Below are positions 1-47,319 of a DNA stretch of 47,319 bases, piece by piece (positions within the stretch are counted from its first letter, which is position 1; each line of letters starts with the position of its first letter). A program made the position numbers and the translations under genes. The notes beneath the pieces are model-generated. The model saw only the letters and a program-made list of their open reading frames with translations. It was not told the DNA's origin and searched no databases. Where the stretch lies: assembly GCA_030600655.1 (NCBI GenBank), contig JAUVLP010000007.1:1-47319 (forward strand), read 5' to 3'. This DNA comes from Candidatus Eiseniibacteriota bacterium. GTDB taxonomy: Bacteria; Joyebacterota; Joyebacteria; Joyebacterales; Joyebacteraceae.

Positions 1-42
1 CTCTCACGGGCATATTCTCCTTTCCATCGCGAGTGGGTAGGA

Positions 43-192
43 CTACGAATATGCCCGCTTTCTATATCAGGGCTCAGAACACCTCAAGCCCTTTCTACAC
101 AAAAACCAATACAGTACCTACGAATATGCCCGCTTTCTATATCAGGGACCATGCTCCTCACAATCCCTTTCTACACACAAACTGATACACTA
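43..192. repeat. 75-bp tandem direct repeat (two copies)
   Basis: Two imperfect copies lie head to tail at 43-117 and 118-192. The first 30 bases (43-72 and 118-147) are identical apart from none that I can see, and the later block CCCTTTCTACAC recurs at 89-100 and 165-176. An inverted copy of the 11-base core GAATATGCCCG lies at 7-17, opposite 47-57, so 7-57 could form a hairpin with an 11-bp stem and a long loop. The repeats end just before the promoter of the lipoprotein gene. Function is unknown; it could be the tail of a larger array beyond the left edge. Confidence 0.75.
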
Positions 193-209
193 CCGTCCCG
201 CGCGCGAGC

Positions 210-238
210 TTGACTTCTGCATGCGAAACTGGTATACT
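210..238 (+). promoter_or_regulatory. sigma70-like promoter of the lipoprotein gene
   Basis: TTGACT at 210-215 and TATACT at 233-238 are separated by 17 bp. Transcription would begin near 245. This puts the upstream ATG at 244 at or before the start of the transcript and supports the downstream ATG at 277. Placed by eye. Confidence 0.65.
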
Positions 239-276
239 TGACTATGAGTAGGGGTTTGAGGAAGGAGACGAACATC

Positions 277-942
277 ATGGAACGGGTAGTGCCATGGCGA
301 TTGGCTGTAATCGTCCTCGTCGCAGTTCTCGTTATGCCGTTGAGCGGGTGCTGGAACCCCTTCGCGCCGCCAGGTGGCGATCCTCAGGATCCTGTTGACG
401 AGGGGTTCCGAGAGAGAACAAGCCGCGAGAACGTGATTCACAACCTCATCCGTGCGCATGAGGAGATGGATGCTGAGTATTACCTCGACTGTCTCGCTGA
501 TACGTTCGAGTTCTGGCTGTATCCTGATGACGTCCACGCCGATCCGACACTCCCGTGGTATTGGACCAAGGCCACGGAGACGGAGATCGCCGAGGGCATG
601 TTCGGTGAGGGCACGGACATCGATTACATCACCCTGACTCTGACTCAGTACGGTGATGAGAGTGAGATCCCGGCCGCCGACCCGCTCGACCCATCCAGCT
701 GGCAGTACGAGCACATTACGGACCTGCGGGTCTATATCACAGTGGAGGACCTGCAGTATTGGGCGAACGCCGGTGCGCGCTTCCTCTTCTCGGTCGACCC
801 CAATGAGACCGCAAGCAACGGTGCCGATCTCTGGGAGATCGCGAAGTGGCACGATATTGCCATCAGCGGGCGGAGTTCTCACGATCCAGAAGATGGTGAG
901 GAGATCTCCTTCGGGCGCCTGAAGGAGATGTACCGTAACTAG
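277..942 (+). CDS. NTF2-like lipoprotein
   Basis: This encodes a 221-residue exported lipoprotein. A charged N-terminus, a hydrophobic stretch and the lipobox LSGC place the lipidated cysteine at about residue 25. The mature part holds an ENVIHNLIRAHEEMDAEYYLDC-like helix-rich start followed by F/W-rich strands, the look of a small NTF2/SnoaL-like fold; no catalytic residues can be assigned. The ATG at 277 is preferred because AAGGAG lies about 8 bases upstream and the in-frame ATG at 238 coincides with the promoter -10 box. The last residues read SFGRLKEMYRN, resembling the end of the exported beta-helix protein at 21423. It is monocistronic, bounded by its own promoter and a terminator. The NTF2-like assignment is inferred from overall pattern; the specific role is unknown. 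Confidence 0.8.
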   Translation: MERVVPWRLAVIVLVAVLVMPLSGCWNPFAPPGGDPQDPVDEGFRERTSRENVIHNLIRAHEEMDAEYYLDCLADTFEFWLYPDDVHADPTLPWYWTKATETEIAEGMFGEGTDIDYITLTLTQYGDESEIPAADPLDPSSWQYEHITDLRVYITVEDLQYWANAGARFLFSVDPNETASNGADLWEIAKWHDIAISGRSSHDPEDGEEISFGRLKEMYRN

Positions 943-988
943 GAACCGGGTCCGGCAAGCAAGGACCGAGTCCAGACTGGAATCCAGA

Positions 989-1012
989 GGGGGCGGGAGA
1001 CCGCCCCCTTTT
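989..1012 (+). terminator. Rho-independent terminator after the lipoprotein gene
   Basis: GGGGGCGG (989-996) pairs perfectly with CCGCCCCC (1001-1008) around a GAGA loop, followed by TTTT. It lies 47 bases past the lipoprotein stop codon. Confidence 0.9.
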
Positions 1013-1023
1013 CTCATGTCGTA

Positions 1024-1052
1024 TTGACTGGCCGGGCCTCTCCCCATAGAAT
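1024..1052 (+). promoter_or_regulatory. sigma70-like promoter upstream of the YibQ-type gene
   Basis: TTGACT at 1024-1029 and TAGAAT at 1047-1052 have a 17-bp spacer and sit directly after the preceding terminator. The predicted transcript starts near 1059 and probably continues through pdxJ. Confidence 0.6.
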
Positions 1053-1213
1053 CCAGGTGCAGGCACGCAGACAGTCCTCCGGTTACCGGAGGCTGGAGAG
1101 GTTCACACCGGCCACCCGGCCGGCAAGCGGATCATGTCACACCCGTCTCAGTGAGGTTTCAGACCTTGGCCAAGCTATCCAAGAAGGCGAGACTCGAGCA
1201 GAGGGCGCGCGCC

Positions 1214-2386
1214 ATGTCGCGTATCCGCCTGTGGCTTCTGGTTATCGCTCTGGCCGCTATCGCGTTTCTGGTCGTTGCGGAGTTCGGGTCGAGCGGAAAG
1301 CTTGCACAGTTCACATCCCACATCTTTGGTGGCGGGGATGTTTCGCGCCATGCAGAGCGCGTGAACGACGCGATAGATGGGGCTTTGGTCGCTCTGGGGA
1401 TAGAGGGACTTGAGAGCGTGCGGGAGGAGCTGGACGAAAACGGTGTGAAGCGAATCACCTGGGGCAAGAGCGGTCGTATTCCCGTTGGCGAGAAACTGTA
1501 TAACTGCAACCTTGAGATCACGAATGCGGTGCGTTCCGTGGGAGGAGAGATACTACGGGTTCGCGAGAGCAACCCGGACTGGCGGGACCTCCGAACACTC
1601 GACATGCGATTCGGGATCAAGGGCGTCGAAACACATCACCTGGTTCTGCGCGAATCGCCGCGCGAACCGCCGCGCGAGACCAGGGTACCCAAGCAGCCGG
1701 CGGCCGAAGAGGGTCCGATGATCGCCATCGTCATCGACGATTTCGGCCACAATATGTCAGCGACCACGCGCGGATTTCTCGCACTCGATTACCCTGTGAC
1801 AATAGCCGTTCTTCCGCATACTCCTCGTGCCCCGGCCGTGGCCGAGGCGGCGCACGATGCAGGGAAAGAAGTGCTCGTTCATCTACCAATGGAGCCCAAG
1901 GGTTACCCGGGGGTGGATCCCGGTGATGGCGCCCTCCTGCTCTCGCAGTCGGCGTCAGAAAGGGGAGAGATGGTGCGCGAGTGCATCTCCGACATTCCCT
2001 ACGCAGTCGGAGCCAACAATCACATGGGCTCGAGACTGACAGAGGACAGCTCGGCGATGAGAAGCGTCATGTACGTTCTCAAGGAACGAGGCTTTTTCTT
2101 CGTCGATAGCATGACAACCCCTGTCTCGGTCGCTCGAGCTGAGGCGGAGCGTGCCGGGATTCCGACGGCGGCCAGCAGCATGTTCCTTGACAGTACCCTG
2201 GATGAGACGGGACGCAGAGATGTTGAGGGCAAACTCAGAGCCCTCGAGGAGTTGGCAAGAAGAAGGGGTGTTGCGATAGGAATCTGCCACCCCAGACAAG
2301 AGACCTTAACTGCTCTCCGGCGGATGCTCCCCGGCATGAAGGAGCGGGGGTGCCGAATCGTGCCGGTCTCGAGCATCGTAGAGTAG
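1214..2386 (+). CDS. divergent polysaccharide deacetylase family protein (YibQ/DUF610)
   Basis: The protein has one N-terminal membrane anchor (RLWLLVIALAAIAFLVV), a short variable region, then a deacetylase-like catalytic domain over about the last 220 residues. The motif IAIVIDDFGHN carries the paired acidic residues of the family, followed by VTIAVLPHTP, VLVHLPMEPKGYP and GANNHMGSRLT, all typical of divergent polysaccharide deacetylases (YibQ/DUF610). The active site should face the periplasm and act on a cell-wall or extracellular glycan; in other bacteria the family neighbours the EnvC/CtpA division genes, which are absent here. I chose the ATG at 1214, with GAGG 9 bases upstream. The GTG at 1151 would add 21 basic residues but has no visible ribosome site. 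pdxJ follows 52 bases later. Family firm, substrate unknown. Confidence 0.88.
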   Translation: MSRIRLWLLVIALAAIAFLVVAEFGSSGKLAQFTSHIFGGGDVSRHAERVNDAIDGALVALGIEGLESVREELDENGVKRITWGKSGRIPVGEKLYNCNLEITNAVRSVGGEILRVRESNPDWRDLRTLDMRFGIKGVETHHLVLRESPREPPRETRVPKQPAAEEGPMIAIVIDDFGHNMSATTRGFLALDYPVTIAVLPHTPRAPAVAEAAHDAGKEVLVHLPMEPKGYPGVDPGDGALLLSQSASERGEMVRECISDIPYAVGANNHMGSRLTEDSSAMRSVMYVLKERGFFFVDSMTTPVSVARAEAERAGIPTAASSMFLDSTLDETGRRDVEGKLRALEELARRRGVAIGICHPRQETLTALRRMLPGMKERGCRIVPVSSIVE

Positions 2387-2438
2387 TCGCGCGCGTACAA
2401 AGCGCGGTCGCACCGTGTGCCGATGAGGAGGAGTATCG

Positions 2439-3155
2439 ATGAGACTGTCCGTCAATGTGGATCACGTTGCCACCATCAGGCAAGCCCGCATGGCCTGTGA
2501 GCCCGATCCCGTGTGGGCAGCCGTCGAGGCGGAACTCGTCGGAGCCTGCGGGATCACGATCCACCTGAGAGGAGACCGGCGACATATTCAGGACCGCGAT
2601 CTCAGACTTCTGAAGGAGACGGTCGCTGGGGTTCTCAATCTCGAGATGAGCACGTCCGACGAGATGCTGGACATCGCACGTGACGTGCGTCCCCACATGT
2701 GTACATTGGTTCCGGAGGGCGAAGGAGAGTTGACCACCCAGGGCGGACTCGACATCATATCGGAGGAAGAGAACGTCCGCAAAGCGGTCTCCGTGCTCAA
2801 GGAATCTGGGATCACAGTAAGCATTTTCATTGATCCCGATGTCGTTCAGGTCGGACGCGCGAAAGCTGTCGGCGCCGATATCGTTGAGCTTCACACGGGC
2901 ATCTACGCTGAAGCTGTAGACCCGGGCGAGATAGAGCGCGAACTCCAGAAGGTCCGGGTTGCAGCGATAGCGGCACGGGAGATGGGTCTCAGGGCTCACG
3001 GAGGGCATGGACTCACCTATCTGAACGTCGGTCCGATAGGGGCAATAGAGGAAATTGATGAGCTGAGCATCGGGCACAGCATTGTTTCAAGGGCCGTTCT
3101 GGTCGGAATGGGTGGAGCCGTGGCTGAGATGATGTCCCTCATGGAGGTGGCCTAG
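2439..3155 (+). CDS. pdxJ: pyridoxine 5'-phosphate synthase
   Basis: PdxJ condenses 1-deoxyxylulose 5-phosphate with 3-amino-2-oxopropyl phosphate to make pyridoxine 5'-phosphate, the last ring-forming step of the DXP-dependent vitamin B6 pathway, in the cytoplasm. The 238-residue length and the motifs match the family: VNVDHVATIRQAR at the N-terminus, GITIHLRGDRRHI, a conserved Glu in LNLEMS, ELHTGIYA, and the glycine-rich phosphate-binding stretch GGHGLTYLNV near residue 190, where most homologues read AGHGLNY. GAGGAGGAG lies 6-8 bases before the ATG. It is probably co-transcribed with the deacetylase gene upstream; secD downstream has its own promoter. Confidence 0.97.
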   Translation: MRLSVNVDHVATIRQARMACEPDPVWAAVEAELVGACGITIHLRGDRRHIQDRDLRLLKETVAGVLNLEMSTSDEMLDIARDVRPHMCTLVPEGEGELTTQGGLDIISEEENVRKAVSVLKESGITVSIFIDPDVVQVGRAKAVGADIVELHTGIYAEAVDPGEIERELQKVRVAAIAAREMGLRAHGGHGLTYLNVGPIGAIEEIDELSIGHSIVSRAVLVGMGGAVAEMMSLMEVA

Positions 3156-3189
3156 CTGTATCCTCCGCCGAAGAGACTGTCATTTATCA

Positions 3190-3218
3190 TTGCCATCACC
3201 TGCATCTCAAGCTATGAT
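3190..3218 (+). promoter_or_regulatory. sigma70-like promoter of secDF
   Basis: TTGCCA (3190-3195) and TATGAT (3213-3218) are spaced by 17 bp. The transcript would start near 3225 and carry a leader of about 70 bases to secD. No terminator is obvious between pdxJ and this site, so read-through is possible. Confidence 0.6.
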
Positions 3219-3293
3219 ATAGAGTTATGTTTTGAACTCGGGAACCACGTACCGCGTCTGGAACCGGAGGGGACGCGTCCGCGGAGGTAGTAG

Positions 3294-4940
3294 ATGACGT
3301 CGAATGCGCGATGGAAGGTAATCTTTGTTCTGATCGTCCTTGTTCTGGCGGTGTGGCGGTCGTCGTATACGTTCCGCTTCCTGTCTCTGGATGAGGCCGG
3401 GAAGGAACAGATGACTGAGGAGCAGTTCGAGAACCTCAAGGCGAACTCACTCAGCCTGGGTCTCGATCTTCAGGGCGGAATGCATGTTGTGTTGGAGGTG
3501 GACAAGGCGGGGCTTCCGGCCGACGAGGCCAAAGATGTGATGGAACGCGCCGTTGAGATCATCACAAACCGGATCGACCAGTTCGGTGTGGCCGAGCCGT
3601 CCATTCAGATCGAGGGCGACAACAGGATCATAGTTCAGCTGCCCGGTCTGAAGGATGAGCAGAGGGCCAAGCGGCTTATCGGGCGGACTGCACTGCTCGA
3701 GTTCATAGCTGTTGCGCCACCGGCGGAGACGGACATTGTCCTCCGAGCGATCGATCGCGCGTTGGTCGATGTGCTCACCGCGAGCGGCGAGTTGCTGCCG
3801 GAGTCAGAGACAGGGCTTCCGTTGACCGAGGCTGAGCAGCTCGAAAGGGAACACCCCTTCTCCATTCACGCACGCTACCTGCAGCAGCTTCCATTCTTCC
3901 TTGAGGAAGATATGACGCTGGCGAAGGAGCAGCTCGCGAAGATCGATCTCGATAAGATCCTGCCGGCTGATCCCAATAATCTCAGCGAGCCTCGTTACAG
4001 GATCGCGTGGGGGCAGGAGGCGCGGCAGTTCGGCACGGAGGAGAAGTTCTGGGCATTCTACGTTCTGGAGGAAGAAGCGATCCTTACGGGGTCAGCGATA
4101 GCGTCGGCGGACGTGAGGCCGGGGCTGGACCAGGACAATCCGAATGCTCCCGGTGTCTCGATGAAACTGTCGAGGTCGGGTGGGCGGACGTTCGCCAAGC
4201 ATACGGGCTCGCATATTGGTGAGTACCTGGCAGTGGTTCTGGACGGTGCTGTCTACAAGGCGCCGATTATCAAGTCCCGGATACCTGCCGGCACGCCAAC
4301 TTCCATTACGGGTGGTTTCTCGGATGACGAGGCGAAAGATCTCGCGATCATCCTGCGTGCGGGCAAGTTGCCGGCGCCCATGAAGGTGGTCGAGGAGCGG
4401 ACGGTCGGCCCGTCACTCGGTAGGGATTCGATCAAGCTGGGTCTCCGTGCGATGGCGATCGGCTTTATTCTCGTCGTCATTTTCATGCTTATCTATTACA
4501 AGGCGTCCGGCGCTATTGCCGTAGCTGCTCTCGCGGCCAACTTACTGATCGTTATCGGGATCATGGCAACACTTCCCGTGAATCCGCGTCCGGCTCTTAC
4601 GCTCCCGGGTCTAGCCGGCCTGATCCTTACGATTGGAATGGCGGTAGACGCGAACGTGCTCATCTTCGAGCGGATTCGTGAGGAGCTGAGAAACGGCAAA
4701 ACTATACGTGCAGCAATTCGCGACGGTTACGAACGCGCGTTCACGACCATCATGGATGCCAATGTGACCACTCTGATTGCGGCGGCCGTGCTGCTTCGCT
4801 TCGGTAGTGGTCCGGTCAAGGGATTCGGAGTGACGTTGTCACTCGGAATCCTCGCGAGCATGTTCACCGCTATTATAGCGACGCGGGTAGTGTTCGATCT
4901 CATCACTGTGAAGTGGAACGTTAAGAACCTGAGCATCTAG
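3294..4940 (+). CDS. secD: protein translocase subunit SecD
   Basis: SecD, with SecF, uses the proton gradient to pull preproteins out of the SecYEG channel on the periplasmic side. The 548 residues show the expected order: TM1 at about 4-26, the D1 motif GLDLQGGMH, the periplasmic P1 domain with the ITNRIDQFGVAEPSIQ and RIIVQLPG signatures, and five more membrane segments from about residue 380. The proton-path motif GMAVDANVLIFERIREE (D4) lies near residue 450. GGAGG lies 9 bases before the ATG. secF follows 51 bases later. yajC, often found in front of secD, is absent; pdxJ stands there instead. Confidence 0.97.
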   Translation: MTSNARWKVIFVLIVLVLAVWRSSYTFRFLSLDEAGKEQMTEEQFENLKANSLSLGLDLQGGMHVVLEVDKAGLPADEAKDVMERAVEIITNRIDQFGVAEPSIQIEGDNRIIVQLPGLKDEQRAKRLIGRTALLEFIAVAPPAETDIVLRAIDRALVDVLTASGELLPESETGLPLTEAEQLEREHPFSIHARYLQQLPFFLEEDMTLAKEQLAKIDLDKILPADPNNLSEPRYRIAWGQEARQFGTEEKFWAFYVLEEEAILTGSAIASADVRPGLDQDNPNAPGVSMKLSRSGGRTFAKHTGSHIGEYLAVVLDGAVYKAPIIKSRIPAGTPTSITGGFSDDEAKDLAIILRAGKLPAPMKVVEERTVGPSLGRDSIKLGLRAMAIGFILVVIFMLIYYKASGAIAVAALAANLLIVIGIMATLPVNPRPALTLPGLAGLILTIGMAVDANVLIFERIREELRNGKTIRAAIRDGYERAFTTIMDANVTTLIAAAVLLRFGSGPVKGFGVTLSLGILASMFTAIIATRVVFDLITVKWNVKNLSI

Positions 4941-4991
4941 CGATTACCCCCCGGGGCGGGTGAGGACGGCTCCGATACTGGAGGACACAAT

Positions 4992-5900
4992 ATGGAGTTT
5001 CTTGTCGGCACCAAAATCAACTTCCTCGGGCACCGCAGAGCTGCGTTTGTTCTATCAGCAGCGCTCATCCTCATCGGTGTCGCGTCCGTAGTTGTTCAGG
5101 GTGGACTGAAACTGGGCATCGACTTCGCCGGTGGCGTACTCGTGCAGGTGAAGTTTGAGAACCCGGTGGCGGCGGAGGATATCCGCGCGACGCTCGATGC
5201 GATCGGTGTTGAAGAGGCCGAAATACAGCACTTCGGGGGTGACCGCGAGGCCATCATCCGGATGTCGGCCGAGTGGGCTGAGGAGCACGACGCGGCAGGA
5301 GAGGTTCTGGATGCGCTCAACGAGCATATTCCCGACAACTCTGCCGAGTTCATGCGGGAGGAGCTGGTTGGGCCGAAGGTTGGGCGGGAGCTTCGCGGCA
5401 AGGCAGCGATGGCGATCATCTATGCCCTCATCGGCATTCTTATCTACATCTCGATCAGATTCGAGTTCACATTCGCGGTCGGTGCGGTGGCGGCGCTCAT
5501 TCACGACGTGGCGATTACACTCGGCTTCTTTTCGCTTACCGGTCGTGGGCTGACACTGCCGATCATCGCGGCTCTACTGACGATCGTTGGGTATTCGTTG
5601 AACGACACGATCGTTATCTATGACCGGATCCGCGAAGACAAAAGGAAGCTGTACGGGAAGAGCTTTGTGGACATCGTGAATACGAGTCTCAATGAATCAC
5701 TGAGCCGGACCATTGTCACATCGCTGACCACTCTCCTTGTTGTCGTGTGTTTGTTCGCCTTTGGTGGAGAGGTTATCAAGGACTTCGCATTCGCGCTCAT
5801 GGTCGGCATCATGGTGGGTACCTACTCATCGATCTATGTAGCCAGCCCGCTGGTCGTGGAGTGGCAGATCTTCGCGGAGGCCCGGAAGCACAGGAAGTAG
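4992..5900 (+). CDS. secF: protein translocase subunit SecF
   Basis: SecF is the partner of SecD in the proton-driven Sec accessory complex. The 302-residue protein has TM1 at about 17-37, the D1-like motif LGIDFAGGVL, a small periplasmic domain ending in EELVGPKVGRELRGKA, and five further membrane helices. The motif GYSLNDTIVIYDRIREDKR near residue 205 holds the conserved Asp of the proton path. GGAGG lies 8 bases before the ATG. With the strong terminator at 5957, secD and secF form a two-gene transcription unit. The abundance of signal-peptide proteins in this window fits a need for efficient export. Confidence 0.97.
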   Translation: MEFLVGTKINFLGHRRAAFVLSAALILIGVASVVVQGGLKLGIDFAGGVLVQVKFENPVAAEDIRATLDAIGVEEAEIQHFGGDREAIIRMSAEWAEEHDAAGEVLDALNEHIPDNSAEFMREELVGPKVGRELRGKAAMAIIYALIGILIYISIRFEFTFAVGAVAALIHDVAITLGFFSLTGRGLTLPIIAALLTIVGYSLNDTIVIYDRIREDKRKLYGKSFVDIVNTSLNESLSRTIVTSLTTLLVVVCLFAFGGEVIKDFAFALMVGIMVGTYSSIYVASPLVVEWQIFAEARKHRK

Positions 5901-5956
5901 GTGGGGGCGGCGAGATGTTCAGCAGTCCCAAACGGGCGACAGTAAAAGCACTTTTG

Positions 5957-5984
5957 GGCGGCGCTCTTCGGGGCGCCGCCTTTT
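5957..5984 (+). terminator. Rho-independent terminator after secF
   Basis: GGCGGCGC (5957-5964) pairs with GCGCCGCC (5973-5980) around an 8-base loop and is followed by TTTT. It isolates secDF from the DUF4159 operon. Confidence 0.9.
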
Positions 5985-6081
5985 GTTGGGTGCGAGCACT
6001 GAACGGATGCGGTGCTTGGTGCGTCTAAACAGGAGTCTTGGGGATGTGGGGTTGTGGGGAATCGTCGCGGCAGAGGTAGTT

Positions 6082-6816
6082 ATGGGAGGCACCGTGAAGG
6101 GGCGATGTGTTCCGGTACGTTCATTGATCACATGCATCATGAGTCTCTCAATGCTTGTGGCGGCGCTTCTGCTTGTCCACGCGGTTCTGCCGACCTCTGC
6201 GGCTATTGCGAGTGATGTGGGGCGAGGGATCACGATCGCACAGCTGAAATATCGCGGCGGCGGGGACTGGTACGCGAACCCTACGGCTCTTCCGAACCTG
6301 CTCGCCGAGCTGCGTCTCAGATCCGATCTGGATATCGCACTTGAGCCGGCCACTGTCTCTCCTAACGACGATGACATATTTCTTCATCCAATTACCTACG
6401 TAACCGGACACGGGCGGATACACTTCAACGAAGAAGACGTCAGTAACCTGAGGGCGTACTTTGAGAGGGGGGGGTTCATGTGGGTTGACGACAACTACGG
6501 CCTCGATCCCTACTTCAGAGTGGAGATAGGCAAAGCGCTGCCTGGAAGCCCGCTTGTTGAGCTTCCGTTCGACCACGACATCTATCATTCGTTCTATGAC
6601 TTCCCGGAGGGTCTGCCCAAGATCCACGAGCATGATGGCGGACCGCCTCACGGATACGGCATCTATCTTGATGGCCGCATGGTCGTATTCTACAGCTTCA
6701 ACACCGACATCGGCGATGGGATGGAGGACGGGGAGGTTCACAACGATCCTCCCGAGAAGCACGGGGCTGCGCTCCGCATGGGAGTGAACGTCATCGTTTA
6801 TGCGCTGACACACTGA
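6082..6816 (+). CDS. DUF4159 domain exported protein
   Basis: About 244 residues with a signal peptide or anchor (LITCIMSLSMLVAALLLVHA) and a DUF4159 domain: ITIAQLKYRGGGDWYANPTA, then PITYVTGHGRIHF and LRAYFERGGFMWVDDN, and a C-terminal half rich in His (PFDHDIYHSFYDF). DUF4159 has a class-I amidotransferase-like alpha/beta fold, but I see no nucleophile Cys here, so it may bind a ligand rather than catalyse. The start is uncertain: ATG at 6082 (GAGG 5 bases upstream) or GTG at 6094 (GGGAGG 4 bases upstream); a TTG at 5983 is excluded because it lies in the secF terminator. It is the first gene of a four-gene operon; in Bacteroidetes-type bacteria such domains accompany DUF4175 and aerotolerance (Bat) genes. 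The cellular role is unknown. Confidence 0.85.
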   Translation: MGGTVKGRCVPVRSLITCIMSLSMLVAALLLVHAVLPTSAAIASDVGRGITIAQLKYRGGGDWYANPTALPNLLAELRLRSDLDIALEPATVSPNDDDIFLHPITYVTGHGRIHFNEEDVSNLRAYFERGGFMWVDDNYGLDPYFRVEIGKALPGSPLVELPFDHDIYHSFYDFPEGLPKIHEHDGGPPHGYGIYLDGRMVVFYSFNTDIGDGMEDGEVHNDPPEKHGAALRMGVNVIVYALTH

Positions 6817-6832
6817 GAGCGGAAGGGCCGGT

Positions 6833-9800
6833 ATGGCGCGGACAGAGCAGAAACACGCGGATCTTGTGGCAGTCATCGCGCGCATCTGGCGACGCTGGAG
6901 ACGTCACGTTGCACTCACGGGGCTTGCCCGCGCACTCGCGCTTCCTGTAGCAATCACAACCCTCATCCTTGCGGTCGACTCCCTCTGGGTTCTCCAGACA
7001 TGGCTTCGCGCGGTCTGGGCCGGCCTGGCGGTTCTGTCTCTCGCAGTCGGCGTCGGTCTATGGTTCATCCGTCCGCTTCTGAGGGAGTTCGATGCGGTCT
7101 CCGTGGCTGCGCGAATCGAGTCCAGATTTCCCAATCTTGGTGAGAGGCTCGAGTCGGCAACGGAACTCTGGGACAAACGCGGAACGGGCCGGCACGGTTA
7201 CTCAACGGCTCTCATCGATGCTCTCATTCTGGAGACGGCATCGGAGGTTGCAGGGGTGGACCTGAGCCCGGCAGCGCGGGGCAGCGGGCGTCGTCGAGCT
7301 GTGCGTACGTTCGGTCTGACAGTGTTCGTATCTATCGCCATCCTTATTGCGCTTGGGTCGCGCATAGGGCCTGCAGCACAGAGGCTTCTTCACCCACTTG
7401 CCCACGTTGAGCGAATCTCTGTGACCATCGAGGTGGAACCAGGAGACACAGAACTCGTTGCAGGGGAAAGCCTCGTGGTTACGGCCGTTGTCACTGGGCC
7501 GACGAGAACTCCAGCGACACTCGTGTTCCAGTTCGATGGGGAATCGGCAGAGGAGCGCGGGATGAGAGATATGGAGGAGGGCGACGCGAGGGAAGGCGCG
7601 TCCCCGAGGTGTAGCTACAGGATGACGCTCACAGATGTGCGCACTCCGCTCAGATACTCCATAACGGCTGCTGAGGTGCAGAGTCCATGGTACAGTGCGG
7701 ACGTTCTGGAGCGACCGTTTGTCTCAAGCATCCGCCTTGATTACACTTTCCCCGCCTACAGCGGATTGGTTCCCAGAACCATCGATGAGAATAACGGTGA
7801 TATCACCGCGCTAAGAGGGTCGGAGGTAACGGTGACTGTTGCTGCCGGCAAGCCTCTTGAAGCAGCGGCTCTCGTGATGCGATCCGGGCGTCGCATAGAG
7901 CTCTCCCGTCGCGGTCCCAACAGCTTCGCCGGCGTCATTGAGATAGAAGGGAGCGACAACTACTCGATTGAGATCCTGGACACTGATGGTCTAAGCAACC
8001 TGACTCCCCCCGTTTACTCGATCGTCGCTGTGCGCGACGAGTACCCGCTCGCGAAGATAGCAGAGCCGGGCGAGGACCGTGAACTTCCACACGATATGCT
8101 CCTGCCGCTCACGGTTTCCGCGATAGATGACTACGGGATCTCCAGTCTGAGGCTCCACTATGTACTGCAGGGACAGACCGAAGAGCACACTGTATCTCTG
8201 GCCGAGTTTGGGGCGCGCGGAGGGCGGGAGGTGCTGCACGATTCCGTCTGGGATCTGAGCGAGACGGGCATAATGCCCGGATCGGTTCTCATCTACTTTG
8301 TTGAGGTTGTTGACAACGACATCATCGGTGGGCCCAAGAGCGCGCGGACCGAGAGCTACCTGGTACGTTTTCCCTCCATGGCCGAGATCTATCAGGAGAT
8401 CACGGGCGAACAGGACGACATTCTCGATGAACTCGACAATCTTACCGACGAGCAGAAGGAACTGAAGGACGAGTTTGAAGAACTCCGAGAAGAGGTGCTG
8501 AGCGATCCTGAGATCAACTGGCAGGATGAGGCGAAGGTCGAGCAAGCTCTTGAGAGTCAGGAGGAGGCGGCGGAGCGCGTGAGCGAGATGGCATCGCGTA
8601 TGGTTGATCTCTCCGACAGGATGAGCGAGACGGACCGTGTGACGCTCGATTCTCTCGAGAAGATGGACGAGATATCGAAGCTTATGGAAGAGGTTGCTAC
8701 CGATGAGATGCGCGAGTTGCTCCAGGAGATCAGAGACGCAATGCGGGAGGTGCGTCCTGAGCAGGTGGCTGAAGCGATGAGCGAGATGACGTTCACGCAG
8801 GAGGACTATCTCAAGCGGCTCGAGCAGACCCTCAACCTCTTAAAGAGGGTGAAGGCGGAACAAGGGCTGCAAGATGTCGCGAACCGCGCGGAGCGTCTGG
8901 CCGAGCAGGAGCAGCGCATAGCCGACAAGAGCGCGGAGTCCCCTGGACAGGAACAATGTGCGAACATGGCGGAACGACAGGAACGGCTTCGCGAGGACGC
9001 GGAACGGCTGAGGAAGGATCTTGAACGCGCCATACGCGACATGGAGAAGGTCGACGGGGAGACGGCGGAAGCAATGCAGGAGGCCGCATCGGAGTTCGAT
9101 AAGGCTGAGACGCTGGAGAAGATGCAGAAGGCGGCCAAGAAGCTGGCAGGGCTGAAGCCCCAGGAAGCTTCCTCTCAGTGCGAGTCTGCAGCGAGCGATC
9201 TCAAGGCTCTCTTCACGAAGCTCTCGTCGTGTCAGGGAGGCATGTCGTGCAGCATTCAGCAGCGCGACCGAGAGACTGTGCTCCGGGCGATCGGTGAGCT
9301 TCTGGGCGTGTCGCAGGAACAGGAGGAAATCCTGGCGGCGGTCGAAGACCGGCAAAGCCTGCCTCGAAGCGAGCAGGTCGAGCTCGTCGCGAAACAGACG
9401 GACCTTGCAGAGTCAGTGTCGTTCGTGGCGGAGCGTATGTTCAGGGTCTCCAAGGACTCATTCCAGATCGATGCCGGTCTCTACCGGATCTTCGGCATCA
9501 TCGAAATGGAGATGGCCAAGTCGTCAGCGGCGCTGGCTGATGGCCCCATGTCTGCAGCACGCAAGGAGGCTCGGAACGCGCTCGGCCGCGTGAACTTCCT
9601 CATCGTGAAGCTTCTTACCGCGAACCAGTCGAGTTCTTCGAGCGGGTCCAGTGGTGCGCTCGAACAGATGATGCAACAACTGCAGCAGATGGCCGACCGG
9701 CAGCAAGAGATGAACCAGATGATGGAAGAGCTGAGCCGCAGAACCGAGGAGCAAGGGGGAGGCTCAACCTTTGAAGATGAACTGGCCGAACTGAAGGCTC

Positions 9801-10222
9801 AGCAGGAACGGATGCTCGAGGAAGCCAGGAGGCTCGCGGAGGAGTTCGGTGAGAGGAGCGAGATCCTTGGGCGCCTGGACGACACCGTTAAGGAGATGGA
9901 AGAAACGCTCACCGAGATGGAACGGAGTGGCGCCTCACAGGCGACGATAGACCGCCAGAAGAGGATACTGTCGAAGCTTCTGGATTCGCAGCGATCACTG
10001 AGGCGCCGGGACTACAAACGCGAGCGCCGGTCGCGGGTCGGAGAGAGCTACACACGAACTGCCCCCGGCGGTCTTCCCGATGATGTGAAAAGGGCATCGC
10101 AGGAGATCAGAGAGGACCTCCTGCGCGCGATGCAGCACGAGTACCCAGCTGAGTATCGTGAGCTTATCAGAGCCTATTTCGAGAATTTGACACGGGATGC
10201 GGTGGGGGAGGTGAACCCATGA
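6833..10222 (+). CDS. DUF4175 family membrane-anchored coiled-coil protein
   Basis: A 1129-residue protein with two N-terminal membrane segments at about residues 25-46 and 54-76, then a long periplasmic part. Residues around 185-520 look like beta-rich, Ig-like strands. From about 517 to 790, and again 943-1053, the sequence is almost pure charged coiled coil (repeats of EEL/RDAMRE/QEQ, and a Gln/Met-rich block QMMQQLQQMADRQQEMNQ). This arrangement is typical of DUF4175 proteins. It starts 16 bases after the DUF4159 gene, and its stop overlaps the next start as ATGA at 10219-10222. The coiled coil could span the periplasm and scaffold its operon partners; that is inference. Four cysteines near 715-805 (for example EQCANM, SSCQGGMSC) are unusual in such a coil. 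Confidence 0.85.
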   Translation: MARTEQKHADLVAVIARIWRRWRRHVALTGLARALALPVAITTLILAVDSLWVLQTWLRAVWAGLAVLSLAVGVGLWFIRPLLREFDAVSVAARIESRFPNLGERLESATELWDKRGTGRHGYSTALIDALILETASEVAGVDLSPAARGSGRRRAVRTFGLTVFVSIAILIALGSRIGPAAQRLLHPLAHVERISVTIEVEPGDTELVAGESLVVTAVVTGPTRTPATLVFQFDGESAEERGMRDMEEGDAREGASPRCSYRMTLTDVRTPLRYSITAAEVQSPWYSADVLERPFVSSIRLDYTFPAYSGLVPRTIDENNGDITALRGSEVTVTVAAGKPLEAAALVMRSGRRIELSRRGPNSFAGVIEIEGSDNYSIEILDTDGLSNLTPPVYSIVAVRDEYPLAKIAEPGEDRELPHDMLLPLTVSAIDDYGISSLRLHYVLQGQTEEHTVSLAEFGARGGREVLHDSVWDLSETGIMPGSVLIYFVEVVDNDIIGGPKSARTESYLVRFPSMAEIYQEITGEQDDILDELDNLTDEQKELKDEFEELREEVLSDPEINWQDEAKVEQALESQEEAAERVSEMASRMVDLSDRMSETDRVTLDSLEKMDEISKLMEEVATDEMRELLQEIRDAMREVRPEQVAEAMSEMTFTQEDYLKRLEQTLNLLKRVKAEQGLQDVANRAERLAEQEQRIADKSAESPGQEQCANMAERQERLREDAERLRKDLERAIRDMEKVDGETAEAMQEAASEFDKAETLEKMQKAAKKLAGLKPQEASSQCESAASDLKALFTKLSSCQGGMSCSIQQRDRETVLRAIGELLGVSQEQEEILAAVEDRQSLPRSEQVELVAKQTDLAESVSFVAERMFRVSKDSFQIDAGLYRIFGIIEMEMAKSSAALADGPMSAARKEARNALGRVNFLIVKLLTANQSSSSSGSSGALEQMMQQLQQMADRQQEMNQMMEELSRRTEEQGGGSTFEDELAELKAQQERMLEEARRLAEEFGERSEILGRLDDTVKEMEETLTEMERSGASQATIDRQKRILSKLLDSQRSLRRRDYKRERRSRVGESYTRTAPGGLPDDVKRASQEIREDLLRAMQHEYPAEYRELIRAYFENLTRDAVGEVNP

Positions 10223-12057
10223 TGGTGACTGGTCTGGGACGAGCCATCGCCGGCGCCTGCCTTGTCATTGCCCTCCTTGCGTCGGCCGGAGGAGTGGAGG
10301 CGAGGGATGCTGCGAATGCCGATGCCGTTGAGCGGGGGCTCGGAAATATCCGGCGAGCACTCGCCCTCGGTGACAACGAAATGGCCGTAGATCTTGCGAC
10401 GGATCTTCTGGGTCAGTTTCCAGATGATGAGCGTGTCTTCTGGGGCCTGGCGCGGGCGTACGCGCAGACCGGGGTGGAGCGTGATGGATTGATCCCGCTT
10501 CTCGAGAAGCGCATCTCCGCGCTTCCTGGAGATAGAAAGGCGATCTACGAACTAGCTGCTTCGTACGCGAGGATCGGAGAGAGAGACCGGGCTCATGCGA
10601 TGTGGCGCGACATGCTGGAGGCAAGACGCGCCGATCCAGGCTCGTACGTGGACGTCGGTTCACTTGAAATGCGCTACGGAATGCACGAGGACGCGATTGA
10701 GACCTTTCTCCGGGGCAGGGAACGACTTGAAGACAAGACACTCTTTGGCCAGGAGCTGGCGCGTGCGTATGTGACAGTCGGCGATCACAGACACGTGATC
10801 GACGAGTGTCTTGTCGTTGTTAACGAGCATCCCGGCATGGTGCAGTGGGCCGCGAATCTTGTTGAGCTCATGCTTGAGTCGGGCGAGAGAAACGACCGCG
10901 TGAGATCGCGGGCCGACAAGATCGCGGGGCTCACCGATGCCACGTCTCCGGAGCTCAGTTTTGCAGGGAGCATGTACGTGCTCACCGGCAGATTCGACGA
11001 CGCGCTGCAAGCGTACGTGAGATCCGACGAACTCGCCGGTCGGCGCGGAAGAGAGCTGCTCGAACACGCGTATTCTCTCAGGGACAGACGTTTTCTCATG
11101 GAAGCCCGCGATGTATTCACCGTCATTATTGAGCGACACCCCGGTTCGGTGAACGCTGCGCTCGCGGGCATTGGAGCGGCCGATCTTCTTGTGGAACTGG
11201 GCGACCCCGCCGCCGCTGTCATTGAGCTCAAGCGCGTGGCTTCTTCATTCGACGGACGTACAGATGGGAGTGAGGCGCTTCTTCTTGCAGCGCGTATCGA
11301 ACTGGAGCAGATGTCGGATCCGGAAGCGGCTCTCGCTACGGTGGCAAGCATAGACAGAGAGTTTCCGAGACGGGCGATACGGCTTGCCGAGGAGGCGGCC
11401 ATGATCGCGGTGGACGCGCGGATGGCTCTCGGAGATTTCGATATCGCATACAGACTTGCGGGGGAGCTGCAAGGACGGGATCCCCATGCTGGAGTGGCCG
11501 AGCGAGTGGCGTTCGCGCGAGGCTACATACTGTTTCTGCGCCACGATGGTCCGGGCGCACTGGAGGAGTTCCGGGGTATGGTGGAGGAGCGTCTCTCCGG
11601 GAAGCTCGTGAACGACGCACTCAGGTTGATGCTCGTCATCTCCGATGCTGAGGAGGCGGGAGATAGTGCGATGTTCACGATGTTCGCCGACGCGAGCGGC
11701 GCTCTCTTGGCCGGCGAGACCAGGCGTGCGGACGGACTGCTTGAAGACGTGGCTGAGACGTATCCCACCGCGATGGTGGCGTCGGAGGCAATGATGCTTC
11801 GGGGTGGCCTTGCTGAGTTGGCTGGGGATCCGGAAGCAGCGCTCGCTATCTACGGACGTGTCGTATCGGAAGTCGATGCGATAGCTGTGCGGGCCGAAGC
11901 CATGATGCGGAGAGGACGGATTCTGAAGGAGATGGACGGTCGCGGTGGAGAGGCAATCGCTCAATTTCAAGCAGTTCTCGATGATCTGCCGCCGAACTGG
12001 CTCTCAGGGGAAGCGCGCCGCGAGATCGAGCGTGTGAGGCGAGGGGGAGAGGAATGA
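10219..12057 (+). CDS. exported TPR-repeat protein
   Basis: 612 residues with a cleavable signal peptide (ACLVIALLASAGGVEA, about residues 13-28). The rest is helical with TPR-like pairs: ALALGDNEMAVDLATDLLGQFPDD, VFWGLARAYAQTG, AIYELAASYARIGERDRA, and a C-terminal group including AEAMMRRGRILKEMDGRGGEAIAQF. It is probably a periplasmic solenoid that docks other proteins. Its ATG overlaps the DUF4175 stop, and its own stop overlaps the next ATG (ATGA at 12054-12057), so the three genes are probably translationally coupled. No catalytic domain is visible. Confidence 0.85.
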   Translation: MMVTGLGRAIAGACLVIALLASAGGVEARDAANADAVERGLGNIRRALALGDNEMAVDLATDLLGQFPDDERVFWGLARAYAQTGVERDGLIPLLEKRISALPGDRKAIYELAASYARIGERDRAHAMWRDMLEARRADPGSYVDVGSLEMRYGMHEDAIETFLRGRERLEDKTLFGQELARAYVTVGDHRHVIDECLVVVNEHPGMVQWAANLVELMLESGERNDRVRSRADKIAGLTDATSPELSFAGSMYVLTGRFDDALQAYVRSDELAGRRGRELLEHAYSLRDRRFLMEARDVFTVIIERHPGSVNAALAGIGAADLLVELGDPAAAVIELKRVASSFDGRTDGSEALLLAARIELEQMSDPEAALATVASIDREFPRRAIRLAEEAAMIAVDARMALGDFDIAYRLAGELQGRDPHAGVAERVAFARGYILFLRHDGPGALEEFRGMVEERLSGKLVNDALRLMLVISDAEEAGDSAMFTMFADASGALLAGETRRADGLLEDVAETYPTAMVASEAMMLRGGLAELAGDPEAALAIYGRVVSEVDAIAVRAEAMMRRGRILKEMDGRGGEAIAQFQAVLDDLPPNWLSGEARREIERVRRGGEE

Positions 12058-13388
12058 TCCAAGGTACAAGGATCCCAATAGTCCCAGCACTTGTCGAGAC
12101 AGCACCGGTAGTGCGAGAGCTCCGACGTACAGCCACACTACTCATTGTGGCGATTGCGCTCCTGGCTATCCCGGCGATGGCCTCTGCGTCATATCTCATA
12201 CCAATGGATCTCTCACAGACCGATCATCTGAAGGCATACGGGGTCGCCTACTGGGCGATCGAGAAGGGCTACCGCGTCGAATGGCTTCTCAACTACCGTG
12301 GCGGATCGTTCCACATCCTCGATGGTGGATCCGACGTTGAGACCGAGTGTCGCTACCGGGGAGTGTTGGTTGGAGCCACCGGCGGAGCGGAGCTGGCGCA
12401 CATCTACCGGACGATCGAGGAGGAGAATATGGAGGTTGTCCTCCTTGAGAAGGCTCCCGCAGTAGCCCTCTATGCACCCGATGATAACGTCCAGCCGTGG
12501 GACGATGCCGTTATGCTCGTGCTCGACTATGCGGAGATCCCCTATACGACCATATGGGACAAGGACGTGCTGTCCGGCGAGTTGGGGAAGTACGATTGGG
12601 TTCACCTGCACCACGAGGATTTCACCGGACAGCATGGGAAGTTCTATGGGAATTACCGAAACGCGGACTGGTACAAACAGCGGAAGGCCGACTTCGAACG
12701 CCTTGCAACAGAACAAGGGTTTGAGTCGGTCTCCGAACACAAGAAGGCCACCGCCCGTGCTATCAAGGACTACGTTCGTCGTGGGGGGTTTGTCTTCGCC
12801 ATGTGTTCGGCTACGGACAGCTTCGACATTGCTCTGGCGGCGGCCGGTGTCGACATCGTTGGTGTGCCGTTTGATGGGACGCCGCCGGCTCCGGATTACC
12901 GGGACCGTCTCGACTACTCACAGTGCCTGGCGTTCGAGGACTTCACTCTCTTCACGAATCCGAGTACGTACGAGTTCTCCGATATAGACATGACCGATGA
13001 AATCAAGAACCGTCCCCAGGAGACAGATTACTTCACCCTCTTCGAATTCGCAGCGAAGTACGATCCGGTTCCCACGATGCTCACGCAATGCCATGTGAGT
13101 GTTGTGAAAGGTTTCATGGGACAGACGACAAGCTTCCGCAGGAGCCTTGTCAAGCGGCACATCCGCGTCCTTGGCGATTATCCCGGGCGGGATGAGGTGA
13201 AGTACATCCACGGGAACATGGGCCGCGGTACCTTCACCTTCCTCGGAGGGCATGATCCGGAGGACTACCGCCACATGGTGGGCGACCGCCCGACGATTCT
13301 CTCAATGCACAGAAACTCACCCGGTTTCCGTCTCATTCTCAACAACGTCCTCTTCCCGGCGGCTAAGAAGAAGGAGAGAAAAACGTAG
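12054..13388 (+). CDS. amidotransferase-fold exported protein (often mis-called asparagine synthetase B)
   Basis: 444 residues with an N-terminal hydrophobic segment (TLLIVAIALLAIPAMASA). The mature start, SYLIPMDLSQTDHLKAYGVAYWAIEKG, followed by EWLLNYRGGSF, is the signature of a protein conserved in Bacteroidetes-type bacteria and often labelled asparagine synthetase B. It cannot be that enzyme: there is no N-terminal catalytic Cys2, no class II amidotransferase domain and no PP-loop ATPase. The stretch YVRRGGFVFAMCSATDSFD puts Cys251 where a class I amidotransferase nucleophile would sit and resembles the ERGGFMWVDDN stretch of the DUF4159 protein in the same operon. It is the last gene of the operon, coupled by ATGA, and runs up to the convergent gene 22 bases away. 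Function unknown. Confidence 0.82.
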   Translation: MIQGTRIPIVPALVETAPVVRELRRTATLLIVAIALLAIPAMASASYLIPMDLSQTDHLKAYGVAYWAIEKGYRVEWLLNYRGGSFHILDGGSDVETECRYRGVLVGATGGAELAHIYRTIEEENMEVVLLEKAPAVALYAPDDNVQPWDDAVMLVLDYAEIPYTTIWDKDVLSGELGKYDWVHLHHEDFTGQHGKFYGNYRNADWYKQRKADFERLATEQGFESVSEHKKATARAIKDYVRRGGFVFAMCSATDSFDIALAAAGVDIVGVPFDGTPPAPDYRDRLDYSQCLAFEDFTLFTNPSTYEFSDIDMTDEIKNRPQETDYFTLFEFAAKYDPVPTMLTQCHVSVVKGFMGQTTSFRRSLVKRHIRVLGDYPGRDEVKYIHGNMGRGTFTFLGGHDPEDYRHMVGDRPTILSMHRNSPGFRLILNNVLFPAAKKKERKT

Positions 13389-13410
13389 CGCAGCCGCCCC
13401 GGGCCTTCTC

Positions 13411-15066
13411 TCAGGCGTCCTCGATCCAAGCGAGAAGCTTCTCGAGTTCTTCTGCCATCAGAGTCTCATCGCCTTCCCGAAATCCCACGTGACGATACAT
13501 GGCCCGCCCCACGTGGTCGATGAGGACTGTCGTTGGGATACCGGCGACACGGTAGTTGTCGAAGATCGTACGATCGTAGAAGGTCCGGTATGTGACGCCG
13601 GCTTCCGCCAGGATCTCCGTGGCGCGACCGCTTGGTCCACTCGAAGCGACCGAGACGAAGATGACGCCGCGGTCCGCAAACCTCTCATTGAGCTCCTGAA
13701 TGTGTGGTAACTCCACAGTGCAGGGGGCGCAACCGGGTCCCCAGAAGTTGAGAAACACCACCTTGCCCCGGCAGTCCTCAAGAGCAAGTCTTTCACCCTC
13801 CTCGTCCACAAGCGAGAACTCTGGAGCATCCACCACACCCAAGTAGCGATGAGCCATCACCAGATCGTTCAAGGTCGCTCTGTCCCGGCCGCTCCGGTCG
13901 AGCCACACAAGGAGTTCTTCCCTGGCTTCGGTCGTATCATCGGCGGAGCGTGCGACCATCGTTGCCAGAAGCTCGATTGCGGCCTCGGCGTTGTCTGCGG
14001 CGGCGTACACGGCAAGGAGATGAGTAACCTTCTCATGGCCGTAGACGGGCGATACGCGACTGATGGCAAGCGACTTCTCGATGGCGCGCGCAGCCACAGC
14101 CTGGTTTCCCGCCCTGTGGTGCGCCCACCCGACACTATCGAGGATGAAGGAGCTGTCGCGTGAGGTCTCGGCCAACTCAAGAGCGCGTTCACAGAGTGCC
14201 ACCGCAAGGCCGGGCGCGACATCCAGCGTGGCCAGTTCGTAGCCGACGGAGTTGAGGCTGTACACTTCGCCGTGTTCGTCCATGAGATTCGCCATCTCAC
14301 GTGCAGATTCAACAGCTGTGGACTCGTCGAGGCCGATAGTCCGGTCGAAGCGCTGCTGGTGCAGGAAGTACTCGTGTTTTGTGTCGGGCGCGATGGCGAG
14401 CAGGGAGTCGATCATGGCGAGCTCCACATCCTCGCCTCTCCGCAGTCCGGCTACCGTAACAACGGCGTGGTAGGCGCCTCCGAGAGCCCCCTGGTGCCAG
14501 TGATCGATCTCGTCTCCTGTGGCGAGGCCCTTTTCGACAAGAGCCAGGCTAAGCCATGGATCCGGAACGCGCGCAGGCCACTCCTGGGTCAGAGCCAGAA
14601 TGGCGCCGTCCCTCATGCCGGCGCAGAATACGAGCGCATTGCCGCTGACTTCGTCCGATTCCAGCAGGCGCCGGGCGATGTCGTCACCCTGCTCCACGCT
14701 CGCGTCGTCGGGGCCGTAGTGCAGGCGGATCATCAGGAGGTCGTGAAGGTTCGTGGTCAGCCCAAGCCTGACGGCGTCCGGCATCCGGCGTGTGAGCACG
14801 GTATCCAGGTAGTCAGGGGCCCGCGAATATCCAAGTTCGAACGCCGCCTCAGCTATCATGTCTGCTTCTGCGGTGGATAACTCCATATTGAGATCGGGGT
14901 GATCAACCGCGTAGTCAACGATCGCGTCTATCCTCTCGACGGGGTCTTCGATCGCTGCCAGGGCCTCGATCTCCATCTCGATTGCGATGCCGCCGTAGTG
15001 CGAGAACGCCCATATAGCGAGCGCACCAAGAACGGCCACTATGACTATCGCTACTCCTTTGTCCAC
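13411..15066 (-). CDS. membrane-anchored TPR-thioredoxin (TlpA-like) protein
   Basis: 551 residues: an N-terminal membrane anchor (VAIVIVAVLGALAIWAFS), a helical TPR-like middle of about 370 residues (ALELAETSRDSSFILDSVGWAHHRAGNQAVAARAIEKS is one recognisable unit), and a C-terminal thioredoxin fold of the TlpA/ResA type from about residue 415. The redox pair is Cys446 and Cys449 in WGPGCAPC, and the cis-Pro lies in VAGIPTTVLID. It probably reduces or oxidises disulfides of exported proteins, possibly apocytochromes, since ResB and CcsA-like genes lie at the right end. The GTG at 15066 is supported by GGAGG 7 bases upstream. It converges on the DUF4159 operon with only 22 bases between stops. 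Confidence 0.88.
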   Translation of the reverse strand: MDKGVAIVIVAVLGALAIWAFSHYGGIAIEMEIEALAAIEDPVERIDAIVDYAVDHPDLNMELSTAEADMIAEAAFELGYSRAPDYLDTVLTRRMPDAVRLGLTTNLHDLLMIRLHYGPDDASVEQGDDIARRLLESDEVSGNALVFCAGMRDGAILALTQEWPARVPDPWLSLALVEKGLATGDEIDHWHQGALGGAYHAVVTVAGLRRGEDVELAMIDSLLAIAPDTKHEYFLHQQRFDRTIGLDESTAVESAREMANLMDEHGEVYSLNSVGYELATLDVAPGLAVALCERALELAETSRDSSFILDSVGWAHHRAGNQAVAARAIEKSLAISRVSPVYGHEKVTHLLAVYAAADNAEAAIELLATMVARSADDTTEAREELLVWLDRSGRDRATLNDLVMAHRYLGVVDAPEFSLVDEEGERLALEDCRGKVVFLNFWGPGCAPCTVELPHIQELNERFADRGVIFVSVASSGPSGRATEILAEAGVTYRTFYDRTIFDNYRVAGIPTTVLIDHVGRAMYRHVGFREGDETLMAEELEKLLAWIEDA

Positions 15067-15129
15067 AGGCGCCTCCGTGTGGATTGTTGAGTCTGAGTGT
15101 ATGAGTGATCACCGTACGGCAGTTGCAGA

Positions 15130-15158
15130 TTGACATCCAGCATTTCTTCACGTAGCCT
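15130..15158 (+). promoter_or_regulatory. sigma70-like promoter of nfi
   Basis: A consensus TTGACA at 15130-15135 and a weak TAGCCT at 15153-15158 are spaced by 17 bp. The start of transcription near 15165 leaves a very short leader before the endonuclease V start. Confidence 0.5.
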
Positions 15159-15179
15159 GTCGTCACTGGTGAATGGGAG

Positions 15180-15854
15180 ATGCGGACGATGGTGGTTGAT
15201 GCTCACCCGTGGAACGTCTCCGTACAGGAGGCATTCAGGATACAGAAGGAGCTCGTTGGCCAACTGGTCCGCGAGGACGATTTCGGTTGTATTGAGTCCA
15301 TAGCCGGGATCGATGTATCGTTCTCGCCTCAAAGGAATCTCCTTTACGCTGCCATCGTTGTGATTGATGCAGAGACCCTTGAGCCGCTGGATGTCGCATG
15401 TGCGTCTCTGGAGCCTGTGTTTCCGTACATTCCGGGTCTGCTCACCTTTCGGGAGGGCCCGGTCGTGCAGGAGGCGTACGCGAAGCTCGAGCGCGAGCCG
15501 GACCTGTTGATGTTCGACGGTCAGGGCGTTGCCCATCCGAGAGGACTCGGGCTTGCAGCGCACATGGGTGTCCTGATGGACATGCCGTCGATAGGGTGTG
15601 CGAAGTCGCGCCTCGTCGGGGAGTTCAAGGAACCAAAGCAGAAGCGTGGTGCGATGAGGACTCTGAGTCTTCACCGCAAGAAAATAGGTGTAGTTCTTAG
15701 ATCGAAAGACAACACGAAGCCGCTGTTCGTTTCTCCGGGTCACCGGATATCGATCGAGACGGCGGCGGAGTGGGTACTCGGGACGGGGAAGGGATACAGG
15801 CTACCGGAGCCGACGAGACTTGCCCACCTTGAAGCCGGGCGAGCCAAGAGGTAG
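15180..15854 (+). CDS. nfi: endonuclease V (deoxyinosine 3'-endonuclease)
   Basis: Endonuclease V cuts the second phosphodiester bond 3' of deoxyinosine and starts repair of deaminated adenine. The 224 residues hold the family signatures: IAGIDVSF with the first catalytic Asp, PYIPGLLTFRE, the wedge that reads the lesion, DGQGVAHPRGLGLAAHMGV with the second Asp, and GCAKSRLVGEF with the catalytic Lys. Length matches the family. The ATG at 15180 has a modest GGGAG upstream; ATG at 15189 is an alternative. The gene is divergent from the TPR-thioredoxin gene and has its own promoter. Confidence 0.96.
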   Translation: MRTMVVDAHPWNVSVQEAFRIQKELVGQLVREDDFGCIESIAGIDVSFSPQRNLLYAAIVVIDAETLEPLDVACASLEPVFPYIPGLLTFREGPVVQEAYAKLEREPDLLMFDGQGVAHPRGLGLAAHMGVLMDMPSIGCAKSRLVGEFKEPKQKRGAMRTLSLHRKKIGVVLRSKDNTKPLFVSPGHRISIETAAEWVLGTGKGYRLPEPTRLAHLEAGRAKR

Positions 15855-15868
15855 ACTTCGGCAGCGTT

Positions 15869-15923
15869 GGTGACGTAGGGGTGGCCCGCGTGGATCACAC
15901 CACGGGGTGGCCTGTTCGTCACC
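15869..15923 (+). other. nested hairpin between nfi and the zinc-ribbon gene
   Basis: An outer stem GGTGACG (15869-15875) / CGTCACC (15917-15923) encloses an inner stem built on CGTGG (15889-15893) / CCACG (15900-15904), extended past one bulged G by GCCC/GGGT. No T-run follows, so it is not a standard terminator. It could be an mRNA-processing or stability element, or a leader structure for the zinc-ribbon gene. Confidence 0.45.
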
Positions 15924-15980
15924 GGAAGAACGAGGAGAGCACGGGTGGAGTCATCAGATAGAGGGATGGGAGGTGTTGAG

Positions 15981-16172
15981 ATGCCCAGTACGTATCCTGC
16001 TTGCCGCATGTGTGAAAAAGGGGTTCTGATTCCCCTGTCGGACTACGGACGCGATGGCGCTGCAATAACGTACAAGGCGTGGGTGTGTTCCAACCCAGAG
16101 TGTGGATTTCACATCAGGATCGACAACGGCGAGATCAGCCGCGGCACGAGAGTAAGCGAAAGCACGAAATAG
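15981..16172 (+). CDS. small zinc-ribbon protein
   Basis: 63 residues with two cysteine pairs, CRMC and CSNPEC, separated by about 26 residues, the layout of a small rubredoxin-like or zinc-ribbon knuckle. There is no signal peptide, so it is probably cytoplasmic. The ATG at 15981 is preferred because GGGAGG lies 7 bases upstream; a GTG at 15945 would add 12 residues. The C-terminus overlaps nothing. Its partners are unknown; the lone zinc ribbon next to DNA-repair and phosphatase genes does not point to a specific process. Confidence 0.72.
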   Translation: MPSTYPACRMCEKGVLIPLSDYGRDGAAITYKAWVCSNPECGFHIRIDNGEISRGTRVSESTK

Positions 16173-16279
16173 CTCGGATCACGGCTTCACAAGGTGGTGT
16201 GATCGGGGTTGGCAGAACTTGGATTATCACGATTTCGCCCGTGCTCATATCCCGTACTTCCCAACAACAGGATGGTCGG

Positions 16280-16963
16280 ATGCTGAAGGCAATTATCTTA
16301 GATCTGGACAACACGCTCACCGATTTCATGAGAATGAAGACAGTGTCGATCGATGCCTCCATCGAGTCGATGATTGATGCAGGTTTGCAGATGTCGGCGG
16401 AGGAGACCAGAATCAAACTGTTCGAAATCTACGACCGGGAGGGTATCGAGGACCAGCGGGTCTTCGATCGGTTTCTGGAAGAGCAATACGGAGAGATAGA
16501 CCCGAAGATCCACACTGCGGCCGTGCTCGGCTACAGGCGCGGAAGAGAGTACACGCTGGTACTCTATCCGCACGTCAAGAAGACCCTCTTAGCACTTGCG
16601 AAGCGAGGATTCAAACTGGCAGTCCTCTCCGATGCGCCACGCTACCAGGCATGGTCACGCCTTTGCTATTTAGGTCTCGAGCACTTTTTCGATCATGTCA
16701 TCACTTTTGAGGATACTCACGTGAGAAAGCCAGATCCAGCGCCGTTCATGAAGGCGTGCGAAGTTCTCGGCGTGGGTCCTGACGAGGTCATTATGATAGG
16801 TGATTGGCCCGCGCGCGATATGGTCGGAGGAAAAGGCGTCGGTATCAAGACGGTCTATGCGAAGTACGGTGACACCTCGGGAGCGACGACCTCCGGCGCT
16901 GACTATGAGATTGATGACATCTCGCAGCTCATCGGAATCGTGGATGAGCTTATGGAGTCGTAG
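16280..16963 (+). CDS. HAD-superfamily (subfamily IA) hydrolase
   Basis: 227 residues with all four HAD motifs: DLDNTLTDF near residue 8 (nucleophile and acid Asp), VLSDAP (motif II Ser), the Lys of VRKPDPAPF (motif III), and MIGDWPARDMVGG (motif IV acids). A helical cap of about 75 residues lies between motifs I and II, which defines subfamily IA; enzymes of this group are mostly phosphatases of small phosphorylated metabolites. The ATG at 16280 places motif I at the usual distance from the N-terminus; the open frame runs further upstream but overlaps the zinc-ribbon gene and adds no domain. Substrate unknown. Confidence 0.9.
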   Translation: MLKAIILDLDNTLTDFMRMKTVSIDASIESMIDAGLQMSAEETRIKLFEIYDREGIEDQRVFDRFLEEQYGEIDPKIHTAAVLGYRRGREYTLVLYPHVKKTLLALAKRGFKLAVLSDAPRYQAWSRLCYLGLEHFFDHVITFEDTHVRKPDPAPFMKACEVLGVGPDEVIMIGDWPARDMVGGKGVGIKTVYAKYGDTSGATTSGADYEIDDISQLIGIVDELMES

Positions 16964-17099
16964 TTCCTGATTTGCGGATGGGTTCATGTGGTTGCAGTGG
17001 GATCGTAGTTCTCGACTTGTTGACGAGCTCGTTGGGCCGCAGTTCTGGATTCATTGGCGAGTTCACAGGGGCGTGACCCCGGATCTGTGGAGGACCGTC

Positions 17100-17471
17100 G
17101 TGATCCGAGGGATGGGCACAGACGTCGTTGACATTGCGCACTTCGAGCGCATAATGAAGGCGTCGAGCCCCGGCTTCCGCGAGCACCTCTTCTCCACGCG
17201 CGAGATCGCGTACTGCCGGAAGTACAAAGAAGACATGGCCTCCTACGCGGCGATCTTCGCGGCCAAGGAGGCCTTTCTTAAGGCGCTGAGAACGGGACTG
17301 GCTCCCGGTATGCGGTGGACGGATGTTGAGGTGGTCCACACGGCGGGCGGTGCTCCTGATATCGTAGCTCATGGAAAATGCAGGGAGCTGTTGGGTGATG
17401 GCCGTGTGCATGTGAGCCTGTCGCACTCCGAGAGCGAGGCCACCGCGGTCGTGATCGTTGAGGATGCCTAG
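17100..17471 (+). CDS. acpS: holo-[acyl-carrier-protein] synthase
   Basis: AcpS transfers 4'-phosphopantetheine from CoA to a serine of acyl carrier protein, activating it for fatty-acid synthesis. The 123-residue protein starts with IRGMGTDVVDI, whose Asp binds magnesium, and contains FAAKEAFLKAL with the second magnesium ligand Glu, then VHVSLSHSESEATAVVIVE at the C-terminus. The GTG at 17100 has GGAGG 6 bases upstream and gives the classic short N-terminus; longer in-frame starts add about 38 residues without homology. The gene lies 90 bases before the NAD(P)HX repair gene, a common pairing. Confidence 0.95.
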   Translation: MIRGMGTDVVDIAHFERIMKASSPGFREHLFSTREIAYCRKYKEDMASYAAIFAAKEAFLKALRTGLAPGMRWTDVEVVHTAGGAPDIVAHGKCRELLGDGRVHVSLSHSESEATAVVIVEDA

Positions 17472-17561
17472 CGGCCATCGCAGAGGCGTGAACACCGCGG
17501 TCCCTGCCGGGCGCGATCACTGCGGCCGCAGGCGCAGGAGAAAAGACCGGAGGATTCAAGA

Positions 17562-19121
17562 ATGAGACTGGTTACGCCGGACGAGATGCGCGCTATAGAC
17601 AGCCGGGCGATAGACGGGATGGGAATCCCCGGGCTCACTCTGATGGAGAGCGCCGGGATGGGCACCGTGGAGTTCATCGAGAGCGAGCTCGGTGATCCTG
17701 CCGGCGCTGGCGTCGTGGTCGTCTGCGGCAAGGGGAACAACGGCGGCGATGGTTTCGTCATCGCTCGAGGTCTCACGGAACTCGGGGCCGAAGTGGGTGT
17801 ATTCCTGCTCGGGCGGGCAGGCGAGCTTACCGGTGACGCGCGCGCCAACTACATGCGCCTGGATCCGGAGTGCATATGCGAACTCATGGACGAGAGAGGG
17901 CTTCCCAATCTCATTAGTGAGATAGATGATGCGGAACTCATTGTCGATGCGATCTTTGGCACAGGGTTCAAAGGCGCCGCGCGTGGGCTTCACAGTGAAG
18001 TCATAGCAGCGATCAACGCGAGCGGGCGGCCGGTACTTGCGGTGGATGTGCCGTCGGGGCTGGACGCTTCGACCGGTGCTCGGGAAGGTGAGTGCATCAA
18101 CGCTGCGTGGACCTGTACGATGGCGCTGCCGAAGTTGGGCTTCTATCTGCATCCGGGTCGCGAGGCTGCCGGCATCGTTCATGTCGTCGACATCGGCATC
18201 CCCGAAGAGGCCGTCACTGCTGTTGCCCCACTGCGGAGCGTCCTTACCGAAAACGAAGCATCCAGCCTTCTCCCAGGGAGAGATCCCGGCGGGCACAAGG
18301 GGGCGTTCGGAAAGATAGCCGTCATCGCGGGTTCGGTCGGCTACTCGGGCGCTGCGGCGCTGACATCGCTGGCCGCGCTCCGAAGTGGCGCCGGACTTGT
18401 GACCCTTGGGACACCGGGGAGCCTGAACGATATCCTCGAAGCCAAGTTAACCGAGGTGATAACAAGGCCGTTGGCCGAGACATCCGAGAGATCCATCTCT
18501 GCTGCTGCGCTTCCAGCAATAGAAAGCCTGCTCGATTCGTCCGATGCTCTTGCGCTTGGGCCCGGGCTCTCGCAGAACGGCGAGACCCAGGAGCTGATCC
18601 GGGCTCTCGTGAAAGAGCTATCGCTTCCGTGTGTTATCGACGCGGATGGTCTGAATGCACTGACACCAGAGGAGATCGGCGCACGATCGGGTGACGCGCC
18701 CGTCGTCATCACGCCGCATCCGGGCGAGATGGCGAAGCTGTGTGGCCGGACGATGTCCGAGGTGCTCGACGCGCGTGAGGCTGTGGCCGCCGATGTCGCG
18801 ACGCGGGCGCGAGCAACCGTCATCCTCAAGGGAGCCGCATCCGTTGTGGCCGATGCCTCAGGCAAGATCTACATCAATCCGACCGGCAACGATGGCATGG
18901 CGTCGGGTGGGAGCGGGGACGTTCTCACCGGCATAGTTGCGGCGCTCCTTGGTCGGGGGATGTCGGCACTGGACGCGGGCGTGCTTGGGGCGTATGTCCA
19001 TGGGAGGGCCGGTGATGTCGCTGCGTGTGCTATCGGAAGAACGGCGATGATAGCGGGGGATCTGATTGATTTTCTGGCCGACGTCTACTTGGAGCTTGAG
19101 AGCGGAGTCTACGAGGGCTAG
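17562..19121 (+). CDS. nnr: bifunctional NAD(P)HX epimerase/dehydratase
   Basis: This enzyme repairs hydrated NADH and NADPH: the N-terminal YjeF_N domain (about 1-215) interconverts R and S epimers, and the C-terminal ribokinase-like domain (about 230-510) dehydrates the S form using ADP. Seen in the sequence: GKGNNGGDGFVIARGL and DAIFGTGFKG in the first domain; PGGHKGAFGKIAVIAGSVGYSGA, VIDADGLNAL, ITPHPGEMAKLCG and NDGMASGGSGDVLTGIVAALL in the second. Length 519 is normal for the fused bacterial form (also called nnrD/nnrE). GGAGG lies 8 bases before the ATG. It follows acpS and precedes the M20 gene by 30 bases. Confidence 0.97.
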   Translation: MRLVTPDEMRAIDSRAIDGMGIPGLTLMESAGMGTVEFIESELGDPAGAGVVVVCGKGNNGGDGFVIARGLTELGAEVGVFLLGRAGELTGDARANYMRLDPECICELMDERGLPNLISEIDDAELIVDAIFGTGFKGAARGLHSEVIAAINASGRPVLAVDVPSGLDASTGAREGECINAAWTCTMALPKLGFYLHPGREAAGIVHVVDIGIPEEAVTAVAPLRSVLTENEASSLLPGRDPGGHKGAFGKIAVIAGSVGYSGAAALTSLAALRSGAGLVTLGTPGSLNDILEAKLTEVITRPLAETSERSISAAALPAIESLLDSSDALALGPGLSQNGETQELIRALVKELSLPCVIDADGLNALTPEEIGARSGDAPVVITPHPGEMAKLCGRTMSEVLDAREAVAADVATRARATVILKGAASVVADASGKIYINPTGNDGMASGGSGDVLTGIVAALLGRGMSALDAGVLGAYVHGRAGDVAACAIGRTAMIAGDLIDFLADVYLELESGVYEG

Positions 19122-19151
19122 AGGCATTAGGCGAATGTCCAGGGGGACGCA

Positions 19152-20339
19152 GTGAAGAACACAATGGCGAAGGATGCAGAGAAGCTCGCGGGCAAGCTTA
19201 AGAAGCTGCGCCGCCGCATCCACATGTACCCGGAACTCGCGTACGAGGAGCACCGCACGTCGGAACTCGTGGCGGACACGCTGAGGGCCGCAGGGATCAA
19301 GGTTACAACCGGAGTCGCGAAGACAGGAGTCGTCGGCTTTCTGCGCGGGGGCAAGCCCGGCAAAACTGTTGCACTCCGTGGAGACATGGACGCGCTTCCG
19401 ATCACGGAGCAGAACGACGTTCCGTACCGTTCCAGAGTGGAAGGGATCATGCACGCGTGCGGCCACGACGGGAACACAACGACCGTGCTGGGCGCGGCGA
19501 TGCTCCTTGCGGCAAGGCGTGACGACATCGTTGGCAATGTGAAGTTCTTCTTCCAGCCGTCCGAGGAAGCTCCGCCCGGAGGGGCGCTTCCGATGATCGA
19601 GGAAGGGGTTCTTGAGAAGCCGAATGTCGACTACATCATAGGCGTGCACGTCGATTCAATGATTCCCGTTGGGAAGATCGGGGTGCGGGACGGGCACATG
19701 ATGGCGGCGGCCGATGATTTCTCGCTGTCCATTCTTGGCGAAGCATCGCACGGCGCGAAGCCGCACCTGGGAGTCGATGCTATCACGCTCCAGGCGCAGG
19801 TGATAACGGCGCTCCAGACGATCGTGAGTCGCAGGGTGAACCCGACACACCCGATCGTTCTCACGCTGGGCACGATCCACGGGGGGTACAGGCAGAACGT
19901 TATTGCCGATCGCGTTGACATAGAGGGAACACTTCGGACGCTCGACCCAAAGGACAGGCGCGACGGTGTGCGCATGATAGAAAAAACCGTTGAGCACGTG
20001 ACGAAGGCATTCGGCGGTCGGTACGAATTCGATTTCCGGGAAGGCTATCCGGTTCTGACGTGTGATCCTAAGATCACGGCGATAGTGCGTAAGGCAACGC
20101 GCGAGCTTTTCGGGAAGCGCAGTGTTGTCGAAGTCACCGAGCCGTCCATGGGAGGCGAAGACTTCGCCTATTTCGTCAATCGTGTACCAGGCATGATGCT
20201 TCGCCTGGGCACCGGCAACAAGAAGCGCGGCTTCACCTATCCATGGCATCATCCCAGATTCGACATCGACGAGGATGCTCTCTGGATCGGTGCTGCCGTA
20301 ATGGCGCACTCGGCTCTGCTCTGTCTGACGGACGGCTAG
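19152..20339 (+). CDS. M20-family metallo-amidohydrolase
   Basis: 395 residues matching the M20D group that hydrolyses N-acyl or auxin-type amino-acid amides. Features in order: RRRIHMYPELAYEEHRTS, ALRGDMDALPI, MHACGHDGN with the Cys and His metal ligands, FFQPSEEAPPGGA with the catalytic Glu, a dimerisation insert around EASHGAKPHLGVDAI, and PWHHPRFDIDEDAL with the last His. The common GHDGH reads GHDGN here; that last His is generally not a listed metal ligand, so activity is probably kept. The GTG start has AGGGGG 5 bases upstream; ATG at 19164 is an alternative. No signal peptide, so cytoplasmic. Its stop at 20339 directly abuts the thiL frame. Confidence 0.92.
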   Translation: MKNTMAKDAEKLAGKLKKLRRRIHMYPELAYEEHRTSELVADTLRAAGIKVTTGVAKTGVVGFLRGGKPGKTVALRGDMDALPITEQNDVPYRSRVEGIMHACGHDGNTTTVLGAAMLLAARRDDIVGNVKFFFQPSEEAPPGGALPMIEEGVLEKPNVDYIIGVHVDSMIPVGKIGVRDGHMMAAADDFSLSILGEASHGAKPHLGVDAITLQAQVITALQTIVSRRVNPTHPIVLTLGTIHGGYRQNVIADRVDIEGTLRTLDPKDRRDGVRMIEKTVEHVTKAFGGRYEFDFREGYPVLTCDPKITAIVRKATRELFGKRSVVEVTEPSMGGEDFAYFVNRVPGMMLRLGTGNKKRGFTYPWHHPRFDIDEDALWIGAAVMAHSALLCLTDG

Positions 20340-20405
20340 GTGCGCGGCCGATTACTAACACGCATTTTCTATGAGGCGCATGGCGCCGGCACAAAGAGGA
20401 AAGCG

Positions 20406-21404
20406 ATGAGTGCGGGAGAACGAGAGCTGATCAAGCGCATACGCGGGAGCGTTGGCACGCCGGGGCCGGCGACCATCGTCGGGATAGGTGATGACGCGGC
20501 CGTCTTCGAACCGGCGCCGGGGTTAGGACTCATTACGTGTGACGCGTTCGTGGACGGTGTCCACTTCCGTCGGGATTTCGCGACGCTCAGTGATATAGGA
20601 ACGAAGTGCATGATCGCAAACGTCAGTGACATTGCCGCAATGGGTGGATTCCCAACCCGCGCCGTGGTCTCCCTGTGTATTCCCGAGCACATCACCGAGA
20701 GCGACGTTTCCTCTATCTACGACGGCATGCTCAGCGTCTGCCGACGCTTCTCGTTCGAGATCGTAGGCGGCGATATTGTCAGCTCCCCCAAAGACCTTGT
20801 CATCTCGATTGCGCTGATGGGGGCGGCGAGCCGGGACCGGATAGTCACTCGTTCGGGCGCGGTTGTGGGTGATGCGATCATGGTGACCGGTCAGATCGGT
20901 GGCTCCGAGGCAGGACTCCGGGCGCTTGCCGCGGGTTTTCCACAAGAGGGCGCGGTGCTGGCTGCCGTAAGGCGGCACCTGAGGCCGACCCCGCGGATTG
21001 CCGAGGCCCAGGCGTTTCTCGACGTTGCAACGCCCCACGCGATGATTGACATAAGCGACGGCCTGGGGTCAGAGCTCTGGCTTCTGGCTGAAGAGAGCGG
21101 AGTCGGGCTGAGGATCCGTGAGGATCTCATTCCGGTTGACGAGTGTGCGAGAGCGGTCGCCGACGAGTTGGGTTGCAGTGCACTCGAGCTTGCAATGGGA
21201 AGCGGGGAAGAGTTCGAACTCGTTGTTGCGATACCGCAGCCGGAGATGTCACGGACGGTGGAACATGTGGCTGCGGTGACTGGAACGACGGCTACATATA
21301 TAGGGGATGTGGTTGGTGCCGTTCAAGGGTGCAGTCTGGTGAGGTCGGACGGTTCCGTGGAGCCGCTTGAGCGCTCCGGGTACGAGCACCTTGGTGGGGT
21401 GTGA
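20406..21404 (+). CDS. thiL: thiamine-monophosphate kinase
   Basis: ThiL phosphorylates thiamine monophosphate to the active cofactor thiamine diphosphate. The 332-residue protein shows GIGDDAAV near the N-terminus, CDAFVDGVHFRRDF, ANVSDIAAMGGFPT with the metal-binding Asp, GGDIVSSPKDLVISI (usually GGDT) and ISDGLGSELWLLAEESGVG, all diagnostic of the PurM-like fold of ThiL. ATG at 20406 is preferred over the GTG at 20340 because GAGG lies 6 bases upstream and the extra 22 residues carry no family sequence. It is probably the last gene of the acpS-nnr-M20-thiL run. Confidence 0.96.
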   Translation: MSAGERELIKRIRGSVGTPGPATIVGIGDDAAVFEPAPGLGLITCDAFVDGVHFRRDFATLSDIGTKCMIANVSDIAAMGGFPTRAVVSLCIPEHITESDVSSIYDGMLSVCRRFSFEIVGGDIVSSPKDLVISIALMGAASRDRIVTRSGAVVGDAIMVTGQIGGSEAGLRALAAGFPQEGAVLAAVRRHLRPTPRIAEAQAFLDVATPHAMIDISDGLGSELWLLAEESGVGLRIREDLIPVDECARAVADELGCSALELAMGSGEEFELVVAIPQPEMSRTVEHVAAVTGTTATYIGDVVGAVQGCSLVRSDGSVEPLERSGYEHLGGV

Positions 21405-21422
21405 ATGGGGAGGTGGTGGGGA

Positions 21423-22325
21423 ATGAGTGAGCGAAGAAGAGTCCAACGATCCAGTCCGCCGGGAGATGTGTGCTTCCGCGGCCTGTCCGTGTGCATGGGG
21501 AGTTGCGGGTGTGTCGTGTGGTTGTGTGCGGTGTGGCTGTGCACGATCGCTCTCTCTGCTCTGCCTGATTCTGCGGTCGCCGACGATGTATCCGGTGGTA
21601 TCACCAAGGACACAACCTGGACAAGCGCCGGGAATCCATGGACTGTCACCGGCGATATCACAGTCAAGACGGGAGCGACTCTGACGATTGAGAGCGGCGT
21701 CGAGGTCCTCTTTGACGGCGACTACTATATGTGGACCGACTCCACGACCAGCGGGACGATAATTGTTCAGGGCGCGATCGGGGACAGTGTTGTGTTCAAG
21801 GCGGCCTCCGGGCTGCCGGACGAGAGCCAGTGGAGAGAGATAGGGATCTTCGACTCTCCCGGAACGTCGTTCGATTACTGTGTGGTGATGCACGCGAAGG
21901 TCGGCATCAAGCTGAGCGACTCGGACAGTCCGATCACGCACTGTGCCTTGAGGCACTGTCAGACCGGCATCTGGTGCAAGAGAGCGTCACCGCCGATCGA
22001 GAGCTCATGGATAACCGACTGCTCGTTCGCGGGAATCCTTTGCGAGACGAGATCGAGCTTGCCCGTGATTCACGACTGCAACCTCTACGACAACCCCAGG
22101 TACAATGTCAGGCTCATGAACTACATCGAGGCACCGATGGTTACGATTGACGCTACAGAGAACTGGTGGGGAACGGCTGAGGAGGCGGAGATAGAGGCCG
22201 GCATTTTTCATAGCGGTGATGATGTAACTGTTTCCTATGGGACCGTAGACTACGAGAACTGGCGCAACGAGGCACCTGTCGAGGAGCATACTTGGGGTTC
22301 CATTAAGGCATTGTTCATAAGGTGA
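21423..22325 (+). CDS. exported right-handed beta-helix protein
   Basis: 300 residues. An unusually Cys- and Trp-rich hydrophobic N-terminus (CMGSCGCVVWLCAVWLCTIALSALP) acts as signal peptide or anchor. The mature part begins GGITKDTTWTSAGNPWTVTGDITVKTGATLTIESGVEV, the capping turn of many secreted beta-helix proteins, and continues with short turns (IIVQGAIGDSVVFKAA, DSDSPITHCALRHCQTGIW, SLPVIHDCNLYDN) and NWWGTAEEAEI, a motif common at the end of such helices. It ends EEHTWGSIKALFIR, similar to the tail of the lipoprotein at 277. ATG at 21423 has GGAGG about 9 bases upstream; ATG at 21405 is possible. Its stop overlaps a small GTG-started frame (GTGA at 22322). Confidence 0.82.
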   Translation: MSERRRVQRSSPPGDVCFRGLSVCMGSCGCVVWLCAVWLCTIALSALPDSAVADDVSGGITKDTTWTSAGNPWTVTGDITVKTGATLTIESGVEVLFDGDYYMWTDSTTSGTIIVQGAIGDSVVFKAASGLPDESQWREIGIFDSPGTSFDYCVVMHAKVGIKLSDSDSPITHCALRHCQTGIWCKRASPPIESSWITDCSFAGILCETRSSLPVIHDCNLYDNPRYNVRLMNYIEAPMVTIDATENWWGTAEEAEIEAGIFHSGDDVTVSYGTVDYENWRNEAPVEEHTWGSIKALFIR

Positions 22326-22444
22326 ACACGGCAGACCACTCCTTGACCACATCTCTTGGAGTCGAAAAGCCCTATGGCTTGGGCGGAACGAAGAAAAAGG
22401 AGGAAATCCTCAGATCCATTGTTGACAGGTTGAACAAGCTGTGA
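22322..22444 (+). CDS. possible 40-residue small protein
   Basis: A 40-codon frame starts with GTG overlapping the beta-helix stop as GTGA (22322-22325) and ends at 22444. The first half is unstructured; the second half, TKKKEEILRSIVDRLNKL, is a clean amphipathic helix and resembles the N-terminal helix of small nucleotidyltransferases, as if cut short. Against it: its last codons carry the promoter of the next gene and there is no independent ribosome site. It could be a real coupled microprotein, a gene remnant or chance. Confidence 0.3.
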   Translation: MNTADHSLTTSLGVEKPYGLGGTKKKEEILRSIVDRLNKL

Positions 22445-22450
22445 TATTCT
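22422..22450 (+). promoter_or_regulatory. strong extended -10 promoter of the C25 peptidase gene
   Basis: A perfect TTGACA (22422-22427), 17-bp spacer, and TATTCT (22445-22450) preceded by TGA, which gives an extended -10 element. Transcription would start near 22457, leaving a leader of about 50 bases that is almost entirely folded. Confidence 0.65.
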
Positions 22451-22454
22451 TAAG

Positions 22455-22503
22455 TTGTGATGGGGATCACAAAGCCTGCGGCCGGCAAACGGTCGGAGGC
22501 TTT
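22455..22503 (+). promoter_or_regulatory. structured leader hiding the ribosome site of the C25 peptidase gene
   Basis: Two alternative hairpins share bases. The first is TTGTGAT/ATCACAA (22455-22461 / 22466-22472, loop GGGG). The second runs from AAAGCCT (22471-22477) to AGGCTTT (22497-22503) and continues, past one G-G mismatch, as CGGCCG/CGGTCG around a GCAAA loop: 13 pairs in all. The Shine-Dalgarno GGAGG (22495-22499) lies inside the 3' arm, 6 bases before the TTG start. Alternatively it is a terminator-like attenuator, since TTTCTTT follows. I do not recognise a known riboswitch. Confidence 0.55.
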
Positions 22504-22505
22504 CT

Positions 22506-25019
22506 TTGTACACCATCAGAATCAGAAGATCGAAGCTGGATGTTGAAAACAGCGTGGGCGCTAGCGTTTTCGGCGGCACCGTCAGTGCCGGCTCCGTAGT
22601 CAGGACATCTGTCCTCCAGGTCGTCCTCTCAGTGCTGCTCCTCACTTTTCCTGCTCTCGACGCGAACGCCGGACTCGACCCGGCGGCTCTGACTGCCACC
22701 AGCTATGAGGTGGCAGTCACCGCCACGGCTGACGCCGTGGTCGCAACCCTGTTGCTCGACCCAGCGCAACTGACGTTCGAGCAGTATGAGGGGTACGACC
22801 TGGTCTCCCTTGAGGGAGCCCAGCACACCACCGAGCCAGCTCTGCCCATGCTTCCCCTCCTCAACATCCAGCTTCTTCTTCCTCCAGATACAAGACCCGA
22901 GGACTTGTCCTACACCTACGGCGGAACTGTCTATCTTCCTGATTCATATGTGATTCTACCTGCTCCCCGGCCAGCGCGGTTCTCTTCTGGTGAAGCAGTC
23001 AAAATACCCCATCCGAAAGCAGAGACCTATGGCTCTGTGCTGCCATACCCCAGGGAGATAGCTCGCCTGGCCGGGGACGGTTCCTCTGCTGGTTACAGGA
23101 TGGTCGGGATTCTCGTGACGCCACTTCAGTATGTGCCGGCGACCGGGGAACTCCTCTTTCATACACGCATAGAGATCACGATCGACCTTAGCTCTACCTC
23201 CAGCCGCTCGCCGGTTGCCGTTTCTCTCTCCTCGGCGGCCGGCGCGGCGGTTGTCGGCTCCGCTGCCAATCCAGGCGACACCGGTTCGTACACAAGGAGA
23301 TCATCCGCACGGGATGCCTCTGCTGTCGACTACATGATCATATGTCCTGAGTCGTTCACTGATGCGTTCCAGCCGCTCGCAGACTGGAAGACACGCAAGG
23401 GTGTGAAGGCAGAGATAGTGACCCTCGAGTCGATCTATGCGAACCCCCTGTTTGATGGAAGAGATAATGCCGAGGAGATCCGCAACTGCATCCGCCAGTA
23501 CTTCTCAGAAGACGGAACAAGCTGGGTCCTTCTTGGCGGCGATACCAATATCGTTCCGGCGCGGAGGGCGTACGACTTCTTCTACGACCAGGGCCTTCCG
23601 GCCGATCTCTACTACTCGGCCCTCGACGGAAGCTGGGACGACGACGGTGACGGCCGGTGGGGCGAGGTCGGGAGCGACAATGTGGACATGTATGCCGACG
23701 TGTTCGTCGGCAGGGCGCCCGTCGAGACCACAGATGAAGCGGCCATTTTCGTCGACAAGGTCCTCGTATACGAAGGCGCGTCGTTCACGGTGCCCTCCGA
23801 CTTCCAGACAGACATGCTCTTCCTTGGTGAGATTCTCTGGGACTCACCGAACCCATATACGGATGGTGGTATTGCGCTCGACATGATTGATGACGGCTAC
23901 GTGCCGGATGTATTCAGTCCGATTACCAAGCTTTATGAGAGCTCCGGCAACCTGAGCACCGCGTCAGCTGTTCAGGAGCTGGAGAATGGATACGGGATCA
24001 TCGTCCATGAAGGGCACGCCAACATTTCGACCGCCAGCGTTGGCCTCGGTGCGCTCACCTCCGCGACACTCGACGGTCTCGGTAACGGTGAGCGCGGTGG
24101 TCTCTGGTACTCGGTCGGGTGTTGGTCCGCCGCCATCGACTACGACACGTTCGGAGAGCACTGGCTTACGAACGGCGGCGGTGGTGGCGTTGCGTATGTC
24201 GGCAACTCCCGCTATGGCTGGGGCTGCCCAGGCTACCCGGGACAGTGCGTGTCCGACCTCTACAGCCAGCGCTTCTTCGAGTCGCTCTTCACTAAGGACC
24301 TGGTTCACGCCGGTCTTGTTCACGCGGACGCGAAACACAATTTCATCAGCCTTGCACAGAGCGACGATTACACCCGCTATGTGATGTACGAACTGAATCT
24401 TCTTGGGGATCCGGAGCTTCCGATCTGGACCGATGCTCCTTCTCTTCTCACGGTCAGCTATGACGATGTGGTTCAGCTCGGGGACGATCGAGGCGATCTC
24501 GAGATTGAGGTGACGGTCGGCGGTTCACCCGTCGGTGCCGCCACCGTTTGCCTCATGACCGAAGATGGTGAGATCTACGTGACCGGCGAGACCGACGCCG
24601 CCGGCCGCGCGGTTCTGACGATCGAGTTCGACCAGCCGCGAGAGGCCGCGCTGACCGTTACTGCTCACAACTGTGTGCCGTTCGGGGCGGCGATCGGCCT
24701 TGGTGAGCCGACCTCGGATGTCGGCGATGCGGAGTTCGGGAGCGCGACCGCTCTTCAGCAGAACTACCCCAATCCCTTCAATCCCATGACCAGTATCGCC
24801 TTCAGTCTGGCTGAGAGCGGCCATGCCCGGATCGTGATCTACGACGTGTCCGGCAGGCTCGTGAAGGTCCTCATCGATGAAGACACTGATGCCGGGCCGG
24901 GCTTCGTAACCTGGAATGGCAGAGACGATGGAGGCAGAGACGTTGCCTCCGGCACGTACTTCGCGCGCATGAGCGCGGGCGGAATCTTCACAGAGAGAAA
25001 GATGGTGCTGATGAGATAG
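22506..25019 (+). CDS. C25 (gingipain-like) peptidase with FlgD-like C-terminal tail
   Basis: 837 residues. A signal sequence (VLQVVLSVLLLTFPALDANA) follows a 33-residue N-terminal extension. Residues of about 50-240 form a propeptide-like beta region. The C25 catalytic domain follows: VDYMIICPESF, PLADWKTRKGVKAEIV, WVLLGGDTNIVPAR and DVFVGRAPVET, with His504 in VHEGHANIS and Cys539 in SVGCWSAAID as the expected dyad. A short Ig-like domain then leads to the FlgD-like tail (about 748-837) with NYPNPFNP, YDVSGRLVKVL and a final RKMVLMR, as on cargo of type IX-like secretion. The tail argues for a cargo protein rather than the sortase PorU. TTG at 22506 is the only start with a ribosome site (GGAGG, 6 bases), itself inside a hairpin. 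Confidence 0.87.
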   Translation: MYTIRIRRSKLDVENSVGASVFGGTVSAGSVVRTSVLQVVLSVLLLTFPALDANAGLDPAALTATSYEVAVTATADAVVATLLLDPAQLTFEQYEGYDLVSLEGAQHTTEPALPMLPLLNIQLLLPPDTRPEDLSYTYGGTVYLPDSYVILPAPRPARFSSGEAVKIPHPKAETYGSVLPYPREIARLAGDGSSAGYRMVGILVTPLQYVPATGELLFHTRIEITIDLSSTSSRSPVAVSLSSAAGAAVVGSAANPGDTGSYTRRSSARDASAVDYMIICPESFTDAFQPLADWKTRKGVKAEIVTLESIYANPLFDGRDNAEEIRNCIRQYFSEDGTSWVLLGGDTNIVPARRAYDFFYDQGLPADLYYSALDGSWDDDGDGRWGEVGSDNVDMYADVFVGRAPVETTDEAAIFVDKVLVYEGASFTVPSDFQTDMLFLGEILWDSPNPYTDGGIALDMIDDGYVPDVFSPITKLYESSGNLSTASAVQELENGYGIIVHEGHANISTASVGLGALTSATLDGLGNGERGGLWYSVGCWSAAIDYDTFGEHWLTNGGGGGVAYVGNSRYGWGCPGYPGQCVSDLYSQRFFESLFTKDLVHAGLVHADAKHNFISLAQSDDYTRYVMYELNLLGDPELPIWTDAPSLLTVSYDDVVQLGDDRGDLEIEVTVGGSPVGAATVCLMTEDGEIYVTGETDAAGRAVLTIEFDQPREAALTVTAHNCVPFGAAIGLGEPTSDVGDAEFGSATALQQNYPNPFNPMTSIAFSLAESGHARIVIYDVSGRLVKVLIDEDTDAGPGFVTWNGRDDGGRDVASGTYFARMSAGGIFTERKMVLMR

Positions 25020-25170
25020 AGCGCTAATGCATTTGGGGAGACATTGCTGGCCGGTTCCCTCGTCGAAGTCATCGGAGAGCCTCCTGGAACATGGCTAACG
25101 GAGGGGCCGGTCGGCAAGAAGTCCCACCAGAGTCTCCCTTCTTTCACCACCGACAATTCAAGGAGCCGGC

Positions 25171-25920
25171 ATGATGCGATTTGCTACAATCGCTGTCTGG
25201 GTTTCCCTTTTTCTGATCTTACTCATCGGTCCAGCGTCAGCTCGTCCACTCGTCTGGGAGGCGTGGGGAGAGAACGCCGTTGCCGCCAGCGCTTCAGAGG
25301 GAACGCACGCCTGGATCACGCACGGACTGTACGAACGGGGGACTGAAGTCGGAATGGGCAAGTGGCAGGCAGCCGGCACTGCGATGGGTATCATGCTCGC
25401 GTGGGAGGTTGTCGAGGTTAAGGGTATGGATGCGCTCGGCGTGTCGGTTCAGGATCTTGCCGCCAACACTCTCGGCATGGTTGCGGGTGTTGTGGGGCTT
25501 GGGGTCAACTACCAGTACGTCACATTTTCCGATCCTCCGGAGCATGACAAGGTCTGGATGAAGATACCATGCACGCCCAGGAACGACATGAGCTACTCGT
25601 TCGAGCTGCAGTCGGGCCAGGTGACGGCTGGTGTGAAGTACTTGGGGAAGATCCAGGGCGACATGGTGATGGGTTCCGCGTCGATGCCGGTCCACGCGGG
25701 TGAGACAGGTGACAACAGCCTGATACCGTACATGGGATACAAATGGAAAAGCGGCTGGCACGCAGCAGCCGGATACGACGGCGTGAATGAAAACGTGATG
25801 GTCGGCGGCGGGTACGCGCTGTCGGTCGGATACGTTGGCACCGACATCACCGCTCTTCTGGCCGAAGGGGAACTCGCGCTCGGCTTAGGGGTCTTCGTCA
25901 ACTACGACTTGATCTTCTAG
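25171..25920 (+). CDS. exported barrel-like protein, YfiM/DUF2279-like
   Basis: 249 residues with a clear signal peptide (IAVWVSLFLILLIGPASA). Two hydrophobic Gly-rich helices (WQAAGTAMGIMLAWEVVEVKG and LAANTLGMVAGVVGLGVNYQY) follow, then an alternating C-terminal half ending in Phe, as in outer-membrane proteins. The pattern of a short helical region before Trp/Tyr-rich strands resembles YfiM/DUF2279 proteins; this is a tentative match and no lipobox is present. AAGGAG lies 5 bases before the ATG. Its TAG stop shares the palindrome CTAG with the stop of the convergent thrS gene, so the two genes overlap by 4 bp. Confidence 0.65.
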   Translation: MMRFATIAVWVSLFLILLIGPASARPLVWEAWGENAVAASASEGTHAWITHGLYERGTEVGMGKWQAAGTAMGIMLAWEVVEVKGMDALGVSVQDLAANTLGMVAGVVGLGVNYQYVTFSDPPEHDKVWMKIPCTPRNDMSYSFELQSGQVTAGVKYLGKIQGDMVMGSASMPVHAGETGDNSLIPYMGYKWKSGWHAAAGYDGVNENVMVGGGYALSVGYVGTDITALLAEGELALGLGVFVNYDLIF

Positions 25921-27797
25921 CCTACGAAGATCGGCCGCACTGACATTCTGGCAGCCACGTTGAGCGGCTTGTACGGCAGCCCTTTGACTTTCTCCTCGAT
26001 GGCCGCGTTCAGCTGCTCGATACTCATCGTCTCCTGGTCGCCGCCGCGAACTCGGACGGTGAGAGATCCACTCTCGATCTCGTTGTCACCGACCACAAGC
26101 ACGTACGGAATCCAGTTCCGCCCGGCATCGCGGATCTTTTTGCCGACGCTCATATCGCGGTCGTCGAAATCGGCGCGGTACGGGATCTTCGGGAGCAGTG
26201 AAGCACAGAAGTCGTTGTGCCGCTCGGCAACCGGGATTATGCGTACCTGCGTGGGTGCGAGCCAGATCGGCAGCATTGGGACTTCCTTGTTCTTGATCCT
26301 CATTGCCTGCTGCTCGAGGATGGCGCAGAGAACACGGTCGATGGCTCCCGACACAGAGGTGTGCATGAGGATCGGGTGCTTCTTCTGCCCGTCCTCATCC
26401 ACGTAGGTGATGTCGAATCGCTCGGTGTTCTCCACATCGATCTGCACGGTAGAAAGACAGAATGCTTTTCCCTGCGCGTCGATAAAGTTGAATTCGAGTT
26501 TGGCGACGAAGTAGAAGAAGCGCTCCTCCCAGATCTCGCCCAGGATAGGCCTTCCGGCCTGCTTTGCGATCGAGCGCGCGAACTCCGGATCCTCGTCGAG
26601 GAAACCCCGCACAAATCGAACAGCGACTTCGTACTCAAGGCCGAAATCATCCAGACACTTCTGCGCAAGCTTCATCTGCGCAAGGAATTCTTCGCGCGCC
26701 GCGGCCTTGTCCTTCACAAGAGTATGAAGATCCGGCATCGTGAACGTGCGCAGGCGCCTGAGGCCCGCCAGTTCTCCGCTCTGCTCGCGACGGAATGAAT
26801 AGTGGCTGATCTCATAGAGGCGGCACGGGAGCATCCGGTGTGAGAGCTGCATGTCGTGCTGCATCATGTACTGCCCGAAGCACGCAGCGAATCGCAGGAA
26901 GAACTCCTTCTGGTCCGAGATCACGACGTACTGCCGTGCGGGGAATCTATTGAGGTAGCTCTTCAGATTTGGATGCTCATAGTCGTACATGATAGGCGTC
27001 TCGACGCGCATCGCGCCGTACTCGTTCGTGAGCCTGCTCACCTGCTCCTCGGCGAGCCATTTGATGAGCTGCCCCTGCGGGTACCATCGCATGTTGCCGC
27101 CGTCGGACGCCGGTTCGTAGTCGACGAGTTCCAGGCGTCTCATGAGCTCGATGTGCGCCGGTGGCTCGGTGACCGCGCGTGAGCCTTCGAACTCGTAGTC
27201 GCACATTTCCTTCAGGTGCGGAGCGCTCTTCATGTCGAACTCGGCGGTTGGGATGTCACCGCCGTCAGGCGTGAAGATGCGCCAGTCGGACGTGATTCCA
27301 TCCTCGGTCTTGACCGCCTCGGAGACGTGCAGGTCTTCCTCTTTGCCTTCCTTCTTCTCGCCCGACGGAGTGAAGGTCTTCGCCAGCTCGGAGAGCGGAT
27401 GGCCCTTGCAGGCGATGTCGAAGCCCTTGTAGAAACCAAACGGCGCCTCGAGTACTTCGAATTCCCCGGTCTCCTTCATGAGTTCGTGGACACGGGCAAG
27501 TAGCTTCGTGGCTACGCGGGGCGATGAGAGATCGCTCGAGAGGTGGGCGTAAGGATAGAGCATGACCGTACCAACCGAGAGCCGCTTCGCCTGCTCAACG
27601 ATGGTCGCGGCCGCCTGTTTGGCGACCGACTCGATGCCCTGCTCGTCGGTCTTCTCAGAGGCCATGAACGCGACGAGTGCTTCGCCGCAGCCGCCCTTCA
27701 TCCGAGACTCGTCGAGTTCGGCGAGCTTTGAGACAGCCGAGGTCTTCTCGGTGACGTGGTAGCTGAACTTGTCAGTGTGAATCAGAAGTATGCGCAT
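25917..27797 (-). CDS. thrS: threonyl-tRNA synthetase, archaeal type
   Basis: 626 residues charging tRNA-Thr with threonine. The first 140 residues (MRILLIHTDKFSYHVTEKT onward, with GTVMLYPYAHLSSDLSSP and APFGFYKGFDIACKGHPLSE) form the archaeal D-aminoacyl-deacylase-like editing domain, not the bacterial TGS and HxxxH editing domains. The catalytic core follows: SGELAGLRRLRTFTMPDLH (motif 2 region), the zinc ligands Cys of FAACFGQYM, His of MPDLH and His of MHTSVSGAIDR (motif 3), and an anticodon-binding domain with APTQVRIIPVAERH. A bacterium carrying this form probably acquired it by transfer. It has its own promoter at 27879 and ends in a 4-bp convergent overlap. Confidence 0.95.
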   Translation of the reverse strand: MRILLIHTDKFSYHVTEKTSAVSKLAELDESRMKGGCGEALVAFMASEKTDEQGIESVAKQAAATIVEQAKRLSVGTVMLYPYAHLSSDLSSPRVATKLLARVHELMKETGEFEVLEAPFGFYKGFDIACKGHPLSELAKTFTPSGEKKEGKEEDLHVSEAVKTEDGITSDWRIFTPDGGDIPTAEFDMKSAPHLKEMCDYEFEGSRAVTEPPAHIELMRRLELVDYEPASDGGNMRWYPQGQLIKWLAEEQVSRLTNEYGAMRVETPIMYDYEHPNLKSYLNRFPARQYVVISDQKEFFLRFAACFGQYMMQHDMQLSHRMLPCRLYEISHYSFRREQSGELAGLRRLRTFTMPDLHTLVKDKAAAREEFLAQMKLAQKCLDDFGLEYEVAVRFVRGFLDEDPEFARSIAKQAGRPILGEIWEERFFYFVAKLEFNFIDAQGKAFCLSTVQIDVENTERFDITYVDEDGQKKHPILMHTSVSGAIDRVLCAILEQQAMRIKNKEVPMLPIWLAPTQVRIIPVAERHNDFCASLLPKIPYRADFDDRDMSVGKKIRDAGRNWIPYVLVVGDNEIESGSLTVRVRGGDQETMSIEQLNAAIEEKVKGLPYKPLNVAARMSVRPIFVG

Positions 27798-27878
27798 GAT
27801 TATCTGTCTTCCTGCGCCCGGCCGCGAGGCGCGGGAGCCTGAGTTCCTGACATTGCCGGTATCTGGAGATTTCCAGTT

Positions 27879-27907
27879 ATGCTAGCACGGAACGGGGGGT
27901 GCGGCAA
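27879..27907 (-). promoter_or_regulatory. sigma70-like promoter of thrS
   Basis: On the minus strand TTGCCG (27907-27902) and TAGCAT (27884-27879) are 17 bp apart, with TGC before the -10 box forming an extended -10. The transcript would start near 27872. No T-box leader is visible in the roughly 75 bases before the start codon. Confidence 0.55.
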
Positions 27908-27927
27908 GTGGGGGCGATGGTCGCAGC

Positions 27928-28545
27928 TTAGGAAATGATTGGTGCTTGCCACGAGACGCGCGTGCGCTCGATGGCTCTGACGAGTGCCGGAAGGCCGGCG
28001 ATGTGGATGGCCATGCCGATCCACCCGGCGCCAAGCGCGCCCAGGGCAAGCGCGACGGTGCGAGCTTTGATGCCCAAAAGCGGGGCCAACCAGACTACGG
28101 CCAAGAGCCAGACTGCGCGCCCGATGACCATCGCGGCGATGAGTGCCAGGAGCGTCGGCGCGTAGCCCATTTCTGTCCCCTTGGGCGTCGGCATCATTCG
28201 TGCGAACCACGGCCTCAGAAGTCCGGTGACCAGCCCGTACGTTCCGAGTTCGAAGACCATCGGCACCATGTAGAAGACCGCCGGTCTGCCTGTGATGAAC
28301 CCACTCATGATCGGCGATCCTACCCCAACGATGAGGCCGCTCACTGGGCCGAGTATGAGACCCGCAAGGAAAACCGGAATGTGCATCGGCAGGAAGATAC
28401 GCCCGCCGAACGGCATGCTGTGGAAGACGACTGGCAGCACGACGCCGAGTGCGAGCAGGAGCGCAGTTCCGGTGATCGTTGTTGTCGATATCCTTCTGCG
28501 GGACCTGTTCATTTCTGTCAACACAGGACGACGCGGTTCGTTCAT
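27928..28545 (-). CDS. ECF-type transporter S component
   Basis: 205 residues, very hydrophobic, with about six membrane segments. The stretch FLPMHIPVFLAGLILGPVSGLIVGVGSP is typical of substrate-binding S components of energy-coupling-factor importers, which capture a vitamin or metal and use shared EcfA/EcfT energising subunits encoded elsewhere; none lie here. Its start overlaps the stop of the upstream FmdE-like gene by 4 bases, so the pair is probably translated together. Substrate unknown. The His and Met in HIPVFL and SMPFGGRIFLPMH could be metal ligands, but this is a guess. Confidence 0.82.
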   Translation of the reverse strand: MNEPRRPVLTEMNRSRRRISTTTITGTALLLALGVVLPVVFHSMPFGGRIFLPMHIPVFLAGLILGPVSGLIVGVGSPIMSGFITGRPAVFYMVPMVFELGTYGLVTGLLRPWFARMMPTPKGTEMGYAPTLLALIAAMVIGRAVWLLAVVWLAPLLGIKARTVALALGALGAGWIGMAIHIAGLPALVRAIERTRVSWQAPIIS

Positions 28546-28976
28546 CGGTCCGCCTCCTCGGTTGCTGCACTACGCTCTTCCACGACGAGCAGTTCCTTCT
28601 CCGGCATCGCCCAGATCTCGAGCGCGAACGCGTGCTGGTCGTCTTCGCTGCACTCGTTCTCGATCCTGTCGAAGACCTCGCGCCTGAGCGTGACCGACAG
28701 CGTACGGTCACACTTTGTCGCTTCGACGGCCATCTTCCGCTCAACGGTGACCTCCATTCCGCCGTTTCCCGTGGTGCACGGGGTTGAGAGCTGGATGCCG
28801 TCAGCGAGGCAGGAGTAGGGTGGCTTCCTGCCGGTGAGGACGCGGATCTTTGTGGTGAAAGGTTCGTCTCCGAACTCCCGGACAACGACCCCGCCGATTC
28901 GAAGGCCGACGACGAGGAAAGGGCCGAGATGTGTGTGGAATTCCGCGGCTCTGGTGAGTTCTTCAGGGATGTGCAA
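28542..28976 (-). CDS. FmdE-like protein
   Basis: About 144 residues from a TTG start. HIPEELTRAAEFHTHLGPFLVVGLRIGG and CLADGIQLSTPCTTGNGGMEV match the FmdE family, first named for formylmethanofuran dehydrogenase subunit E and widespread in organisms without that enzyme. The conserved His and Cys residues probably bind a metal. ATGs exist upstream (29024, 29060), but both lie at or before the TATAAT box at 29016-29021 and have no ribosome site, whereas the TTG has GGAG 8 bases upstream and gives the usual family start. It is coupled to the ECF S component (28542-28545 overlap), suggesting joint work in uptake or handling of one substrate. Confidence 0.78.
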   Translation of the reverse strand: MHIPEELTRAAEFHTHLGPFLVVGLRIGGVVVREFGDEPFTTKIRVLTGRKPPYSCLADGIQLSTPCTTGNGGMEVTVERKMAVEATKCDRTLSVTLRREVFDRIENECSEDDQHAFALEIWAMPEKELLVVEERSAATEEADR

Positions 28977-29015
28977 GGTGACGTCTCCGGTTGGACTGTG
29001 ATCTCGTTGCCAAGG

Positions 29016-29021
29016 ATTATA
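29016..29021 (-). promoter_or_regulatory. -10 box of the FmdE/ECF operon
   Basis: A perfect TATAAT reads on the minus strand (29021-29016). No good -35 is visible at 16-18 bp. The transcript would start near 29010, which excludes the ATG starts at 29024 and 29060 and supports TTG at 28976. Confidence 0.45.
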
Positions 29022-29066
29022 CATGAGAGTGCTTCGAATGCCGCACAAACTATGACGCATTGGTCA

Positions 29067-29095
29067 TTGACACCGCGCCGGTGTGGTGATTGATT
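29067..29095 (+). promoter_or_regulatory. possible promoter of the patatin gene
   Basis: A perfect TTGACA (29067-29072) followed at 17 bp by a poor TTGATT (29090-29095) with TGA in front. It points away from the FmdE promoter, making 29016-29095 a divergent control region. The weak -10 lowers confidence. Confidence 0.35.
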
Positions 29096-29177
29096 GAGCG
29101 GAGGTTCCGAACGGAGCGTCGGCTGCTACAGAACGTGCAGGAATGACGAATTGCAGGCCAGGTTTCCGGAGTAGAAA

Positions 29178-31400
29178 ATGCGCGCTCGTCTACTGTCTGT
29201 CTTTCTTGGGTTCGTGTTGGTTCTTGCTGCAGTCCCGTGTCGGTGCGCGGGCGATCCGGCATCTGCGCGTCCGCGCGTCGGCTTGGTCCTGAGTGGCGGC
29301 GGCGCGCGCGGCGCTGCTCATGTTGGGGCATTGAAGGTCATTGAGGAACTACGCATTCCCATAGATTGCATCGCGGGTACAAGTATGGGTGCTGTAGTAG
29401 GTGGACTCTACGCGTGCGGCCTGTCGCCTCAAAGGATAGAAGCCGATCTGAGGGCGATCGATTGGGACGACGTGTTCGACGATAATCCTCCGCGGCGGCA
29501 CCTTCCGTTCCGGCGAAAGTCGGTTGACCAGGTCGCTCTGTTCTATCCCGAGTTCGGTCTAGGGCCCGACGGACTCAAGTTGCCGGCAGGCCTGGTTGCC
29601 GGACAGAAGCTGGGGTACCTTCTTGAGATGATGACTCTTCATTCTGCGGGGGTCTCCAGCTTCGACGAACTGCCCATATCCTTCCACGCAGTTGCAACCG
29701 ATCTTGGCACCGGCGACAGGGTCGTTCTCCGTAAAGGCAGCCTCGGTGAAGCTATGCGGGCGAGTATGGCCGTTCCCGGCGCGTTCACCCCAGTCGAGCA
29801 CGATGGTATGACGCTTGTGGACGGTGGTCTCGTGTGCAACCTGCCGGTAGATCTGGTCCGTTCCATGGGCGCGGATGTCATTATAGCAGTGGACATTTCT
29901 CCTCAGGCAAGCGCTTCCCAAGAGACCGCATCCGCGGCCACGATCCTTATCCAGAGCCTATATCTTCTCATGGATCAAAGCTCGCAGCAGCAGCGCGAGC
30001 TCCTGGGTTCCTCCGATGTGCTGGTTGTTCCGGATCTGGGCGACATGAGTCCCGCGGACTTCCGCGCTGTGCCGTCGGCCATCGATGCCGGGGAGGAAGG
30101 CGCTCGTCTGGCGACTGAGGAGCTTGGCCGCTTGTCCGTCAGTGCAGAGGACTACAGGGTGTTCCTGAGACGGCAGCGGCGCTCCGGCGAGCAGTTGCGC
30201 GGGATCGGGGTCATTGACCGGATTCAGATATCAGGCGTGTCGCGTGCCGACCCGCGAATCATCGCAGGCGTGATCAAGACGGAAGTAGGAGCGCCATTGC
30301 GGCTTGATGTTCTCAGGAGCGACCTGGACCGCATTTACGAGCTCGGCGATTTCGAGCGTGTGAGTTTTCGATTGGAAAAGGCAAGTGGTTCACAGGCTCT
30401 GGTGATCGACGTGAAGGAGAAGTCCTGGGGGCCCCGCTTTTTCAGGATCGGTCTCAGGGCTGAGTCTGATTTCAAGGGCAAGAGCGATTTCACCTTGCTC
30501 ACCAGTTTCCTTGCGACGCGAGTTAATCAGCACGGTGGAGAGTGGCGCACGGGGCTTCGATTCGGAGCGGAAAACGGAATCTCCACCGAGCTCTACCAGC
30601 CCATGGACTTCTCAGGGGTATTCTTTGTTTCGCCCCGGCTTGGCTTCAATCAGCGGCGAGTCGAGGTCTTCACAGGTGGAGCACTCGATGATGAGTATCA
30701 CGTTGCCACTCTGGAGGGTGGAATAGATGCCGGCATCCAGCTGCGAAACTATGGAGAGATCCGCGCCGGTGTTTTCCGCGGCAAGCGGAAGGCGACGACG
30801 CGGCGAGGGACCGTTGTCGAACGGTCGGCAGTGGGAGGGTACTCTGCGCGCGCTACGATCGATCAGCTCGACAACTTGAGTTTCCCTCGCTCGGGCACAT
30901 TCACGAGCCTTAGTGGCCGGTTTCTCAGAAGAGAGTTTGGTTCCGATGTTCCCTGTAACAGCGTGACAGCCACGACCTGCACCGCGGTCCACAGGGGTAA
31001 CCAGGCGGTCGTGGCCGTTGTCAGAGGAGGGACGAGTCTCGGATCATCACCACTGCCGGTCTATGAGCAGTTCCGGCTTGGAGGGTTTCTGTCGCTTTCT
31101 GGCTACGAGCGCGGGCAGTTTGTTGGACCGTACTTCGCGTTGGGCGAGATAATCTACCACTACAGGCTCTTTCGCCTACCCGGTCCGTTCGGTACAGGCG
31201 TATACGCGGGAGCTTCTCTGGAGGCAGGCAACGTGTGGGAGGACGCCGGAGCCGTTGCCGCTGCCGATCTTCGATACACGGGATCTATTTTCATCGGGGC
31301 CGACACTCTGTTGGGTCCGATCTACCTTGGGTTGGGTGTGACGGAGCACGGCGATCTATCGACCAATATCTCTCTCGGCATGTCTGTCGTTCCCAATTGA
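29178..31400 (+). CDS. patatin-like phospholipase fused to an outer-membrane barrel
   Basis: 740 residues. A signal peptide (SVFLGFVLVLAAVPCRCAG) precedes a patatin domain (about 33-330) with the oxyanion loop SGGGARG, the nucleophile elbow GTSMG (Ser69) and the dyad Asp215 in VDGGLV. A POTRA-like unit follows (IDRIQISGVSRADPRIIAGVIK, then the LRSDLDRIYELGDFERVSF repeat, about 348-410), then a 16-strand-type barrel ending VTEHGDLSTNISLGMSVVPN. This is the architecture of PlpD-type (type Vd) autotransporters and related surface phospholipases. The ATG at 29178 has CCGGAG about 8 bases upstream. It ends at a bidirectional terminator shared with the convergent subtilase gene. Confidence 0.92.
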   Translation: MRARLLSVFLGFVLVLAAVPCRCAGDPASARPRVGLVLSGGGARGAAHVGALKVIEELRIPIDCIAGTSMGAVVGGLYACGLSPQRIEADLRAIDWDDVFDDNPPRRHLPFRRKSVDQVALFYPEFGLGPDGLKLPAGLVAGQKLGYLLEMMTLHSAGVSSFDELPISFHAVATDLGTGDRVVLRKGSLGEAMRASMAVPGAFTPVEHDGMTLVDGGLVCNLPVDLVRSMGADVIIAVDISPQASASQETASAATILIQSLYLLMDQSSQQQRELLGSSDVLVVPDLGDMSPADFRAVPSAIDAGEEGARLATEELGRLSVSAEDYRVFLRRQRRSGEQLRGIGVIDRIQISGVSRADPRIIAGVIKTEVGAPLRLDVLRSDLDRIYELGDFERVSFRLEKASGSQALVIDVKEKSWGPRFFRIGLRAESDFKGKSDFTLLTSFLATRVNQHGGEWRTGLRFGAENGISTELYQPMDFSGVFFVSPRLGFNQRRVEVFTGGALDDEYHVATLEGGIDAGIQLRNYGEIRAGVFRGKRKATTRRGTVVERSAVGGYSARATIDQLDNLSFPRSGTFTSLSGRFLRREFGSDVPCNSVTATTCTAVHRGNQAVVAVVRGGTSLGSSPLPVYEQFRLGGFLSLSGYERGQFVGPYFALGEIIYHYRLFRLPGPFGTGVYAGASLEAGNVWEDAGAVAAADLRYTGSIFIGADTLLGPIYLGLGVTEHGDLSTNISLGMSVVPN

Positions 31401-31460
31401 TCAGGGGTGGTCTTCATAGCAATCTCGCCGCCGGTTCTGCTGCGGAGCTGACAAACAACT

Positions 31461-31503
31461 ACCCAGGCCGGCGCGTTCCTCCGCCGACCTGGGTAACGTG
31501 TTT
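31461..31503. terminator. bidirectional terminator between the patatin and subtilase genes
   Basis: ACCCAGG-C-CGGCG (31461-31473) pairs with CGCCG-A-CCTGGGT (31482-31494), 12 pairs with one mismatch. GTGTTTT follows on the plus strand and AGTTGTTTGT on the minus strand. It lies between two convergent stop codons. Confidence 0.75.
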
Positions 31504-31515
31504 TACCCCGGATTC

Positions 31516-34500
31516 TCACCTCACGTAGGCGATCTTCCTCGTCTCGTCCCAGTCGCCGATCAGTATCCGCGCGAAGTAGACGCCCGAGGAGACCGTGCGC
31601 CCGCGGGAGTCTCTACCATCCCACGCGGCCTCATAGGCTCCGCCGGCCTGATGGCGGTTGATCAGCGTTCTTACCAGGCGCCCACGGATGTCGTAGAGCC
31701 TGAGAGATACCGCCGTGCCCTGTGTCGGCACTGTGTAGTGAATGGCCGTCTGCGTCGCAAACGGGTTTGGCCGGATAAGTGAGAGTGAAGCTGTGAAGTT
31801 CTCGTTGACGCCTGTAGCCTCGAGCGTGATGTTCACTGTGTCGCTCGGGGCGCTCTCGTTGCTCCCTGCGTCCACGGCGATGACCCGGTAGTAGTATGTG
31901 TCCTGATCAAGGCCGGTATCGGTGAACGATGTCCCTGACAGGTCGACAGTGAAGGTGCCCGGACCAAAGAACGCACTGGTATCGCGCTCTACGCGATAGC
32001 GGTCGAGATCGGGTTCGCTATTGGCGTCCCAGCTGACGTCGACCTCATCGGATTCCGTGCCCTCAACCACAGCGAGACCGGTCGGCGCAGCGGGGTCGGA
32101 ATCGAAGGCCGCCGCCGAGTCGATGTTACTCGGTGGGCCCTCGTTCGTACTCTGATCCACGGCGAACACGCGGTAGTAGTAAGTCTCTCCGGGAGTTAGG
32201 CCGGAGTCGGCGTAGCTTGTGCCGGGGATCCCGTCCACCGATGCGGGGCTCGAGAAGTCGATGCTTGCATCGCGCTCAAGACGGTAGTTGTTAATGTCCG
32301 GCTCGGGGCTTGCGTCCCACGAGATGTCGATCTCTCCATCGCCGGTGCCGGTCAGAGCCACGAGCCCGGTCGGTGCGCCCGGAGGCAGGTCTTGCGGATA
32401 CGACGCTGCGGTGGCGCTCGGGTCGCTCGTATTGGCGCCCGAATCGACCGCGAAGACACGGTAGTAATAGAGGAAGCCCGTCGGAAGTCCTGAGTCGTTG
32501 TAATAGGTGTTGGGTGTCATGAACGACTCCGGCGCGGCGAAACCCGGGTCCGTGTCGCGTTCCAGGAGGTAGTGGTCGATATCGAGTTCGGTATTTGCGT
32601 CCCACGAGACGTCGATGTCGCCCTCATTCGTGCCAGGCGCCGCCACGAGGCCAGTGGGCTCCGAGGGAGCCAGGTCGAGAGCCACGGCGGAGTCGACGTT
32701 GCTCGGCCCGCTCACGTTGTCGTTCGCGTCGACAGCGAAAACGCGGTAGTAGTATGTCTCGCCCGGAACAAGCCCGGAGTCCGTGTAGGTGACCGCCGGC
32801 TCCTCGAACGGCTCAGAGCCCGGCTCAAAGTCCGGAGCTGTCGACTGCTCGAGGAGGTAATGGTCGAGGTCGGGTTCCGAGTTCGCGTTCCAACTGATCT
32901 CTATCTCGCCCTCGCTCGTGCCTGTGACCGCAACGAGACCCGTTGGTGGAGCCGGCGGCAGATCCTGCGCTGAAGCGGAATCTACGTTGCTCGGGTCGCT
33001 CTCGTTCGTGCCTTCGTCGACGGCAAACACTCGGTAGTAATATGTGTCGCCGGGCGTCAGTCCTGAATCGTCGTAGTAGATGTTGGTCGTCGTGAACGAC
33101 ACGGCGCCCGAGAAGCTCGGGTTGGAGGCGCGCTCGAGGCGGTAATGATCGAAGTCGGGTTCGGAGTTCGCGTTCCAGCTGACATCTATCTCACCTTCTC
33201 CGGCACCTGGGGCAGCCCCAAGGCCGGTCGGTGCATCGGGAGGCAGGTCAGGCGCGCCGCCGCTGAAATTCGTCACGACCGAGAAGTCCTGATTCGATTC
33301 AGGCATTACGGTCGCCGTAACGCGTATGGTCCACGTACCGGACGCTGGAGAAGCTACCTCTACCTGTTCGACGTTATTAAGATGATCAGCACCCGTGGTC
33401 GCCGACCAACTGGGATTGCCTGGGTCGAGAACCCACGGGTAATACATCCCACCACCCGGCGCCTCGAGTTCGAGGTCCAGATCGTTGACCAGCATCGTTC
33501 CACCCGCTCCGTAGTCGCCTTCGAAATCATCCCAGACCAGCGTGACCTTGAGGTCCTCTCCCGGCGCAACGGTAATGTCGTATTCCCACGTCTCAGCCGG
33601 CGAGAGCGAGTCCTCCTTGATGAGGTCGTAGGCGCCGTTGTCCGTCCGGATGATGTCAACGGTGTTCTGGATGTTGACGCGACCGTAACCGAATTGGAAG
33701 TCCGGTCCGATGTTGCCCTGGTCCTCAGCCCCTTGAATCAAGAGCGCCTTCACGGTCGAAGGCCAAGCCTCTCCTCCGAACTTGTCGATGTAGTCCTCCA
33801 TCAGAACGGCGACGCAGCCAGACACGGCCGGGGCCGAGAAGGAGGTTCCGCATGAAGTGCTTCTGTAGTTGTTGCTGGTATATGTGGTGGTGATGCCTTC
33901 GTAGCTCTTGCAGCCGGGAGCGACGATGTCGGGCTTGAGCCGTCCGTCAAGCGTTGGTCCTCTACTGCTGTAGCCGCTGAGGCCGTCATCGTCCGCGTCG
34001 TTGCTGCCGACGACGATCGCGTTCTTCGTGGTTGAGCCCGGGCCGGGGATCGTTCCGTAGGGATAGTCAGGGAGGTCGCCGGCGCAGTCCGAGCAGTCGC
34101 CGTCGTTGCCGGCCGAGAAAACCACCGTTAGCTTTTTCCCCTGACTGCCGCGCACCAGCTTGTCGTAGTTCTGGCTCCAGTCATCGTATGTTCCATAGTA
34201 GTAGCAGTAGCCAGGACACAATCCCCAGCCCCACGAGTTCTGAGAGAGGATGATGTCGTAGTTGGATATGGCGTGGTTGTGCTCGCTGTCCATATTGGAG
34301 ACGTCGCTGGGCCAACTGTAGGAGGCGATGTCGACGCCGGGGGCCACGCCGGCCCACTGGTTCGCGTAGCCACCATAAGCCGAACTGCGAGTGCCGTCAC
34401 CGGCCATCACGCCGCAGACCTGCGCGGGGTGGCTGCCTATCGAGGCGCCATCTCCCACCGTAAGCCTGCTGCTGTAGTCATCGTGGTTCGTAGCCGCCGA

Positions 34501-35154
34501 GCCGTTGTCCCACATGCCGGCTGTCAGGCCGACACCACTGAGGTTGTATGGTGCGTTCTGAACCTCATCGGCATTGATGTTGTCCCGGATCTCGTCGTTG
34601 TTCTCGATCTTCTCCGGGCGGGGACCCATCACGTATTTGACGATGTCCTCGGCAGCGAGTTTCAGAACGTCCTTGTTGAGCTGCAAGGTGAAGGAGTTCC
34701 GGTCCGTGTCGATGATCCGTCCGTAACCGGATAGAACGGATTCAGCGTCGATCACGTCGTCGTACACGAAGGCGCGCACGATCTCCTGATCCATTGCACT
34801 ACGTGCTATCTTGTCGCTCGCCCGCAGTGCGAACACCGCCCGCACGATACCCAGGTCGAGCGCCTGCACAGCCCCACCCTTCACAAATGCGGTCCACGCG
34901 TAGTTAGGCATGTAGTCGAGCAGGACGATGCCCGCATCTGCCAGTTCCTCCCGCTCCGCATCCGTCGGGATCTCGTAGAACTGAATGACGAGATGCGAAT
35001 CCTCAGCTCTGGCCACGCGGACGTTCCCGGGCACGTAGCTTCGACTATCGAGCACGAGTTCATACCTGTCGGCTGCGAAGCCGGTCGACGCGGACACGAG
35101 AAGCGCCGCGGTGGCGATAATGAGTGCCATGATTGAGGGAACGGACCTTCTCAT
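31516..35154 (-). CDS. subtilisin-like (S8) peptidase with five FN3 repeats and FlgD-like tail
   Basis: 1212 residues. Signal peptide SIMALIIATAALLVSASTGFA; a pro-region of about 180 residues; the S8 catalytic domain with Asp216 in AGMWDNGSA, His242 in IGSHPAQV and Ser438 in SCGTSFSAP; a jelly-roll P-like domain (DLKVTLVWDD to TNFSGG); five fibronectin type III repeats, each exactly 96 residues, at 636-1115; and a FlgD-like tail with RPNPFATQ, YDIRGRLVRTL and a final RKIAYVR. It is an exported or surface-bound protease, probably cargo of a type IX-like system. GGGAGG lies 7 bases before the ATG. It has a strong promoter at 35299-35327 with a leader of about 140 bases. Confidence 0.95.
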   Translation of the reverse strand: MRRSVPSIMALIIATAALLVSASTGFAADRYELVLDSRSYVPGNVRVARAEDSHLVIQFYEIPTDAEREELADAGIVLLDYMPNYAWTAFVKGGAVQALDLGIVRAVFALRASDKIARSAMDQEIVRAFVYDDVIDAESVLSGYGRIIDTDRNSFTLQLNKDVLKLAAEDIVKYVMGPRPEKIENNDEIRDNINADEVQNAPYNLSGVGLTAGMWDNGSAATNHDDYSSRLTVGDGASIGSHPAQVCGVMAGDGTRSSAYGGYANQWAGVAPGVDIASYSWPSDVSNMDSEHNHAISNYDIILSQNSWGWGLCPGYCYYYGTYDDWSQNYDKLVRGSQGKKLTVVFSAGNDGDCSDCAGDLPDYPYGTIPGPGSTTKNAIVVGSNDADDDGLSGYSSRGPTLDGRLKPDIVAPGCKSYEGITTTYTSNNYRSTSCGTSFSAPAVSGCVAVLMEDYIDKFGGEAWPSTVKALLIQGAEDQGNIGPDFQFGYGRVNIQNTVDIIRTDNGAYDLIKEDSLSPAETWEYDITVAPGEDLKVTLVWDDFEGDYGAGGTMLVNDLDLELEAPGGGMYYPWVLDPGNPSWSATTGADHLNNVEQVEVASPASGTWTIRVTATVMPESNQDFSVVTNFSGGAPDLPPDAPTGLGAAPGAGEGEIDVSWNANSEPDFDHYRLERASNPSFSGAVSFTTTNIYYDDSGLTPGDTYYYRVFAVDEGTNESDPSNVDSASAQDLPPAPPTGLVAVTGTSEGEIEISWNANSEPDLDHYLLEQSTAPDFEPGSEPFEEPAVTYTDSGLVPGETYYYRVFAVDANDNVSGPSNVDSAVALDLAPSEPTGLVAAPGTNEGDIDVSWDANTELDIDHYLLERDTDPGFAAPESFMTPNTYYNDSGLPTGFLYYYRVFAVDSGANTSDPSATAASYPQDLPPGAPTGLVALTGTGDGEIDISWDASPEPDINNYRLERDASIDFSSPASVDGIPGTSYADSGLTPGETYYYRVFAVDQSTNEGPPSNIDSAAAFDSDPAAPTGLAVVEGTESDEVDVSWDANSEPDLDRYRVERDTSAFFGPGTFTVDLSGTSFTDTGLDQDTYYYRVIAVDAGSNESAPSDTVNITLEATGVNENFTASLSLIRPNPFATQTAIHYTVPTQGTAVSLRLYDIRGRLVRTLINRHQAGGAYEAAWDGRDSRGRTVSSGVYFARILIGDWDETRKIAYVR
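31810..33249 (-). repeat. five in-frame FN3 repeats of 288 bp
   Basis: The five units span exactly 1440 bp, or 5 x 288. Each starts DLPP, DLAP or DSDP, contains PTGL, SW(N/D)A(N/S)xE, LER or LEQ, and YYYRV(F/I)AVD, and ends before the next D(L/S). The units differ clearly in sequence, so expansion is old rather than recent. Confidence 0.9.
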
Positions 35155-35251
35155 GGTTGAACCTCCCGGAGGATCTCCGTGGCACCGATTGAACGGCCCA
35201 CACAGCTCGCAGAAACGCGCAATGCCAGCATAAGCAAACCGAGGGGGACGG

Positions 35252-35277
35252 ACGTGATGAGCGATGTTCCATCACGT
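35252..35277 (-). other. hairpin in the leader of the subtilase gene
   Basis: ACGTGATG (35252-35259) pairs perfectly with CATCACGT (35270-35277), with a 10-base loop. It sits about 15-40 bases after the predicted transcription start and about 100 bases before the start codon. It may stabilise the mRNA or bind a protein. Confidence 0.4.
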
Positions 35278-35298
35278 TCGCCACCCCACTGATACCAC

Positions 35299-35327
35299 AT
35301 TATAGCACATTTGCTGAAGGTCGTCAA
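35299..35327 (-). promoter_or_regulatory. strong promoter of the subtilase gene
   Basis: TTGACG (35327-35322) and a perfect TATAAT (35304-35299), 17 bp apart, with TGC just before the -10 box (extended -10). A perfect inverted repeat GAGGGG-T-CCCCTC lies at 35334-35346, just upstream of the -35, and could be an activator site or a weak terminator of the beta-helix gene. Confidence 0.72.
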
Positions 35328-35388
35328 TAATACGAGGGGTCCCCTCCCACCGGTTTGGAGGAGTTCCATCTTTCGCCATCCCTGCCAC

Positions 35389-38300
35389 CTAGCGCACCAG
35401 GAGAATTCTCCGGGTACTCTTGTGCTCCCCCACATGAAGCCTGAGAAGATAGACTCCGGAGGATACCTGCAACCCGTGCGTGCCCGTTCCGTCCCAGGTT
35501 ACCTCATGCCGCCCGCGACTCGGCGACCCGCGCACCAGCATCTTCACAAGCTGTCCTCGCACGTTGTAGACACCGATGCTCAGCGGCTCTCCGCGGCCCG
35601 GCACGTCGAACCGCACATGCACCTCGTCCGTGAAAGGATTTGGGCGCGGCGGGTAGAGTGTCACCAGAAGTTCTCCGCCAGTTGTGGCGCTCACTGCAGA
35701 GCCGGCCACGATCTCCTCGCTTCCTCCTGTCAGGACAGTTCTCAGCTCGTACCAGAACGTCGTCGCCGGCCAGACAGTCGCGTCTTCATAGACGCCGGGC
35801 AACGCCGGTGGGATCGGTGTCTCGTTCACCTTGGCGAACGGACCCGCCTCGGACGTGCCGCGGTAGATCTCGAAACCCTCGATCCCGTCCAGCGACCCGA
35901 CCGTCCAGCGAAGGACGACGGATTTCGAGGACGTTGCCGTGGCGAAGAAGCAGTCGTCCACCGGCGAGAACCCGCACCCGCCGGCGCCGTGTGCTCCGAT
36001 GAGTTCGCCCCACTCGTTGTTCTCGGGCAGGCACGGCGAGTTGTCGTGAAGAGTGGCTTCGCCCAGGCAGAAGAGTGGATCCTCGAACATATTGTCGTAG
36101 TAGTCTCCGCAGAGGCCGTCGCCACCCGCGTTGCCGAAGATGCACGAGTGTGTAATTGTAGGCTCGCTCGTTCCCTCACAGACAACCGCGCTGCCGCTCG
36201 TGCTCATTGCTATGATGGTCTGTGTGAGGCTCGGCGAGGAGTTCAAGCAGTGCAGCCCGCCCCCGGTGACCCCGTGATTGCCGATGAAAGTGACGTTCAC
36301 AAAGACAGGGTTCGAACTCCAGGTGCAGGAGACGCCGCCGCCGGTGCGGCCGTCATTGTGGCTGAAGGTGACGTTTGTCAGAACCGGCGAGGAGCCGGAG
36401 CCGATGCTGGCCGCACCGCCCCAGAGGTCCGCGTGGTTCGACTCGAATGTGACGTTTGTGAGGTGCCCGCCGCAGTTCTCCCCTGCCACAAAGCCCCCAC
36501 CCGACAGGGCGCTGTTGCCTTCGAAAAGGACATCCATCAAGACCGGGAAGCAGTCGTGCCGGCAGTCCATACCACCGCCATCATAGGCGCTGTTGCCGAT
36601 GAAGGAGACGTGTCTGAGAATGGGCGACGCGCCCAAGGTGCAGTACACGCCTCCACCGTATGACTCTGCGGCGTTCTCAATGAACACGAGATCGGTCAGG
36701 ATGGGTGATGAGGCGTTGCAGTAGATGCCCCCTCCCTGCGGGGCCTCGCAGAAGGCGTCGGAGGCGTAGCCGTTCGTGATCATGAAGCCGTCGATGACGG
36801 AGGTCGAGTCCTCTCCGGAGACGAAGTGGAAAGCCCGGCCCTGGTCCTCGCAATCGATGGTTGTCGACTCGGCTCCGCCGGTTCCCCTGAGCGTCATGTT
36901 GATCCCGCCGAAGTCGAGATCACGATTCCCGGAACCAACGTACGTGCCGGGTGCGACGAGGACCGTGTGCGCTTCAGTTGCGGCGTCGATCCCTTCCCGT
37001 ATCGTATCGAACGGGTAGGCCTCCGAGCCGTCCTCGATGCCGGAGCTGTTCGCGCAGTCGACGTACCAGGTCGTGACCGGGCCGCACCCCTGTCCGTGTG
37101 CCCCGATGAGCTCGCCCCACTCGTTGTTCTCCGGCAGGCACGGCGAGTTGTCCTGGAGCGTGGCCTCGCCCGGGCAGAACAGCGGATCCTCGAACACGTT
37201 GTCGTAGTAGTCCCCGCAGAGGCCGTCGCCGCCCACGTTGCCGAAGATGCACGAGTGTGTGATTGTAGGCTCGCTCGTCCCATGGCAGACGACCGCGCCG
37301 CCACTCGTGCTCATCGCTATGATGGTCTGTGTGAGAATCGGCGAGGAGTTCAGGCAGTAGAGCCCGCCGCCGGTGGTCCCTTGATTGCCGATGAAAGTGA
37401 CGTTCATGAAGACAGGGTTCGAGTTCCAGGTGCAGGAAACGCCGCCGCCGGTGGTGCCGACGTTGTGGCTGAACGTGACGTTCGTCAGAACCGGCGACGC
37501 GTTGGTGCCGATGCTGGCCGCACCGCCCCAGAGGTCGGCGTGGTTCGATTCAAACGTGACGTTCGTAAGCTGCCCCCCACTGCCTTCCCCGGCCACAAAT
37601 CCCCCCCCCGACAGGGCGCTGTTGCCTTCGAAGAGGACGTCCGTCAAGACCGGGAAGCAGTCGTGCAGGCAGTTCATACCGCCGCCGTCATAGGCGTTGT
37701 TGCCGATGAAGGAGACGTGTCTGAGGATGGGCGACGCGCCCAAGGTGCAGTATACGCCCCCTCCGTACGACTCCGCGGCGTTCTCAAGGAACACGAGATT
37801 GGTCAGGATCGGTGATGAGGCGTTGCAGTAGATGCCCCCTCCCTGCGGGGCCTCGTAGAGGGCCTCGGAGGCGTAGCCGTTTGTGATCGTGAAGCCGTCG
37901 ACGACGGAGGTCGAGTCCTCTCCGGAGGCAAAATAGAACGCCCGGCCCTGGTCTTCGCAGTCGATGGTTGTCGACTCGGCTCCGCCGGTTCCCCTGACCG
38001 CCATGTTGATCCCGCCGAAGTCGAGATCACGGTTCTCGGAACCAACGTACGTGCCGGGTGCCACGAGGACCGTGTGCGCTTCAGTTGCGGCGTCGATCCC
38101 TTCCCGTATCGTATCGAACGGGTAGGCCTCCGAGCCGTCCTCGATGCCGGAGCTGTTCGCGCAGTCGACGTACCAGGTCGTGACCGGGCCGCACCCCTGC
38201 CCGTGCGCCCCAATGAGAACGCCCCAAGGGTTGTTGGTGGGAAGGCAGGGTGACTCGGCGTGGAGCGTGTAGTCACCGCTCCCCGCTCCGCAGAAGAGCG

Positions 38301-39402
38301 GACTCTGGAACATGTTGTCGTGGTAGTCCCCGCAGAGGCTGTCGCCACCCGCATTGCCGAAGATGCAGCACTGCGTAATCAAAGGGGTGCCGGAGCAGGA
38401 GAGTCCTGGTCCACCTTCGGTGAACGCGATGATTGTTCGTTGGATGATGGGAGACGAGCCGTTCTCGCGGATAGCCGGACTGGCGTTGCCCACGAAGGAA
38501 CAGTTCGTGATCTCGGCGGGGGCATTTCCAAGGCGCAGGGCCTCGCTTGAATTGCCCGAGAAGGTGCAGTCCGTGAACACCGGGCCGGGAAACGAGCACC
38601 AGACAGCCCCTGCGATTCCGCCCGACCAGTTGCCGGAGAAGACGCAGCTCGAGAACGAACACGTGTCTTCGGAGTAGAAGGCCCCCGCATCGCGGCCAGC
38701 TCCGTTGTCCACGAAGGAGCAGTCGGTGATCGTTCCACCTGCGATGTAGAGCCCGCCGCAGTCACAGGCGGCCACGTTGCTCTCGAAGACGCACCCCGAG
38801 ATGATCGCAACGCCCTCGATGCGGGCCCCGCCGCCCTCGGGCGCCCTGTACCAGATGGGATAACTCGTGCTGAGCGCGCTGTTGTGCGAGAAGACGCAGT
38901 CCGTGATCGTCGCGGAGCCACCGCAGAAGAGACCGCCGCCCTTTCCTACGTAGGATTCCGCGTGGTTGCCCGTGAACGTGCAGCGGACAACTGTCGGCGA
39001 CAACGACGAGTCGCAAGACATTCCTCCCCCCCGCGCTGTGTTCTCGCCCGGGATCACGACCCGGCCGTTTGCGAGAGTAAAGCCGACGATTGTGACGGTG
39101 GTGTTAGCGCCACCCACGCAGTGAAGCACGCGGCCGAGCGCCTCCGCGTCGACAATCACGCAGTCCGCAAAACCCGTCTCGCTGGTGAGACATATCCCGG
39201 GAGCTACTTCGATATCGTGCTCGTAGTACGTGCCGCACGACACGAGCACCGTGTCGCCTTCACTGGCCGCATTGACCCCCTCTTGTATCGTCAGGTAGTC
39301 GCCACCTCCGGTGTGGTCGACGTAGATGACATCGGCCGTTGCAGCGAGTGAAAGCAGGATGAGCACGAGGAAGGTAGCGGCAGGAGCAGCTTGCCGTTTC
39401 AT
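35389..39402 (-). CDS. giant exported beta-helix protein with FlgD-like tail
   Basis: 1337 residues. Signal peptide APAATFLVLILLSLAATA, then three stretches of right-handed parallel beta-helix, each opening with a capping sequence (IYVDHTGGGDYLTIQEGVNAA or WYVDCANSSGIEDGSEAYPF) and built of turns such as GGGIYCNASSPILTNLVF and NVTFSHN. The second and third stretches are near-identical copies of 369 residues. After about residue 1140 come an FN3-like unit (VVLRWTVGSLDGIEGFEIYRG) and a FlgD-like tail (PPRPNPF, YNVRGQLVKML, final RRILLVR). About 40 Cys residues are unusually many for this fold. Probably a surface adhesin or glycan-binding protein; no catalytic site is recognised. AGGGGGG lies 6 bases before the ATG. 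Confidence 0.9.
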   Translation of the reverse strand: MKRQAAPAATFLVLILLSLAATADVIYVDHTGGGDYLTIQEGVNAASEGDTVLVSCGTYYEHDIEVAPGICLTSETGFADCVIVDAEALGRVLHCVGGANTTVTIVGFTLANGRVVIPGENTARGGGMSCDSSLSPTVVRCTFTGNHAESYVGKGGGLFCGGSATITDCVFSHNSALSTSYPIWYRAPEGGGARIEGVAIISGCVFESNVAACDCGGLYIAGGTITDCSFVDNGAGRDAGAFYSEDTCSFSSCVFSGNWSGGIAGAVWCSFPGPVFTDCTFSGNSSEALRLGNAPAEITNCSFVGNASPAIRENGSSPIIQRTIIAFTEGGPGLSCSGTPLITQCCIFGNAGGDSLCGDYHDNMFQSPLFCGAGSGDYTLHAESPCLPTNNPWGVLIGAHGQGCGPVTTWYVDCANSSGIEDGSEAYPFDTIREGIDAATEAHTVLVAPGTYVGSENRDLDFGGINMAVRGTGGAESTTIDCEDQGRAFYFASGEDSTSVVDGFTITNGYASEALYEAPQGGGIYCNASSPILTNLVFLENAAESYGGGVYCTLGASPILRHVSFIGNNAYDGGGMNCLHDCFPVLTDVLFEGNSALSGGGFVAGEGSGGQLTNVTFESNHADLWGGAASIGTNASPVLTNVTFSHNVGTTGGGVSCTWNSNPVFMNVTFIGNQGTTGGGLYCLNSSPILTQTIIAMSTSGGAVVCHGTSEPTITHSCIFGNVGGDGLCGDYYDNVFEDPLFCPGEATLQDNSPCLPENNEWGELIGAHGQGCGPVTTWYVDCANSSGIEDGSEAYPFDTIREGIDAATEAHTVLVAPGTYVGSGNRDLDFGGINMTLRGTGGAESTTIDCEDQGRAFHFVSGEDSTSVIDGFMITNGYASDAFCEAPQGGGIYCNASSPILTDLVFIENAAESYGGGVYCTLGASPILRHVSFIGNSAYDGGGMDCRHDCFPVLMDVLFEGNSALSGGGFVAGENCGGHLTNVTFESNHADLWGGAASIGSGSSPVLTNVTFSHNDGRTGGGVSCTWSSNPVFVNVTFIGNHGVTGGGLHCLNSSPSLTQTIIAMSTSGSAVVCEGTSEPTITHSCIFGNAGGDGLCGDYYDNMFEDPLFCLGEATLHDNSPCLPENNEWGELIGAHGAGGCGFSPVDDCFFATATSSKSVVLRWTVGSLDGIEGFEIYRGTSEAGPFAKVNETPIPPALPGVYEDATVWPATTFWYELRTVLTGGSEEIVAGSAVSATTGGELLVTLYPPRPNPFTDEVHVRFDVPGRGEPLSIGVYNVRGQLVKMLVRGSPSRGRHEVTWDGTGTHGLQVSSGVYLLRLHVGEHKSTRRILLVR
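35990..38203 (-). repeat. 1107-bp in-frame tandem duplication inside the beta-helix gene
   Basis: Sequence at 35990-37096 recurs at 37097-38203. For example GCAGTCGACGTACCAGG occurs at 37054 and 38161, and the GATGAG next to the IGAHG codons occurs at 35998, 37105 and 38212, always 1107 bp apart. The two 369-residue copies differ at about 36 positions by my hand count. The length is a multiple of three, so the frame is kept. Confidence 0.93.
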
Positions 39403-39522
39403 CGTTTCCCCCCTTGTGGAGTGCGTTCGCGACAGAAGAGCGCGGTGGCAGGCAAAGGAACACTGACTCTGGAGAGGGGACTCTACAGATGAATGCTCCT
39501 GCCTGTTGATCGTTACATGACA

Positions 39523-39551
39523 AGTTTACTCCTGTAGGAGCACACCGTCAA
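39523..39551 (-). promoter_or_regulatory. promoter of the beta-helix gene with palindrome in the spacer
   Basis: TTGACG (39551-39546) and TAAACT (39528-39523) with a 17-bp spacer. The spacer contains the perfect palindromic half-sites CTCCT-AC-AGGAG (39529-39540), the place where a repressor would block polymerase. The leader is about 115 bases. Confidence 0.6.
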
Positions 39552-39634
39552 TACGCTTGGAGGAATCGACATGTTCATCGCATTGAAGCTCGCTTCATGT
39601 GGGCCAGAATCACCCGGGCCCCGCGGGTGATGGC

Positions 39635-39663
39635 TTGCGGGCGTGGTTGGGGAGGGGTAGTAT
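39635..39663 (+). promoter_or_regulatory. sigma70-like promoter of the hyp operon
   Basis: TTGCGG (39635-39640) and TAGTAT (39658-39663) are 17 bp apart. Transcription would start near 39670, about 80 bases before hypF, and exclude nothing downstream. Confidence 0.55.
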
Positions 39664-39749
39664 CGTAGACGTTCGAGGATCTTGAGCGGCCCACGGCAGC
39701 GTCAGGGGGGCCGTTCTTGTCGTGGATGGTCACACACAGGGGCGTCGGG

Positions 39750-42218
39750 ATGGCGCAGGCAAAGACAGTAGGCGCGAGAATCACCGTGCGAGGTGTGGTG
39801 CAGGGCGTAGGCTTCCGGCCATTCGTCTATCGCATCGCACATGAGCATGGCATCAGAGGATGGGTGGTGAACTCGACGGCCGGCGTGATCATCGAGTGTG
39901 ACGGAACAGAGGGTGACGTTCGTGAATTCGAGCGTGCCATCACGGCCGAGGCTCCGACTCTGGCGCGCGTCGACGCCATGGAGCGGACACCGATCGAGTC
40001 ACAGGGATTCGATCAGTTCGAGATCCGTCCCAGCGAAGCAGGCGAGGGGGAGGTAACCCTCATCTGCCCTGACGTTGCCGTCTGTCCCGATTGCCTGCGC
40101 GAGTTCCTCGATCCGTCCGACAGGCGGTATCAGTACCCCTTCATCAACTGCACAAACTGTGGACCACGGTTCTCTATCATAGAAGAGACGCCGTACGATC
40201 GCCCGAAGACCTCGATGCGGACGTTCATAATGTGTCCGGAGTGCCGGCGCGAGTACGAGAACCCTCTCGACCGGCGGTTCCACGCGCAACCGAACGCGTG
40301 CAGGGTCTGTGGTCCTGCACTCGAACTTGTGATGCCGACGCCCGCGGGCAGCGGCACGGCGGAGCTTATCACCGGCCGGAGCTATCTCCGTATGCCCAAC
40401 GAGATTGCGGCCGGTGTGAAGGAAGACCCCAGTGCGGCCGCCAGGTGGTTGCTCAAGCATGGGGGCATCATCGGTGTTAGAGGTCTCGGCGGATTCCACA
40501 TCGCTGCCGCTGCGTCGCTCGATGTGACGGTGCGCGCGCTCAGGGAAAAGAAGAACCGCCCCGCGAAGCCGTTTGCCATCATGTGCCGGTCGCTCGATGT
40601 TGCGCGCCGGTTGGTCTACATGGATCCTATTGAAGAGAAGGTGCTGAGGAGCCCATGGAGTCCCATTGTGCTCCTGAAGCGCAGGAAGGATGCTGAAGCA
40701 GGAATGATCTCCGGGCTGGTCGCGCCGAACAATGCATACCTTGGGGTCGTGCTTCCGTATGCGCCACTTCATCACCTGCTCTTCGATGATGAGCTTGAAA
40801 TGCTTATCATGACGAGCGCGAATGTGTCCGGCGAGCCGATCGTGGCGGACCCAGGAGTCGCACTTGAGCAGCTCGCAGGTACCACACGCACGCACCTCAC
40901 ACACGATCGCGACATTGTGAATCGTAACGACGACTCCGTAGTCTTTGTTGAAGTAGGTCGCGTCCTCATGTCCAGACGGTCTCGAGGCTACGCACCTTAT
41001 CCAATCGACCTGGAGACCGCCCCTGCTCCGCCTGCGAGCATGCCGGCGGGAAGCGCGGTATCGCACAAAGGCACCCAAGTTGTCCTGGCCTGCGGCACGG
41101 AGCTCAAGAACACGTTCACGCTGCTCGACGGCAATCGCGCGTATGTGAGCCAGCATATCGGCGACATGGAGAATCAACCGACACTGGATTTCTACGAAGA
41201 GATGCTGGAGCGGTTTCTCAGGTGGTTCAGGGTTGAGCCCGGGATTGTTGCCCATGACCTCCATCCCGATTATCTCGCAACGAGGTTCGCCAAACGCTAT
41301 GCGGCGGACGCCGGCGGTCGCGTGCGCCTCATGGGAGTGCAGCATCATCATGCGCACATTGTGTCGGTAATGGCGGAGAACGGAGTCACCGACACGGTGA
41401 TCGGCATTGCTCTCGATGGCACTGGATATGGCACGGACGGAGCGATCTGGGGCTGCGAGTTCCTCGTCGCCGACAGGAGTGATTTTGAGCGCGCGGGTCA
41501 TCTCAAGTACACGCCGCTCCCCGGCGGTGATGCGGCGATCCGTCACCCGTACCGGGTGGCACTCGCGCATCTCCACGCAGCAGGTGAAGGTGATCTCTCC
41601 AGCGTCGGGCGACGGCTTTTTCCGGAGATCGACAGGGATGAGCTCGACCTCGTCGTCCAGCAGATCGAGAAGAATGTCAACTGCATAGCGACATCGAGCG
41701 CAGGGCGTCTCTTCGATGCTGTCTCTGCGATCCTTGGAGTCTGCCACGAGATAAGTTACGAGGCGCAGGCCGCGATCGAGCTTGAGTCGCTGATCAATCG
41801 GGAGGAAGGTGGGCAGGACAGTGGTTGTCCGGGAGAGACGAGTGAGCCACACTACCCCTACGAGCTCATCGAGGCCGAGAGAGGATTTGTGATCGACGCG
41901 GGGCCCACCGTGCTGGCGGTCTTGGCAGATGTGCTCGCAGGAACTCCGCGAGAGGTGATCGCTCATGCGTTTCACAACACTGTGGTGCGCTTTGCAGCCG
42001 ACGCCTGCGGCGTGATAGCGCGGGCAGCGAATATCGATACGGTAGCGCTCTCAGGCGGAGTTTTCCAGAATCGCTACCTCCTGAAAAGGCTGGTCTCATC
42101 GCTCGAAACCAGAGGGTTCAGGGTGCTCCTCAACAGAGAGGTGCCCGCAAATGACGGTGGCGTATCCCTTGGGCAGGCAGTCGTTGCTGGCGAGCGGGCC
42201 GCGCGAGGCTTAGAATAG
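39750..42218 (+). CDS. hypF: carbamoyltransferase HypF
   Basis: HypF makes the cyanide precursor of the [NiFe] centre: it activates carbamoyl phosphate to carbamoyl-adenylate and transfers the carbamoyl group to the C-terminal Cys of HypE. About 822 residues with all four domains in order: acylphosphatase (VRGVVQGVGFRPFVYRIA), two zinc fingers (CPDC...CTNCG and CPEC...CRVCG), a YrdC-like domain (GVRGLGGFHIAAAAS, REKKNRPAKPFAIM) and a Kae1-like domain with the metal motif HHHAH and the GGVFQNRYL stretch. ATG at 39750 fits the acylphosphatase start; ATG at 39726 or TTG at 39717 would extend it without homology. First gene of the hyp run. Confidence 0.96.
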   Translation: MAQAKTVGARITVRGVVQGVGFRPFVYRIAHEHGIRGWVVNSTAGVIIECDGTEGDVREFERAITAEAPTLARVDAMERTPIESQGFDQFEIRPSEAGEGEVTLICPDVAVCPDCLREFLDPSDRRYQYPFINCTNCGPRFSIIEETPYDRPKTSMRTFIMCPECRREYENPLDRRFHAQPNACRVCGPALELVMPTPAGSGTAELITGRSYLRMPNEIAAGVKEDPSAAARWLLKHGGIIGVRGLGGFHIAAAASLDVTVRALREKKNRPAKPFAIMCRSLDVARRLVYMDPIEEKVLRSPWSPIVLLKRRKDAEAGMISGLVAPNNAYLGVVLPYAPLHHLLFDDELEMLIMTSANVSGEPIVADPGVALEQLAGTTRTHLTHDRDIVNRNDDSVVFVEVGRVLMSRRSRGYAPYPIDLETAPAPPASMPAGSAVSHKGTQVVLACGTELKNTFTLLDGNRAYVSQHIGDMENQPTLDFYEEMLERFLRWFRVEPGIVAHDLHPDYLATRFAKRYAADAGGRVRLMGVQHHHAHIVSVMAENGVTDTVIGIALDGTGYGTDGAIWGCEFLVADRSDFERAGHLKYTPLPGGDAAIRHPYRVALAHLHAAGEGDLSSVGRRLFPEIDRDELDLVVQQIEKNVNCIATSSAGRLFDAVSAILGVCHEISYEAQAAIELESLINREEGGQDSGCPGETSEPHYPYELIEAERGFVIDAGPTVLAVLADVLAGTPREVIAHAFHNTVVRFAADACGVIARAANIDTVALSGGVFQNRYLLKRLVSSLETRGFRVLLNREVPANDGGVSLGQAVVAGERAARGLE

Positions 42219-42267
42219 AGCGCTATGGGATCGTGCCCAGAGAGGCACAGCTGAGTCCAGAGAAGAG

Positions 42268-42327
42268 AGACCAACACAAAGCAGGTGAGACCAGTACAAG
42301 GCAAGTGAGACCATCACGGGAAGGCAG
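42268..42327 (+). repeat. three 20-bp tandem repeats before hypC
   Basis: Units at 42268-42287, 42288-42307 and 42308-42327 share AGACC-N3-AC at the start and a GCA(A/G)GTG or GGCAG end. They occupy the 117-bp gap between hypF and hypC and end 8 bases before the hypC ATG. They could be a regulator's iterated sites or an mRNA element; the third unit includes the presumed ribosome site. Confidence 0.65.
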
Positions 42328-42335
42328 AGAGAACC

Positions 42336-42584
42336 ATGTGTCTGGCAGTGCCGGGTAGGATTAAGTCAATAGAGAGCGGCGTCGCGAAGGTCGACTTCGG
42401 AGGGATTTCGCAGGAGGCGAACCTGACGCTCGTCCCAGAGGTGAAGGTTGGTGACTACGTTCTTGTCCACGCCGGTTTCGCGATCCAGCGGCTCGACGAG
42501 GCGGAGGCGGAGGAGACGCTGCGTCTCTTCCAGGAGCTGGCCGAGGCTGCCGACAGGGAAGAGCGTGAGAGGCTCAAGAGATGA
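42336..42584 (+). CDS. hypC: hydrogenase maturation chaperone HypC
   Basis: 82 residues starting MCLAVPGRI. HypC is the small chaperone that, with HypD, carries iron with CN and CO ligands to the hydrogenase large subunit; Cys2 is the essential ligand and is present. The core FGGISQEANLTLVPEVKVGDYVLVHAGFAI is typical, followed by an acidic and helical C-terminus (DEAEAEETLRLFQELAEAADREE). The stop overlaps hypD as ATGA (42581-42584). Confidence 0.95.
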   Translation: MCLAVPGRIKSIESGVAKVDFGGISQEANLTLVPEVKVGDYVLVHAGFAIQRLDEAEAEETLRLFQELAEAADREERERLKR

Positions 42585-43720
42585 CCGATCCAGTCATGGA
42601 AGTCGAGTCGTGTTGGTCTGAGTCCGCGGCCCGGGTTCTTCTTGGGCGGATAGAGCGTCTTCTGAAGAGAGCGGGTGCTACGGCGAATGAGCCCGTCGCC
42701 CTGATGGAGGTATGTGGGACCCACACGGTCGCTATCTCTCGCTTCGGCCTGAGGTCGCTTCTTCCGGATTCACTGAGGCTTCTCTCTGGTCCTGGGTGTC
42801 CAGTCTGCGTCACGCCGCTCATTGAGATAGATAGATCGGTCGTGGCTGCGGAGACGCCCGGCACGATCGTCGTGACATTCGGCGACATGATGCGTGTCCC
42901 GGGATCGCGGTCCTCTCTGGAGGGGGCGCGCACGGACGGAGCCGACATCAGGATCGTCTACAATCCGATGGATTCGCTTCAGATCGCACGGCAGAATCCA
43001 GGACATGAGATCGTCTTCCTCGGTGTAGGTTTTGAGACGACTTCACCGACGATCGCGGCGACGGTCGTGGCTGCGGAGCGAGAGGGACTGGGCAACTTTT
43101 CCATTCTCCCGTTCTTCAAGACCGTTCCCGGGGCGCTCGATATGCTGGCGGGGATTCCGGATCGTCCTCTCGACGGTTTCATCTGCCCTGGGCATGCGAG
43201 TGTCATCATCGGCGCCAATGCGTACGAGCCGGTGGCTCGCAACCGCAACATGCCTTGTGTCGTGGTGGGGTTTGAACCACTTGATATACTCTCAGGCATT
43301 GAGGCGCTGCTGCAACAGGTGGCCGCCATCAGAACGAATCAGGGTGACGCCAAGGTGGAGGTGCGATACAAGAGGGCCGTAACGGATGAGGGCAACGTCG
43401 CGGCGCAGGAACTCCTGCGAAAGGTGTTCCAGCCGTGCGACGCAGAGTGGCGCGGCATCGGCATCATTTCTGGAAGCGGCCACGATCTGAGCGAGCGCTA
43501 CCGGAGGTTCGACGCGCGGGAACGACTGTTGCTTGAGGTGGCGGAACCCGTTGAACAACCGGGCTGCATCTGCGGGGAGATCATGCTGGGACGCAGGCTA
43601 CCGACTGATTGTCCGCTCTTCGGTGGGGAATGCACGCCAAGGCGACCGGTCGGTCCGTGTATGGTGTCTACTGAGGGGTCGTGCGCCGCGTTCTACAAGT
43701 ACGAAAGAGATGTGGCGTAG
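42581..43720 (+). CDS. hypD: hydrogenase maturation protein HypD
   Basis: HypD is the [4Fe-4S] scaffold on which the Fe(CN)2CO group is assembled with HypC. The 379 residues show LMEVCGTHT near residue 43, the redox motif GPGCPVCVTP, FGDMMRVPG, FLGVGFETTSPT, GFICPGHAS and a C-terminal Cys-rich block CICGEIMLGRR...CPLFGGECTP...GPCMVSTEGSCAAFY that supplies the cluster ligands. The ATG overlaps the hypC stop. Length and motifs fit the family. Confidence 0.97.
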   Translation: MTDPVMEVESCWSESAARVLLGRIERLLKRAGATANEPVALMEVCGTHTVAISRFGLRSLLPDSLRLLSGPGCPVCVTPLIEIDRSVVAAETPGTIVVTFGDMMRVPGSRSSLEGARTDGADIRIVYNPMDSLQIARQNPGHEIVFLGVGFETTSPTIAATVVAAEREGLGNFSILPFFKTVPGALDMLAGIPDRPLDGFICPGHASVIIGANAYEPVARNRNMPCVVVGFEPLDILSGIEALLQQVAAIRTNQGDAKVEVRYKRAVTDEGNVAAQELLRKVFQPCDAEWRGIGIISGSGHDLSERYRRFDARERLLLEVAEPVEQPGCICGEIMLGRRLPTDCPLFGGECTPRRPVGPCMVSTEGSCAAFYKYERDVA

Positions 43721-43759
43721 ATAATCAGGCGCAGGGACTGTGGTGCGCGCAGGTGTGCC

Positions 43760-44818
43760 ATGGGACATGGGCGCACCGAGAGAGGCGGCACATTGGGCAA
43801 CGACGACAGGGTGAAGCTGGCGCACGGCAGCGGCGGCGCACTCATGCACGAACTGATCGAAAATCTGATCGTTGCGCGGCTCGCGAACCCCATCCTTGAG
43901 TCACTCGACGACTCCGCGGAGCTTCCGGACCTGGGCGGCCATAGACTCGAAGGTGGGCGCGTCGCGTTCACAACCGACTCGTATGTCGTGCAGCCGCTGT
44001 TCTTCCCCGGTGGAGACATAGGAAAGCTTGCCGTGGCGGGTACCGTCAACGACCTCTCCATGAAAGGAGCGACACCTCTTTACCTCACGCTCGGCCTGAT
44101 CATTGAAGAGGGACTCAAGCTCTCGGTGCTCGAAGAGATCATCGACTCGATTGCGGAAGCAGCCGAAGCTGCCGGAGTATCTATCGCCGCCGGCGACACG
44201 AAGGTCGTGGAACATGGGGCGGTAGGCGGCATCATAATCAACACTGCCGGTATCGGTGTCATCCGTGATGGCGTGTCGATCTCCGCCGTGCGCGCTCAAG
44301 AGGGCGATGTCGTAATTCTCTCCGGAACGATCGGGGATCACGAGACCGCCATTCTGATCGCGCGTGAGGAGCTCAGGTTGGATGAGGTTATTGAGAGCGA
44401 TTGCGCGTGTCTGAATGGGCTCGTTGAAACACTGCTTCGTGCTTGTCCGGACGTTCACGTGCTCAGGGACCCGACGCGGGGAGGTCTTGGAACCACGCTT
44501 AACGAGATCGCGTCGAAGTCCGGCCTTGGGATCACGATTCGAGAAGCGGACATTCCGGTAGCAGAAAAGGTCCGTGCCGTCTGTAGCATACTCGGTTACG
44601 ATCCCATCTATATGGCGAACGAGGGAAAGTTGATAGCCATAGTTCCCCAGGACGGCGCCGATGCGGTTCTGGAGGCGATGCGGTCGCACCCCCTCGGCCT
44701 TGAAGCCAGAGCAATAGGGACTGTTGGTGGGAAGCCCGGGGTCTACATGAGAACCGAAGTGGGGGGTCTGAGACCTATAGTGATGCTGGAGGGTGTCCAA
44801 CTGCCGCGAATCTGCTAG
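43760..44818 (+). CDS. hypE: hydrogenase maturation protein HypE
   Basis: HypE dehydrates the carbamoyl group placed on its C-terminal Cys by HypF, giving thiocyanate that donates cyanide to iron. The 352 residues show the PurM-like fold: LAHGSGGALMHELI, ELPDLGG near the ATP site, FTTDSYVVQPLFFPGGDIGKLAVAGTVNDLSMKGA, AAGDTKVVEHG, LRDPTRGGLGTTLNEIA, and the required C-terminal PRIC with Cys last. The start at 43760 has only AGGTG upstream; a TTG at 43793 is an alternative that keeps all motifs. Confidence 0.97.
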   Translation: MGHGRTERGGTLGNDDRVKLAHGSGGALMHELIENLIVARLANPILESLDDSAELPDLGGHRLEGGRVAFTTDSYVVQPLFFPGGDIGKLAVAGTVNDLSMKGATPLYLTLGLIIEEGLKLSVLEEIIDSIAEAAEAAGVSIAAGDTKVVEHGAVGGIIINTAGIGVIRDGVSISAVRAQEGDVVILSGTIGDHETAILIAREELRLDEVIESDCACLNGLVETLLRACPDVHVLRDPTRGGLGTTLNEIASKSGLGITIREADIPVAEKVRAVCSILGYDPIYMANEGKLIAIVPQDGADAVLEAMRSHPLGLEARAIGTVGGKPGVYMRTEVGGLRPIVMLEGVQLPRIC

Positions 44819-44826
44819 GTATCGAG

Positions 44827-44871
44827 GCGAATGCCGCCACTGCGAATGCCGCCACTGCGGATGCCGCCACT
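44827..44871 (+). repeat. three 15-bp tandem repeats between hypE and hypA
   Basis: GCGAATGCCGCCACT, twice exactly and once as GCGGATGCCGCCACT, occupies 44827-44871 in the 112-bp gap between hypE and hypA. It is likely a slippage product and could form alternating GC-rich RNA turns. Confidence 0.9.
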
Positions 44872-44930
44872 GTGGCCGCAGGCCGGCGCGGAGATTGCCA
44901 CTCTGACCTGCTGTGCCGCGAGGAGCTTTC

Positions 44931-45278
44931 GTGCACGAACTCTCGATCTGCCAGAGTATGCTTGAGATCGTCGAGAAAACGATGGCTGAGCATCCGGACG
45001 CAACACTGGAGCGCATCTTCCTTGATATCGGGAGGGGTTCGACTGTCGAGTCGACTCTTCTGAGTGAAGCGTTTGAAGTGATTACGTCCGGGGGGCCATA
45101 TGAGAAGGTCGAACTCGTGATCAATGATATACCGATCGCCGGCCGTTGCCGCTCGTGCGAGCGTGATTTCACCTACGAAGAGTTTGCGCTGGGATGTCCG
45201 TCGTGCGGTTCGACCGACATCGAGATACACTCCGGTCTTGAACTGGACATCAAGCACCTCGAGATAGACGAGGGCTAG
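44931..45278 (+). CDS. hypA: nickel metallochaperone HypA
   Basis: HypA brings nickel to the hydrogenase precursor together with HypB. The start must give Met-His-Glu because His2 is a nickel ligand, so the GTG at 44931 is the start; AGGAG lies 5 bases upstream. The 115 residues read HELSICQSMLEIVEKT, then a zinc site CRSC...CPSC near residues 73-90, and end EIDEG. Its TAG stop overlaps a GTG that could begin hypB. Confidence 0.96.
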   Translation: MHELSICQSMLEIVEKTMAEHPDATLERIFLDIGRGSTVESTLLSEAFEVITSGGPYEKVELVINDIPIAGRCRSCERDFTYEEFALGCPSCGSTDIEIHSGLELDIKHLEIDEG

Positions 45279-45289
45279 TGGAGGGAACC

Positions 45290-45970
45290 GTGTCAAAGGT
45301 CGATATCGAAAAGAAGATCCTTAGTGCGAATGATCGCGTTGCTATCGAGAACCGGCAGACGTTCGCCGAGGCGGGGCTCCTGGTGTTCAATATCATAAGT
45401 TCGCCTGGATCGGGGAAGACCACGTTGCTCGAGGCCACGCTCGACCGGCTCGCCGCCGAGATGAAGATTCTGGTGATCGAAGGCGATGTCAGCACTGAGC
45501 GCGACATGGATCGCGTCCGAGCTCACGGGGCAGACGGGATACAGATAAACACGGGTGGGGGTTGTCACCTGAGCGCGAAGATGATCAGTGGGGTGCTGGG
45601 TGGACTCGCCCTTGAAGCAGCAGACATTGTTTTCATAGAGAACGTTGGCAATCTCATCTGTCCGTCGACGTACGATCTCGGCGAGGATATCCGTATGGTG
45701 CTGCTTTCGACTGCCGAGGGCGACGACAAACCGATGAAGTATCCATCCATTTTTCACGAGGCGGAACTCGCCATCATTACGAAGATCGATCTCCTTCCAT
45801 ATCTCGAATTCGATATCGAGAAGGTAGGAACGGAAATACGCGTCCTGAATCCCGAGTGCGAAATACTCGAGCTCTCTGCTCTCAAGGGAGAGGGGATGGA
45901 CACGTGGATAGAGTGGATCAGAAAGCGGCTTGAGATGAAGCGTGCGGCGAGCTCCGCCGCCGGGGAGTGA
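45290..45970 (+). CDS. hypB: hydrogenase nickel-incorporation GTPase HypB
   Basis: HypB is a dimeric GTPase that delivers nickel with HypA. The 226 residues show the P-loop SSPGSGKTT, switch motif EGDVSTERD, GGGCHLSAKM with the Cys-His metal ligands, a second Cys in NLICPSTYDLGE, and the guanine-specificity NKxD equivalent ITKIDLLPY. It lacks the N-terminal His-rich nickel store and the CxxCGC site of some homologues. GTG at 45290 is preferred (GGAGG 5 bases upstream) over the overlapping GTG at 45278. Confidence 0.96.
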   Translation: MSKVDIEKKILSANDRVAIENRQTFAEAGLLVFNIISSPGSGKTTLLEATLDRLAAEMKILVIEGDVSTERDMDRVRAHGADGIQINTGGGCHLSAKMISGVLGGLALEAADIVFIENVGNLICPSTYDLGEDIRMVLLSTAEGDDKPMKYPSIFHEAELAIITKIDLLPYLEFDIEKVGTEIRVLNPECEILELSALKGEGMDTWIEWIRKRLEMKRAASSAAGE

Positions 45971-45977
45971 GATAAGC

Positions 45978-47126
45978 GTGCTGGGTCCCATACCGCTCGT
46001 GGTGCTTGTGCCGCTCGTTCTTCTCGTGGCAGCACTTTTTCTGCAGAGGTTTCGCAATTGGCTCACGTCGATGCAGACGGCCATCAGGCTCTTGGTCGCC
46101 ATGGCCGTTATCTCGATGGTGGGCGTTCTCATCGGCCAGCGGCTTCCTCCGGAAGCCTACACGGAGCGATACGGAGATGTTATTGGTTTTCTCATTTTCC
46201 ACTCCGGTCTGGCGAATGTTTTCAGGACCTGGTACTTCGCGCTCCTCGGTGCGCTCGTCGTTGCCTCCACGATCACATGCACGCTTCGCCGCATTGTCCG
46301 GCTTGTCAGAAGTCCCGGGCGGCGGATCTCCGCGACGGGTTCACTCCTGACCCATCTTTCCATCGCACTGATCGCAGCGTCCGGTCTGGTGACGGCGCTT
46401 GCGGGCTTCAAGTACCCGGCTCCGCGCTATCTTGAAGCGGGAGACATGATCGAGGTTCCTGAAGGAGGATTCTCCATTCGCGTCGACGCGGCGCGCACGG
46501 AATTCACGGAAGACGGGAGCTTAAGCGAGTATCTGACTGAAGTGACGGTATTCGAAGAAGGGACGGAGGTCGGCAAGCATCGCATTGAAGTCAACCACCC
46601 GCTCAATCACCGTGGGATTGGCGTCTATCAATATGAGATGCTGCCATCGTCCAAATCCATAGAGCGCGCATTCATCGGCGTAGTAGTTCCGGTACCGGAT
46701 GGGGCGCCGCTGCACAGGGATATTTCTGTGGAGCCCGGGGAGATTGCGGAGATCGAAGGTACCGATCTGAGCCTCAAAGTGCTGGAGTTCCTTGCTGACT
46801 TCACCTACGATATCGAGACTGGAACCGCTGGACTGGCCTCTATCAGACACGACAACCCGGCGGTGCTTGTGGAGTTGCTGGAAGCGGGGGAGCTGGTAGT
46901 CGTACGCTGGTTCTTCATGGGACGACACGCCGGTCATCGCGACGACAGCGACCTCCCATGTCGTATCTTCTTCCTGGACTACATCCCCGACTTCGACAAT
47001 GGGCTGACGCGCTTCGAGTATGCGAGACAGCCTGGCACGCCTCTTCTTTTCGCAGGGCTTGGGATTCTCTCTCTGGGACTCTGTCTGACGCTCTGGACGA
47101 GGCGTCCACCGGGAGCTGGGAGGTAG
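45978..47126 (+). CDS. resB: ResB-like cytochrome c biogenesis protein
   Basis: About 382 residues. Four membrane segments surround a large periplasmic loop: VVLVPLVLLVAALFLQ, AIRLLVAMAVISMVGVLIG, WYFALLGALVVASTITCTLRRI, and a final FAGLGILSLGLCLTLWTRR near the C-terminus, with HLSIALIAASGLVTALAGF between. The loop has SLKVLEFLADFTYDIETG and NHPLNHRGIGVYQYEM, typical of ResB/CcsB, the partner of CcsA in system II cytochrome c maturation, which holds reduced apocytochrome and helps move haem. GTG at 45978 is used; GGGAG lies 10 bases upstream. GTG at 45942 overlaps hypB and is an alternative. It follows hypB by 7 bases and may be in the same operon. Confidence 0.88.
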   Translation: MLGPIPLVVLVPLVLLVAALFLQRFRNWLTSMQTAIRLLVAMAVISMVGVLIGQRLPPEAYTERYGDVIGFLIFHSGLANVFRTWYFALLGALVVASTITCTLRRIVRLVRSPGRRISATGSLLTHLSIALIAASGLVTALAGFKYPAPRYLEAGDMIEVPEGGFSIRVDAARTEFTEDGSLSEYLTEVTVFEEGTEVGKHRIEVNHPLNHRGIGVYQYEMLPSSKSIERAFIGVVVPVPDGAPLHRDISVEPGEIAEIEGTDLSLKVLEFLADFTYDIETGTAGLASIRHDNPAVLVELLEAGELVVVRWFFMGRHAGHRDDSDLPCRIFFLDYIPDFDNGLTRFEYARQPGTPLLFAGLGILSLGLCLTLWTRRPPGAGR

Positions 47127-47132
47127 CTGTAA

Positions 47133-47319
47133 TGAGTGCAAGACCAGACCTGATCTTTTTCTGGGTAGCTCTATGGAGCTATCTGGTTGCCACGATAGGA
47201 GCTTGCATCTATGCAGGCACGCGTAAATCGAGCGTCCGCGGCATTGTGTACGGGATAACCTTCATCGGTCTGGCCTCTCAGACAGTCGCCCTGGGTGTGC
47301 GATGGGTAGCATCCGGGCA
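47133..47319 (+). CDS. ccsA: CcsA-like cytochrome c assembly protein, 3' end beyond the window
   Basis: The first 62 codons of a gene cut by the right edge. After MSARPDLIFF comes a membrane segment with LWSYLVATIGACIYAG, a basic loop RKSSVRG, and a second segment IVYGITFIGLASQTVALGVRWVASG. The last motif, RW(V/L)ASG, is a hallmark of CcsA/ResC-type haem handling proteins. GGGAGG lies 8 bases before the ATG, and it starts 6 bases after resB. As partner of ResB it would form the CcsBA haem-lyase. The partial sequence limits certainty. Confidence 0.75.

Follow-up and report, generated by a model that had tools for sequence, protein, structure and literature searches.

The gene for a C25 peptidase of Candidatus Eiseniibacteriota bacterium is preceded by a promoter and by a stable hairpin that contains a GGAGG sequence. 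The question raised by this locus is whether this hairpin hides the ribosome-binding site of the gene, as the original prediction had it, or whether it acts on transcription. The window, which is the whole stretch of 47,319 nt that was analysed, is an entire contig of a 2.6-Mb genome (G000) that is 99% complete. The gene (22554-25019, + strand) encodes a C25 peptidase (Pfam C25, 3.8e-58; FlgD_ig) with a FlgD-type/T9SS-like C-terminal tail (T9SS type A sorting tail), and lies downstream of a gene for a right-handed beta-helix protein on the same strand (21405-22325). Orthologues of the C25 gene are present in the other genomes of the window's family. In relatives, the leader element is preceded by a similar C-terminal end of the beta-helix gene, and a DNA search indicates that the conservation of the leader region reaches beyond the genus. 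About 80 FlgD/T9SS-like C-terminal tails are encoded in this one genome. A threonyl-tRNA synthetase with an archaea-type editing domain (PF08915) is encoded at 25920-27797 (- strand), though the genome is bacterial. Papers on Eisenbacteria covering the C25 peptidase or terminators were not found in a literature search.

The promoter consists of TTGACA (22422-22427), a 17-nt spacer and an extended -10 region TGTGA-TATTCT, in which TATTCT is located at 22445-22450 and is preceded by TG. It spans 22422-22450 on the + strand and matches the consensus at 10 of 12 positions. A promoter of the form TTGAC(A/G)-N17-TA, with TG preceding the -10 region, is present in all 19 orthologous loci, which represent eight genera. 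Thus, the near-consensus promoter that had been predicted is borne out both by its sequence and by its conservation. The predicted transcript start is surrounded by a palindrome, TTGTGAT-GGGG-ATCACAA (22455-22472, + strand). The conserved part of this palindrome is its core TGGGGA (22461-22466), which is found 9-11 nt past the -10 region in 19 of 19 loci, while the full palindrome is retained in some genera only. The stem of the downstream hairpin begins 19-24 nt after the -10 region in the 19 loci.

Three other candidates in this region were rejected. A coding remnant that ends at the promoter (SLTTSLGVEKPYGLGGTKKKEEILRSIVDRLNKL-stop) is not coding, because 51% of its bases are variable within the genus without any codon-position bias. 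A leader peptide starting from ATG at 22460 (MGITKP...) was rejected because most genera have CTG in place of this ATG and do not preserve the frame. The promoter spacer was considered as a gene-specific operator, and its pattern TTGACANNNTGNNCANNNTGTGRTA occurs about once per genome, yet two more matches (G012:C107 and G009:C108) precede other sequences, so that this pattern looks like a strong-promoter style in the family. Apart from the C25 loci, the promoter pattern with this style of spacer is matched only by L150 and L151, which are followed by different sequences, and L151 may be the leader of a stable RNA.

The hairpin (22471-22503, + strand) consists of two arms, 22471-22484 and 22490-22503, and a GCAAA loop, with a folding energy of -22.5 kcal/mol. 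Its sequence, AAAGCCT.CGGCCG-GCAAA-CGGTCG.AGGCTTT, forms 13 pairs flanking one G-G mismatch. These pairs, the single mismatch, the loop and the GGAGG inside the stem are all present as originally described. The 71-nt leader is folded with a z-score of -5.0 and none of 200 shuffled sequences is equally stable; only 0.04% of the 33-nt windows of the contig fold as stably as the hairpin. The proposal that the leader folds into two mutually exclusive hairpins is refuted, because the first hairpin, GTGAT-GGGG-ATCAC (22457-22470), conflicts with the second one at two terminal A-U pairs at most, and both form side by side in one predicted transcript.

The stem runs into a U-tract, UUUCUUUGU, and this arrangement is the anatomy of an intrinsic terminator. 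The U-tract, which did not figure in the original prediction, is assigned to TTTCTTTGT (22501-22509, + strand) and overlaps the TTG proposed as the start codon. The tail contains 6-8 T in 10 nt in nine of nine representatives, as compared to a background of 0.7% of the 10-mers in the window. The U-tract is not continuous, and it is weakest in G008 (CTATGG), where the T's are interrupted, suggesting that termination is possibly weak in this genome, which counts against the attenuator reading given below. The energies of the hairpin range from -18 to -29 kcal/mol across the 19 orthologous loci, and when the window is scanned for hairpins followed by U's, the site at 22471-22503 is the most stable one on the + strand. 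With a stable G+C-rich stem and a U-rich tract, the hairpin looks like an intrinsic terminator. Strong ordinary intrinsic terminators are also located directly after genes at 31460-31495 (- strand), 5957-5980 (+ strand) and 989-1008 (+ strand), and show that the genome uses this type of terminator.

The element was compared among the 19 genomes, from eight genera, in which it occurs within the phylum sample. All 19 share a common layout, in which the promoter is followed by the invariant TGGGGA, the terminator, a T-rich tail and, 30-70 nt further, the start of the C25 gene. The stem changes in relatives are compensatory (A-U to G-C, G-C to A-U, U-A to G-C and U-A to C-G). Six pairs are altered on both sides, and the resulting covariation score is equalled by only two of 500 shuffles and is well above that of slid controls. 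The G-G mismatch of the window is replaced by a U-A pair in most genera and by a G-C pair in G008, and the loop varies in sequence and length. When five genomes of the window's genus are compared, the 20 bases of the 5' leader and the 33 of the stem-loop are all invariant and a single one of the 31 promoter bases varies (1 of 84 together), as compared to 48 of 94 (51%) in the flanking non-coding DNA upstream of the promoter. Thus, covariation of the stem, proposed as a test of the leader idea, is present with two-sided changes. The leader element is real in that its stem is conserved and covaries, but this stem, with the conserved U-tract that follows it, is of the terminator type, and a lock on a ribosome-binding site is improbable.

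A covariance model of the leader was built and used to search the phylum sample. It detects one site per genome, always before the C25 orthologue. G016 is the sole genome of the sample without a site, and a close C25 orthologue is missing from it as well. A second copy of the element, on another contig of G001 (G001:C231:499-571), matches the g4 sequence and therefore probably represents foreign sequence or contamination of the bin. The model does not match at C25 paralogues or at C25 or FlgD-tailed homologues of other phyla. In 78 further genomes it gives only two weak matches (E-values of 0.003 and 0.005 in a search of 98 genomes), which are at chance level. A search of Rfam gives no match at the cut-off, and the best sub-threshold match is NiCo-AnGGAG (16.1 bits vs 64.5). 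A general leader of FlgD-tailed or C25 genes is rejected, as the model finds only one site in a genome that encodes about 80 further FlgD-type tails as well as several further C25 genes. These results indicate that the element is the leader of one gene and not, as had been suggested, a leader for exported proteases in general.

A strong promoter is followed immediately by a terminator, and in the 19 loci no further promoter-like site lies between the terminator and the gene; this arrangement is best read as an attenuator. The element is therefore probably, at roughly 60%, a promoter-proximal intrinsic terminator situated in the 5' leader of one C25 protease gene only. According to this reading, RNA polymerase would initiate at the promoter at 22422-22450, so that the transcript starts near 22455-22460, and would reach the G+C-rich hairpin and the U-tract after about 50 nt. 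The majority of the transcripts would end there as a short RNA, and the remainder would continue into the protease gene. As no further promoter-like site is seen, read-through would set the level of the protease mRNA. Termination in vivo, its partial nature and its regulation are predicted here from sequence. No RNA antiterminator is visible in the 19-24 nt between the -10 region and the stem, and no complement to either arm was seen there. Regulation would thus need a protein or another factor. Such a modulator of initiation or read-through would most plausibly contact the TGGGGA at about +5. Attenuators that depend on a protein or on partial termination do not need an antiterminator fold, and the attenuation mechanism is a candidate only.

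According to the main rival reading, the promoter and the terminator would produce an independent small RNA of about 50-60 nt, in which the conserved 5' end (C/AUGGGGAUCA) would serve as a seed or a protein-binding site, and to which the protease gene would be merely adjacent, or would also be fed by read-through. A promoter, a short conserved 5' segment and a terminator constitute the minimal layout of a small RNA, and the TGGGGA is invariant in 19 of 19 loci. Termination within 5' UTRs is widespread in E. coli, and the resulting short RNAs can act as small RNAs (PMC7815308), which makes this rival the main one. It is nevertheless rather doubtful, because in eight genera the element was found only next to the C25 gene, and no other promoter is seen for this gene.

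It is unlikely that the hairpin is the ordinary terminator of the beta-helix gene, with a promoter placed in front of it by an accident of packing and without any regulation. The hairpin is located 146 nt past the stop codon of this same-strand gene, and similar terminators follow other genes. However, conservation of the promoter and of the initial transcript equals that of the stem and does not extend to the remainder of the intergenic region, and a promoter 20 nt ahead serves no purpose in ending an upstream transcript. The attenuator may additionally serve as a terminator for the beta-helix gene.

Masking of the ribosome-binding site, in which the stem hides the site of a TTG start at 22506 and keeps translation off until it is opened, is quite improbable. 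In the window's genus, GGAGG (22495-22499, + strand) is part of the 3' arm of the stem and precedes the in-frame TTG by 6 nt. The folding model practically always keeps it paired (P of about 2e-10 for the unpaired state), but it can be a ribosome-binding site only if this TTG is the start. In several other genera an in-frame TTG follows the stem as well, somewhat more often than the expected one third, and the reading frame is preserved through a 6-nt deletion. However, GGAGG is confined to the window's genus (g1) and is replaced by GAAGG, GAGGG, GCAGG or AAGGG elsewhere, suggesting that the sequence at this place is dictated by the pairing of the stem. In G018, G008, G014, G011 and G005, the stem is not followed directly by an in-frame TTG. 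In addition, the masking model has no need of a conserved U-tract.

The position of the start codon also argues against masking. In other genera, the start candidates (GGAGCTGGATG, or GTG or TTG variants) are located downstream of the hairpin. An in-frame ATG follows GGAGCTGG or a variant of it in G012, G015, G006, G010 and G008, while TTG is found at the place of this ATG in G014 and G011, and GTG at the next codon in G009. An ATG is located 15 nt earlier in the g4 genomes. The homologous ATG in the window, which belongs to the conserved GCTGGATG motif (22540-22542, + strand), is an in-frame start candidate in several other genera and is out of frame in the window's genus, indicating that a fixed change in length must have shifted the start. 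In the window's genus this ATG opens a short frame (MLKTAWALAFSAAPSVPAP-stop, 22540-22599), which is out of frame with the protease and reflects a frameshift that has become fixed where the gene begins. The substitutions within the window's genus from TTG 22506 to GTG 22554 are distributed as 3/3/0 over the codon positions, which speaks against TTG 22506 as the start, but weakly, because there are only six of them. From GTG 22554 onward they are distributed as 4/3/9 and 14/7/30, which is a coding pattern. GTG 22554 is therefore the more likely start of the C25 gene as judged from these patterns, and TTG 22506 is a possible one. Thus, TTG does stand at 22506, but as a gene start it is supported neither by relatives nor by a third-position excess up to 22554. 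The proposal that translation is off depends on this start and is likewise unsupported by the comparison, in which homologous C25 genes start downstream of the hairpin.

It is very improbable that a CRP/FNR-type or other dimeric regulator uses TTGTGATGGGGATCACAA as its operator at the start site and that the terminator is secondary. This palindrome fits TGTGA-N6-TCACA, and its dyad is perfect in some genera, the window's genus among them. In other genera, however, it has lost one half-site or both, while the centre TGGGGA, which is unimportant in a CRP site, is invariant.

Among known systems, the attenuator reading is closest to the promoter-proximal terminators in the 5' UTRs of E. coli (PMC7815308), with which the element shares a strong promoter, a short leader, an intrinsic terminator before the start codon and a need for read-through. 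It differs from them in that it has no recognisable uORF, metabolite aptamer, tRNA site or RNA antiterminator, and in that its leader is very short, with about 20 nt before the stem. In the pyrG-type attenuator, which acts by reiterative transcription, a G-run is located near the transcription start and a terminator a few tens of nucleotides further on. The element shares both features, but its GGGG begins 11-12 nt after the -10 region, which is far for an initiation site, and its 5' arm contains no clear pyrimidine tract for pairing with poly-G. It resembles the targets of RfaH/LoaP/UpxY-type processive antitermination in having a short conserved element near the start of a terminator-bearing leader. 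Antitermination of the RfaH/LoaP type was rejected, because one NusG domain is found in 15 of 20 genomes and none in the other five; at most one such protein per genome leaves no specialised paralogue. The NusG domain was not found in G000 although relatives have one, probably because of an assembly gap. Leaders that mask a ribosome-binding site, such as thermometers and translational riboswitches, resemble the element in the GGAGG within the stem in the window's genus, but differ from it in that the masking is not conserved, the start codon is doubtful and the U-tract is conserved.

The hairpin thus most likely limits how often the protease gene is transcribed, rather than hiding a ribosome-binding site, and the locus illustrates that the 3' arm of a terminator (GGAGGCUUU) can mimic a hidden ribosome-binding site. 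It is tentatively proposed that the 5' UGGGGAUCA segment and the terminator form a new class of regulated leader, or of leader-derived small RNA, in Eisenbacteria, in which a factor reading the first dozen nucleotides would decide on read-through without an RNA antiterminator fold. The element is a candidate for a conserved cis-regulatory RNA, with covariation across eight genera, in a lineage whose named records are all metagenome-assembled genomes. Many proteins carry T9SS-like tails, but the element is present on one protease only, which marks this gene as specially controlled.
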